From a virus, in IMG/VR virus record IMGVR_UViG_3300042384_000945, positions 1 to 39,256 of that record: a stretch of 39,256 nt of DNA; one strand, given 5' to 3'. The position numbers and the translations under genes were made by a program. Below are positions 1 to 39,256 of this stretch, piece after piece (the stretch's first letter is position 1; every line of letters begins with the position of its first letter). Under the pieces are notes generated by a model that was not told where the DNA came from, did not search any database, and saw nothing but the letters and a program-made list of their open reading frames with translations.

Positions 1-1512
1 AGCATTAGATACGTGGAAGTATTCTAAGTCATCAAAAATTGCAGAAACCTCAGATGAAACAACAATCCAGTTAGCACCACCTCTCAAAGTAGATTTGTGG
101 ATTTGTGCTGACAATTGGTTGATTGCAGTAATCAAAGTTTGATTCCAGTCTTTTTGAGTGTAAGAAGTTGTTAAGTTCAATCTTCTCCATCCGTTGTAGT
201 CCCAACGTAAGTCCCAAGCAGCACCTTTACGTAAGTCACGTAAAATTTCACGGTCAATTTCTGCAGCAACTTGTTCTGACAATAATGCTGTTAATTCAGC
301 TTCAGCGTCAATATTATGGAATGCAGCAACGTCTTGTGCCAATTCTGGAGACCATTGTGCTCTCAATTTTCTTTCAGTTACAGAAACAGTTACTGATTCT
401 AAATCAAAAGAAACTTCACCAATTTGGTCTTCAAATTCCAAGTTTTTATATCTTCTAAATACAGCTGTGAATGAATCACCAGATGCAATAGCATCAATTG
501 TTGTACCGGTGTAACCATCTAATGAGTCAGCACCACAATCAAAACATGCTGGGCAAGAAAGATCAACTTCTAAATAGATACAACCAGTTGCATCACAGAT
601 ATCGTAATATGAACCACCATTTCCTGTTGAAGGGAATGAAGTTTGTGTTCTTTCACCATATTTAACAATACCTTTACCATATTGTTGTGTAACAACTCTA
701 AATAGTAATGGTGTTCCAGCAGGAACTTTACAAGGTGAATCAGCGTTAACCACTAAACCACTATCTGCAATAATTTTAAGATCTGACAAGAAAGTTTCAG
801 TATCCATTTCATTACCATCAGGACCGATTAATTTACCAGCACCAGAATTTGCAAAACCACATAAAGAAACAATAACTTTTCTTGTGTTACCTGTGTAACC
901 AGAGAAATTATTACCAGCGTTAACTAATTCACTACCTGACCAACGTTGTACAGTAGTACCTTCTGTTACAGCTGTCCATTGACCTTTTGAATAGTCAAAC
1001 AATCCTGGAGGATCCAAACCAGCCTCACCACCTTCATAAAATAAATCATAAAGATTTTTAGCGTACGGTGTGCCTTGAGATGAACCTGGGTAACCAGCGT
1101 CTTTCTCAGTAGCGTTAGAGTTTGGTGCTCCATATGGTGCGAAATGTTCACCACCATTAGCAGTTAAATTGTTATATCCTTGGATACGAGGTACAAAGAA
1201 AAACAATTTACCAATTGGTAAGTTCATTGCTTGTACTGATACGATGTCATTCGCTAACAATTTAGAGAAAACTCGTCTTACGATAGGGAATACAACTGTT
1301 TCAAAAGCTCCGTTAGAACCTTCACCTGTTGCTTCGTTAATCAAGAAAGACGCTTGGTTTTCATACAACTGCGCTACATTTTCTTTTAGGTGACCTTTAA
1401 GGCCTTCTAGGAATCCTAATTTATCCCATTTGTTAATTGTATCTTCTTTGATAACTTTAAGGTGTTTTAAACCGATGTTACCAACAAGACCTGATTCTAA
1501 TAATGCTCCCAT
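1..1512 (-). CDS. 23: Major capsid protein, T4 gp23-like (3' end beyond the window)
   Basis: Encodes the main shell protein of the phage head. The reading frame is open from the ATG at 1512 to the window edge, so about 504 residues are visible and the C-terminus is missing. The strongest hallmark is near the C-terminal end of the visible part: LRAQWSPELAQDVAAFHN followed by IDAEAELTALLSEQVAAEID, closely matching the T4 gp23 segment with ELAQDLKAIHG and AEAELANILSTEI. The N-terminal ~60 residues contain ENQASFLINEA, like the gp23 propeptide region that gp21 removes; LINE|A fits the hydrophobic-x-Glu cleavage rule. No Shine-Dalgarno; the leader is A-rich. It is the last gene of the run terminase-portal-protease-scaffold-capsid, as in T4. 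A Cys-rich insertion (SCPACFDCGADS) is unusual for gp23. Confidence 0.93.
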   Translation of the reverse strand, partial: MGALLESGLVGNIGLKHLKVIKEDTINKWDKLGFLEGLKGHLKENVAQLYENQASFLINEATGEGSNGAFETVVFPIVRRVFSKLLANDIVSVQAMNLPIGKLFFFVPRIQGYNNLTANGGEHFAPYGAPNSNATEKDAGYPGSSQGTPYAKNLYDLFYEGGEAGLDPPGLFDYSKGQWTAVTEGTTVQRWSGSELVNAGNNFSGYTGNTRKVIVSLCGFANSGAGKLIGPDGNEMDTETFLSDLKIIADSGLVVNADSPCKVPAGTPLLFRVVTQQYGKGIVKYGERTQTSFPSTGNGGSYYDICDATGCIYLEVDLSCPACFDCGADSLDGYTGTTIDAIASGDSFTAVFRRYKNLEFEDQIGEVSFDLESVTVSVTERKLRAQWSPELAQDVAAFHNIDAEAELTALLSEQVAAEIDREILRDLRKGAAWDLRWDYNGWRRLNLTTSYTQKDWNQTLITAINQLSAQIHKSTLRGGANWIVVSSEVSAIFDDLEYFHVSNA

Positions 1513-1552
1513 TTTATTTTTTTTTTAGTTTTATTTTTGGTTTATTATACAA

Positions 1553-1559
1553 ATAAATA
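1553..1559 (-). promoter_or_regulatory. Late-type promoter element TATTTAT before gp23
   Basis: TATTTAT on the coding strand, 40 nt before the gp23 ATG. Same element as at the other sites described in the findings. Confidence 0.5.
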
Positions 1560-1578
1560 CTTCTATTTGTTAAAAAGT

Positions 1579-3105
1579 TTATTTTATTTTTGACATTAAG
1601 TCTTTCATTCTCAAAAATTGAGGATTTTCATATGTTTTTGACTCAATTAAATTAACAGCGGATCCAGATGAAACTGTTTTATTTACTGTTCTGTTAATTG
1701 ATTCATTAATTGAAGTACTCTCATTTATTGAACTAGATGATATTTCATCTTTAATAATTCTGTAAAGATTTTTTGATTCTTTTAAAGTCTCAACGTTATC
1801 AAATCTTCGTAGAATGTTTATTTTTTCTTGTTTTGATGTTGAATGTTCAGTGAACAATCTTGTAGCGTAAGCTAAATTTGAATTAAATACCGCAACTTCG
1901 TCTAATTTAGATCTAAATAAATCTAACGCTTTTCTGTATTCTTCATTTTTAGTACGTAACATCTCAACTTCTTCTTTGATTTGTCCTGGTGCCGCCATTA
2001 AACCGCGTTTAACTTTTCTATCAACTGACTTTACAAATCTTGACGCTTCTTTTGCTTCAACTTTTTTTGGTTTAACTTTAAATTCACCATCAAGGTTTTC
2101 ACCATCTTTATATGTGAATTTTGCTTTACCAGTACCGTCAGCCTTTTCTTTTTTACCGCCGAAAGCCTCTTTTCTTTTTTCGTTAAAACCACCTTGTGTG
2201 TTTGATTTGAAGTCAACTTTTTTAACTTTACCGACAAGACCTTTAGGTTTGAAGTTTTTAGTTTCTAACATAAATTCATCTTCGTCGTCTAATTCAAATT
2301 CCATATCGTCTTCTTCATCTAACTCCATTTCTTCGTCGTCTAATCCAAATTCCATATCGTCTTCTTCATCCAACTCCATTTCTTCATCATCCATTTCAAT
2401 TTCATAAATAGTTTCAAAATCCATTTCATCCTCTTCCTCATCTTCGTCGTTAAGTTTTGAAAAATCAAAATCCATTTCTTCTTCATCTTCGTCGTTAAAT
2501 TTTGAAAAATCAAAATCCTTGTCCCAATTTTTATCGGCACCACTCAAGAAGTCTTCATCTTCCATTTCAGAAAGTTCATCATCGTGGAACATTTCTTCTA
2601 ATTCGTCATATTCTAACATATCTGTTACTTCTTCTTCTTCGTTTATTTTAATCATGTATTCATTGTCACCATCATTTAGTGATATTATATTATCGTTTTT
2701 TGTAACAACAATACCATCACTATCACTCATAGCTTTAAATACTTTTAGAACTTCTGCGTCCGATGCACCAGTCATATCGATTGTTTCATCATCCATAGAA
2801 AATTCATCAACACCCATGTCATCAAGATCAATCATTTCAGTATCATCCATTTCTTCACCATCCATGTCAATATCTTCCATGTCTTCGTCATCCATTTCAG
2901 TGTCATCAATCACTGTTTCTTCATCATCAACATCAAGTGTTTCTGGTTCTTCAATCTCGTCTTGTTCTTTAAGAGATTCTTTTACTAATGAACTGATTTC
3001 TTTCCTCATTGTTGAAGCAAGTATTCCTTCTGCGTTTTTATTGATTGCTTCTTCCACATTTTTAATTTGGATTAAAGCATCTTCTACTGTCGATTTTCTA
3101 TTCAT
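1579..3105 (-). CDS. 22: Prohead core scaffolding protein, T4 gp22-like, expanded acidic region
   Basis: Probably the major scaffold around which the capsid shell assembles and which gp21 later degrades. Position between gp21 and gp23 equals T4 gene 22. At 508 residues it is about twice T4 gp22. Residues ~45-275 are almost entirely Asp/Glu with Met spacers and contain internal repeats (FDFSK followed by NDEDEEE twice; a 17-residue unit with MELDEEDDMEF twice). The C-terminal ~170 residues are basic then helical and include EVAVFNSNLAYATRLF and SKQEKINILRRFD, the most gp22-like part. The ATG at 3105 follows an A-rich leader and a TATTTAT element. Function by synteny and composition is strong; detailed homology was not checked. 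Confidence 0.82.
   Translation of the reverse strand: MNRKSTVEDALIQIKNVEEAINKNAEGILASTMRKEISSLVKESLKEQDEIEEPETLDVDDEETVIDDTEMDDEDMEDIDMDGEEMDDTEMIDLDDMGVDEFSMDDETIDMTGASDAEVLKVFKAMSDSDGIVVTKNDNIISLNDGDNEYMIKINEEEEVTDMLEYDELEEMFHDDELSEMEDEDFLSGADKNWDKDFDFSKFNDEDEEEMDFDFSKLNDEDEEEDEMDFETIYEIEMDDEEMELDEEDDMEFGLDDEEMELDEEDDMEFELDDEDEFMLETKNFKPKGLVGKVKKVDFKSNTQGGFNEKRKEAFGGKKEKADGTGKAKFTYKDGENLDGEFKVKPKKVEAKEASRFVKSVDRKVKRGLMAAPGQIKEEVEMLRTKNEEYRKALDLFRSKLDEVAVFNSNLAYATRLFTEHSTSKQEKINILRRFDNVETLKESKNLYRIIKDEISSSSINESTSINESINRTVNKTVSSGSAVNLIESKTYENPQFLRMKDLMSKIK
2284..2385. repeat. 51-bp tandem repeat inside the scaffold gene
   Basis: Two adjacent 51-bp copies, the second starting near 2335, differ by a few bases and encode two 17-residue acidic units. 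In-frame repeat that would change length by slippage without breaking the gene. Confidence 0.85.
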
Positions 3106-3125
3106 TTATCGTTTTATATTTGTTT

Positions 3126-3132
3126 ATAAATA
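3126..3132 (-). promoter_or_regulatory. TATTTAT element before gp22
   Basis: Coding-strand ATATTTATAAAC, 20 nt before the ATG at 3105. Confidence 0.5.
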
Positions 3133-3166
3133 TGTTATGTTTTGAAAAAAATCGTTTTTACACATA

Positions 3167-3203
3167 AAAAAAGGAGAATATTATAAAATACTCTCCTTTT
3201 TTA
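3167..3203. terminator. Bidirectional intrinsic terminator
   Basis: AAAAGGAGA and TCTCCTTTT arms with A/T tracts on both sides. It lies upstream of gp22 and downstream of the small gene ending at 3276, as a second hairpin in series. Confidence 0.75.
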
Positions 3204-3224
3204 TTAAATAATTTATTTTTTTAC

Positions 3225-3256
3225 AAAAAAAAGACGAGAATTAACCCGTCTTTTTA
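3225..3256. terminator. Intrinsic terminator of the small gene at 3276-3491
   Basis: AAAAGACG and CGTCTTTT arms flanked by A and T tracts, 20 nt after the stop codon of the DUF4494-like gene. Works on either strand. Confidence 0.75.
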
Positions 3257-3275
3257 AAAATTGTTTTATTGATTG

Positions 3276-3491
3276 TTATTCAATAACCTCATCAATCTTA
3301 CTTTCTGTTATCGCAGTAATTCGCCAATCAAATGAGTACGTCTCATAGATTTTTGTAATTTTAGCTTCAACATCGGTTGGTGAATACGCCAAGACCAATT
3401 TTTCTTCTTTAATTTTCTTTGTTCTACCAGATTCGTTATCAACAGAATCAGACGCGATTTTCGCCACAAAATATTTTTCTCCTTGTTCCAT
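3276..3491 (-). CDS. Small conserved protein, DUF4494-like
   Basis: 71 residues, no membrane segment. The pattern YFVAKIAS, then GRTKKIKEEKLVLAYSPTDVE and a closing amphipathic strand resembles the DUF4494 family of small proteins common in Bacteroidota and their phages, whose function is unknown to me. It sits between the prohead protease and scaffold genes and has its own terminator, so it is probably expressed with the head genes. Family call rests on recalled motif similarity only. Confidence 0.65.
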   Translation of the reverse strand: MEQGEKYFVAKIASDSVDNESGRTKKIKEEKLVLAYSPTDVEAKITKIYETYSFDWRITAITESKIDEVIE

Positions 3492-3528
3492 AATTAATTA
3501 TTTTTTTATAATAATAAATTAATTATTT

Positions 3529-4254
3529 TTATTTATCAAGGAATGAGGTCAATCTGTTCATTAAATTTTTTGTTTTATCTAAACTATTTGATTCCATTCC
3601 AGATAAACGAACATCTCTCATTTTATTTTCTTCATCTAAACTTTCATCAAACTTATGACGATCGTCTTTATTTAAGAATAAATAAGCACCTGGTGTTGAT
3701 GGTGACGACACTAAGTCAAAACAGATTAACTCAAAGTCATCTTGAACTTCATTTTGTTCACCAACTTTTTTTAAGGATCCTACACCACGAGATGAAATAC
3801 CTAATGTAACACCTTGTCTTAAATAATTTGCAGCCATATCACCTTTTGTTGAAACAATCCCTCTCTCGTGAAAACCAGGACTTGTTAATAATTTCAATTT
3901 TCCAATTAATATTGGTCCATCCCACCAAATATCGGTAATCATATGTGAAACTCTATCAAGATCAATTAATGATGATTCTGGGTGATTTAGTTCTGATAAC
4001 GCAGTACCTTTCTCAATTAATTTTTTATAATTATCGGCCTCACGTTTCAATAATTTTTCTGGATAAACACGACCGTTTCTATTGGGTGTGTTATATTTCT
4101 GTAGTACAGCGTAAAACTCAAAAGGTTTTGAGTGATCCAAAGTGTTTGTAGATTCCATTATAAATCTATTGTTTTCACTTTTTGGATTTATATAACCAGC
4201 ATCGTACTCTACAAGAATTCCCTTTCCTATTTCATTTGGTCCTAATATTTTCAT
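3529..4254 (-). CDS. 21: Prohead core protease, T4 gp21-like (peptidase S80)
   Basis: Serine protease that matures the prohead by cutting scaffold, capsid and internal proteins after short hydrophobic-x-Glu motifs. 241 residues, close to T4 gp21 (212). The family features visible are NRNGRVYP (~residues 59-64), ALSELNHPESS with the likely catalytic His91, DRVSHMITDIWWDG, and LGISSRGVGS (151-160) with the likely nucleophilic Ser. The C-terminal tail after ~200 (hydrophilic, Met-rich) may be autoprocessed. It lies directly upstream of the scaffold and capsid genes. The ATG at 4254 is 14 nt after a TATTTAT element. Its presence makes the recurrent N-terminal leaders ending in hydrophobic-x-Glu elsewhere in the window meaningful. 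Confidence 0.9.
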   Translation of the reverse strand: MKILGPNEIGKGILVEYDAGYINPKSENNRFIMESTNTLDHSKPFEFYAVLQKYNTPNRNGRVYPEKLLKREADNYKKLIEKGTALSELNHPESSLIDLDRVSHMITDIWWDGPILIGKLKLLTSPGFHERGIVSTKGDMAANYLRQGVTLGISSRGVGSLKKVGEQNEVQDDFELICFDLVSSPSTPGAYLFLNKDDRHKFDESLDEENKMRDVRLSGMESNSLDKTKNLMNRLTSFLDK

Positions 4255-4268
4255 TTTAAAATTTTTAT

Positions 4269-4275
4269 ATAAATA
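4269..4275 (-). promoter_or_regulatory. TATTTAT element before gp21
   Basis: Coding-strand GATATTTATATAAA, 14 nt before the ATG at 4254 and overlapping the end of the preceding gene. Confidence 0.55.
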
Positions 4276-4743
4276 TCAAGGTATTACGGTTTTTACTTTT
4301 GTTGGTTTAATATTTCCGTTTTTGGTTAAGTAACATTTGAAATGTTCATTATCTGTTAATACATCGGCGTAAATATCTTTAACGAATTTTTTTATTATTT
4401 TTTTTAATTTTGGTGATTTAAAATCAATAGGATCGTTGACGAATAATGTTGTTTCTAAATTTAAAAAGGATTTCTTTTTTAACTGGATACCACTCATTCT
4501 TAAATCTAGATCTACAATAAATTTTTCGTCAAATATTGTTTTGTCTATGTTATTATATACTGAATGTTTAAATGACCGATTCATATTTAACACAATACGA
4601 TTCCAGTTTTCTGTGTCTAGTTTGGGTTCAACCCAAGTTTGTAAATTGATGTAAATTGTTTTTAACTCTTTGGAGTCAACAGTACCGAATTGTACCTTAC
4701 AACTCCTAAAACCCGTTAATTTTACGTTTTTACCTTTTTTCAT
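4276..4743 (-). CDS. Unknown protein in the head cluster
   Basis: 155 residues, basic, no signal or membrane segment and no motif I recognise. Starts MKKGKNVKLTGFRSCKVQFG and alternates predicted strands with a Lys-rich C-terminal helix (KSPKLKKIIKKFVKDIYAD). It ends immediately before the TATTTAT element of gp21. In T4 the genes between 20 and 21 (67 and 68) encode prohead core proteins; this one occupies that interval, but the sequence itself does not show that function. Another possibility is a DNA-binding or assembly factor. Confidence 0.65.
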   Translation of the reverse strand: MKKGKNVKLTGFRSCKVQFGTVDSKELKTIYINLQTWVEPKLDTENWNRIVLNMNRSFKHSVYNNIDKTIFDEKFIVDLDLRMSGIQLKKKSFLNLETTLFVNDPIDFKSPKLKKIIKKFVKDIYADVLTDNEHFKCYLTKNGNIKPTKVKTVIP

Positions 4744-4833
4744 AAATGTTCTTCATACTAATTGTTTATTTTACTTAATTTTACATAATTTTTAATTATA
4801 TATCAAATAAAATAAGAATATGTTGATCATTAA

Positions 4834-4940
4834 TGTTAAGAGGTGTGACTCTCCTTAAATTTTAGACCTCATCCAACACGGTAGTTCAAATACCAGTCAT
4901 TTAGTGGTGTGATTCCCCTTAAATTATAGGTCTCATTTAA
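4834..4940. repeat. Degenerate ~64-bp tandem duplication at the 3' end of a gene
   Basis: The segment around 4898-4940 (coding for LNETYNLRGITPLND) recurs at about 4834-4876, offset 64 bp, just downstream of the stop codon. The downstream copy reads LDEV-stop-NLRRVTPLN in another frame, so it is a decayed duplicate. Confidence 0.75.
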
Positions 4941-5315
4941 CCAAATCTCTGTAAGTTCCTTAATTTCAGTAAGTTTAAGTCCAAATTTATTTTCTAAAAC
5001 TGACCAAATATCATCATAATTAATAAAAACGTAGTCATTTTTTCTATCGTAAATCATTAAATTATGACCTTTTTTATAACGATATAACATAAAGGAAGGG
5101 TTTTCTTCACTCTGAACAACATCCAAATCATTAAATAAGTTTAAGAAATCCATCGGTTCTTTAATACCAAAAATTTTAAATAAATTATCCAAGGATCTAA
5201 CAACTCTTACGGTTGATTCAAAATCAACCTTTTTGATTAAACCCTTTAATTTTTCTTTTAAAGAAATATTTTCTTTAATTAACTTGTATTGATTTTCGGT
5301 TATTATTATTTTCAT
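4869..5315 (-). CDS. Unknown protein with cargo-type N-terminal leader
   Basis: 148 residues starting MKIIITENQYKLIKEN, a leader style shared with several proteins in the window. The body (helical ~20-75, then strand-rich 80-110 and a C-terminal helix ending WLNETYNLRGITPLNDW) loosely matches the protein at 27393-27875 in order and spacing: a helix ending NL.KI, a YL/FLxLF.xL motif, then LM.Y, so the two may be paralogues. It lies between the portal and protease genes, the T4 gene 67/68 interval. The 3' end carries a decayed tandem duplication. No catalytic motif seen. Confidence 0.65.
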   Translation of the reverse strand: MKIIITENQYKLIKENISLKEKLKGLIKKVDFESTVRVVRSLDNLFKIFGIKEPMDFLNLFNDLDVVQSEENPSFMLYRYKKGHNLMIYDRKNDYVFINYDDIWSVLENKFGLKLTEIKELTEIWLNETYNLRGITPLNDWYLNYRVG

Positions 5316-5318
5316 AAA

Positions 5319-6035
5319 TTATAAATCTTTATCTAATTCTCGTAGTTTTAGATATGTTATTTTATCAAAATTTTCTGATTGTATTTTTTCTGTCGTCTCA
5401 ACAATCTTAGTGATAATTTCCGAATCTGTCTCATTAACCTTTAATTCTGTTAATTTTTCAAGAACATTTTCTTTTAAAATCTCGTATTTTAGTTGTAACT
5501 TATCATCAGTTTCTTTTAGAATATTTTTAACTTTTAATTGATCAGATTCATTTAATGTTTTTAAGTAATCACTAATTGTTTTATTTGCAACATTAACCAA
5601 GTCGTTTAATGGTAATTCGTGTGACTCAACTAAATTTTTCGGTGATTGTTGTAATGACTCAATAACACTATGTTTAGATTTAATTTTTTCTTCTAAAAGT
5701 GTGATATTATCTGAAAATAGATTATCAATATCTGAATAATTATTAGTTACTACAACTGGTTTTAACCACTCGTTTAACTCAAGCCAATTTTCTTTTGTTA
5801 CATTATTTATTGTGTTTTCATATATAACAACACTCTCATTGGTATAGTTTTCTGCTAGAGACTTATCTAAACCTTTATTTTGAGATAACTCATCGTATAA
5901 ATAATATATTTTTTTTAAGTTTTTATTTTTAAGTATTAACTCCTCAAAAACAAAAAGTTGATCTTTAAATTTATTATTTGAATAACTTTCAACAAATAAT
6001 TTTTCAATTTTACTTTTAATTATACCGAATTTCAT
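5319..6035 (-). CDS. Helical charged protein, possible prohead core component
   Basis: 238 residues from the ATG at 6035 (MKFGIIKSKIEKLF). A TTG 27 nt upstream is in frame but would place the start inside the TATTTAT element at 6052-6058, so the ATG is preferred. Almost wholly alpha-helical and Lys/Glu/Asn-rich, with coiled-coil-like stretches at ~130-230. No enzyme motif. Directly downstream of the portal gene, where T4 carries core genes 67 and 68. A core or scaffold role is an inference from position and composition. Confidence 0.65.
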   Translation of the reverse strand: MKFGIIKSKIEKLFVESYSNNKFKDQLFVFEELILKNKNLKKIYYLYDELSQNKGLDKSLAENYTNESVVIYENTINNVTKENWLELNEWLKPVVVTNNYSDIDNLFSDNITLLEEKIKSKHSVIESLQQSPKNLVESHELPLNDLVNVANKTISDYLKTLNESDQLKVKNILKETDDKLQLKYEILKENVLEKLTELKVNETDSEIITKIVETTEKIQSENFDKITYLKLRELDKDL

Positions 6036-6051
6036 TTTAAATAGTTTTAAT

Positions 6052-6058
6052 ATAAATA
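6052..6058 (-). promoter_or_regulatory. TATTTAT element overlapping the portal 3' end
   Basis: Coding-strand GATATTTATATTA, 16 nt before the ATG at 6035. It begins directly after the portal stop codon. Confidence 0.55.
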
Positions 6059-9000
6059 TCAACCATTTAGTAATTTATCCAATTCTTTTTCAATTAACCC
6101 CAACGAATTACGTCCTTTAGATAAATCAATAAAATCATCAGCCTCTAAATCATTACTCTCAACTAATATATTATAATTTGATTTCTCAACACTATCCATC
6201 AAAGGTGCTTCACCCCCACTTGGTGGTGGTGGTGGTATATCACCCATTCCTCCTCCTTCTGCAGGTGGTGGAGGTGGCATTCCTCCTTCTGCTGGTGGTG
6301 CTGTTGTGGTATCACCACTTGCTGTTTTGTATAATTTGTCAACAATATCAAACATACCAGTGTGTGTTATAATTGTCGGTGTATTTGTTAATTCCGCAGC
6401 AACAGCTCTCTCCAATCTAATTTGTTGAATTTCAAGTTTAATATCTTCATCAGAGAATCCAAAGATATGTTTTTTAGCCCAGGTTGCTGATGTTGGTTGT
6501 AATGTATTTGGTATTTCACTAACTAAATCTTTATATAATAATACTTTTTCTTTCCAAACTGAAACCATTAATAAATCGGCTTGTTTTGAAGGGTTTGTTA
6601 ATCCTAACGTAAAGTTATTTAACTCATCCTCAAAACCTAATATAAATAAATGGATAATTGCAATTTTATTTAATTCGGCAATCATACTTTTTTGAATCTT
6701 ATTGATTGTTCGTGCGAACCTAATATCCATTAAAGACAAATTGTCGCCACTACCAACAGGTTCCTCAAATCCTAAAAATGCTTTTGGTATTCTTAATGCT
6801 GTTAGTAGTTTCTTTTGTATGTACTCAATATCCGCAATTTCTGATAGGTTTTGAGCACCAGGTAATGTCTCAATTGGCATTGTTTGTCCTGGATCTCGTA
6901 CTGGGATAAAATAATCTTGATCAACCGCCATTTGATTGTATCTCATATCCACATTTCCTGTTTTACTATCAACAACTTGGTCTCGTTTGAATTTATTCGC
7001 AACACGTTGTACGTAAGGTTCAACGTCCTTATCATCCATATTTCCAACAAATACTTTAAATACTCTTCGTTCTGGTGCTCGTGACGTTCTGTAAATTAAC
7101 ATAGCGTCTTCCGCTAGTACTAACTGTTTCCAAACACGACGTGCTTTCTCTAACATTGATGTACCATAAGGTAATTTTCTATCATCACCAAGTAGTCTAA
7201 AATGTGCCATTTCCCACGTATTAAACTCCATATCTTTGGTTTTCCAGACAAACCTTAACCCTTTACTGTTTACATCGGATGGGGTGGGGGAACTAACAAC
7301 AGCATTCATTGTTCTTACCGACATACCTCTTTCTAATCGTTCAATTTCAATATTAGGTAGTTGTAAACAACCAGTAATCCCTTTTTCTTCGTCTAATTTT
7401 AGGTATACGAAATTATCGCCATACTTACAGTTGGACAAAAACACACCTGATTCTCTAGAGTATTCACCATTTAAGTTAAAACCACAAACCGGAAAATTAT
7501 GTCTATCGTGTTCTCCATTTGGACCAACTGCTTCTAAACAATAAACATCTGACGTTTCGTTTAGTTTAACAACTGAAACAACTTTGTGATTAATAATTTT
7601 TACTTTAGTTTTTCCCTCAAAGATTGACCTCGCTTTAATATATTTTTTATCTAAAATAATTTCTGGTTTAATATTGGAAACAAAATCAAAATAATTTTTA
7701 TTTGTTTTTCTTAAAATGACTTTTTTTAAGGTTGTCGCATTAATTGATTTTGTAATATCTTTATTTAATGTATAGTTTTGTTTAAATAGTTTGATAAACT
7801 CACTATCAGATTTAAGAATATTTGATAATTCGTATATACCAATATAAGTTTCACTGTTTTTAATTACTGTGGAAATATAGGACAAACAATTATCATTTAT
7901 TTCAATCGTCATCCCCTTTTTTGTTTTTTCTATAAAATTATTATCTCTCCAGTTATTTAACATTTTATTTGAACGAATTATATTGTGTTCAGTATGTAAT
8001 TCACTATTGTTATATTTCTCAAAATATTTATTATAGATACCAGTCATTTCTTTGGATAATCTTTGTTTCCGTTTCTCAGAACGCAAATATCTATCAATAC
8101 CATCCATTCTTTTCTTAACAACTTCTGGTGAACCTAAAATCTTAATAAAATGTTCCGAGTGTAGTTTAAAATGATCCGAATGTTTCATTCTATCCAAATT
8201 TTTTGGATGATTATTTAGTTTATTGAAATCAACGTGATGTGTGTCAAATTGTTCACCAATTGTTTTTTCATTATCTAAATCTCTCACACATATATGTGAA
8301 ACCATCGTATGTGTAAATTTATATTTTCCTGTACTTGGGTTAAATACCTTTTCATACCCAGCAATTCGGTCTTTTTTCTTTTCACTTTTTTTAGTATAAA
8401 ACGGCATTAAAGATTGACCTTTGGTTAACTTATCGGCTCGTTTAAATGATCCGTCTCTAAGCATATATTCGTGATCTGGTGTTGTATCAATGTATGTACC
8501 ATCATCCAGAGTAACTCTATAGAGTTCACTATTTTTCCTAGTTAAATCACACCATATAATTTTACTAGGTACAATTACTTTCGTTCCATCTTGTATTGAA
8601 TAAGACCAAACATCCTCACCATTCTTAACCCTATCACTTAATTCTTTTATCGTTACTTCTGTACCATCTAATAATGGTATCATACAATTCTCTCTAATTG
8701 GTGTGTTTCTAATCCACATTGGTAGATTGATATTAATATCTAAAATGTTATTAAATAAATCGGCCAAAATTGATTTAATTCTTTTTGACTCTGAATATAT
8801 TTGTAAAACATAACCATCTTGATTAGGGGTTGTTGATTCTTCTGAATAGATATCTAATGCCGTTGATATTTCCGGCATAAATTCCATCGATTCGTAATCA
8901 TAAAAAGCGGCAATTCGGTTTGGTTCATAATATACCGCTTGGGCGTATAAGTTGTTTTCTATTTTTTGCCATTGATTACTTAAAAATAAACTTTGTTGAT

Positions 9001-9154
9001 ATTCTAATTTTTCTTTATCGTATTGTGCTTTATCTGTTGTTTTTAATAAAACATTTTTATCCAATGTTACTGACGCTTGATCCATACCCAAAAGAGAGTT
9101 TGGTCCAAATGTTTTGGATAGTTTTTGCCATATCGTTAGATTTTGTTTTTCCAT
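6059..9154 (-). CDS. 20: Portal vertex protein, T4 gp20-like, with in-frame intein
   Basis: Forms the dodecameric ring through which DNA is packaged and to which the neck attaches. 1031 residues as encoded; removal of the 419-residue intein (157-575) leaves 612, near the size of T4 gp20 (524) plus a tail. The N-extein contains YYEPNRIAAFYDYESM and PEISTALDIYSEES; the C-extein starts CKYGDNFVYLKL and continues with RAPERRVFKVFVGNM, PYVQRVANKFKRD and a lipid-free helical region typical of gp20. The last ~70 residues include an unusual Pro/Gly-rich linker (MPPPPPAEGG, DIPPPPPSGG), absent from T4. ATG at 9154 behind an A-rich leader and a TATTTAT element. Order gp17-...-gp20-...-gp21-gp22-gp23 supports the assignment. 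Confidence 0.9.
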   Translation of the reverse strand: MEKQNLTIWQKLSKTFGPNSLLGMDQASVTLDKNVLLKTTDKAQYDKEKLEYQQSLFLSNQWQKIENNLYAQAVYYEPNRIAAFYDYESMEFMPEISTALDIYSEESTTPNQDGYVLQIYSESKRIKSILADLFNNILDININLPMWIRNTPIRENCMIPLLDGTEVTIKELSDRVKNGEDVWSYSIQDGTKVIVPSKIIWCDLTRKNSELYRVTLDDGTYIDTTPDHEYMLRDGSFKRADKLTKGQSLMPFYTKKSEKKKDRIAGYEKVFNPSTGKYKFTHTMVSHICVRDLDNEKTIGEQFDTHHVDFNKLNNHPKNLDRMKHSDHFKLHSEHFIKILGSPEVVKKRMDGIDRYLRSEKRKQRLSKEMTGIYNKYFEKYNNSELHTEHNIIRSNKMLNNWRDNNFIEKTKKGMTIEINDNCLSYISTVIKNSETYIGIYELSNILKSDSEFIKLFKQNYTLNKDITKSINATTLKKVILRKTNKNYFDFVSNIKPEIILDKKYIKARSIFEGKTKVKIINHKVVSVVKLNETSDVYCLEAVGPNGEHDRHNFPVCGFNLNGEYSRESGVFLSNCKYGDNFVYLKLDEEKGITGCLQLPNIEIERLERGMSVRTMNAVVSSPTPSDVNSKGLRFVWKTKDMEFNTWEMAHFRLLGDDRKLPYGTSMLEKARRVWKQLVLAEDAMLIYRTSRAPERRVFKVFVGNMDDKDVEPYVQRVANKFKRDQVVDSKTGNVDMRYNQMAVDQDYFIPVRDPGQTMPIETLPGAQNLSEIADIEYIQKKLLTALRIPKAFLGFEEPVGSGDNLSLMDIRFARTINKIQKSMIAELNKIAIIHLFILGFEDELNNFTLGLTNPSKQADLLMVSVWKEKVLLYKDLVSEIPNTLQPTSATWAKKHIFGFSDEDIKLEIQQIRLERAVAAELTNTPTIITHTGMFDIVDKLYKTASGDTTTAPPAEGGMPPPPPAEGGGMGDIPPPPPSGGEAPLMDSVEKSNYNILVESNDLEADDFIDLSKGRNSLGLIEKELDKLLNG
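7430..8686 (-). mobile_element. Intein with HNH homing endonuclease domain in the portal gene
   Basis: Self-splicing element from Cys157 to Asn575 of the portal precursor. Block A: CMIPLLDGTEVTIKEL. Block B: TTPDHEYMLRDG, with the TxxH-type His. The middle carries an HNH-like segment, THHVDFNKLNNHPKNLDRM followed by KHSDHFKLHSEH. Block F: SDVYCLEAVGPNGEHDRHNF. Block G: SGVFLSN then Cys+1. The penultimate residue is Ser rather than the usual His, and about a dozen residues (GFNLNGEYSRES) separate blocks F and G. The open frame through 1257 nt and intact Cys1, Asn and Cys+1 argue that it splices. Confidence 0.87.
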
Positions 9155-9183
9155 ATTATAAGTTTAATAATAATTTTTTATTA

Positions 9184-9190
9184 ATAAATA
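9184..9190 (-). promoter_or_regulatory. TATTTAT element before the portal gene
   Basis: Coding-strand AATATTTATTAATA, 29 nt before the ATG at 9154. Confidence 0.5.
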
Positions 9191-9210
9191 TTTGAAACAT
9201 TAGAATAAAT

Positions 9211-9246
9211 AAAAACCGAAGGGTTATTCACATCTTTCGGTTTTTG
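9211..9246. terminator. Bidirectional terminator after the fibre gene
   Basis: AAAAACCGAA and TTCGGTTTTT arms around a ~15-nt loop, 38 nt downstream of the fibre stop codon. Hairpins downstream of variable regions are also needed in some diversity-generating retroelements. Confidence 0.8.
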
Positions 9247-9283
9247 TTGTTTTATAGTTAAATTTAATGTTTTATGGTTAAAA

Positions 9284-11368
9284 TTATATACTAAATTTTC
9301 TTATTGCACGCACATAGTAGGTGCGGCTCTTATCGGAACCGATGCCGTTGCTGGCACTCCCAAAGCCGAAGTAGAAGATCCACGCGCGGTTGAAGTCGGC
9401 CTCCGTACTACTCCAATAAGTATTATAACCAATTTGAGTAGCACCAGCTATAGTACTAGCACTTGAATTACCTGATAAAGTTCTATTTACATTAAATCTG
9501 TTTTGCCAAAGTAAACTTAATTCATCAATAGCTGGTAGATACCAGTCGTTTTTGTAGTTAACAGGCGAAACCTCAAATGCTTCAAATGGACTACCTTCTT
9601 CTAGTGTGTAAGCACCAAAAGGGCAAGGGGTATCCTCTGAAAGGTATGGAAAAACAGAAGAGTATTCTAACTGCCATTCCTCATCTGTTTCATTAACTGC
9701 GCCCCATCCTAAAATTTCTCCAAGTTCTGGAATCAAATAATATGGCTTACCATGTAATTCACCACTACTCTCCACCTCCACCGTTACAGGCTCTGGTGCG
9801 GTTGTTATTAAATTATCAATTACATTATAATCACCCCCAATTATCCAATTATTAAAAATCGGAAATTCTGTATCACTTGTGTTATAATATAAAGAATATA
9901 ATGTTCCTACATTAATTTCAAAAAACCAATCTACACTGTCATAAACTAAATCTACGTAAAGTCCTTCTGTTGAAATGTTATAATGATTTTTACCTTCTTC
10001 TATTCCTACTTTTGGTACATCATAATTGTAAGTTTGACCTTCAAATACAAAAGAAACGTGTATATAAGAATTACCATTTAATTGATAAGTGACTGAAATT
10101 GTGTTGCAACCACCATTAACATATTCCAAACACAATTGTGCGGCACTTTCTGCATGTCCAGTTTGACCAGTTATTGTTAAACTATTTTCTAAACCATTCC
10201 AAGTACTATCAGCACCAGCCAATTGGTTGGTTATATTACTCCAAACAGATAAGACTGGTGCAACACTGAACGATTCAAAGATGCTTTCTTCTTCAATTGC
10301 GTAAGTTCCGAAAGGGCAGGGGTTGTCGGATGAAAGTCTGCCTTCACTCTGAAGTTTCCAATAACCTAAAACATTCCATTCTAAGGTATAAGTTTCTCCG
10401 CTAATTTCTATTTCATAATAAGGTTTTCCCTCAAATTCCCCACTACTTTCCACCTCCACCGTAACAGGCTCTCCACCTTCTAAAGTGTAAGTAACACTAA
10501 TTGTATCGCAATCTAAGCCAGCTTGGTCATCAATTGAAACAACCAAATAGTTTTCATTTATACCATCTTTATAACTATGAAATATTACACCCCCCTCTTC
10601 TTCAACATATTGACCAATTTGATATGTAAACCCATCAGTTGGTGCGGTTAATTCAATATTTCCATTAGCATCAGAGGTTAAAATATAACCATCAGTCGCA
10701 CCAGATGTTATTTGAAGATTTTCAACAACCAATTTATGATTTATTAAATCAACAGTTACACCACTTGTTGAACCGAAATAAACATTTCCTTCATCATTTG
10801 GATTAATGTGTAATGGCGAACAAGAATGAACATTTGACACATATATATCACTAATACATTCACCAGATGTGTTTCCAGTGAATGATGTTGTTCCAGTTAC
10901 AACTTCACCACTTGAATCCAATCCCAAGTTAATAACTGGTGAACCTGAACCAATTGTGGTCAAATTCAATGTCCCCCCACTTATTGCAAAATCACCTTGA
11001 AACGTTCTTGTCCCACCAGTTGCTTCGGCAATAGTTTCTTTTAATTCTATTTTATTTGTATCTAAATTTAATGTAATTGTTTGTTCATCGGCCTCAGCAA
11101 GTCCAGCAATTTCATTATTTAAATCTTCAGTTAATCCACTAACTTCAAAATTACTACCCGTATTATAATCAAAAATAATCGTACCACCAGTTACATATGT
11201 ACCACCAGTTACGTAAGTATCAGTAACTCCAGAGTTAACATAAGTCTTTATCTGGTCTATTGTTATTTTATTGGTATCATCAGTATTAATATTAATAATT
11301 GGTAATACATCATTAGAAGAAATAGAACTAAATTGTATTAAATCTAAATCGGTTATTCTTTTATCCAT
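9284..11368 (-). CDS. Tail fibre / receptor-binding protein with C-terminal DUF1566 (C-type-lectin-like) domain
   Basis: 694 residues. The N-terminus (MDKRITDLDLIQFSSIS, then ITIDQIKTYV) resembles virion-attachment segments of phage fibres, followed by Gly/Thr-rich beta repeats to ~250. Two copies of a ~70-residue module follow, each with VTVEVESSGE, GKPYY, LS.D.PCPFG.Y and EE.S.FE.F.V.PV (N-side copy at 10262-10478, C-side copy at 9556-9795), separated by a related ISVTYQLNG segment. The last ~90 residues (DWYLPAIDEL, LLWQNR, YWSSTEA, TYYVRAIRKF) match the DUF1566 fold used by many DGR-diversified adhesins. The 3' end is far GC-richer than its neighbours. Alternative: a virion decoration protein instead of a fibre. 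Confidence 0.78.
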   Translation of the reverse strand: MDKRITDLDLIQFSSISSNDVLPIININTDDTNKITIDQIKTYVNSGVTDTYVTGGTYVTGGTIIFDYNTGSNFEVSGLTEDLNNEIAGLAEADEQTITLNLDTNKIELKETIAEATGGTRTFQGDFAISGGTLNLTTIGSGSPVINLGLDSSGEVVTGTTSFTGNTSGECISDIYVSNVHSCSPLHINPNDEGNVYFGSTSGVTVDLINHKLVVENLQITSGATDGYILTSDANGNIELTAPTDGFTYQIGQYVEEEGGVIFHSYKDGINENYLVVSIDDQAGLDCDTISVTYTLEGGEPVTVEVESSGEFEGKPYYEIEISGETYTLEWNVLGYWKLQSEGRLSSDNPCPFGTYAIEEESIFESFSVAPVLSVWSNITNQLAGADSTWNGLENSLTITGQTGHAESAAQLCLEYVNGGCNTISVTYQLNGNSYIHVSFVFEGQTYNYDVPKVGIEEGKNHYNISTEGLYVDLVYDSVDWFFEINVGTLYSLYYNTSDTEFPIFNNWIIGGDYNVIDNLITTAPEPVTVEVESSGELHGKPYYLIPELGEILGWGAVNETDEEWQLEYSSVFPYLSEDTPCPFGAYTLEEGSPFEAFEVSPVNYKNDWYLPAIDELSLLWQNRFNVNRTLSGNSSASTIAGATQIGYNTYWSSTEADFNRAWIFYFGFGSASNGIGSDKSRTYYVRAIRKFSI
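9306..9415 (-). other. Candidate DGR variable region (VR) at the fibre 3' end
   Basis: This segment is strikingly GC-rich against an AT-rich genome and codes for the ligand-binding end of the DUF1566 domain (STEADFNRAWIFYFGFGSAS and onward to DKSRTYYVRAI). Position at the extreme 3' end, fold and anomalous base composition fit a VR whose adenine positions have been rewritten. No template repeat or reverse transcriptase is visible here. Confidence 0.5.
9556..10478. repeat. Duplicated module inside the fibre gene
   Basis: Near-identical stretches mark two module copies: the bases for VTVEVESSGE at about 9765-9795 and 10440-10475, and those for PCPFG at about 9615 and 10312. The copies share order throughout but have diverged between the conserved motifs. 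Confidence 0.75.
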
Positions 11369-11385
11369 AATAGTTAGTTTTATTT

Positions 11386-11392
11386 ATAAATA
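11386..11392 (-). promoter_or_regulatory. TATTTAT element before the fibre gene
   Basis: Coding-strand GTATTTATAAATAAA, 17 nt before the ATG at 11368. Confidence 0.55.
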
Positions 11393-11408
11393 CTCTAAAT
11401 AGTTATTA

Positions 11409-11657
11409 TTAACAAAAGACTAAGTTATCCCCATTTTGAGTTATTAAATTTTCAAATTGTTGTGTAACAAGGTTACAGGTACTTATTGTTGTCGTTGTGG
11501 TTGTTGTTAATTCCGATTCTTCATTTGAAATATCTATTTTAGATTGTTTTCTTAAATCAGGTGTATATTTTATAACAGTAAAAATTGGTTGACCATCAAC
11601 TATTAATCGTGAACCGCCAATTGTTCTACCTGACTTTTTTCTTCTATTTAAACCCAT
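11409..11657 (-). CDS. Small unknown virion-region protein
   Basis: 82 residues. Basic N-terminus (MGLNRRKKSGRTIGGSRLIV), then a run of seven threonines and a C-terminal segment NLVTQQFENLITQNGDNLVFC. No membrane segment or known domain. It lies between terminase and fibre genes, with a TATTTAT element only 4 nt before its ATG, so the transcript would be nearly leaderless. A minor structural protein is likely but not shown by the sequence. Confidence 0.65.
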   Translation of the reverse strand: MGLNRRKKSGRTIGGSRLIVDGQPIFTVIKYTPDLRKQSKIDISNEESELTTTTTTTISTCNLVTQQFENLITQNGDNLVFC

Positions 11658-11661
11658 ACCT

Positions 11662-11668
11662 ATAAATA
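11662..11668 (-). promoter_or_regulatory. TATTTAT element at a leaderless start
   Basis: Coding-strand AATATTTATAGGTATG: only 4 nt lie between the element and the ATG at 11657. Confidence 0.5.
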
Positions 11669-13441
11669 TTAACGTTTACCAAATAACCAACTATATTCAA
11701 TATAATCATTTCTTGTTGGGTTATTATGTGTTCCACCAAACCTATCATTCATAACATTTGTATTTGGTATTGCAGGATCAAAATGAATCTGTTTAGATAA
11801 ATTATTATTGTCAGCAACAGTCCAAGATTCAATCATTATTTTTGTTTTTTCTGTTACTTTTTCTAATTTTTGGAATGCGGATTCACCAACGTAAATCGCC
11901 ATTGATATACCCATTATAAGGTCATCGTGTTGCCCTTTTTGATGATCTGGTCTACCATTCACATAGACAAACGTATTCATTTCATTATATAGACGTACAC
12001 TTTTTATTTTAAACTTATGTCTAACATATTCTTCAAATGCTGCAATAATTTGAACTCGTTTATTGTTAAAATTAATCCCAGGGATTTTATCCACACTAGT
12101 TTTATTGACAGCCCAAATATTCATTGAATCAACACCCTCAATATAAAACCCACTATAACCCAATTCTTGCATTTTCCTTACCGTAGTAATACCCATACCA
12201 CCAGTAATATCCACAACACAAAACGCATTATATATTATTCCCCATTTATATGCTATTTCAGCTAAAGCGTCTGGGGGTATTTTTCCAACATATTCTAAAA
12301 CTTGTTCTCGTTCATCAAAATCTACAATTTGAATAGATGAGAAATCCTCACTATCACCTCTACTAACGTCTACACCAATAATATACTTATGTCCTGGTAC
12401 TGGATCTTTCCAAATCCATAATGCGTTACCCATTAATTTAGTTGGTGCGTCTTCAAGTGTGTTTGTTTTTATATAGTCCAATTGTTTTGAATCAAATACG
12501 TTATCACCGGATCCTAAAAACTCACAATTTAACTCTTGGTTAATTTTTCGTTTATCATATTTTAATTTTTTAACCATTTTTTCATACCAAGATGAACAAG
12601 GTTTGTAACCCTCTTTGAATAATTCCTTAATCTTATCATAATCTCTGTTATATGGATCCGAATCTTCAAAAGATATGTTTTTTGTTTGATCTCTATCGTC
12701 TTTATTTAGTAGAAAATCAACGAGATCATCTGTTGGAACTAAATATAAATTTTTAGAGTATCTTGGGTCTTTCCACCAAAACATCTCAGAGATTTTAAAA
12801 TTATTCATTCCCTTTGTTGCTTGGTTGTATATTTCATAATATATTGCATCATAACCATTTGGTGTTGATACAACAATAACCTTACCCCCTGTAGATAGGG
12901 AAGCCATACACGCAGCCCAGAAATCACCATCTGCTTCAATAAAGGCGGCCTCATCAAATACAAGTATTGTTGGTGTATAACCCCTTAACGCATCTCGTGA
13001 TGTTGCAACGGCTTTAACCTCACAACCATTAGTTAATTTATAGTGTCGTTGTGAATTTTTATCCACGGAAAACCCAGTACCAACCCAACTTGGCCATTGA
13101 TCAACAAAACCTCTGATTTTATTTGCCATCTCCATTGATGTATCAAGTTTGTTGGCAATAATTAGAATTTTTTCTGGACGTTCTTTTTTTGCGAAAACTA
13201 ATCTTTTTGACATCCACGCTGCGGTAACTGTTGATACACCAGCCTGACGATATTTTAATGCGATATTTTCTTCGTAATTTTCATAATCATCTAATAATGA
13301 TATTTGATCTGGAAATAGTTCTAATGGTACATATTTTGAAACCGTATTATCGTATGTTTGTAAATATGTCCTTAATGCGTATGGTGTATCTTTCATACAC
13401 TTAACATACTCTAACATTAATTGTTCTTTTGTTAATCCCAT
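11669..13441 (-). CDS. 17: Large terminase subunit, T4 gp17-like ATPase-nuclease
   Basis: Motor that cuts and translocates DNA into the prohead. 590 residues, close to T4 gp17 (610). ATPase domain: Walker A-like YRQAGVSTV at ~64-72, Walker B LVFDEAAF at 161-168, coupling motif VVSTPNG at 191-197. Nuclease domain (RNase H fold): IIGVDVSRGDSEDFSS at 355-370 with the first acidic residues, VVDITGGMG around Asp412, and QHDDLIMG with Asp507/508. The P-loop lacks the classical Lys before Ser/Thr (AGVST); an Arg at the start of the loop, as in other terminases, may serve. ATG at 13441, 13 nt after a TATTTAT element. No intein here. Confidence 0.93.
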   Translation of the reverse strand: MGLTKEQLMLEYVKCMKDTPYALRTYLQTYDNTVSKYVPLELFPDQISLLDDYENYEENIALKYRQAGVSTVTAAWMSKRLVFAKKERPEKILIIANKLDTSMEMANKIRGFVDQWPSWVGTGFSVDKNSQRHYKLTNGCEVKAVATSRDALRGYTPTILVFDEAAFIEADGDFWAACMASLSTGGKVIVVSTPNGYDAIYYEIYNQATKGMNNFKISEMFWWKDPRYSKNLYLVPTDDLVDFLLNKDDRDQTKNISFEDSDPYNRDYDKIKELFKEGYKPCSSWYEKMVKKLKYDKRKINQELNCEFLGSGDNVFDSKQLDYIKTNTLEDAPTKLMGNALWIWKDPVPGHKYIIGVDVSRGDSEDFSSIQIVDFDEREQVLEYVGKIPPDALAEIAYKWGIIYNAFCVVDITGGMGITTVRKMQELGYSGFYIEGVDSMNIWAVNKTSVDKIPGINFNNKRVQIIAAFEEYVRHKFKIKSVRLYNEMNTFVYVNGRPDHQKGQHDDLIMGISMAIYVGESAFQKLEKVTEKTKIMIESWTVADNNNLSKQIHFDPAIPNTNVMNDRFGGTHNNPTRNDYIEYSWLFGKR

Positions 13442-13454
13442 AAAGATTTTTTAT

Positions 13455-13461
13455 ATAAATA
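13455..13461 (-). promoter_or_regulatory. TATTTAT element before the terminase gene
   Basis: Coding-strand TGTATTTATATAAA, 13 nt before the ATG at 13441. Confidence 0.55.
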
Positions 13462-13463
13462 CA

Positions 13464-13498
13464 AAAAAACCCCAAATTATTTTTAAAGTGGGGTTTTT
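13464..13498. terminator. Bidirectional terminator upstream of the terminase
   Basis: AAAAACCCCA and TGGGGTTTTT-type arms around an A/T-rich loop. It separates the 423-aa gene from the terminase promoter. Confidence 0.8.
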
Positions 13499-13518
13499 AA
13501 ATATTGTTTAATAAACTC

Positions 13519-14790
13519 TTATAGTCCTAGTTGTGATAAAATATCATCATCTTCACCCTCTTCTTCGTTTTCGTCATCCTCTTCTAATTCTTTAACAATC
13601 TCATTAACCATTCTTTGTATTTTTTCTCTACCTGCTGGTTTTTCTTCTAATACTTCTCTAAATAACTCAAAGAAATCATCTGCTTTCATAGCACTAATTC
13701 GCATAAATAAGTAATGTTGAATGTATTTCATATCTTCCTCACTTAATATCTCTATTGGATATGATTTTTGTAACAACTCCCAAAATACTGGACCTAATTT
13801 TAAATCCCATGCTTCTGCAGGTACTGTATCTTGTGACCCCATAATCATTTCTGCTTGTCTTGGGTCGTCTGGTAAACCGTGTGTACCAAAAACCTCGTAA
13901 ACACCCTTAATTAATTCGTGTACTAATGTTGGAAAATTTATACCTCTAGCAATAACGGTTGGGGGATCTGTTTCATTATTAATTTCAGAAGTTCCGGCCT
14001 CACTACCACCACTACCAGACATTGCTTCAATAGTTTCTTCTGGATACAACCAATATAAATGATCAATAATCGCAGTTGTAACAGTATATAATTCAATTAA
14101 ATCTGGGTCAATTTCATTTAACTTCTCAGAAACTAAGTGATACATATACTGACCTTTTTTTGCGGCACCACCAATTAAAGAATTAATTAAACGTCGTTTT
14201 GACTTTTCTTTATCAAAAGTATCCATAGCGTCAAGAAAAGCCTCAATATCGTTTTCGTGATTTGCAGCATCTTTGAATAAATCTGTCATTTCCTCTCTTG
14301 ATGGTTCTTCACTTTGTCTTCTCATTTTTTCAGCAGATTCACTTTGACCTAAACCAATAAGTTTAGCATCAAATTGTAACGCACCTTTAGGTATTGATAA
14401 TTCTTTAGTGACTAAAGCGACCGCTAATTTCTCAAGTGTTTGTTTATTATCACGCTCAATACGCATACTTTGACTTAATGCTGATTGAACCAACATTAAT
14501 AGGTTGGTTAACGGATTACCAGTTGTTAAAGATGCTGTTGACCCCACTGATGTTGTTAATGCAGATCTTAATTTTGTAACAGTATCTTTAAATCGTTTGG
14601 ATGAAACTAACTCAATAAAATCTCTACTCATCTTCGGCATTGCTGGATGGTTAGAGTATGGTGTCTCTTTACCTAAAATTTTTCTTTCAATACTTGGATC
14701 CATTCTTTCAGGGCCATCATAATCAATTGGCGCTTCGTTAATAATTTTATTAACAATTCTGTCTAATTCTTTTTCTGTTAAATTTCCCAT
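13519..14790 (-). CDS. Unknown virion-associated candidate with cleavable-type leader
   Basis: 423 residues, mostly helical, starting MGNLTEKELDRIVNKIINEAP: an amphipathic leader ending in INE|A, the pattern gp21-type proteases cut. A low-complexity Gly/Ser stretch (SGSGGSEAGTSE, ~260) splits the protein in two, and the C-terminus is strongly acidic (ELEEDDENEEEGEDDD). A short LVHELIKGVYEVFGTHG segment recalls a zinc-peptidase helix, but the third ligand is not evident and I do not call an enzyme. It lies 5 nt after the preceding gene, in one operon with three other virion-type genes. Confidence 0.65.
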   Translation of the reverse strand: MGNLTEKELDRIVNKIINEAPIDYDGPERMDPSIERKILGKETPYSNHPAMPKMSRDFIELVSSKRFKDTVTKLRSALTTSVGSTASLTTGNPLTNLLMLVQSALSQSMRIERDNKQTLEKLAVALVTKELSIPKGALQFDAKLIGLGQSESAEKMRRQSEEPSREEMTDLFKDAANHENDIEAFLDAMDTFDKEKSKRRLINSLIGGAAKKGQYMYHLVSEKLNEIDPDLIELYTVTTAIIDHLYWLYPEETIEAMSGSGGSEAGTSEINNETDPPTVIARGINFPTLVHELIKGVYEVFGTHGLPDDPRQAEMIMGSQDTVPAEAWDLKLGPVFWELLQKSYPIEILSEEDMKYIQHYLFMRISAMKADDFFELFREVLEEKPAGREKIQRMVNEIVKELEEDDENEEEGEDDDILSQLGL

Positions 14791-14795
14791 TTTAT

Positions 14796-15740
14796 TTATT
14801 TTAAGTTAACACCAAGTTTATTCCACGTCAAAAAGTTCGGTAAAGAACCTTTTCCTGCTTTTGGTGCTGGATTGTGTTTTGGTTGGAATGGGTTTTTTCT
14901 ACCCTTATCTTTTTCTTTTGTATCAGTATCTGTGTCCGTATCTGGTTTTGTTGGTGCTGTTGTTTGTTCTTTAAACTCTCTTTTAGCCTTTGGTTTTGGT
15001 CTATGTTTTGGTTGGAAAGGGTTTTTTCTGTCTTTATCTTTATCCTTTTCTTTCGTATCTGTGTCCGTATCTGGTTTTGTTGGTGCAACTTCCGTGTTAT
15101 TACCCATAGATTTTTTCATAGTTTTCATTTCTTTACCTTCTTCTTTTGAAAACATAGTATTTTTTTTTGGGTTTGACAACATAATACCATCAGTATCTTT
15201 TGTTTTTTCATTAATTGTTTTTAAAATATCACCCTTAGTCATTGAAGGGTTAATATGTTTTTGTAGCATTTCAACAATAGAATCCTCTAAAAAGTCTTCA
15301 TAATCTTCATTTTTTTCTGAGTGTTTTTTTTCTGGCATTTTCTCGTACTGTTTTTTTGTTGTACTATCAGAAAATTCTTTTGCCATTTTACACCACTTTT
15401 CTTTTGTTTTACCAGAACTATTTTTACATTTAGACCAGAACAACCCTTGTTGTGCTTTTGATTCAAATTTTTCAGAGAGTTCAGTTTCCTGCATTGGCGT
15501 GGCAGTTGTTTTACCTCCAGTTGTGTCAATTTCAACACCATTAACCATTGTTTTTGAATTTGGGTTAACAACATATTTAGTTGTTGTTATTGTTTGTGGT
15601 GTTGTGTTTTGAGGAGTTGCTTGTTCACTAAGAGTAAACCTTTTTACCAAAACTTTAATTTGATTCTCGTTCATTTTTGAAATCGTATTGACACGAATTC
15701 CGTTCTCCAATAATACTTTAATTTGATCTTTAGTTTTCAT
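14796..15740 (-). CDS. Lys-rich repeat protein, likely encapsidated or core protein
   Basis: 314 residues from the ATG at 15740; an in-frame TTG at 15758 is possible but would overlap the upstream gene more. Leader MKTKDQIKVLLENGIRV... ends KRFTLSEQATPQ, with LSE|Q as a candidate gp21-type cut site. A central conserved block reads KAQQGLFWSKCKNSSG then KEKWCKMAKEFSDSTT (two Cys). The C-terminal third carries two copies of APTKPDTDTDTKEKDK followed by RKNPFQPKH, basic and disordered. Composition suggests a DNA-associated internal head protein, comparable in style to T4 internal proteins. No enzymatic motif. Confidence 0.68.
   Translation of the reverse strand: MKTKDQIKVLLENGIRVNTISKMNENQIKVLVKRFTLSEQATPQNTTPQTITTTKYVVNPNSKTMVNGVEIDTTGGKTTATPMQETELSEKFESKAQQGLFWSKCKNSSGKTKEKWCKMAKEFSDSTTKKQYEKMPEKKHSEKNEDYEDFLEDSIVEMLQKHINPSMTKGDILKTINEKTKDTDGIMLSNPKKNTMFSKEEGKEMKTMKKSMGNNTEVAPTKPDTDTDTKEKDKDKDRKNPFQPKHRPKPKAKREFKEQTTAPTKPDTDTDTDTKEKDKGRKNPFQPKHNPAPKAGKGSLPNFLTWNKLGVNLK
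14874..15086. repeat. Internal direct repeat in the Lys-rich gene
   Basis: Two ~83-87-bp copies (14874-14961 and 15003-15086), encoding the repeated PTKPDTDTDT...RKNPFQPKH block. The (GAT/ACC)n-like DTDTDT tract differs in length between the copies. Confidence 0.85.
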
Positions 15741-16137
15741 ATATTGTTTTTTTTTCAAATTCTAGAATTATGTCTCTAGCATACAATTTATCTTTAACGT
15801 TTTGTTCGGTTTCACCAAAATGAAAAACAAGTCGTTTAACAATTGAGAAATCGGTATCGTTGGTTTCTTTTTCCCAACCTAAACAAATAACACCATCCAT
15901 TGAATCTATAATTGAAAAAATATCCGATTCTTGAATTAAGTCTAATTTAATTTTATTATTTTGTAATACACCAACTTTTTTAATATACTCAACATCAGGT
16001 GGTGATGGGTAACCATTCGCAGGTTTTGACTCCCAATTTTCACCCCAAACATCGGTGTTATCTGAAAAGATAAATTCATATATGTTATCACCCTTATAGT
16101 TTGGGCCTAAAGCATTGATATAAATTAAATTATTCAT
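15730..16137 (-). CDS. Unknown small protein in the virion operon
   Basis: 135 residues beginning MNNLIYINALGPNYKGDNIYEFIFSD; Trp/Gly-rich turns (DVWGENWESKPANGYPSPP) and mixed alpha/beta content, no membrane segment. Its ATG overlaps the stop codon of the upstream gene as ATGA, and it overlaps the next gene, so it is translationally coupled on both sides. I do not recognise the family. Structural or assembly function is guessed from operon membership. Confidence 0.7.
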   Translation of the reverse strand: MNNLIYINALGPNYKGDNIYEFIFSDNTDVWGENWESKPANGYPSPPDVEYIKKVGVLQNNKIKLDLIQESDIFSIIDSMDGVICLGWEKETNDTDFSIVKRLVFHFGETEQNVKDKLYARDIILEFEKKTIYEN

Positions 16138-17447
16138 ATAAATTTACCGTTACTTGTAATATAGTATTTTTTATCTTTATTTTTAAATATTAAATTACCA
16201 GTTTTTGATTTACCCATTATTTTTGAATTTGGATAATTCTCAATTAATTTAAACGCAGCACGTTCCTGGTTAACACTTTCTGATAATTGTTTAATGTATT
16301 TTTTATTTTTTGCTTGATTATAAAGTAATTTTTTTCTAGTTTCTTCTTCTTTTACTAACATTTCATTTTCATCTATTTTAAAATAGTTAGAAATAATCTG
16401 ATCTACTGTTGATTCACCGAAAGTTCCGTGTGTCAGATGTTTATGTCTATTTAACATTGCACCGTGTCTTGGGTATTCATCCATATCTTCACCAAGTTCA
16501 GATGTTGGTTCTGGTGCTAATGGTGGTTCTGGTGTTACATCCATATCGGGTTCCATCATTTCATCGTCCATTGGTACATCCATATCTTCACCATCATTAA
16601 AATCTTCGTCGTCTTCGGTATCATCACCTTCTAATCTGTCAATTATTTGGTCAACATCGTCGTCATCTAATACATCTAAATCTAATGAAGATAAAATTGA
16701 ATTTATGATATATTTTGTATCATCTGAACTCATTTCATCTTCTTGTGTATATTTTCTAATTTTTTGGGTTAAACGACCTGTTAATTTTTGAATTGTTTTA
16801 AAACTAACCTCTTCACCTTTTTTATCCGATTCATCATCCATTGGAATATCATCCATATCTTCTTCATCACCCATCATATCTTCTTCATCACCCATCATAT
16901 CTTCTTCATTACCCATTTCTGGTTGAGGTTCAACTGGTTGAGGTGCGGGAACTGGCGCCGGCGCTGGTTGTTGAGGTTCAGTAGGTTGAGGTGCAGGAAC
17001 TGGTGCAGGAACTTGTTCGTCTAGTTCCAAATCAAGACCTTCGTTAGTTTCTTTTTTAGTTGGTAGTTTTAATGTATATTTTTTTTTTACATCGTCACCT
17101 TCAAATAATGAGATTCCAGTTTTATTACCAACCAACGTATTAACCTCCTTAATCATTAAGTTTAAACGTTTTAGTGCTTGTGAATATGAATTATAGTATT
17201 TTCGTTCCGTAATAGAACCTAAATAATCTGTTTCACTTTCGTTTAATGATTTTTTTATAATATAACCCAATTTTTCTTTAACAATTGTGTATACATTACC
17301 ATCAGCAAACGTTACCGAATACTCATCCTTACCAGTTTCATTCAATGGTTGTGGAATATTTTCGTTATATCGGGCAATCTCCATAATTCTACGGATTTTA
17401 TCCATTCCTTGTAATTTCTCACTTCCAATAGGTTTTAGTCCTCCCAT
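16134..17447 (-). CDS. Unknown acidic virion-operon protein with Pro/Ala linker
   Basis: 437 residues. N-terminal ~130 are alpha/beta (DEYSVTFADGNVYTIVKEK), then a Pro/Ala/Gln linker (PAPVPAPQPTEPQQPAPAP), three GDEEDMM units, a helical block (QKLTGRLTQKIRKYTQEDE), a second acidic and Pro-rich linker, and a conserved-looking C-terminus: RHGAMLNRHKHLTHGTFG then ESTVDQIISNYFKI and a basic tail. The N-terminal segment contains QPLNE|TG, a possible gp21-type site. First gene of a four-gene operon (to 13519). Candidate core/scaffold-type or encapsidated protein; function not recognisable. Confidence 0.66.
   Translation of the reverse strand: MGGLKPIGSEKLQGMDKIRRIMEIARYNENIPQPLNETGKDEYSVTFADGNVYTIVKEKLGYIIKKSLNESETDYLGSITERKYYNSYSQALKRLNLMIKEVNTLVGNKTGISLFEGDDVKKKYTLKLPTKKETNEGLDLELDEQVPAPVPAPQPTEPQQPAPAPVPAPQPVEPQPEMGNEEDMMGDEEDMMGDEEDMDDIPMDDESDKKGEEVSFKTIQKLTGRLTQKIRKYTQEDEMSSDDTKYIINSILSSLDLDVLDDDDVDQIIDRLEGDDTEDDEDFNDGEDMDVPMDDEMMEPDMDVTPEPPLAPEPTSELGEDMDEYPRHGAMLNRHKHLTHGTFGESTVDQIISNYFKIDENEMLVKEEETRKKLLYNQAKNKKYIKQLSESVNQERAAFKLIENYPNSKIMGKSKTGNLIFKNKDKKYYITSNGKFI
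16858..16920. repeat. 21-bp tandem repeat (three copies)
   Basis: Three near-perfect 21-bp units coding for GDEEDMM or a variant, within the acidic region of the 437-residue protein. Confidence 0.85.
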
Positions 17448-17480
17448 AATATTTTGTTTTGAATAAATTATTTTTTATTA

Positions 17481-17487
17481 ATAAATA
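17481..17487 (-). promoter_or_regulatory. TATTTAT element before the 437-aa gene
   Basis: Coding-strand TTATATTTATTAATA, 33 nt before the ATG at 17447. Confidence 0.5.
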
Positions 17488-17522
17488 TAACAATATTCAC
17501 TATTATTTTATTTTTTAATAAA

Positions 17523-18254
17523 TTATTGGTTCATCGATAATTTCTTATCAAGAATTTTTGTTGTTAGATCGTGAAGTTTTTCAATGTACCCATTTCTTCG
17601 TAATATTTTAAACACCAAATTTTCTGTTGAGTATTCACCATCACCCTCAAGACCTCTAGTTCTAAATTTCTTTAGTTTATCTTTATATTTTGTAATTAAA
17701 TTTTTGATCGTATCAATATCTTCATCATCATCTATTGTATCAATAAGTTCATCAATCATTTTCATCCATTGACTTGATTTATTTTTGATTAATTCTTTAT
17801 CTATAACAACATTTTCTTTTTTTGGTATATTTGCCCATTCATCAAATAAAACAGAATAAACACCACTACTAAAATGAGTTTCAGATTCATTTTGAACATA
17901 TAACTCAACCTCATAATTTTTTATTGTGATATCGTGTTTTTGATTAAACAACATTTTCTTTAAATTAAAAAGTTTTTCATATAACTCAACTTGATTTTCT
18001 GGATATTGTTGGAAATTAGCAACGATATGTAAATCAAAATCTGAATATTTTGACCAATTATAATTTGAAAGGGATCCTGTTAATATTATGTCAGTTATAA
18101 CTAAATCCACATCTAAAAAATCAATAAACACGTATGCGATCTCAAGTAAACGAGTTCGTATCTCAGGTTTCATTTTTGGTTCATTACCCTCTTCCCAAAC
18201 CTTTTGATTTAGTTCAGATTGGGGTTCAAAACTCTTTAATAATTCATTGTCCAT
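17523..18254 (-). CDS. Nucleotidyltransferase-fold protein
   Basis: 243 residues. The segment IILTGSLSNYNWSKYSDFDLHIV (around 57-79) has the GS...DxD pattern of the polymerase-beta-type nucleotidyltransferase superfamily: GS loop followed by two metal-binding Asp in SDFDLH. A later VELYV segment is in place for the third acidic residue. Substrate is not evident; relatives modify tRNA, antibiotics or proteins. The C-terminal half is helical with an acidic DDDEDIDT stretch. TATTTAT lies 5 nt before the ATG, so the message is nearly leaderless. Confidence 0.72.
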   Translation of the reverse strand: MDNELLKSFEPQSELNQKVWEEGNEPKMKPEIRTRLLEIAYVFIDFLDVDLVITDIILTGSLSNYNWSKYSDFDLHIVANFQQYPENQVELYEKLFNLKKMLFNQKHDITIKNYEVELYVQNESETHFSSGVYSVLFDEWANIPKKENVVIDKELIKNKSSQWMKMIDELIDTIDDDEDIDTIKNLITKYKDKLKKFRTRGLEGDGEYSTENLVFKILRRNGYIEKLHDLTTKILDKKLSMNQ

Positions 18255-18259
18255 TATTA

Positions 18260-18266
18260 ATAAATA
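18260..18266 (-). promoter_or_regulatory. TATTTAT element at a leaderless start
   Basis: Coding-strand TTATATTTATTAATAATG with only 5 nt before the ATG at 18254. Confidence 0.5.
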
Positions 18267-18279
18267 TAATGAAAACCAA

Positions 18280-18525
18280 TTAACTTACTTTTTTGTATTT
18301 AAAAACCTTCGCAATATTTAGATTGAAAAAATTACCTTGTGATTTTGCCGATCTAAATGATGTGTATAATTGGTGGGGTACGTCATCATATTCGTATTTT
18401 AAACCATTTTTAAATTCTGTGATTAATTTTTTAGTTTCAGTATCATACTCCGTCCTAATAATATTTGATGATTGAACTTCGTTGATTATTTTCGTACCTT
18501 TAATTTCTTCTTTTGTGATTGCCAT
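18280..18525 (-). CDS. KTSC-domain protein
   Basis: 81 residues. The pattern VQSSNIIRTEYD, LITEFKNGLKYEYDDVP, and AKSQGNFFNLNIAK matches the KTSC domain (short domain seen alone or fused to lysyl-tRNA synthetase), including the SSN, FxNGxxYxY and SxGxFFNxxI signature positions. It may bind nucleic acid or protein; function in phages is not established to my knowledge. Own TATTTAT element 15 nt upstream of the ATG. Confidence 0.82.
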   Translation of the reverse strand: MAITKEEIKGTKIINEVQSSNIIRTEYDTETKKLITEFKNGLKYEYDDVPHQLYTSFRSAKSQGNFFNLNIAKVFKYKKVS

Positions 18526-18540
18526 AATATTCTTTTTTAA

Positions 18541-18547
18541 ATAAATA
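18541..18547 (-). promoter_or_regulatory. TATTTAT element before the KTSC gene
   Basis: Coding-strand TTATATTTATTTAAA, 15 nt before the ATG at 18525. Confidence 0.5.
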
Positions 18548-18561
18548 TAATGTTGTAAAAG

Positions 18562-18588
18562 AAAAAAACCACCCTTTTGAGGTGGTTC
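18562..18588 (-). terminator. Terminator of the UVR-protein gene
   Basis: AACCACC and GGTGGTT arms with a 7-nt loop; followed by TTTTTTTC on the minus strand. Five nt after the UVR gene stop codon. Confidence 0.85.
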
Positions 18589-18592
18589 TTGA

Positions 18593-18961
18593 TTATTTTA
18601 AAGTGTTAATCTTGTCTCTTATCTCTATCGCCCTTTCAAAATCTTGTGTTTTAATACAATTATTAAGTTCATTATTGAGTTCGTTTATTATTTCCACATT
18701 TTCCTCAAGATTTTTAATCTTATCTCTCAGAACAACAGCATCCTCAAATTTTTGTTCCTCAACAGCCAAATCTAATTTTTGTTTTAATCGTGATAATTCA
18801 TCTGATTCATTTTGTCTACTACCTTTGGTTGTAATATATGTAAATGACATACTACCATCCTCTGATAGGTAGGTTTTTTTTTCAAAATTATTAGGGTTTA
18901 ATAAAAAACTCTTAGATAAAATTTGATTAAATAATTTTTCAAAATCTTCGTTACCAAGCAT
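18593..18961 (-). CDS. UVR-motif protein, candidate ClpC adaptor (McsA-like C-terminus)
   Basis: 122 residues. Residues ~57-88 (RLKQKLDLAVEEQKFEDAVV then LRDKIKNLEE) and ~97-122 (ELNNCIKTQDFERAIEIRDK) are two UVR motifs, the helical-hairpin module found in UvrB/UvrC, ClpC and the ClpC activator McsA. The N-terminal half (short helix and a strand hairpin DGSMSFTYITTKG) lacks the zinc-finger Cys residues of McsA. It is transcribed divergently from the split ClpC gene across a 159-bp intergenic region with paired palindromes, which supports a functional link: an adaptor that binds ClpC. Alternative: an unrelated coiled coil. Confidence 0.75.
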   Translation of the reverse strand: MLGNEDFEKLFNQILSKSFLLNPNNFEKKTYLSEDGSMSFTYITTKGSRQNESDELSRLKQKLDLAVEEQKFEDAVVLRDKIKNLEENVEIINELNNELNNCIKTQDFERAIEIRDKINTLK

Positions 18962-19023
18962 ATTATTATTTTTTTAAGTTTATTTTCTTTTTTATTGACC
19001 AATTTTATACCACAATAAAAAAC

Positions 19024-19069
19024 TGACACTTTGTCAGGTTTAATTATAATTGAATATGACAAAGTGTCA
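19024..19069. promoter_or_regulatory. Paired palindromes in the UVR / ClpC divergent promoter region
   Basis: TGACACTTTGTCA at 19024-19036 and its exact reverse complement TGACAAAGTGTCA at 19057-19069. Each is itself a near-palindrome, TGACA-N3-TGTCA. Centre-to-centre spacing is 33 bp, about three helical turns. The layout fits an operator for a dimeric regulator controlling both genes. Confidence 0.6.
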
Positions 19070-19120
19070 ACAGTTGACAATAACATTTAATATTACTAAC
19101 ATTAGATAAAACTTTTAAAT

Positions 19121-19411
19121 ATGGCAATAGAATTCGCAGATGAAAATGAAAAAAACAAAAAGAAAGAAACTAATTCTGGAACACCAGTTTTAGATAATTT
19201 CAGTAAAGATTTAATTAAGTTAGCCGAACAAGGTAAATTAGACCCTGTTATTGGTAGAGAACAAGAAATACTACGTATTGCACAAATTTTATCCAGAAGA
19301 AAAAAGAATAATCCTATTATAATCGGCGAACCTGGATGTGTTTTAGAGGATACTTGGATTGAAGTTGAAAAAATTTCTGATGTTAATACACATAATATTG
19401 AAACAATGTGA
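19121..19411 (+). CDS. clpC: ClpC-type AAA+ ATPase, N-terminal part fused to a short N-intein
   Basis: 96 residues. Residues 1-72 are the start of a ClpC/ClpA-family D1 domain without the usual Clp-N repeat domain: [40 protein letters not shown], then NPIIIGEPG, which stops inside the Walker A motif. Residues 73-96 ([14 protein letters not shown]...ETM, stop TGA at 19409) are an intein block A. The rest of the ATPase, with the rest of Walker A, is encoded from 20623. Trans-splicing of the two products would rebuild GEPG-CGKT. The ORF ends cleanly and no frameshift repairs the break. No clear promoter beyond the palindromes; TTGACA at 19074 is a weak candidate -33. Confidence 0.85.
19337..19408 (+). 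mobile_element. N-terminal fragment of an atypically split intein (24 residues)
   Basis: Begins at Cys1 immediately after GEPG of the Walker A motif; [13 protein letters not shown] is a typical block A. The fragment ends after only 24 residues. This length is like the known atypically split AceL-TerL class, not the ~100-residue N-fragments of common split inteins. Confidence 0.82.
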
Positions 19412-19418
19412 TATTTAT
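19412..19418 (+). promoter_or_regulatory. TATTTAT element for the free-standing endonuclease
   Basis: GATATTTATTATTAG begins right after the TGA of the ClpC N-part and lies 36 nt before the ATG at 19455. Confidence 0.5.
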
Positions 19419-19454
19419 TATTAGGGTTTGGTATATCCCAAGTCCTGTTATACT

Positions 19455-20633
19455 ATGTTAATTAAGAAAAGAAGTGTGGTAATTGCGGATATTTTAACCG
19501 TTAATGATTTTGAAAAGTTCATCATTGATTTAAATTTATATAAATTTTTTATTAAATTTAATTCTATAGATAAACCTAAGATTGAAGATCTAATTAGTAA
19601 GACACCAACAATAGGTATTAAAAAAGTTAAACCGATATTAAAAAGTATCTTAAACTACCCTAATTCAATATATAATAAAGATTTTTTACTTTCTATGGGT
19701 TGGGAACTTAATGATATTGAGAAATTTATAAGTGATAAACAAAAAAAGAACAGTCAGGTATTGGTTAATGAGAAACGAAATAACCCGGAAAAATTTAAAA
19801 ATAGTTACACAAATAGGATTGAGTATTGGTTAAATAAAGGTTATTCTGATGTTGACGCTAGTCAAAAACTAAAAGACAGGCAAAGTACTTTTAGTTTTTC
19901 TAAATGTATTGAAAAATACGGTGAAGATATTGGTAAAGAGATGTTTAATAAAAGACAACAAAAATGGATAACAACTTTAAAATCTAAAGAAACTTATGGT
20001 GAAATACAAAAAACTAAAAATATATTTAAGTATGATATTAAAGATAAAGAAACTTTATTCAAATTTGCAAACTACTCAGAAAAAACAATGGGTGTAATAA
20101 CAAAATGTTCTGGTAAAAGTGATATTAAAGACTTTGTTGATTGTATTATTGTTAATGATGATATAAAAAGGTATTCTGATCTTTTACCATATATAAATAG
20201 TAGTGTTATTCATAATGTGTTTAATATCTCACATAGTGAGATTAAAGATATTTTTTATAAAAAAATAGATTTAAATCAAAATAGACAATATTATGGTATT
20301 GTCGTCTATCATAATGGTATTAGGTACAAGAGTGTCGGTGAATATAGAATTGCATTATATCTTGAATCAAAAAATATTAACTTTATATACGAGAAAACAT
20401 ACCCAAATAGCAATTTAAAATCAGATTTCTATTTAGTTGATAACGACTTATATATTGAGTACTATGGTTTATTAAATAAAAAAAACTTAGATAAGTTAGA
20501 CACTACTTTGTCAAAGTATTACGAAAAAGTTAAAATAAAAAACAAATTTTGTATGGATAATGAATTAAATTTAATTTATGATTTTGATTACAAAGAATTA
20601 ATTACTAAAATAAAAAATTACTATGAAAATTAA
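19455..20633 (+). CDS. Free-standing homing endonuclease, PD-(D/E)XK-like
   Basis: 392 residues from the ATG at 19455; an in-frame TTG at 19428 is less likely. It sits exactly between the two halves of the broken ClpC gene. The C-terminal ~110 residues look like a restriction-endonuclease fold: GIRYKSVGEYRIALYLESKN (alpha helix with Glu), then LKSDFYLVDNDLYIEYYG, with the Asp and the Glu of a D-(x)n-E-x-x pattern, and a KYYEKVKIKNKFC helix. The middle region has the DNA-binding-like module YWLNKGYSDVDASQKL then SKCIEKYGEDIGKEMFNKRQ, often found in phage homing endonucleases. The last 11 nt overlap the start of the downstream ClpC C-part. It probably spreads the fractured allele by cutting intact clpC. 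Confidence 0.75.
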   Translation: MLIKKRSVVIADILTVNDFEKFIIDLNLYKFFIKFNSIDKPKIEDLISKTPTIGIKKVKPILKSILNYPNSIYNKDFLLSMGWELNDIEKFISDKQKKNSQVLVNEKRNNPEKFKNSYTNRIEYWLNKGYSDVDASQKLKDRQSTFSFSKCIEKYGEDIGKEMFNKRQQKWITTLKSKETYGEIQKTKNIFKYDIKDKETLFKFANYSEKTMGVITKCSGKSDIKDFVDCIIVNDDIKRYSDLLPYINSSVIHNVFNISHSEIKDIFYKKIDLNQNRQYYGIVVYHNGIRYKSVGEYRIALYLESKNINFIYEKTYPNSNLKSDFYLVDNDLYIEYYGLLNKKNLDKLDTTLSKYYEKVKIKNKFCMDNELNLIYDFDYKELITKIKNYYEN

Positions 20634-21021
20634 AATTAAAGATTTCTTCAACTTAGTTGAAAATGAAGGTGGTACATATAAGGTTAAAACACCTTCTGGG
20701 TTTAAATTAATTGGTAACCTATACAAAAAACTAAATAAAAATTGTTATGAAATAAAATTATCAAATGGTTATTCACTTTCTGGTTCTGAAGATCATTTAG
20801 TTGAGGTTGCTGAAACGACGTTAAATGAAACTGCCGAGTATGTAAATAACTCGTTTTGGGTTAAATTAAAGAATATAAATATTGGTGATTTTATTTATTG
20901 TGATGATAACAATTTATATTCTATTATTGAAAAAACTGACATTGGGGTACATAACACGTATGATTTAGAAGTTTTGGATAATGAAAGAAAATATTTAACG
21001 AATAACATTATTTCACATAAT
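20623..21021 (+). mobile_element. C-terminal fragment of the split intein (133 residues)
   Basis: Runs from the ATG at 20623 to Asn133, with the canonical ending SHN and Cys+1. Has the block B His (SEDH) and the block F Asp-Leu pair. No endonuclease domain is present inside; it is encoded separately upstream. Confidence 0.85.
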
Positions 21022-22875
21022 TGCGGTAAAACAGCCATTGCCGAAGGTTTAGCAATGATGATTCATAAAGGTGAATGTCCTAAAAATTTAGCAGATAAGA
21101 AAATAGTTTCGTTAGATATTAATTCAATTGTTGCCGGTACAAAATATAGAGGTCAGTTTGAAGAACGAATGAAGGTTATTATTGAAGAATTACAAAGTAA
21201 CCCAAATATTATAATATTCATTGATGAGATACACACAATGGTTGGCGCTGGTAATAGTTCGGGATCTTTGGACGCTTCAAATATCTTTAAACCAGCATTG
21301 TCTAGGGGTGAGATTCAGTGTATTGGTGCGACAACATTAGATGAATACAGAAAACACTTTGAGAAAGATGGTGCTTTAGAACGTAGATTCCAAAAAGTTA
21401 TCGTGGATCCATCAACAAAGGAAGAAACATTCCAGATTTTAAAATTAAGTAAGGATAAATACCAAGAACATCACAAGGTAAATTACACTGACGAAGCGTT
21501 ATTATTATGTGTTGAATTAGCTGACCGTTATATTACTGATCGTGAATTTCCAGATAAAGCATTTGATATTTTAGATGAGGTTGGTTCAAGAATGCAGATT
21601 GATATTAAATTACCAGAACATATTGAACAATTAAAGCAAGATGCAATTGACATTAAACAAGAAAAAGCCGAAGTTATTAAAAAACAAAAATATGAATTGG
21701 CGGCAGAACTTCGTGATCGTGAAAAACATATTTTACTTAAATTAGAAGATGAGAAACAAAAGTTTGATGATGATCTTAAAAACAATAAACGTGGTATCCC
21801 AGAAGACTTGATATACGAAGTTGTTTCAAATATGACAAAAATACCGATTAGTAAAATTAATATTGATGAAAAAAATTCATTGATTAATTTAGAGGATACA
21901 TTAAATAGTCGTGTTATTGGTCAAGATGTTGCCGTTAAAAAAATCTCAAAAGCAATTAGAAGAAATAGAGTTGGTATTAAAGACCCAAATAAACCATTAG
22001 GTAGTTTCATATTGTTAGGAAGTACTGGTGTTGGTAAGTCATTTTTAGCAAAACAATTAGCGAAAGAACTATTTGGTAGTGAAGATAGTTTAATTAGAAT
22101 TGATATGTCTGAATATCAAGAAAAACATACAATATCAAGACTAATAGGTTCACCTCCTGGTTATGTTGGTCACGAAGAAGGGGGTCAATTAACAGAACAA
22201 GTTAAAAATAAACCATATTCTGTTATTTTATTTGATGAGGTTGAGAAAGCACATAAAGACATATTCTCAACTTTACTACAAGTTCTTGATGATGGTCACT
22301 TAACGGATGCTTTAGGTAGAAAAATTAACTTTAAAAATTGTTTAATTATTATGACATCAAATATTGGTGCTAGAAAATTACAAGATTTTGGTTCAGGTGT
22401 TGGATTTAAAACAACTAATAATAGCGACACAATCCAAGACGAACTTAGACGAGAAGTTCTGAAAAAAGAAATGAGTAAATTTTTCGCACCTGAATTTTTA
22501 AACAGAATTGACGATGTTATTGTTTTTAATCCCTTGAAGAAAGACGATATAAATAAAATTGTTAAACTTGAAGTTGACAAACTTATCAGTCGTCTTCAGA
22601 ATATGAAATATACCGTAACATATGAAGATTCAGTAATTGAATATATATCAAAAGTTGGTTTTGACGAACAGTATGGTGCTAGACCTATTAAAAGAGCAAT
22701 CCAAGATAAAATAGAAGATTTGATTTCAGAAAAAATATTAACAAATGAAGTAACAGAAGAAAAAGACTATATGTTATTTGTTAAAGGTGAAGGTGATGAT
22801 CAAATAATAGAAATAGAAGAGAGGATTACATTAGAACCAAAGAAAAAAGGTGGTAGAAAGAAAAAGGAGGATTAA
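20623..22875 (+). CDS. clpC: C-terminal intein fragment fused to the bulk of ClpC ATPase
   Basis: 750 residues. Residues 1-133 are the C-intein: VKTPSGFKLIGN, block B GYSLSGSEDHLVEV, block F TYDLEVLDN and block G NNIISHN followed by Cys134 (+1). From Cys134 the extein reads CGKTAIAEGLAMMI, completing Walker A. D1 Walker B IIIFIDEIH (~197-204), sensor region IGATTLDEYR. A short middle region (340-372, KYELAAELRDREK) resembles the ClpC UVR-type M-domain. D2: Walker A GSTGVGKS (466-473), Walker B VILFDEVEKAH, and the loop GSGVGFKT (591-597) holding the VGF tripeptide that docks ClpP in ClpC/ClpA. The spliced product would be 689 residues. ATG overlaps the endonuclease stop codon region, suggesting translational coupling. 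Confidence 0.9.
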   Translation: MKIKIKDFFNLVENEGGTYKVKTPSGFKLIGNLYKKLNKNCYEIKLSNGYSLSGSEDHLVEVAETTLNETAEYVNNSFWVKLKNINIGDFIYCDDNNLYSIIEKTDIGVHNTYDLEVLDNERKYLTNNIISHNCGKTAIAEGLAMMIHKGECPKNLADKKIVSLDINSIVAGTKYRGQFEERMKVIIEELQSNPNIIIFIDEIHTMVGAGNSSGSLDASNIFKPALSRGEIQCIGATTLDEYRKHFEKDGALERRFQKVIVDPSTKEETFQILKLSKDKYQEHHKVNYTDEALLLCVELADRYITDREFPDKAFDILDEVGSRMQIDIKLPEHIEQLKQDAIDIKQEKAEVIKKQKYELAAELRDREKHILLKLEDEKQKFDDDLKNNKRGIPEDLIYEVVSNMTKIPISKINIDEKNSLINLEDTLNSRVIGQDVAVKKISKAIRRNRVGIKDPNKPLGSFILLGSTGVGKSFLAKQLAKELFGSEDSLIRIDMSEYQEKHTISRLIGSPPGYVGHEEGGQLTEQVKNKPYSVILFDEVEKAHKDIFSTLLQVLDDGHLTDALGRKINFKNCLIIMTSNIGARKLQDFGSGVGFKTTNNSDTIQDELRREVLKKEMSKFFAPEFLNRIDDVIVFNPLKKDDINKIVKLEVDKLISRLQNMKYTVTYEDSVIEYISKVGFDEQYGARPIKRAIQDKIEDLISEKILTNEVTEEKDYMLFVKGEGDDQIIEIEERITLEPKKKGGRKKKED

Positions 22876-22888
22876 ATCCCCCTTTTTC
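22861..22888. terminator. Bidirectional terminator between ClpC and the OmpA-like gene
   Basis: AAAAAGGAGG and CCCCCTTTTT arms around ATTAAAT; overlaps the ClpC stop codon and serves the convergent gene ending at 22895. Confidence 0.85.
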
Positions 22889-22894
22889 TTTATT

Positions 22895-23656
22895 TTAAAT
22901 TGTTTTTTTAGAAATACCCATTTTAACTAAATCATATTGATTTTTAAATTGACGTATTAATTTGACATATTGAGATTCAAGACCTTTAGGTATTGTAACA
23001 CAAATCTTTAAATCGTATTTTACGGTTGGGTCAAGAGGATCTGGATCAATTCCACCACCACCGCTATTTTTCGGATATATTGTTCTATCTCTGGTTGTGT
23101 TGTCACCAACCTCACCTTTTATTTGTAAGTTTAATTTTTGTGGTACTGAAACCTCAACAGAAACATATTGTTCTTTCATAGCAGCATCGCTATTTTTAGT
23201 TGTTTCTTGACCTTCTTTAACAGTACCTGGTATAAGATTTAAACTTTTACTATTAAAAGTTTGTCTAAGATAGTTAATTAGATTATCTCGTCTTCGTGTT
23301 GCCAACGCTATGTTGTCATAGTTATCCGATTTACCCACAGCTGACGCACCACCATTTACCGTTACATCAATTTTACCAGTATTTGTTGCTAATAAATTCT
23401 TAATTAATTCGGAAATTTCTTTTATTTTTGGGTCGTTAGGATTAATCTTGTCAATACCATTTGAGAATGTGTTTTTCCCACTTGATTTTATTGGTATTGT
23501 CATAGGAATACCATTAGGGTATCTTGTTTTTAACCAAGTAATTGAATCCATATCGCCACTACCACCACCTAAAGCCTCAACTATTGGTTTAACATTTCCC
23601 AATTCTGATTCTAATAATCTATTAAATTTTTGTTTATAAACGTTAATATTTTTCAT
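22895..23656 (-). CDS. OmpA-C-like domain protein, possible virion protein
   Basis: 253 residues. N-terminal leader MKNINVYKQKFNRLLESELG has LLE|S, a gp21-type site. Residues ~75-165 resemble an OmpA/MotB peptidoglycan-binding fold: IDVTVNGGASAVG (first strand), NIALATRRRDNLINYLRQTF (the long helix with the RxxxxxxxL pattern), then strands ending VSVEVSVP. The C-terminus has a Gly/Asp/Pro linker (GGGGIDPDPLDP). No signal peptide, so it is more likely part of the virion (cell-wall contact) than a secreted host-type protein. TATTTAT 14 nt upstream. Confidence 0.65.
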   Translation of the reverse strand: MKNINVYKQKFNRLLESELGNVKPIVEALGGGSGDMDSITWLKTRYPNGIPMTIPIKSSGKNTFSNGIDKINPNDPKIKEISELIKNLLATNTGKIDVTVNGGASAVGKSDNYDNIALATRRRDNLINYLRQTFNSKSLNLIPGTVKEGQETTKNSDAAMKEQYVSVEVSVPQKLNLQIKGEVGDNTTRDRTIYPKNSGGGGIDPDPLDPTVKYDLKICVTIPKGLESQYVKLIRQFKNQYDLVKMGISKKTI

Positions 23657-23670
23657 ATTTATATTTTATA

Positions 23671-23677
23671 ATAAATA
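23671..23677 (-). promoter_or_regulatory. TATTTAT element before the OmpA-like gene
   Basis: Coding-strand AGTATTTATTATAAA, 14 nt before the ATG at 23656. Confidence 0.5.
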
Positions 23678-23695
23678 CTTTAAAGTATAAAAAAA

Positions 23696-24481
23696 TTAAT
23701 ATTTATTATAACCCAATTCCTCAATCATCAATTTACCAACCTTAATACCATTGTAAGTATCATCCACAACAACATATTCGTTTCTTGTGTGGTAATTATA
23801 ATACCCAATTGAGATGTTGAAGCAAGATAAACCAAAATTTTGATTTAAAGGGAAAATGTCGGTATATGGATGTTTATGGTATTGGGTATCAGCAGGAAAA
23901 TGTTCAGATAATAAACGACCACCAATATTAAAAAATTCTGAATCACGATTAAACATTGGTTTTCCCATCAAATATTCAGAAATCATATTATTCTCTGGAG
24001 CATCAAATTGGATAACATAACCAACATCACCAAAAAATTGGGGATCCGCATTAGACGAACCCTTACAACCAGTTTCTTCTGATACAAAAAATGCTGCTTT
24101 AACGTTTGGTAATTCTTTTAAGAGTTCTAAACAACCATAAACACCACACTTATCATCACCACCAATTCCAGTTGGGTTACCATTGTTATTATACGCTTTT
24201 AACGACAGTTTAATCTCACCTTGAGCGTTTGGTAACATCTCTTCCATAACGTTGATTGTATCTATGTTATGTACAGTGTCCGTATGTGCAATAACACAAG
24301 GGAAGTAGTTAATGTTTTCGTCAGTTTGTTTTGTGGTGTAAATATTACCCATTTGATCAACATAAAAAGGTAATTCGTTTTCTGTTAACCAATTTGTGAT
24401 AAAATCAATCATCAATCCCTCATTATATGTTTTTGTGGGTACTGATAACACGTCTTTTAATAATTCAAAATTTCTTTCCAT
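23696..24481 (-). CDS. M20-family zinc peptidase / amidohydrolase
   Basis: 261 residues, start taken as the ATG at 24481; the TTG two codons upstream would lie in the -7 promoter box. The di-zinc site is readable: VIAHTDTVH (His66, Asp68), GIGGDDKCG (bridging Asp109), VSEETGCKGS (general-base Glu and ligand Glu, 135-136), FDAPEN (Asp160) and YHTRNEYV (last His ligand). This is the peptidase T-like aminopeptidase layout; the usual dimerisation insert domain is short. Cytoplasmic, no signal peptide. It may process peptides released by proteolysis, fitting the Clp and tmRNA genes nearby, though that link is inference. Preceded by a host-type -7 box and practically leaderless. Confidence 0.85.
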   Translation of the reverse strand: MERNFELLKDVLSVPTKTYNEGLMIDFITNWLTENELPFYVDQMGNIYTTKQTDENINYFPCVIAHTDTVHNIDTINVMEEMLPNAQGEIKLSLKAYNNNGNPTGIGGDDKCGVYGCLELLKELPNVKAAFFVSEETGCKGSSNADPQFFGDVGYVIQFDAPENNMISEYLMGKPMFNRDSEFFNIGGRLLSEHFPADTQYHKHPYTDIFPLNQNFGLSCFNISIGYYNYHTRNEYVVVDDTYNGIKVGKLMIEELGYNKY

Positions 24482-24484
24482 ATG

Positions 24485-24492
24485 CAAATATA
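24485..24492 (-). promoter_or_regulatory. Host-type -7 box TATATTTG before the M20 peptidase
   Basis: Coding-strand TATATTTG matches TAnnTTTG and lies 3 nt before the ATG. No TTG at the -33 spacing was found. Confidence 0.45.
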
Positions 24493-24508
24493 GGAAATAT
24501 ATTTTGAA

Positions 24509-25561
24509 TTACACTAATAAATTTTGAATTCTTTTTATACTTTCAAATAATTCAGGTTGATATAAGGATAAATTGAGTTCATCAATAGACTTTACACTTC
24601 GTTTTTCCATAGACCCTGATGGTGTGTAATATTTAAATTCTAATTCATTTGTTTGGGGATCTAAACCAGTAAAGATAACTTGAATTTTTTTATCTGGAAA
24701 ATCAATCATTTTTTCAAAACCACCTAACTTTTTAACAGTATAGTATAATTCATTGTATTCGTTAAAATCTGCGTAAGACTCGGAATCTTCATTAATATTA
24801 TCTAATATTTTTTCTAATTGATATGTAATTTCTTTTTGGAGTCCTTCTTCATCAAAATCATCACAATAATTGTCATAATGTTTATCTGACCAAGAACTAA
24901 ATGGTGTGTCGATAAATTTTTCAAAAACTAAAGTTAATAATCCTTTTAAATCAACATCATCAGTTTTTACCATACGATATAGTGTTAGTAATATAGCAAC
25001 CGTGGTTTCAAACTTATAACCGTGAGATACTTCCATAACACCAAACTTTTTAAAAGGGTTTTTTGTTTCATCTTCAATCATTTCACGAAACCCTCTACGT
25101 CTACATTCATCATCTCTCTCACCATACTCACCAATAATCAAATCAATTTCATCATCAAAAGCGGTTTTTAAATATTTCGCTAATTCTTGTAGGTCTTCAT
25201 TATTATTAAAGTCGTATCCCAAGGCTGGGTTAGTTAATTTTATAATCTCATTAACTAATTCACGATTCACTTCATTGAATCTCTGTAAAATATAACCCTC
25301 AGTCCACTCTTCTTGTTCATTCCAGGTATCTCTGTCGTGATAATCACTAAAGGCGTCATTCCAACCATGCCGATCGTATTCATCAATACCTAAAATATCT
25401 AAAAAATCATCATCTTTATCAAATGTAATTACTACCTTTGATGATGAACCTGGGTTTTTAGCGACAATATCATATATTAAAGGATCTGGGTATGACCATC
25501 TATAATCGTGCTCTTTACCCATTGATATATTTTTTAAAAATTCGTATGTTTCACTGGCCAT
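24509..25561 (-). CDS. Unknown acidic protein
   Basis: 350 residues, rich in Asp/Glu/Tyr/Trp, no membrane segment or signal peptide. Begins MASETYEFLKNISMGKEHDY; helical throughout, with an acidic loop DEYDRHGWNDAFSDYHDRDT and a C-terminal strand region (KIQVIFTGLDPQTNELEFKY). I do not recognise the family. Not in an obvious operon: a TATTTAT element lies 5 nt before the ATG and the downstream peptidase has a separate promoter. Confidence 0.65.
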   Translation of the reverse strand: MASETYEFLKNISMGKEHDYRWSYPDPLIYDIVAKNPGSSSKVVITFDKDDDFLDILGIDEYDRHGWNDAFSDYHDRDTWNEQEEWTEGYILQRFNEVNRELVNEIIKLTNPALGYDFNNNEDLQELAKYLKTAFDDEIDLIIGEYGERDDECRRRGFREMIEDETKNPFKKFGVMEVSHGYKFETTVAILLTLYRMVKTDDVDLKGLLTLVFEKFIDTPFSSWSDKHYDNYCDDFDEEGLQKEITYQLEKILDNINEDSESYADFNEYNELYYTVKKLGGFEKMIDFPDKKIQVIFTGLDPQTNELEFKYYTPSGSMEKRSVKSIDELNLSLYQPELFESIKRIQNLLV

Positions 25562-25566
25562 ATGGT

Positions 25567-25573
25567 ATAAATA
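25567..25573 (-). promoter_or_regulatory. TATTTAT element at a leaderless start
   Basis: Coding-strand GTAATATTTATACCATATG, 5 nt before the ATG at 25561. Confidence 0.5.
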
Positions 25574-25604
25574 TTACAAAATTTAAAAAAAAATATAATA
25601 TCTC

Positions 25605-25635
25605 TTGGTTATTAAATTAATTATATATATATTTG
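25605..25635 (+). promoter_or_regulatory. Host-type promoter of the tmRNA gene
   Basis: TTG at 25605-25607, 20-nt spacer, TATATTTG at 25628-25635. A TATTTAT element follows at 25640-25646, so the gene may also be read by the late-type system. BoxA-like AGTTCTTTGA is at 25651-25660. Confidence 0.75.
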
Positions 25636-25681
25636 CTTATATTTATTAATAGTTCTTTGAAAATAAATATTCACAACTAAT

Positions 25682-26075
25682 GGGTCCGACTTGGATTTGA
25701 CAGGCGTTGGTTGAATAAAAGAAGCATGTCGGGACTGAATTAATCTCGTTAAAAACTGATTCAAAAAACAACTGGCAATGTGCTAAACAAAATGGAAACT
25801 CTTGGATTAGTAAGAGGTTCTGAAGTTACTGTAGCTTAAGAAGATTACGGAAACGGGGGTCGATGGACATATAACCTAGCAACAGAAGTCTTTACAAAGG
25901 TGTGGTTTCTACCCGAAAAGGAACAAAACTGGTATGGTTCCCAGTAAGAACTGTCACCGTTGTTGATCGGTGTGAAAAATCAAATATTTTGGAATGTTAG
26001 AAAACATTAACCTAAACATGTAGTCGTCTTTTAGACAAAACGAGCTGGACGAGGTTTCGATTACCTCCGGATCCA
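25682..26075 (+). ncRNA. ssrA: tmRNA (transfer-messenger RNA), phage-encoded
   Basis: Rescues stalled ribosomes and adds a degradation tag. The ends fold into a tRNA-Ala-like domain: 5' GGGUCCG pairs with CGGAUCC, including the G3:U70 pair needed for alanylation, and the T-arm is GAGGU-UUCGAUU-ACCUC. After A73 the genome reads CAA, so CCA must be added after transcription. Pseudoknot 1 is visible: CGGGA/UCUCG with UGAAUUA/UGAUUCA. The A-rich stretch and CUGGC that follow match Bacteroidota tag-entry context, so the resume codon is probably GGC at 25774. The tag frame runs 21 codons to TAA at 25837-25839 and ends RGSEVTVA, much longer than the usual ~9-codon tags ending ALAA. Confidence 0.92.
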
Positions 26076-26082
26076 CAACTTA

Positions 26083-26119
26083 AAACCTCATCATTTAATT
26101 ATGTTGAGGTTTTTTTTTG
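26083..26119 (+). terminator. tmRNA terminator
   Basis: AACCTCA and TGAGGTT arms followed by a T9 tract, starting 8 nt after the mature 3' end. Confidence 0.85.
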
Positions 26120-26149
26120 TTAAAATGTTTCACGTATTAAAAAAAAATG

Positions 26150-26157
26150 TATATTTG
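26150..26157 (+). promoter_or_regulatory. Host-type -7 box TATATTTG before the rhomboid gene
   Basis: Lies 4 nt before the ATG at 26162, giving a practically leaderless message. A TTTC at 26128-26131 is in the -33 position instead of TTTG. Confidence 0.45.
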
Positions 26158-26161
26158 TAAT

Positions 26162-26893
26162 ATGAAAACAATAAAAACATACTTGACAAATTTACCAATT
26201 GGTGTAAAAACTATGGTTGGTATCAACTTATTCTTTTATTTGGTAAGTTGTACTTCTCTATTTATATTCTCATTTGATATAAACAATCTTCTTGGGTTTC
26301 ACCCAACACATTCTGGTGAATTCAAATTCTATCAGTTGTTTACATTTATGTTCACACACACATACGACCCAATACATATTACAGTAAATTTAATTCTTCT
26401 TTTATTTTTTTCAGTATCATTTGAAAATAAATTTGGATTAAAAAATTATGTTTTAATGTATGTTTTATCTAGTATTTTCTGTGTAATGTCTTTCAACACG
26501 CTTAAAAATTATGAGAATAAAGTTTATAAACAGGTATTAATTGATAATGGTATTTTTATTGAGAAATTGGAATCTGACACATTTGATTGTTTAGATGAGA
26601 ATCAACAAACATTGGTCAGTAATTATAACAAAACATTCTACTATGGTGTTGGTGCGTCTGGTGCGTTATTGGGATTTGTTGCTGCGTTCATCTTCTTTAA
26701 CTTACAGAACTTAAAAAAGATAAAAATAATATTGTTGTATATTATTTCAAGTTATATCTTGTACTTTACTTTAGAACCGTTATTCCCATATGATTTTGAT
26801 CGGAGTGGTTCATCAGTTGGTCATATTGGGGGTTTTGTTTGTGGGTTACTTTATTCAATTTATTTGACAATAAAAAAAAGGATATTAAACTAA
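26162..26893 (+). CDS. Rhomboid-family intramembrane serine protease
   Basis: 243 residues from the ATG at 26162; the ATG 15 nt upstream overlaps the -7 box. About six hydrophobic segments. The catalytic dyad is intact: GVGASGALLGF with Ser166 and SVGHIGGFVCG with His221. The HITVN motif (~72-76) corresponds to the conserved HxxxN of the second helix. A ~45-residue hydrophilic insertion (116-160) between helices 3 and 4 is larger than in minimal bacterial rhomboids. It would cleave membrane protein segments in the host inner membrane. A rhomboid in a phage is rare; a role in remodelling host surface proteins is speculative. Confidence 0.9.
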   Translation: MKTIKTYLTNLPIGVKTMVGINLFFYLVSCTSLFIFSFDINNLLGFHPTHSGEFKFYQLFTFMFTHTYDPIHITVNLILLLFFSVSFENKFGLKNYVLMYVLSSIFCVMSFNTLKNYENKVYKQVLIDNGIFIEKLESDTFDCLDENQQTLVSNYNKTFYYGVGASGALLGFVAAFIFFNLQNLKKIKIILLYIISSYILYFTLEPLFPYDFDRSGSSVGHIGGFVCGLLYSIYLTIKKRILN

Positions 26894-26907
26894 TATCCTT
26901 TTTTTTA
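26873..26907. terminator. Bidirectional terminator after the rhomboid gene
   Basis: AAAAAGGATATTA and TAATATCCTTTTT arms; contains the rhomboid stop codon and faces the convergent gene ending at 26932. Confidence 0.85.
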
Positions 26908-26931
26908 TTAAATTTATGTGTTTGTATATAA

Positions 26932-27345
26932 TTAATAATTATTTGATGATCCCATAAATCTAGCCTTTGAGCCTTCTTCTGATGGATTAAATTGTTTTAA
27001 ATGTCGTTCAACATCAATAATTAAACTACTATTACCACTATTAATCCCAAAATCCGTTTCTGAAGCAACGTTCTCCCAATCAGTATTAATCCAAGCCATA
27101 ACACTTTTAAATCCTTTAGCCTTAGCGTGTTTTAAAACGTGCTGGTAGTCTTCTTTAGTTTTTATTGTGTAAACACCTTTAGCGATCATCTTTTCATCTG
27201 TACCACCTATATACGCAATACCATCCTCAATTAATTTAATTGCTGTTTTTGCATTTTGAGTGTATCCACCAGATTGTTGTTCTTTAATCACGCGTCTTAC
27301 AATTCTTGTAAGATCTGATTCTGTTAATCTTATTATTTTTTTCAT
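26932..27345 (-). CDS. Small protein with capsid-targeting-type leader and annexin-like GTDE segment
   Basis: 137 residues. Leader MKKIIRLTESDLTRIVRRVI then KEQQSGG; IKE|Q is a gp21-type cut site and gives the clearest example of the shared leader. The remainder has IEDGIAYIGGTDEKMIAKGV followed by a helix (KTKEDYQHVLKHAKAKGF), recalling single annexin-like GTDE repeats seen in some phage proteins. No catalytic residues recognised. Probably an internal head protein injected with DNA, by analogy with T4 internal proteins; that is inference. Confidence 0.65.
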   Translation of the reverse strand: MKKIIRLTESDLTRIVRRVIKEQQSGGYTQNAKTAIKLIEDGIAYIGGTDEKMIAKGVYTIKTKEDYQHVLKHAKAKGFKSVMAWINTDWENVASETDFGINSGNSSLIIDVERHLKQFNPSEEGSKARFMGSSNNY

Positions 27346-27361
27346 AATTTTTTATTTAACA

Positions 27362-27368
27362 ATAAATA
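27362..27368 (-). promoter_or_regulatory. TATTTAT element before the 137-aa gene
   Basis: Coding-strand ATATATTTATTGTTA, 16 nt before the ATG at 27345. Confidence 0.5.
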
Positions 27369-27392
27369 TATGTTAAAACAAAAAAAAACAAA

Positions 27393-27875
27393 TTAATTGT
27401 CATTATCATAATCTTCCGAAAAATAGTCTGTAAAATCAATTGCTACGTGATTAATACCAAACTTTTTCTTAACCCAATTTCTGATCAGATTAGTAATGTC
27501 GTAATCATCAAGATCGTTCTCAACAAAAAAGTCATAAAATGTAACGTCATCAACATAAAGATCTCCTAAACGACTTTGGTACTGCATAAGTGTTTTACCA
27601 TCTTCGTTAACAATAAAATAGGTTGAATCTAAATTTTCGGCTTCGGTCATTTTTAAATTATCAAATAGTTTCAGATAATTTTCATAATTACCATCAAAAA
27701 CAATTTTTACTAAATTTTTAACACCACCGACAATTGACGCTGCTAATTCCCAGTTACCAGATTTTATATGACTAACTAATTTGTTAACTATTTTCTCACG
27801 ATTAGTTTCTTCTGTTATAACACGTTTTACGATGTTATTTAATTGCTTTTCATCAATCTTTATTATTCGTTTCAT
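27393..27875 (-). CDS. Unknown protein with capsid-targeting-type leader
   Basis: 160 residues. Leader MKRIIKIDEKQLNNIVKRVI then TEETN, with ITE|E as possible cut site; nearly the same pattern as the downstream gene. The body has GNWELAASIVGGVKNLVKIV, an acidic middle and the C-terminal FGINHVAIDFTDYFSEDYD. It loosely parallels the protein at 4869-5315. No enzyme motif. TATTTAT lies 5 nt before the ATG, directly behind the terminator of the large RNA. Confidence 0.63.
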   Translation of the reverse strand: MKRIIKIDEKQLNNIVKRVITEETNREKIVNKLVSHIKSGNWELAASIVGGVKNLVKIVFDGNYENYLKLFDNLKMTEAENLDSTYFIVNEDGKTLMQYQSRLGDLYVDDVTFYDFFVENDLDDYDITNLIRNWVKKKFGINHVAIDFTDYFSEDYDNDN

Positions 27876-27880
27876 TAATT

Positions 27881-27887
27881 ATAAATA
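27881..27887 (-). promoter_or_regulatory. TATTTAT element at a leaderless start
   Basis: Coding-strand GACTATTTATAATTAATG, 5 nt before the ATG at 27875. Confidence 0.5.
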
Positions 27888-27897
27888 GTCTAAACAT

Positions 27898-27930
27898 AAA
27901 AAAAGGGATCAGATAATATCTGTCCCTTTC
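27898..27930 (-). terminator. Terminator downstream of the large structured RNA
   Basis: Minus-strand AAAGGGA-CAGAT and ATCTG-ATCCCTTT arms with a 3-nt loop, then T7. Backs up the poly-U site at 27944-27952. Confidence 0.85.
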
Positions 27931-27943
27931 AATATTTTTATAA

Positions 27944-28840
27944 TAAAAAAAAACGCTGAGATTACACGTTGTTGTGAGAAATCTTTTGAAGGATTATTGT
28001 TTCCCTTCGTATCCACTTCCTTTTGGGAAGTAATTCTCAGTGATGGTTATTTAAGTGAACCACTCTTTAAGATTTGATCTACTCTCTTATTATTCAACTC
28101 TCTCCGAAGATGCCACTCCAGTTAATCTTTGCGAGATTAGAGGTTTTTCATAAAAATACACTCAGACTTGGGGTCTTTGTGTGCCGTGAACAACTCACGA
28201 CTAAGGAATCACCTTTCAATCAAATCTGACGGACACTTTTCCATATTTTTTTTTAGTTTTTATACCTATTGTAAAACATAGTTTTGTGTTGTGGATTTTG
28301 AAAGTAGTGGTCCGTCTTGGGCTTCGTCGTCTTTTGAACAACAAAATACTCAACTACTCTCTAAGATATCCCTACCTTCATATTTTTAGATTACTTCGTG
28401 ATTCAACCCTTGGTAAGGCTTAATCAAGGTTAATAACAGCACCACCTGTACATCAACATACCTTTCGGTTTTAAGTTTCCTATGATATTGGAAAACGCAA
28501 TAATAAAATTGGATAACTCTATTTTTTGCAATATTCCTACGGGTTATTCCTATTAGTGTTCCCACTTCAATCAGACGACCCACATCGCCCAATCATTTAA
28601 CCACTTTCCCTACAGCGTTGCCCTCGGTACTAAAGGTTAAACGGTATCCCGCTTGTATACTCAAGTTCATCAAACCCGAAGATTTAATAAACCGCAAACC
28701 ACTTACACAAAGGTTCACTTTATCCTGGTTTCCCAGTTTATTTTATGGACTATATACCGCCCAATATCTTTATCAGTTTCATTACTTACTCCTGAATGGA
28801 TAATCAATTTTCAAAGAACTTTTTCGGACGTTTCCGAATT
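27944..28840 (-). ncRNA. Large (~0.9 kb) ornate structured RNA, GOLLD/ROOL-like or new class
   Basis: No plausible coding frame over ~900 nt. The minus strand is full of stable hairpins with classic caps: CUGG-GAAA-CCAG (28725-28736), AAAUC-UUCG-GGUUU (28672-28685), ACC-GAAA-GGU (28460-28469), UUCGGA-AACG-UCCGAA (28823-28838, leader), CGUGA-GUUGU-UCACG (28190s). GUUUAACC and GGUUAAAU can form a long-range helix. At the 3' end CUGAGA and UCUCAG close a domain holding CUUCC-CAAAA-GGAAG and are followed by U9. It has a host-type promoter and a boxA-like leader like the tmRNA and tRNA operon. Size, phage context and nearby tRNAs recall GOLLD and ROOL RNAs; class not confirmed. Confidence 0.75.
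28811..28820 (-). promoter_or_regulatory. BoxA-like leader element of the large RNA
   Basis: AGTTCTTTGA on the minus strand, followed by AAA. The same string precedes the tmRNA and, with one change, the tRNA operon. Confidence 0.65.
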
Positions 28841-28846
28841 GTTTTA

Positions 28847-28877
28847 CAAAATTACGACATTTATTTTGATTTGTCAA
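28847..28877 (-). promoter_or_regulatory. Host-type promoter of the large RNA
   Basis: TTG (28875-28877), 20-nt spacer, TAATTTTG (28847-28854). Confidence 0.8.
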
Positions 28878-28895
28878 GTATTTTGTGAACTTTTT

Positions 28896-29045
28896 TTAGT
28901 TTTTTTCTACAAAAACTTCTTCGTCACCATTTTTAGTTGCCATAATTTTGGCAAATTCAAAATTAGGTGTAAAAACCTTTTGTCCTTTATTGTTGATGTA
29001 TCCGTAGATTTCAACCTCAACAACTTCATTTTCAATTTCGTTCAT
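28896..29045 (-). CDS. Small unknown acidic protein
   Basis: 49 residues: starts MNEIENEVVEVEIYGYINNK and ends with DEEVFVEKN and TAA at 28896. Strand-rich, no membrane segment. Supported by its own perfect host-type promoter and an A-rich leader, and it sits directly upstream of the promoter of the large RNA. The promoter class suggests early or constitutive expression. Function unknown. Confidence 0.65.
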   Translation of the reverse strand: MNEIENEVVEVEIYGYINNKGQKVFTPNFEFAKIMATKNGDEEVFVEKN

Positions 29046-29069
29046 AATGTTTGTTTTTTAAATACATTA

Positions 29070-29100
29070 CAAACTTAGTTATTTAATTTGGATTGGTCAA
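29070..29100 (-). promoter_or_regulatory. Host-type promoter of the 49-aa gene
   Basis: TTG (29098-29100), 20-nt spacer, TAAGTTTG (29070-29077), 24 nt before the ATG. Confidence 0.72.
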
Positions 29101-29111
29101 GGAATTTCTTG

Positions 29112-29891
29112 TTATTTTAACAAATTTTTAATTCTATTGATATTTTCTTGAGTTTTTAAACTTCGTTTTTTTATTTTTTTATTTTCGTTAAGAAAACTAA
29201 AATTTTGTTTTACCCAGTCTTGTACGTCAACTTTTTCACCCGTACTGGCTCTACGTAATAACTCATCAAAGTCCATATTTGTTTTATCAGCAACAGTTTC
29301 TAAATCGTCAAAATCTTGTTGTGTTAAATGACTAGTATCTATTTGTTCTGTATCCGAAGGTGTACTTTGTCCAGCGCCAAATTTTCTAGAAACGTGGATA
29401 TGGTGATGATGTCCAGGAAACCCAAACGTTAATACTGATTTATCATTACCAGACTCAATATTCTTTTTATAACCTAAAGTAATTAACGCATCAACAAATC
29501 GTTTAATATCGTCGTGAATTCCATTCTTAATTGCCATTTTTTCATCTGGAAATCCTTTATCATTAACAACAGCAATGTCAACAGCCTCATATTTTTCATG
29601 CCTAGTACCAGGTCTATGTCCTGTTTTTGCCGTAGTTATTGAAACTTCAACACCAGATTTTTCAGCTGCGGTATTAATATCTTTTAATAAGTCTTTGTTT
29701 ACTTTTGGTAAATCTATTGATGGTTTAGAACCAGCAATACCGTCAATGTATGTCAGATTTTTACCCATACCAGGTACTTGAGTTCTGTTAAATTCATTTA
29801 ATATTTGTTTTCTTAACGAAAATTCATTAATAGATTCAAATAATCTATCAATTTCCATTAGTTCCTTTTTTTTATCTGAAGTAAAACCCAT
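29112..29891 (-). CDS. M15-type peptidoglycan peptidase, virion-associated or endolysin
   Basis: 259 residues. Central domain (~65-175) has the zinc-ligand pattern of the D-Ala-D-Ala / L,D-endopeptidase M15 clan: GHRPGTRHEKYEAVDIAVVN (first His and Asp) and GFPGHHHHIHVSRKF (last His). The N-terminus contains FSLRKQILNEFNR, a hydrophobic-x-Glu site like those of encapsidated proteins, and the C-terminus a helical tail with RIKNLLK. It lies in a row with a membrane protein and a holin, so it is either the lysis enzyme or an entry enzyme. No signal peptide. Exact substrate not determinable. Confidence 0.75.
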   Translation of the reverse strand: MGFTSDKKKELMEIDRLFESINEFSLRKQILNEFNRTQVPGMGKNLTYIDGIAGSKPSIDLPKVNKDLLKDINTAAEKSGVEVSITTAKTGHRPGTRHEKYEAVDIAVVNDKGFPDEKMAIKNGIHDDIKRFVDALITLGYKKNIESGNDKSVLTFGFPGHHHHIHVSRKFGAGQSTPSDTEQIDTSHLTQQDFDDLETVADKTNMDFDELLRRASTGEKVDVQDWVKQNFSFLNENKKIKKRSLKTQENINRIKNLLK

Positions 29892-29901
29892 TATTTTATA
29901 A

Positions 29902-30513
29902 TTATTGATTTAAATGTGTCATTAATACACCACCTAACGATGAAGCGTGTACTTGGAGGTGATTAATAGATTCCATATCTAATTTAGTTTTTCTTTTTGT
30001 ATAATCAAGACCTAACGTTCCAATAAATCTACCGTCAATTGTTTTTATTGAAAATAAATATTCAGATCTACATCCAGTATCTTCCGCAATATATTTTAAA
30101 CCATATGTTGCAACACTCTCATCCTTAAAATCAGGAATTTCAATAACATCATTTACCAACAACTGATTAATAGATTTTGAAAATAAATTTACAGGTATGT
30201 TGTGAAAATTTGTTTGTATTGAATTAACCCCAATATCAACAGTTTCGTACATAACAGAGAATTTCGCCATTGATTTACCCGTCGGATAAAAGTTACCACC
30301 ATTATGAAATTGGGTTATCCAAACACGATCGGCTTTAAATTCGTCTTTAATATGTTCAATTCTAGTTGTTACTAATTCACTAACACGAAGTGTATCCATA
30401 ACCATATCTGGTTTTTTCTTTCTTTTATCTAAAAAATTTTTTAACCAAATTACCGATAATGGACCTAACACACCAGTAACAAAGGCGATACTTAACTCAA
30501 CCCAACCATTCAT
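29902..30513 (-). CDS. Membrane-anchored GAF-like domain protein
   Basis: 203 residues. One N-terminal membrane segment (WVELSIAFVTGVLGPLSVIW) followed by KNFLDKRKKKPD, then a soluble domain: IEHIKDEFKADRVWITQFHN, GGNFYPTGKSMAKFSVMYET, and a closing TIDGRFIGTLGLDYT. The order of helices and strands, and the QFHNGG turn, resemble GAF domains found in phage proteins of similar size. Ligand unknown. Between holin and M15-peptidase genes; it may belong to the lysis region. Confidence 0.65.
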   Translation of the reverse strand: MNGWVELSIAFVTGVLGPLSVIWLKNFLDKRKKKPDMVMDTLRVSELVTTRIEHIKDEFKADRVWITQFHNGGNFYPTGKSMAKFSVMYETVDIGVNSIQTNFHNIPVNLFSKSINQLLVNDVIEIPDFKDESVATYGLKYIAEDTGCRSEYLFSIKTIDGRFIGTLGLDYTKRKTKLDMESINHLQVHASSLGGVLMTHLNQ

Positions 30514-30527
30514 ACAATTTTTATTTT

Positions 30528-30534
30528 ATAAATA
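30528..30534 (-). promoter_or_regulatory. TATTTAT element before the GAF-like gene
   Basis: Coding-strand AGTATTTATAAAATA, 14 nt before the ATG at 30513. Confidence 0.5.
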
Positions 30535-30544
30535 CTTTATTATT

Positions 30545-30573
30545 GAAAAACCCCACCATAAATGATGAGGTTT
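30545..30573 (-). terminator. Terminator after the holin gene
   Basis: Minus-strand AACCTCATCA and TGGTGGGGTT arms (10 bp with G-U pairs) around TTTA, then TTTTTC. Confidence 0.75.
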
Positions 30574-30584
30574 AATAAAAAATA

Positions 30585-30761
30585 TTAGACAATTTCTTTT
30601 TTATCTAATATTGACCATATTGTACCAACTAACGTCATCACACCACCAATTACTTCAGTGATAACTGTTTCATCAACCAATCCTTTCATAACAACAATAC
30701 CGCCGATGAAAGTTAACGCGTGTCTAACAATACCCATTACCTGTTCTTTATTTAATTTCAT
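30585..30761 (-). CDS. Putative holin, Pam3-gp28-like
   Basis: 58 residues: MKLNKEQVMGIVRHALTFIG, then GIVVMKGLVDETVITEVIGG and a second hydrophobic helix VMTLVGTIWSILDKKEIV. Two short hydrophobic helices joined by a GLVDE-type turn and the MxKEQVxGIVRHxLTxxGG start match the small Pam3-gp28 holin family as I remember it. Would form lesions in the inner membrane at lysis. TATTTAT 27 nt upstream and its own terminator indicate a monocistronic late gene near the M15 peptidase. Confidence 0.75.
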   Translation of the reverse strand: MKLNKEQVMGIVRHALTFIGGIVVMKGLVDETVITEVIGGVMTLVGTIWSILDKKEIV

Positions 30762-30788
30762 AAAATTTTTATTATGGTTTATTTTATA

Positions 30789-30795
30789 ATAAATA
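30789..30795 (-). promoter_or_regulatory. TATTTAT element before the holin gene
   Basis: Coding-strand TGATATTTATTATAAAATA, 27 nt before the ATG at 30761. Confidence 0.5.
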
Positions 30796-30811
30796 TCACG
30801 AAATTACAGAA

Positions 30812-30976
30812 AAATAAAAAACCCCAGTAGTTTCCGGTGATCAATCGGTCTTGCTGGGGTGTGATACTGGTTATATGGGAAACCCAATTTCCCAATACCG
30901 AAAAGACCAAAACTGGTGCACTGATCTAAAGGGAAGTGTTTCTGGTACTTGACCTATGGATCCTATCCACAGAAGG
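30812..30976 (-). ncRNA. Candidate short structured RNA (~165 nt)
   Basis: No coding frame. Bounded by a TATTTAT element (30983-30989) and an intrinsic terminator. On the minus strand GGGAAA-UUGGG-UUUCCC is a perfect hairpin, extended by UGGGAAA/UUUCCCA and GGU/ACC; ACCA-GUUU-UGGU is another. The 3' end is the CCCCAG/CUGGGG terminator. Target or function unknown. Confidence 0.55.
30819..30861 (-). terminator. Terminator of the short RNA
   Basis: CCCCAG and CTGGGG arms (30854-30859 and 30822-30827) enclose an inner CCG/CGG stem; TTTTTTATTTTT follows on the minus strand. Confidence 0.8.
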
Positions 30977-30982
30977 GTTGTT

Positions 30983-30989
30983 ATAAATA
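30983..30989 (-). promoter_or_regulatory. TATTTAT element with no gene downstream except the short RNA
   Basis: Minus-strand CAATATTTATAACAAC. The next open reading frame is the holin, beyond a terminator. Confidence 0.5.
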
Positions 30990-30999
30990 TTGATAAAGA

Positions 31000-31278
31000 T
31001 TAAATCTCACAATCCCACTCACTTACAATAAATTCAAGTGTTAGGTGTTTATATTTATGATTGTATGATGCTTTAAAACCACCTGTTCCGATTGTAATTC
31101 TTTCTGTTATCGCTTGAGTTAATAATCGTCTTGCTTCAGTACGAATTTCACCAATTGTGGGTACATCGTCTTCAGCACTAACCCATTTCCAATTTAAGGC
31201 TTCCATTGTTTTCGCTACTTTCTCAAAATCAAACCAATCCATAATTTCATCTAACGATTTTTGTTCTTTCTTTTTCAT
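31000..31278 (-). CDS. Small conserved phage protein of unknown function
   Basis: 92 residues. Pattern FDFEKVAKTMEALNWKWV, VPTIGEIRTEARRLL, then IGTGGFKASY and a strand LTLEFIVSEWDCE. The WKW...P(T)xGE(I)...LL...TGGF signature is familiar from hypothetical proteins of Bacteroidota phages, but I do not know a function. It lies directly downstream of the last tRNA-like element and has no TATTTAT element, so it may be read through from the tRNA operon. Confidence 0.72.
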   Translation of the reverse strand: MKKKEQKSLDEIMDWFDFEKVAKTMEALNWKWVSAEDDVPTIGEIRTEARRLLTQAITERITIGTGGFKASYNHKYKHLTLEFIVSEWDCEI

Positions 31279-31305
31279 AATTTATTATTTAATGTTTAAT
31301 ATTTG

Positions 31306-31388
31306 ATGTTAGGGTGGGATTCGAACCCACAATGAGCAACCTTTCTTAACGAAAGGATTCGGCACCGATGCTTTTTACACTCCTAACA
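31306..31388 (-). tRNA. tRNA-like element with UUA in the anticodon position
   Basis: Perfect acceptor UGUUAGG/CCUAACA and T-arm GUGGG-UUCGAAU-CCCAC. Anticodon stem CCUUU/AAAGG is perfect, with loop CGUUAAG, placing UUA (reads UAA stop) at 34-36 (31347-31349). Position 33 is G instead of the near-invariant U, the discriminator is U, and no standard D-arm forms in AGUGUAAAAAGCAUCGGUGCC; GCA-UCGG-UGC is the only short stem there. Either a suppressor-like tRNA or a tRNA mimic. Confidence 0.5.
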
Positions 31389-31712
31389 AACAACAACTCT
31401 TCAGCATTCTACTCCCAGCACCGAGGAATTGTATATAATTTAACCCGTTACTCACCGCTGTACAGGTACTGAAGTTTATCGTCTCTTTCTTATGATAAAC
31501 ATAAGTAATATAAATGACATTAACAATATTGTTGCCATAATTTTTAAAAAAAGTGGAGATTTGATGCTAACATATGATTACCCATATGTCTCGTTTCTTG
31601 TGTCTTTGGCACTCCATTATTGTAAGTATCACTTATCTTACGCCCCCATTCGTGGGATATCCCGAATTCCCCAATGGTTGTTACTGTACTACCAGGAATC
31701 AAGTAACCGCTG
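31389..31712 (-). ncRNA. Structured spacer RNA between two tRNA-like elements
   Basis: About 325 nt without a coding frame. Minus-strand hairpins: CUUCAG...CUGAAG closing a ~75-nt domain, CUUAUG-UUUAU-CAUAAG, CAUAUG-GGUAAU-CAUAUG, GUAAG...CUUAC, and GUUACU...AGUAAC. It may be an independent RNA processed from the tRNA transcript. Confidence 0.5.
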
Positions 31713-31809
31713 TAGTCAAGGAAGGATCCGAACCTTCACAAGATACGTGTTATTCACCGTACCTCAAGGATTTTTAAATCCCAGCGTCTACCAATTCCGC
31801 CACTTGACT
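31713..31809 (-). tRNA. tRNA-Leu (UAA)-like, with extra-long variable arm
   Basis: Acceptor AGUCAAG/CUUGACU perfect, discriminator A. D-arm GCGGAAUUGGUAGACGC is standard for Leu. Anticodon region UGGGAUUUAAAAAUCCU gives UAA but the loop is not a clean 7 nt: GGGAU/AUCCU leaves 6, GGGA/UCCU leaves 8. The variable arm GGUACGGUGAAUAACACG-UAUC is much longer than usual. T-arm GAAGG-UUCGGAU-CCUUC has G for A58. 97 nt without CCA. Confidence 0.7.
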
Positions 31810-31885
31810 ATTTACTTGTCTTTCCAAGTTGTCAATAGGGATCTTTTGTGTACAATTCAGGACTCTCATATACTTCCTTATTTGT

Positions 31886-31956
31886 TGCGTAGGCCTGGAA
31901 TCGCACCAAGTTAACCCGGCTTATGAGACCGGTGAGATACTCTACCTCCCCCTCGC
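31886..31956 (-). tRNA. tRNA-Met/Ile2 (CAU)-like with reduced D-arm
   Basis: Anticodon arm CCGGU-CUCAUAA-GCCGG is perfect with anticodon CAU. T-arm CUUGG-UGCGAUU-CCAGG has G instead of U55. Acceptor GCGAGGG/CCUACGC has one A-A mismatch and may extend by UU/AA. The D-region GGAGGUAGAGUAUCUC is short and lacks the usual GG in the loop. 71 nt. Preceded by a perfect hairpin GACUUUG-UAAGG-CAAAGUC. Confidence 0.6.
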
Positions 31957-32122
31957 AATTTGACTTTGCCTTACAAAGTCTAAGTAGGTTTAGTTGCGGA
32001 CTTTCCTTCCTGATGAGGGCTCTTTTTGTGAAACGTACATTGTTATTATTTCAAACAATCCCATTGGTCATCACTGGCACGTTATTCATCCTTTTAACAC
32101 GAAGCCACCGTGTTGCTCACCG
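31957..32122 (-). ncRNA. Structured spacer between the first and second tRNA-like elements
   Basis: 166 nt, non-coding on the transcribed strand. Hairpins AACACG-GUGGCUU-CGUGUU, UUGUU...AACAA, CCU-CAUC-AGG and GACUUUG-UAAGG-CAAAGUC. Contains GGAAAGUCCG, reminiscent of but not sufficient for RNase P RNA. Confidence 0.4.
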
Positions 32123-32204
32123 TAATCAAGACAGGATTCGAACCTGTGACGATACAACCATATAGGGTGTGATAAACCTCTTCCACATTACGTATTACTT
32201 GATT
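32123..32204 (-). tRNA. tRNA-like element, identity unresolved
   Basis: Acceptor AAUCAAG/CUUGAUU and T-arm ACAGG-UUCGAAU-CCUGU are perfect, discriminator A. A D-arm GUGG-AAGAGGUUUA-UCAC is standard, but about 11 nt instead of 2 separate it from the acceptor stem. The best anticodon stem, ACACC/GUUGU around CUAUAUG, has a C-U mismatch and would give AUA. First element after the leader of the operon. Confidence 0.45.
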
Positions 32205-32227
32205 AACAATTTAATCTTTATCAATAT

Positions 32228-32238
32228 GTCAAAGAACC
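32228..32238 (-). promoter_or_regulatory. BoxA-like element of the tRNA operon
   Basis: Minus-strand GGTTCTTTGAC followed by ATATTGATAAAG, like the antitermination leader of Bacteroidota rRNA operons. Confidence 0.65.
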
Positions 32239-32258
32239 TTCGTTTCTTAATTCTTTTA

Positions 32259-32289
32259 CAAATTTATGAAGAATTTTCCGAACAGTCAA
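32259..32289 (-). promoter_or_regulatory. Host-type promoter of the tRNA / structured RNA operon
   Basis: TTG (32287-32289, within TTTGAC), 20-nt spacer, TAAATTTG (32259-32266). Confidence 0.85.
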
Positions 32290-32310
32290 ATTTTTTTTGA
32301 ATATTTCTAA

Positions 32311-32317
32311 TATTTAT
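32311..32317 (+). promoter_or_regulatory. TATTTAT element before the PA-linker protein gene
   Basis: TAATATTTATATG, 17 nt before the ATG at 32335; a TATAAATA lies between, at 32327-32334. Confidence 0.5.
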
Positions 32318-32334
32318 ATGTAAACTTATAAATA

Positions 32335-32841
32335 ATGAAAAAATTTTTAATAACAGAAGAAGAAAAATCAAGAATACTTGGTATGCACAAAAGTGCGATT
32401 GCTAGAGAATTTTTAGGTGAACAAGCAACTCCTGCGGCACCAGCACCTGCACCAGCAACTCCTGCTCCAGCGGCGGCGGCACCGACAACGACTACACAAA
32501 CAACACAACCACCAGCGGTACCATCACAACAGGCCATCAAAAAAGAGTTTATTATTGCTAAAAATGGTACTAGTGTAGGTATGAGTTCAATCGATACTGA
32601 TGTTAAGGCGGTTATTACAAAACTTAGTGATAAAAATGGTACATATTACAGTGTTGAATTTATAAACACACCATCTGTGGATAACTTAGTTTATCGTCCA
32701 GGTCAACCTTTTAAAACAGATAGTGTTGTCAACGCTGACCCGTCAAAATTTGGGATTAGTACAACAGATAGGGCTGAATTGAATGGTATCAATACGATGA
32801 TGTCAAAACAAATCAGAACAGCGGCAGATTCATTAAAATAA
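32335..32841 (+). CDS. Leader plus Pro/Ala linker protein, probable virion cargo
   Basis: 168 residues. N-terminal MKKFLITEEEKSRILGMHKS then AIAREFLGEQATPAAP: LGE|Q fits the gp21-type cut. Residues 35-70 are a Pro/Ala/Thr linker (APAPATPAPAAAAPTTTT). The C-terminal ~90 residues are a small mixed domain (EFIIAKNGTSVGMSS, YYSVEFINTP) with no recognised motif. One of the few plus-strand genes; monocistronic with promoter and terminator. An internal head protein is an inference from the leader. Confidence 0.66.
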   Translation: MKKFLITEEEKSRILGMHKSAIAREFLGEQATPAAPAPAPATPAPAAAAPTTTTQTTQPPAVPSQQAIKKEFIIAKNGTSVGMSSIDTDVKAVITKLSDKNGTYYSVEFINTPSVDNLVYRPGQPFKTDSVVNADPSKFGISTTDRAELNGINTMMSKQIRTAADSLK

Positions 32842-32842
32842 A

Positions 32843-32873
32843 AAAAACCCCCAATTTAAACTGGGGGTTTTTA
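32843..32873. terminator. Bidirectional terminator
   Basis: AAAAACCCCCA and TGGGGGTTTTT-type arms around ATTTAAAC; shared by the convergent genes ending at 32841 and 32875. Confidence 0.9.
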
Positions 32874-32874
32874 A

Positions 32875-33327
32875 TTATTTAGAAGTTTTATTTACGTGGT
32901 ACTTACTTAATATTTGAACTAATGTAAAATTTCTTTGTTCATTATAGTAAGTCCAGATTAAGTTTTCAACACCCTTGTTTGTATTAAGAACCATCATTGT
33001 CTTATATGTAATATTAGGATTTGATGGTGCGTAATCAGTAAGTTTAATTGTATACACACCATCTTCAACAGTAACCTCATCAAATGGTAAAACACTAATC
33101 AACTTACCTTCGTCATAGAACGTTGAGGTCTTTTTGTTTAGGTTAATAACATACTTAGCATTCAATACTTCAGTGATTGATCCGCCGTGAGGTTTTTTCA
33201 TAACAACCTTGTAATCATTTTCACCAATCATAACAACAGAATTACCCTCCTGTGTAGTTATTGTATATACTTGTGAGTTTACAAAACTCACAAAGAACAT
33301 TGCGATAACAAAAATTAGACTTTTCAT
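32875..33327 (-). CDS. Secreted small protein with signal peptide
   Basis: 150 residues. MKSLIFVIAMFFVSFVNSQV is a typical Sec signal peptide with likely cleavage after VNS. The mature part is beta-rich (VYTITTQEGNSVVMIGEND, TSTFYDEGKLISVLPFDEV) and ends basic; no lipobox Cys, no enzyme motif. A phage-encoded periplasmic or surface-modifying protein, possibly acquired from a host. Both a TAnnTTTG box (TATCTTTG, 33357-33364) and a TATTTAT element precede it. Confidence 0.72.
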   Translation of the reverse strand: MKSLIFVIAMFFVSFVNSQVYTITTQEGNSVVMIGENDYKVVMKKPHGGSITEVLNAKYVINLNKKTSTFYDEGKLISVLPFDEVTVEDGVYTIKLTDYAPSNPNITYKTMMVLNTNKGVENLIWTYYNEQRNFTLVQILSKYHVNKTSK

Positions 33328-33356
33328 AATGTTTGGTTTTTAAATTATTAATACAT

Positions 33357-33368
33357 CAAAGATAAATA
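33357..33368 (-). promoter_or_regulatory. Overlapping TATTTAT and TATCTTTG boxes
   Basis: Minus-strand AATATTTATCTTTGATG: TATTTAT (33362-33368) overlaps the host-type -7 box TATCTTTG (33357-33364). No TTG at the -33 spacing. Confidence 0.4.
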
Positions 33369-33384
33369 TTTTACTAATACAAAA

Positions 33385-33795
33385 TTAATTTTTAACATTT
33401 TTTAACATATCACGCTCTTGATCTCGTTTTTTTATTGTTTCACGCTTATCAAATAGTTTTTTACCTCTACCAATAATAATCTCAACTTTAATCAAACCAC
33501 GATCGTTGGTGAATAATCTATAAGGAACAATAGTTAGTCCTTTATCTAAACTTTTACTAATATCCCTAATTTCTTTTTTATTTAACAACAATTTAATTGT
33601 TCTAATATCATCAGAGGTTGTGATATTAATATTCTTAACAAACATTTCGTTATCCTTTATATAACAAAATGTATCAACAATACTTACTTTACCATCTCTT
33701 ATTGCTTTAACCTCAACACCCATTAAAACAACGCCACAAGTGTATTTTTCAATAATCTCATATTCAAACCTTACCTTTTTATTTGTTATTTCCAT
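33385..33795 (-). CDS. smpB: SmpB, tmRNA-binding protein
   Basis: 136 residues, slightly shorter than bacterial SmpB (~155). NKKVRFEYEIIEKYTCGVVL opens the OB-fold; GVEVKAIRDGKVSIVDTFC is the conserved tmRNA-binding GxEVKSxRxGKxS block; NDRGLIKVEIIIGRGKKLFD and DKRETIKKRDQERDM match the RGKKLYDKRETIKxRD signature and the C-terminal tail that probes the empty mRNA channel. Together with the tmRNA gene ~7.5 kb away it gives the phage both specific parts of trans-translation. Last gene of a tight minus-strand operon; it overlaps the preceding small membrane-protein gene by 17 nt. Confidence 0.93.
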   Translation of the reverse strand: MEITNKKVRFEYEIIEKYTCGVVLMGVEVKAIRDGKVSIVDTFCYIKDNEMFVKNINITTSDDIRTIKLLLNKKEIRDISKSLDKGLTIVPYRLFTNDRGLIKVEIIIGRGKKLFDKRETIKKRDQERDMLKNVKN

Positions 33796-33985
33796 ATTTT
33801 TTTTTAAAAAATAAAACTAAAAACATACCAACAAAAACAATAATAAAAATTACGAATGGACCCCATAAGGGGCTTGTTACCCACCACCAAGACCAATTAA
33901 TATGATTAGTCAATTTTAAGATTAGAAATATAAAGAATAATATCCCCAAGAATCCTAAATTAGTGCTTTTTGTTTTTTCTTCCAT
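33779..33985 (-). CDS. Small two-helix membrane protein
   Basis: 68 residues. Two hydrophobic helices, LGFLGILFFIFLILKLTNHI and GPFVIFIIVFVGMFLVLFF, joined by the aromatic turn NWSWWWVTSPLW. This layout, with the SWWWVxSPLWxP core, is common among small phage and bacterial membrane proteins, some annotated as transmembrane Fragile-X-F proteins. Function unknown. Its end overlaps the smpB start. Confidence 0.75.
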   Translation of the reverse strand: MEEKTKSTNLGFLGILFFIFLILKLTNHINWSWWWVTSPLWGPFVIFIIVFVGMFLVLFFKKKYGNNK

Positions 33986-33986
33986 A

Positions 33987-34082
33987 TTATTTAATTTTTA
34001 GTTCTGACATCCATTTAACGAAATATATAAAATCCTCAGAGTTTACAAATTCCCAATGGATTTCATCAAACACATCTTCCAT
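33987..34082 (-). CDS. Possible 31-residue micro-protein in the smpB operon
   Basis: MEDVFDEIHWEFVNSEDFIY followed by FVKWMSELKIK and TAA. It fills the gap exactly: begins 2 nt after the upstream stop codon and ends 1 nt before the next ATG. Acidic and aromatic, amphipathic. Short, so moderate confidence. Confidence 0.5.
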   Translation of the reverse strand: MEDVFDEIHWEFVNSEDFIYFVKWMSELKIK

Positions 34083-34084
34083 AA

Positions 34085-34783
34085 TTAATTGTATAACATT
34101 TTTATGATTTCAACATCAATTGGTGAGTACTCAGTTGTTTCAGACCACTCTTGGTAAAACATACTTTCTGGGTGTGTGTATGAATCTTTTTTAAACCCTA
34201 ATGATTGTGTTAATTCTTCACGTAATAAGTGTTTTTGTGCTGTAATTGATTCAGTTCTAAAAATATCAACATACATTGTTCCATTGTTTATTGTATTTCC
34301 ACCATTCACAACAAATAAACCCCAATTTCCACCAACATAATCTTTGGCAATAGGCTCAAGGCGAATATATTCTTGTGCAGACCCAAATAAGATAGTATAG
34401 TTTGCTTCAGAACGCGAGTTAACAATTTTAATGTTAATTGGGTCAACATATTCGTTTAACTCACTTACAATACTTCTTAACTCATCCATCAAATATTCTC
34501 TTTTGTCACCTATGACAAAGATCTTAACATCACTTCTCCACTTTGATATTGAACTACCACCACCAAATTCACTACCTCTGCAAATCTCATCAAAATAATC
34601 TTGTGCTTCCTGTGAATAGTTAGACATATCTACAGTCTCATTTGAAGTTTCGTTAGTAACTTCTGTTGTATTGTCTGATTTGATATTTTTTACCTCATCA
34701 ATAACTCCGGTTCTTACGTCTTGATTTACAACGAAACAAAAAATCGCTAAGATACCAACTGCACTCAATAATAAATTTTTCAT
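34085..34783 (-). CDS. DUF2927-like secreted protein
   Basis: 232 residues. N-terminal hydrophobic segment MKNLLLSAVGILAIFCFVVN is a signal peptide or anchor. After an Asn/Thr/Glu-rich linker the domain contains VKIFVIGDKREYLMDELRSI, SEANYTILFG, and HLLREELTQSLGFKKDS near the C-terminus, the latter two being typical of DUF2927 (metallopeptidase-like, motif REExTQxLG). Glu in REELTQ takes the place of the zincin HExxH helix, so catalysis is uncertain. First gene of the operon leading to smpB. Confidence 0.75.
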   Translation of the reverse strand: MKNLLLSAVGILAIFCFVVNQDVRTGVIDEVKNIKSDNTTEVTNETSNETVDMSNYSQEAQDYFDEICRGSEFGGGSSISKWRSDVKIFVIGDKREYLMDELRSIVSELNEYVDPINIKIVNSRSEANYTILFGSAQEYIRLEPIAKDYVGGNWGLFVVNGGNTINNGTMYVDIFRTESITAQKHLLREELTQSLGFKKDSYTHPESMFYQEWSETTEYSPIDVEIIKMLYN

Positions 34784-34813
34784 AATTTCTAAATGTTTAA
34801 ATGATTAACAATA

Positions 34814-34847
34814 CAAATGTATATATAATATTTGGATTATAGATCAA
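34814..34847 (-). promoter_or_regulatory. Host-type promoter of the DUF2927-smpB operon
   Basis: TACATTTG at 34814-34821 matches TAnnTTTG; a TTG (34845-34847) is 23 nt away instead of the 20 nt seen elsewhere. Confidence 0.5.
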
Positions 34848-34880
34848 CTTTATGAAAAAAAATTAAATTTTAACAAATAT

Positions 34881-35060
34881 TTACACTTTTTTGATTGTGT
34901 ATAAATACCCAGAGTCAGTATTTGCATTTAAAATCACACAAAGATCTGACGCTTCTTGTTCAGTATCAAACTCCAAAATCTCTGATTGACTGTCAATTAA
35001 GATAACGGGTAAGGTCTTTTTTGTTTTTTTGTTTTTAATGTGTTTAACAATTACATACAT
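34881..35060 (-). CDS. Small unknown protein
   Basis: 59 residues, MYVIVKHIKNKKTKKTLPVI then LIDSQSEILEFDTEQEASDL and a C-terminal strand SGYLYTIKKV with TAA at 34881. Alternating strand-helix-strand, like small single-domain phage proteins that contact nucleic acid or protein; no motif. It has its own host-type promoter. Confidence 0.68.
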   Translation of the reverse strand: MYVIVKHIKNKKTKKTLPVILIDSQSEILEFDTEQEASDLCVILNANTDSGYLYTIKKV

Positions 35061-35077
35061 ATTTTCTAAGTTTATTT

Positions 35078-35108
35078 AAAATGTAATAATTTGTTTTTAA
35101 TTTGTCAA
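35078..35108 (-). promoter_or_regulatory. Host-type promoter of the 59-aa gene
   Basis: TTG (35106-35108), 20-nt spacer, TACATTTT (35078-35085), one base off TAnnTTTG. Confidence 0.6.
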
Positions 35109-35111
35109 ATT

Positions 35112-37580
35112 CTAATTTGTAAACTTACCACCAATATTAATGAAATTTTTTCCGTCCTTATAGTTTGGTTTTTTTGGGAACAATTCGCTTATTGTTTTTT
35201 TTGTTGTGTTATTTTTTAAGTCAATAAGTTCTTGTCTATTTTCTGGTTTTTTCGTTTTAATAACTCTTGCTGGGTTTGATGTGTTTTTAAATAATTCATC
35301 AAGTCTTGTTGTTGTTGGTTCTGAGAACTGTTTTTTCTGGGGTTTCTCAATCGTTTTCCTTGGTGTTGGGTTTAATACTGAATCTAACTTTTCTCTTCTA
35401 ACAATATTATTATAATCAAATTCTTTTGGTATTTCATAAGTATCTATTGTTATTTGTGTGAAATTGGCAATATGTAAAACATCAGGATTTTCGGATCCTT
35501 TTTTGTTTTTACTAAGTTTATGATATCCGGATCTTAATTGTGATGACATTCCTGTATCACTTCTTTTAGTTAAACTTGTTGGGTGTTGTCTGTAATAAAA
35601 CGAAACCTCTGGTATGTGAAAAATTCTTGGTCGTTTATTGTATAATCGTCCCATAAAATCCGAATCGGCGGCAACGCGCCAAGGTTCAAAACCATTCATT
35701 GATAAAAACAATTGTTTATTAATCGCAAACACACCCTCACCATAATTAACGTTGTTCTTTGTTATTGTACCGTTTGTATAATTTTGTAATTTTAACCTAA
35801 CACAATCATATTTTTGAATATTCGTTACTATGGTGTTTAATGTCGGTTTTAACATAATATCGTCAGAATCAAAAAATAAAATGTTGTCTGAGTTTGTTAT
35901 CTTAACTAAACTATTTTTTATTAAATATGGACCAACGTTTTCATTAAAATAATAAAACTTAATGAAATCTGGGTAATTTTTTGCTTTAATATGATTTAAT
36001 GTTTCTTCACAAGCGTCAATACCAATTAGTAGTTCAACATTTAAGTTTTCACTAGATTCCAATATTGAATTAATACATTCATCAATATATTCGGTGTTTT
36101 TATAAGTGGGTATTATTATTGATAAATCAAAATTTAAATCATCTCTTTTACCATTCCCACCTTCATTATTCCTTTGTGTTTTTGTAAGGACATCGTTTAT
36201 ATATTTTTTATTTGGTATTACATCATAAAGTTTTTCTGCAACTCTAAAGTCACCCCTTTTAAATGGTTCCCAATCTACTTTTTTTGTTATTGGGAATAAA
36301 AATCCCGCAGAATCAATATCTAATAATTTTGGTGGTAACCCAAAATTATTATTTGACGGAACTTCCCTATTGTAAAATCCAACTTTCCAAAAGACTAAAG
36401 TTTCTTGATTTTCTAATTGTGATGTCATTATTTCTAATGAATTATTTTTTGATAAAATATTATCATCATCTAAAATTAGACAATAACCATTTTTTACATA
36501 ATGATACAACTCATTAATGTATAAATTATATTTAAATTCAACACCATACTTTGGGTTATTTGGTTTTTTTGGATAAACATAATTTTCATAATTATATTTT
36601 ACAATTTTACATTTTTCGGGTTCAACGTAACCGATACTTTTAGAATCGTCAACACCAACAATTATTTTCCAGTTTTTATAAGTTTGTTTATAGATTGAAT
36701 CAACACAATTTTTAAAAAAATTAGGTCTATTTGAAGTTCTTATTAAAATGTTTATTAATGGTTTCTCCTCTACCCATTTTTCAGTAACCAATTTAATTAA
36801 ATCGTCATAATTATTTATGTGGTGAAATTGTCCATCACCAAATTTATCATACCACCTATAAAAAGAATTAACATTTGGATTTAATTCTCTTGTTTCTTTT
36901 GAAAAGATTATATTTTCACCACCAAAATATGCTGATAGAACTAATTGACCACCATTTGATGATATATATTTAGAACATTTTGAAAAAATCCTACATTGTA
37001 TTTCATTTATAGTTAATGATGGGTATAAAGATTGTAATTTCTCAAAGGTTAAAATTTCTGGGTATTTTTCTAAAACTGTTTTATCATTGAACTCAAGTGG
37101 GGGTAAATGATCAAAGTACCGATTATCGTGATTTAGATTTAAATAAACTATCTGATATTTCTGACTTAAAAGATTAAATAAATTATCTAATGTTTTATAA
37201 TCTAAAAAATTTATTGGTTTTCTACCCCATTCATTGTTATATCTATTGAAAATAACAATAGTCTCCTTTTCAAATGAAATTGATTTATCTAAATAATGTT
37301 CTTTTAAAGGTGGTGGTGAAAAGAATTCCCAATCTAATTCTTTTCTATGTATATTAATATTTGGGAAATTTTTTTTTTGTAATTCTAATACACTATCCCA
37401 GGATCTTTCTACTTTAGTTTCAGTATGATCTGGACTAAAAAAATAAAAACATTTTGTATCATAACCAGAAATTGTTTTATCTAATTGACCTTTTAAATAC
37501 AAATTATAAGCATATGGTAATACACTGATTAATTCATAACTAAACTCACAAGATAAAGAATTAATTGATTGTTTACTCAA
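35112..37580 (-). CDS. Multidomain glycosyltransferase (two GT2 domains)
   Basis: 822 residues. Start is TTG at 37580; no in-frame ATG lies between the upstream stop and residue ~370. Residues 1-270 look like a GT-B-type or fucosyltransferase-like region (YISSNGGQLVLSAYFGGENI). ~275-420 is a first GT-A/GT2 domain, INILIRTSNRPNFFKNCVDS with LILDDDNIL as the metal-binding motif. ~485-690 is a second, DLSIIIPTYKNTEYIDECIN, with ILFFDSDDIM. The last ~120 residues are basic and disordered. Likely makes or modifies a glycan on virion or host surface. Neighbour of two other glycosyltransferase genes. Confidence 0.82.
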   Translation of the reverse strand: MSKQSINSLSCEFSYELISVLPYAYNLYLKGQLDKTISGYDTKCFYFFSPDHTETKVERSWDSVLELQKKNFPNINIHRKELDWEFFSPPPLKEHYLDKSISFEKETIVIFNRYNNEWGRKPINFLDYKTLDNLFNLLSQKYQIVYLNLNHDNRYFDHLPPLEFNDKTVLEKYPEILTFEKLQSLYPSLTINEIQCRIFSKCSKYISSNGGQLVLSAYFGGENIIFSKETRELNPNVNSFYRWYDKFGDGQFHHINNYDDLIKLVTEKWVEEKPLINILIRTSNRPNFFKNCVDSIYKQTYKNWKIIVGVDDSKSIGYVEPEKCKIVKYNYENYVYPKKPNNPKYGVEFKYNLYINELYHYVKNGYCLILDDDNILSKNNSLEIMTSQLENQETLVFWKVGFYNREVPSNNNFGLPPKLLDIDSAGFLFPITKKVDWEPFKRGDFRVAEKLYDVIPNKKYINDVLTKTQRNNEGGNGKRDDLNFDLSIIIPTYKNTEYIDECINSILESSENLNVELLIGIDACEETLNHIKAKNYPDFIKFYYFNENVGPYLIKNSLVKITNSDNILFFDSDDIMLKPTLNTIVTNIQKYDCVRLKLQNYTNGTITKNNVNYGEGVFAINKQLFLSMNGFEPWRVAADSDFMGRLYNKRPRIFHIPEVSFYYRQHPTSLTKRSDTGMSSQLRSGYHKLSKNKKGSENPDVLHIANFTQITIDTYEIPKEFDYNNIVRREKLDSVLNPTPRKTIEKPQKKQFSEPTTTRLDELFKNTSNPARVIKTKKPENRQELIDLKNNTTKKTISELFPKKPNYKDGKNFINIGGKFTN

Positions 37581-37591
37581 AACTTTTTTAT

Positions 37592-37610
37592 TATTTATTA
37601 TTTATAAATA
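37592..37610. promoter_or_regulatory. Bidirectional TATTTAT promoter between two glycosyltransferase genes
   Basis: The 12-bp palindrome TATTTATAAATA (37599-37610) presents the element on both strands: 4 nt before the plus ATG at 37610 and 23 nt before the minus TTG at 37580. A further TATTTAT is at 37592-37598. Confidence 0.6.
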
Positions 37611-38221
37611 TGCAAAACATAGAAATTATATCAGTACACTATAAAACTCCAGATTTAATTTACAATCAATATAAATCTGTTAGGAATTTTTATCCAGACT
37701 TAACATATCAAATTATAGATGGAAGTGATAATAATGTAAAATACTTTGAGAATCTTGAAAATGATGATAAAAATTTTAACGTAAAAAGATTTGGTTATAA
37801 TATCCATCACGGGCCTGGGATGGATTATGCGATAAAAAACTCAAATTATGAATATCAATTAATACTGGACAGTGATGTTTCATTAAAAAATAATGTTATT
37901 GAACATCTTTTTGATAATTTTAAAGGATATGCAACAGGTAAATTAATAATGGTTGACTCAACTGGACACGAAATGTGGCAAAAAAAAGAAGAAAACCCTA
38001 ATAATTTTATATATAGTTATGTACACCCATATTGTATGCTAATAAAAAAAAGTGAGTATCTAAAATACAAACCTTTCAAAAAACATGGGGCACCTTGTAT
38101 TGATGCGATGATAGACATTTATAACAATAATCAAACAAACCAATTATGTGGTGTACAAATTGAAGACCTTGTTGACTTAAAAATCAGAGGTACTAGATCT
38201 GTATGGGGTATTAATCTATAA
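37610..38221 (+). CDS. GT2-type glycosyltransferase
   Basis: 203 residues from the ATG at 37610. ISVHYKTPDLIYNQYKSVRN is a GT-A N-terminal strand and helix; YQLILDSDVSLKNN contains the DSD metal-binding motif; HHGPGMDYAIKNSNY is the typical nucleotide-sugar loop preceding it. Short for GT2, with no membrane segment, so it may use a soluble acceptor. Its 3' end overlaps the convergent rhamnan-type gene by 11 nt. Confidence 0.8.
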   Translation: MQNIEIISVHYKTPDLIYNQYKSVRNFYPDLTYQIIDGSDNNVKYFENLENDDKNFNVKRFGYNIHHGPGMDYAIKNSNYEYQLILDSDVSLKNNVIEHLFDNFKGYATGKLIMVDSTGHEMWQKKEENPNNFIYSYVHPYCMLIKKSEYLKYKPFKKHGAPCIDAMIDIYNNNQTNQLCGVQIEDLVDLKIRGTRSVWGINL

Positions 38222-39089
38222 TTAAAAGTTCTTGGTTTTCATTATAAACCATAGACCCAAAAATTCTTTCCATTGCGTGATTTGGTGATGGTTCAAAAAC
38301 GTAACCTTGGGGTAAAATGTTAAGTAACATTTCAATAGTGTCGTCAGTTAAATATTTTTTAAGAATCTCACCCCTAACCCAAAATATAGTCCCCCCAACA
38401 AATTTAGTTGTGTTCAAATGGGTTGGTATACCTAAAATTGGAAATATTTTTTCCATTTCGTTTAAATTTATATTAAAATTTTCATATTTCCTAAACCCTA
38501 CCATACCACACATTTTATTATCTTTAAATTCTTTGAGTATAGAATTAACTTGTGTTTCATTTTTTAAAACACCATTCATTAAATCATTAAACCATTTAGT
38601 ACCAACTTTATTAGCGTCTTCTTTTCCAATTCGTTTTGAAACTAAAGATGGGTTATCAATACTCCCCAAACCAGCCTTTGTGTGTATTTTTAAAATTAAG
38701 TCAACATCTTTAGGTACTTTTTTATATGTGTATAAAAAACCACCAACATCAACACCTTTATTTGGTGAAAGTAATATGTTAACATCTGATTTGTATTTTT
38801 TCAATTTACTAATAATTTCTAAATTACCCTTTGAATAAAACCTACCTTCTTTTTCACCGTGTTTTAAATAATGATTAATTGCTTTTTCGTATGTGTTTTT
38901 GTTGGTTTTTTTCAGATCATCGTAATAAGAGAAATAAAACTCCCAGTCAAAATTATAAGGTATGTTTCTTTCATCTTTTACTGGAAGATTAACAAATAAT
39001 AAATAATCACGATTTAAATTATCTAAATATTTTTTAATTTCATCCCACATATCAATATGATATAAATGAACACAAACCGCTATCTTCAT
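38211..39089 (-). CDS. RgpF-like glycosyltransferase (rhamnan synthesis F family)
   Basis: 292 residues from the ATG at 39089; an in-frame TTG 24 nt upstream is unlikely since it would enclose the TATTTAT element. IAVCVHLYHIDMWDEIKKYL, NKGVDVGGFLYTYKKVPKDV, LILKIHTKAG, then TKFVGGTIFWVRGEIL and PNHAMERIFG are the successive signatures of the RgpF family that builds rhamnose-glucose polysaccharides. An extra segment FYFSYYDDLKK, HYLKHGEKEGRFY near the N-terminus is a short PDLxxxG..HYxxxGxxEGR-type module. Cytoplasmic; suggests modification of a surface polysaccharide. Confidence 0.83.
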   Translation of the reverse strand: MKIAVCVHLYHIDMWDEIKKYLDNLNRDYLLFVNLPVKDERNIPYNFDWEFYFSYYDDLKKTNKNTYEKAINHYLKHGEKEGRFYSKGNLEIISKLKKYKSDVNILLSPNKGVDVGGFLYTYKKVPKDVDLILKIHTKAGLGSIDNPSLVSKRIGKEDANKVGTKWFNDLMNGVLKNETQVNSILKEFKDNKMCGMVGFRKYENFNINLNEMEKIFPILGIPTHLNTTKFVGGTIFWVRGEILKKYLTDDTIEMLLNILPQGYVFEPSPNHAMERIFGSMVYNENQELLIID

Positions 39090-39093
39090 ACAT

Positions 39094-39100
39094 ATAAATA
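39094..39100 (-). promoter_or_regulatory. TATTTAT element at a leaderless start
   Basis: Coding-strand GTCTATTTATATGTATG, 4 nt before the ATG at 39089. Confidence 0.5.
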
Positions 39101-39104
39101 GACC

Positions 39105-39139
39105 AAAAAACAAAATAGGAACCGAAGTTCCTATTTTGC
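39105..39139 (-). terminator. Terminator with UUCG loop
   Basis: Minus-strand AAAATAGGAAC-UUCG-GTTCCTATTTT arms followed by T6. Ends a minus-strand transcript entering from beyond the window. Confidence 0.85.
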
Positions 39140-39228
39140 TAGATAACTGAACACCCCCTTCTTTTGTAAGGTTTATCCTTACAAGGTAACTACACCTCGT
39201 AAGTATTTTTAAGACATCAACCTATCTT
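39140..39228 (-). ncRNA. Structured RNA element with competing hairpins
   Basis: Minus strand only: CUUACGAGG can pair fully with CCUUGUAAG (one G-U), or the second segment can pair with CCUUACAA as UUGUAAGG-AUAAA-CCUUACAA; they exclude each other. AGAUAG and UUAUCU can close the whole ~85-nt element. A UUCG terminator follows. Fits an attenuator or small RNA. Confidence 0.45.
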
Positions 39229-39256
39229 ATTTATTAAATTAAGTTCTTTTAAACTT
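39228..39256 (+). promoter_or_regulatory. Forward TATTTAT element and boxA-like string at the window edge
   Basis: TATTTAT at 39228-39234, then AAGTTCTTTTAA, one base from the boxA-like AGTTCTTTGAA. May head another stable RNA beyond the window. Confidence 0.35.

What the first reader, a model, noticed from the sequence alone, without database searches (positions are those of the whole stretch)
19121..22875. Fractured clpC: an atypically split intein breaks the Walker A motif, with a separate endonuclease gene between the halves
Seen: the ClpC D1 frame stops after GEPG plus a 24-residue block A peptide; an unrelated 392-residue ORF follows; then a new ORF starts with 133 residues of C-intein ending SHN|C and continues CGKTAIAEGL. 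Known: fractured phage genes with split inteins and free-standing homing endonucleases are described, and a rare class (AceL-TerL type) has N-fragments of ~25 residues. Inference: the two products trans-splice to an active 689-residue ClpC, and the intact P-loop forms only after splicing, which would make unfoldase activity depend on both halves. I know of no described case in a Clp ATPase.
Basis: partly seen in the sequence, partly recalled or inferred. Interest (0 to 1): 0.92.

Follow-up and report, generated by a model that had tools for sequence, protein, structure and literature searches.

The report
Phage ClpC gene split by intein
A large bacteriophage carries the gene for a protein-unfolding machine (ClpC) broken in two at its ATP-binding motif by a self-splicing protein element whose halves should stitch the enzyme back together, with a DNA-cutting mobility gene sitting in the break; related phages carry the same break, other breaks, or none.

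Summary
Window 19121-22875 holds a 96-aa ClpC N-fragment (72 extein + 24 N-intein), a 392-aa ORF and a 750-aa ORF (133 C-intein + 617 ClpC). The C-intein is a HINT domain: its family profile finds gp41-1 and VidaL inteins and its model matches VidaL best. The middle ORF's C-terminal domain resembles the homing endonuclease I-Bth0305I (VIA Z 9.1; Foldseek E only 0.36). A 98-99% identical phage clpC lacks the insert, joined exactly at GEPG|CGKT. On a ClpC tree occupancy changes at least 8 times, 6 forced by well-supported branches. Four of ten distinct occupied alleles lost the endonuclease yet keep the split. Related phages fracture ClpC at three Walker A positions; 5 of 42 occupied clusters are split in both rings. 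I read it as a fractured gene of the Dassa type, with an AceL-like split site, in a host protein for which my searches found no published case. Trans-splicing, cutting and any regulatory role are inferred.

The parts
19121..19336 (+). N-extein: first 72 residues of the ClpC-type ATPase, up to GEPG of the D1 Walker A motif; no N-domain
   Evidence: ClpB/ClpA-type models match residues 3-73 of the N-half; uninterrupted homologue L004
19337..19411 (+). N-intein, 24 residues [24 protein letters not shown] plus stop (block A; split as in AceL-TerL)
   Evidence: when joined to the C-intein the TIGR01445 match starts at profile position 1 instead of 16 and rises from 19.9 to 22.4 bits, cut-off 24.5
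19455..20633 (+). Free-standing homing-endonuclease-like gene, 392 aa; C-terminal PD-(D/E)xK/Vsr-like domain (about residues 277-392). TTG start at 19428 possible
   Evidence: phrog_7140 intron encoded nuclease E 0.0014; structure matches
20623..21021 (+). C-intein, 133 residues, ending YLTNNIISHN; block B SEDH, block F YDLEV, block G SHN (block names recalled)
21022..22875 (+). C-extein: 617 residues, +1 Cys, rest of D1, a UVR-like middle stretch, whole D2, plus stop
   Evidence: (AAA, AAA_lid_9, AAA_2, ClpB_D2-small; UVR E 0.0035 below cut-off)
19023..19102 (.). Divergent promoter-like region upstream of the N-half: two TGACA-N3-TGTCA palindromes 33 nt apart and TTGACA-16-TATAAT on the minus strand (consensus matches only; promoter-like matches in the region do not exceed shuffles, 26 vs 28.1)

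Best explanation
A phage ClpC-type (Hsp100) unfoldase gene was invaded at the D1 Walker A codons by a split intein plus a free-standing homing endonuclease gene. The three ORFs are read from one strand. The 24-residue N-intein and the 133-residue C-intein associate, Cys1 and Cys+1 carry out the acyl shifts, Asn133 cyclises with help of His132, and a 689-residue ClpC with an intact P-loop GEPGCGKT results. The endonuclease cuts uninterrupted clpC alleles at this conserved site in co-infecting phages and repair copies the cassette into them. Shown: architecture, HINT-fold homology of the C-intein, conserved splice residues, precise empty alleles, scattered occupancy, purifying selection, endonuclease decay and loss. 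Inferred from intein and homing biology: the splicing reaction, the cutting, and activity of the product.
For: Profile from four ClpC C-inteins alone hits gp41-1 5e-7 and VidaL 3.6e-5; two relatives (L010, L013) pass the TIGR01443 intein_Cterm cut-off. AlphaFold model pLDDT 85.9; Foldseek best match VidaL E 1.4e-8, TM 0.75 by query length, 46 matches at E<=0.001. Cys1, His58, Asp114, His132, Asn133 kept in 10 of 10 distinct alleles and Cys+1 too. Endonuclease domain: VIA Z 9.1 to I-Bth0305I, 8.2 to Vsr. In 71 of 80 endonuclease-profile loci a C-intein profile hit (profile A1) lies within 4 kb downstream on the same strand. Empty allele L004, 98-99% identical. Occupancy changes at least 8 times on the ClpC tree, 6 forced. 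pN/pS 0.00-0.50 for the C-intein (45 pairs), 0.43-0.64 among the five open endonucleases.
Against: No single-sequence intein match of the window's own halves, nor of the joined intein, passes a curated cut-off, and PF14890 got weaker on joining (E 0.0087 vs 0.0021). Foldseek for the middle ORF: rank 1 is a mitoribosomal chain (prob 0.47) and I-Bth0305I is rank 2 with E 0.36; in VIA, two mitoribosomal chains, NGO0050 and VRR_NUC score between I-Bth0305I and Vsr. A His present in relatives L012, L142, L020 is absent from the six site-a endonucleases, so its catalytic set is uncertain. Synonymous sites are near saturation in most pairs. 31-32 of 500 label shuffles gave as few occupancy changes.
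Confidence: 0.92

Rival explanations
1. The endonuclease gene has simply broken clpC; the halves are decaying or dead and the intein-like ends no longer splice.
For: Splicing cannot be tested here; the endonuclease of one relative (L102) is frameshifted.
Against: N-intein, C-intein and the extein parts examined are free of stops in all 10 distinct alleles and under purifying selection, also between two endonuclease-less alleles (L103/L109 C-intein pN/pS 0.14); splice residues kept in 10 of 10.
Confidence: 0.04
2. The two halves work as a non-covalent split protein without ligation.
For: The C-half alone contains a whole D2 ring.
Against: The D1 P-loop would be interrupted by 24 and 133 foreign residues, and intein splice residues would have no reason to be kept.
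Confidence: 0.03
3. A self-splicing RNA intron with its own endonuclease gene lies in the gap.
For: Free-standing endonucleases often ride in introns (recalled); phrog_7140 is named intron encoded nuclease.
Against: No intron family in Rfam up to E 1 over 18900-22900; protein-level intein ends fit exactly, and in endonuclease-less alleles only 27-124 nt, stop codon included, separate the fragments.
Confidence: 0.01

Closest known systems
Fractured genes of Dassa et al. 2009 (NAR 37:2560; content recalled, title seen in reference lists; paper not held)
   Same: Gene split by a split intein with a free-standing Vsr-like endonuclease gene between the halves
   Different: Host gene is a ClpC-type unfoldase; 24-aa N-intein; alleles that kept the split after losing the endonuclease; some relatives fractured in both ATPase rings
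AceL-TerL / GOS-TerL atypically split inteins (passages of PMC13014065)
   Same: N-fragment of about 25 aa, split after helix alpha1 (S2), Cys-dependent
   Different: Inserted in terminase, not ClpC; similarity only at profile level (engineered CatC E 0.01)
gp41-1 and VidaL inteins (PDB 6qaz, 6vgv)
   Same: Nearest solved structures by sequence profile and by fold
   Different: gp41-1 is canonically split (recalled); VidaL N-fragment is 16 aa
I-Bth0305I homing endonuclease (PDB 3r3p) and Vsr (1cw0, 1vsr)
   Same: Nuclease folds best matching the C-terminal domain of the middle ORF
   Different: 18-21% identity for I-Bth0305I in these alignments; a His of the relatives not kept at site a
Fractured PolB of jumbo phage MIJ3 (passages of PMC6892783)
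   Same: Putative split intein with an endonuclease ORF between gene halves in a jumbo phage
   Different: HNH endonuclease, polymerase gene; its N-terminal region is described with blocks A, N2, B and N4, so longer than 24 aa

Membership tests
Split intein (HINT superfamily, class 1) | Cys/Ser at intein position 1, block B His, terminal His-Asn, Cys/Ser/Thr +1 (motifs recalled) | tested here: met
   10 of 10 distinct site-a alleles; L203, found later, and L126, cut by its contig end, were not in this count
Split intein (HINT superfamily, class 1) | HINT fold / intein profile | tested here: met
   gp41-1 5e-7 by profile; VidaL E 1.4e-8 by Foldseek. Single-sequence Pfam/NCBIfam scores of the window protein stay below cut-offs
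Split intein (HINT superfamily, class 1) | Protein trans-splicing activity | not testable with these tools
   needs expression of both halves
Atypically split intein with short N-fragment | Int-N of 15-37 aa | tested here: met
   24 aa; range from passages of PMC13014065
Fractured gene (Dassa type) | Two gene halves, intein halves at the break, free-standing endonuclease gene between them (definition recalled) | tested here: met
Vsr-like / EDxHD homing endonuclease | PD-(D/E)xK/Vsr-type fold of the catalytic domain | tested here: inconclusive
   I-Bth0305I prob 0.99 but Foldseek E 0.36; VIA Z 9.1 over 90 residues, Vsr 8.2; model pTM 0.34
Vsr-like / EDxHD homing endonuclease | Catalytic His of EDxHD (motif recalled) | tested here: inconclusive
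   a His seen in L012, L142 (both copies) and L020 is absent in the six site-a endonucleases; that it is the catalytic one is by eye, from an alignment of divergent rows
Clp/Hsp100 two-ring unfoldase | Two AAA+ modules of the Clp kind | tested here: met
   the D1 Walker A is whole only after joining
ClpC as against ClpA/ClpB | UVR-type middle stretch and ClpP-docking VGF loop (features recalled) | tested here: inconclusive
   UVR E 0.0035 below cut-off; VGF in GSGVGFKT by eye; best NCBIfam model is ClpB, below its cut-off, ahead of ClpA
Full-length ClpC architecture | Clp N-domain (usual, not indispensable) | tested here: not met
   N-half starts about 20 residues before D1 and has no Pfam match; the relative L142 has about 190 residues before D1, taken for an N-domain by eye

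The most novel reading that the evidence does not exclude
Splitting ClpC at its Walker A motifs has become a post-translational gate: the unfoldase cannot use ATP in D1 (in doubly fractured relatives, in either ring) until two or three products meet and trans-splice, and selection keeps the split after the endonuclease is gone because it delays or doses ClpC during infection.
Probability: 0.15. Interest if true: 0.85.

Novelty: new member of a known kind. Interest (0 to 1): 0.62.

Why it matters
It adds an AAA+ protein unfoldase to the genes that phage split inteins fracture, shows three Walker A positions of one protein family hit, and gives a natural series (empty, full, frameshifted endonuclease, endonuclease-less but still split, contiguous, doubly split) in which the fate of fractured genes can be followed. 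Doubly fractured ClpC, with two different inteins in one protein, is a natural source of split-intein pairs that must not cross-react, and a test case for whether trans-splicing can gate an ATPase.

Tried and rejected
Assembly artefact: rejected (second record with the same sequence; divergent alleles with the same layout). RNA intron: no Rfam intron match (three sub-threshold sRNA hits near 22825-22900 were taken as chance). Bacterial source of this C-intein: 358 pattern matches in one genome per species (84,980 species) but none a relative; the scan reaches close relatives only. Pfam and NCBIfam for the middle ORF: nothing. PDB profile search of the middle ORF: only T7 endonuclease I at E 0.81, not used as evidence. 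Joining the intein halves raised the TIGR01445 score but lowered PF14890. Rows dropped: the L102 endonuclease (9 codons before its first stop; ratios 0.23-0.81) is left out of my range; loci without enough ClpC to classify (among them L016, L126, L209, L214) are not in the 151. Papers: PMC7090010, PMC13014065, PMC5784728 and PMC6892783 were seen as passages only, all others as search listings; Dassa 2009 was not held and is recalled.
Full report
OBSERVATION. The ORF table and raw sequence confirm three ORFs in tandem on the + strand: N-half 19121-19411 (96 aa), a 392-aa ORF from ATG 19455 (or 401 aa from TTG 19428) to 20633, and C-half 20623-22875 (750 aa), overlapping the middle ORF by 11 nt. 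The N-half is 72 residues of an Hsp100 up to GEPG (ClpB/ClpA-type models match residues 3-73) plus [24 protein letters not shown]. The C-half is 133 residues ending IISHN, then CGKTAIAEGL and the rest of a two-ring AAA+ ATPase (AAA, AAA_lid_9, AAA_2, ClpB_D2-small). Joined, 72 + 617 = 689 residues with Walker A GEPGCGKT. The name ClpC rests on a weak UVR-like middle stretch (E 0.0035) and, by eye, a VGF loop; the best NCBIfam model is ClpB, below its cut-off.

IS THE INSERT AN INTEIN? Single-sequence scores are weak: PF14890 E 0.0021-0.0027 and Hint about 0.005, below cut-offs; TIGR01445 intein_Nterm E 0.0011 (19.9 bits) from profile position 16 on for the C-intein alone, and from position 1 at 22.4 bits (cut-off 24.5) when N- and C-intein are joined. 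Against this, PF14890 weakened on joining (E 0.0087) and phmmer against the PDB stayed at E 0.01-0.02 with or without the N-intein. The profile of four ClpC C-inteins alone finds gp41-1 5e-7, VidaL 3.6e-5 and CatC 0.01 among PDB sequences; with the D2-site, PhoH and TerL inteins added, gp41-1 1e-16 and VidaL 3e-16. The AlphaFold model (pLDDT 85.9) matches VidaL best (E 1.4e-8, TM 0.75), then gp41-1 and other inteins; 46 matches have E <= 0.001. Two relatives (L010, L013) pass the TIGR01443 intein_Cterm cut-off; the window's own C-intein gave no TIGR01443 hit. Cys1, His58, Asp114, His132 and Asn133 are kept in 10 of 10 distinct alleles, as is Cys at +1. The 24-aa N-fragment fits the atypically split class (15-37 aa; AceL-TerL 25 aa, split after alpha1; passages of PMC13014065).

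THE MIDDLE ORF. No Pfam or NCBIfam match; phrog_7140 'intron encoded nuclease' E 0.0014. The model (pLDDT 76.6, pTM 0.34) has a C-terminal alpha-beta domain (about 277-392). Foldseek ranks a mitoribosomal chain first (E 0.26, prob 0.47) and I-Bth0305I second (E 0.36, prob 0.99), Vsr ninth (prob 0.75). VIA puts I-Bth0305I first (Z 9.1, 90 residues, 3.6 A), then two mitoribosomal chains (8.6, 8.4), NGO0050 (8.4), VRR_NUC (8.2) and Vsr (8.2), so the fold is nuclease-like but the closest kin is not settled. Glu296 is kept in the six site-a copies, and Asp324 and Glu335 in all ten rows aligned, but a His seen in L012, L142 and L020 is missing at site a. Of 80 loci found with the endonuclease profile (the best 80 of 144), 71 have a C-intein profile hit within 4 kb downstream on the same strand. 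Pfam names of ten C-halves picked from these and other loci are clamp loader, AAA, DnaB helicase (2), SbcC/Rad50-like (2), T4-type terminase (2), RecA and PhoH; PhoH (L020) came, and one DnaB half of L161 lies upstream of the endonuclease hit.

EMPTY ALLELES AND MOBILITY. Locus L004 is an uninterrupted clpC, 99% (72 residues) and 98% (617 residues) identical to the window's exteins, joined at GEPG|CGKT with no bases left over. The 113 ClpC rows used (some from the same contig) gave 84 distinct ones: 74 empty (42 Cys, 30 Ala, 2 Ser at +1), 6 occupied with an endonuclease-sized gap (one, L102, frameshifted) and 4 occupied without it; all 10 occupied have Cys +1 (Fisher p 0.011, rows not independent). 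On the quick ClpC tree occupancy needs at least 8 changes, 6 forced by starred branches; 31-32 of 500 shuffles were as low, so the label is only weakly clustered, as expected if it moves. The C-inteins of L010 and L012 are 97-100% identical in 60-nt steps, the first 480 nt of extein after them 78-95% and the next 500 nt 65-85%, which suggests a recent transfer or conversion. GC is 0.227 in the endonuclease and 0.25 in the C-intein against 0.304 in the C-extein.

ENDONUCLEASE LOSS WITHOUT RE-FUSION. In L010, L012, L103 (extein rows identical in L108, L113) and L109 (L110-L112) the endonuclease is gone or down to a C-terminal remnant of about 30 residues (L010, L012), yet the N-fragment still ends in a stop and the C-half has its own ATG, 27-124 nt apart with the stop codon counted. 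Pairwise pN/pS (10 alleles, 45 pairs) is 0.00-0.50 for the C-intein, 0.03-0.72 for the N-intein and 0.01-0.36 for the extein parts; 0.14 for the C-intein between the endonuclease-less L103 and L109; 0.43-0.64 for the endonuclease among the five open copies. Synonymous differences are near saturation in most pairs, and the N-intein has 24 codons, so these are rough.

CLPC IS A REPEATED TARGET. A scan with C-inteins of the D2 site gave 53 loci. Counting one locus per contig, 151 contigs have a classifiable ClpC site: 82 empty at both places tested, 66 occupied, 3 seen at one place only and empty there. The 66 fall into 42 clusters (95% identity over 3 kb); 41 have at least one split. Three positions are used: site a, D1 GEPG|C (the window; 11 clusters); site c, D1, typically GEPGVGK|T; site b, D2, typically G(S/P)TGVGK|T. 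Five clusters are split in both rings (L012 and L203 at a+b; L211, L216 and L227 at c+b); in L227, the same contig as L142, the order is N-fragment, endonuclease, middle fragment, endonuclease, C-fragment. L215 has the D2 intein contiguous in one open frame; L205-L207 have a different, contiguous LAGLIDADG-looking intein at site c and a split at b (family by eye). These counts come mostly from intein or endonuclease queries and say nothing about prevalence; of the 80 loci returned by the ClpC-only query (best 80 of 568), 2 (L065, L092) are occupied at site a. In the annotated phage collection 168 records match the C-half, one at 60-80% identity and none higher; four match the C-intein, among them a fractured phoH in a 462-kb phage genome (L020) and contiguous terminase inteins of Vibrio phages (L021).

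THE PHAGE. The window is a 39,256-b virus record with T4-type portal, terminase and head protease genes. The 296-kb record that contains the same stretch, and that of L005, encode a ClpP (2 of 10 records searched; several of the others are short fragments), so a phage ClpCP protease is possible; a UVR-motif protein (McsA-like by eye) is encoded divergently next to clpC.

MECHANISM. Best supported: homing of a split-intein plus endonuclease cassette into the conserved P-loop codons, with trans-splicing restoring ClpC. Shown are anatomy, homology, conservation and a mobility-like pattern; splicing, cutting and activity are inferred. Whether the split has been kept for regulation cannot be told: precise re-fusion may just be rare, though the contiguous L215 shows that unsplit forms occur.

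NOVELTY. Searches of the open-access library for intein with ClpC and phage (4 papers), with three of intein/ClpX/Walker A/bacteriophage (99 papers, 20 listed), with ATP-dependent Clp and insertion site (1), with ClpB (11), and with unfoldase and trans-splicing (2) showed no Clp ATPase intein in what I saw, listings plus passages of PMC5784728 on ClpP inteins. Subscription papers and Dassa 2009 were not readable. I file it as a new member of the fractured-gene kind.

Noticed in passing
window 6059-9154 (-): T4-like portal protein gp20 (PF07230) interrupted by a contiguous intein (PF14890 E 2.4e-16, residues 159-542) with an HNH endonuclease match (phrog_7545): a second, unsplit intein in the same phage.
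   Followed up: partly
window 18593-18961 (-): UVR-motif protein (PF02151 E 1.3e-16), McsA-like by eye, divergent from clpC; by eye a similar gene lies next to clpC in L012 and L013.
   Followed up: partly
window 19023-19102: Two TGACA-N3-TGTCA palindromes 33 nt apart with a TTGACA-16-TATAAT match on the minus strand between the divergent genes; L004 has variant palindromes at the same spacing, 6 of 12 loci checked have none: possible operator. Promoter-like matches in the region are no more than in shuffles.
   Followed up: partly
L009 record (G001:68265-68786) and L005 record (G003:114993-115517): Phage-encoded ClpP in two of ten records searched; L005 also has an Hsp20-like gene (by eye) just upstream of clpC.
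   Followed up: partly
L020 1587-4849 (LR756500.1): phoH-like gene fractured at its P-loop (KAG|C ... SHN|TGKT) with a related endonuclease between the halves.
   Followed up: partly
L205-L207 (site c of ClpC D1): Contiguous intein of about 364 residues, LAGLIDADG-looking and starting with Ala (both by eye), at the P-loop site that split inteins use in other phages.
   Followed up: no
L013 7312-8241 (+): Another endonuclease-like ORF directly downstream of the occupied clpC; the window has no such ORF there.
   Followed up: no
L012 6396-6515 and L186 3311-3430: Identical 32-residue D2 N-intein fragments in ClpC genes of diverged phages, suggesting recent transfer of the D2 element.
   Followed up: partly
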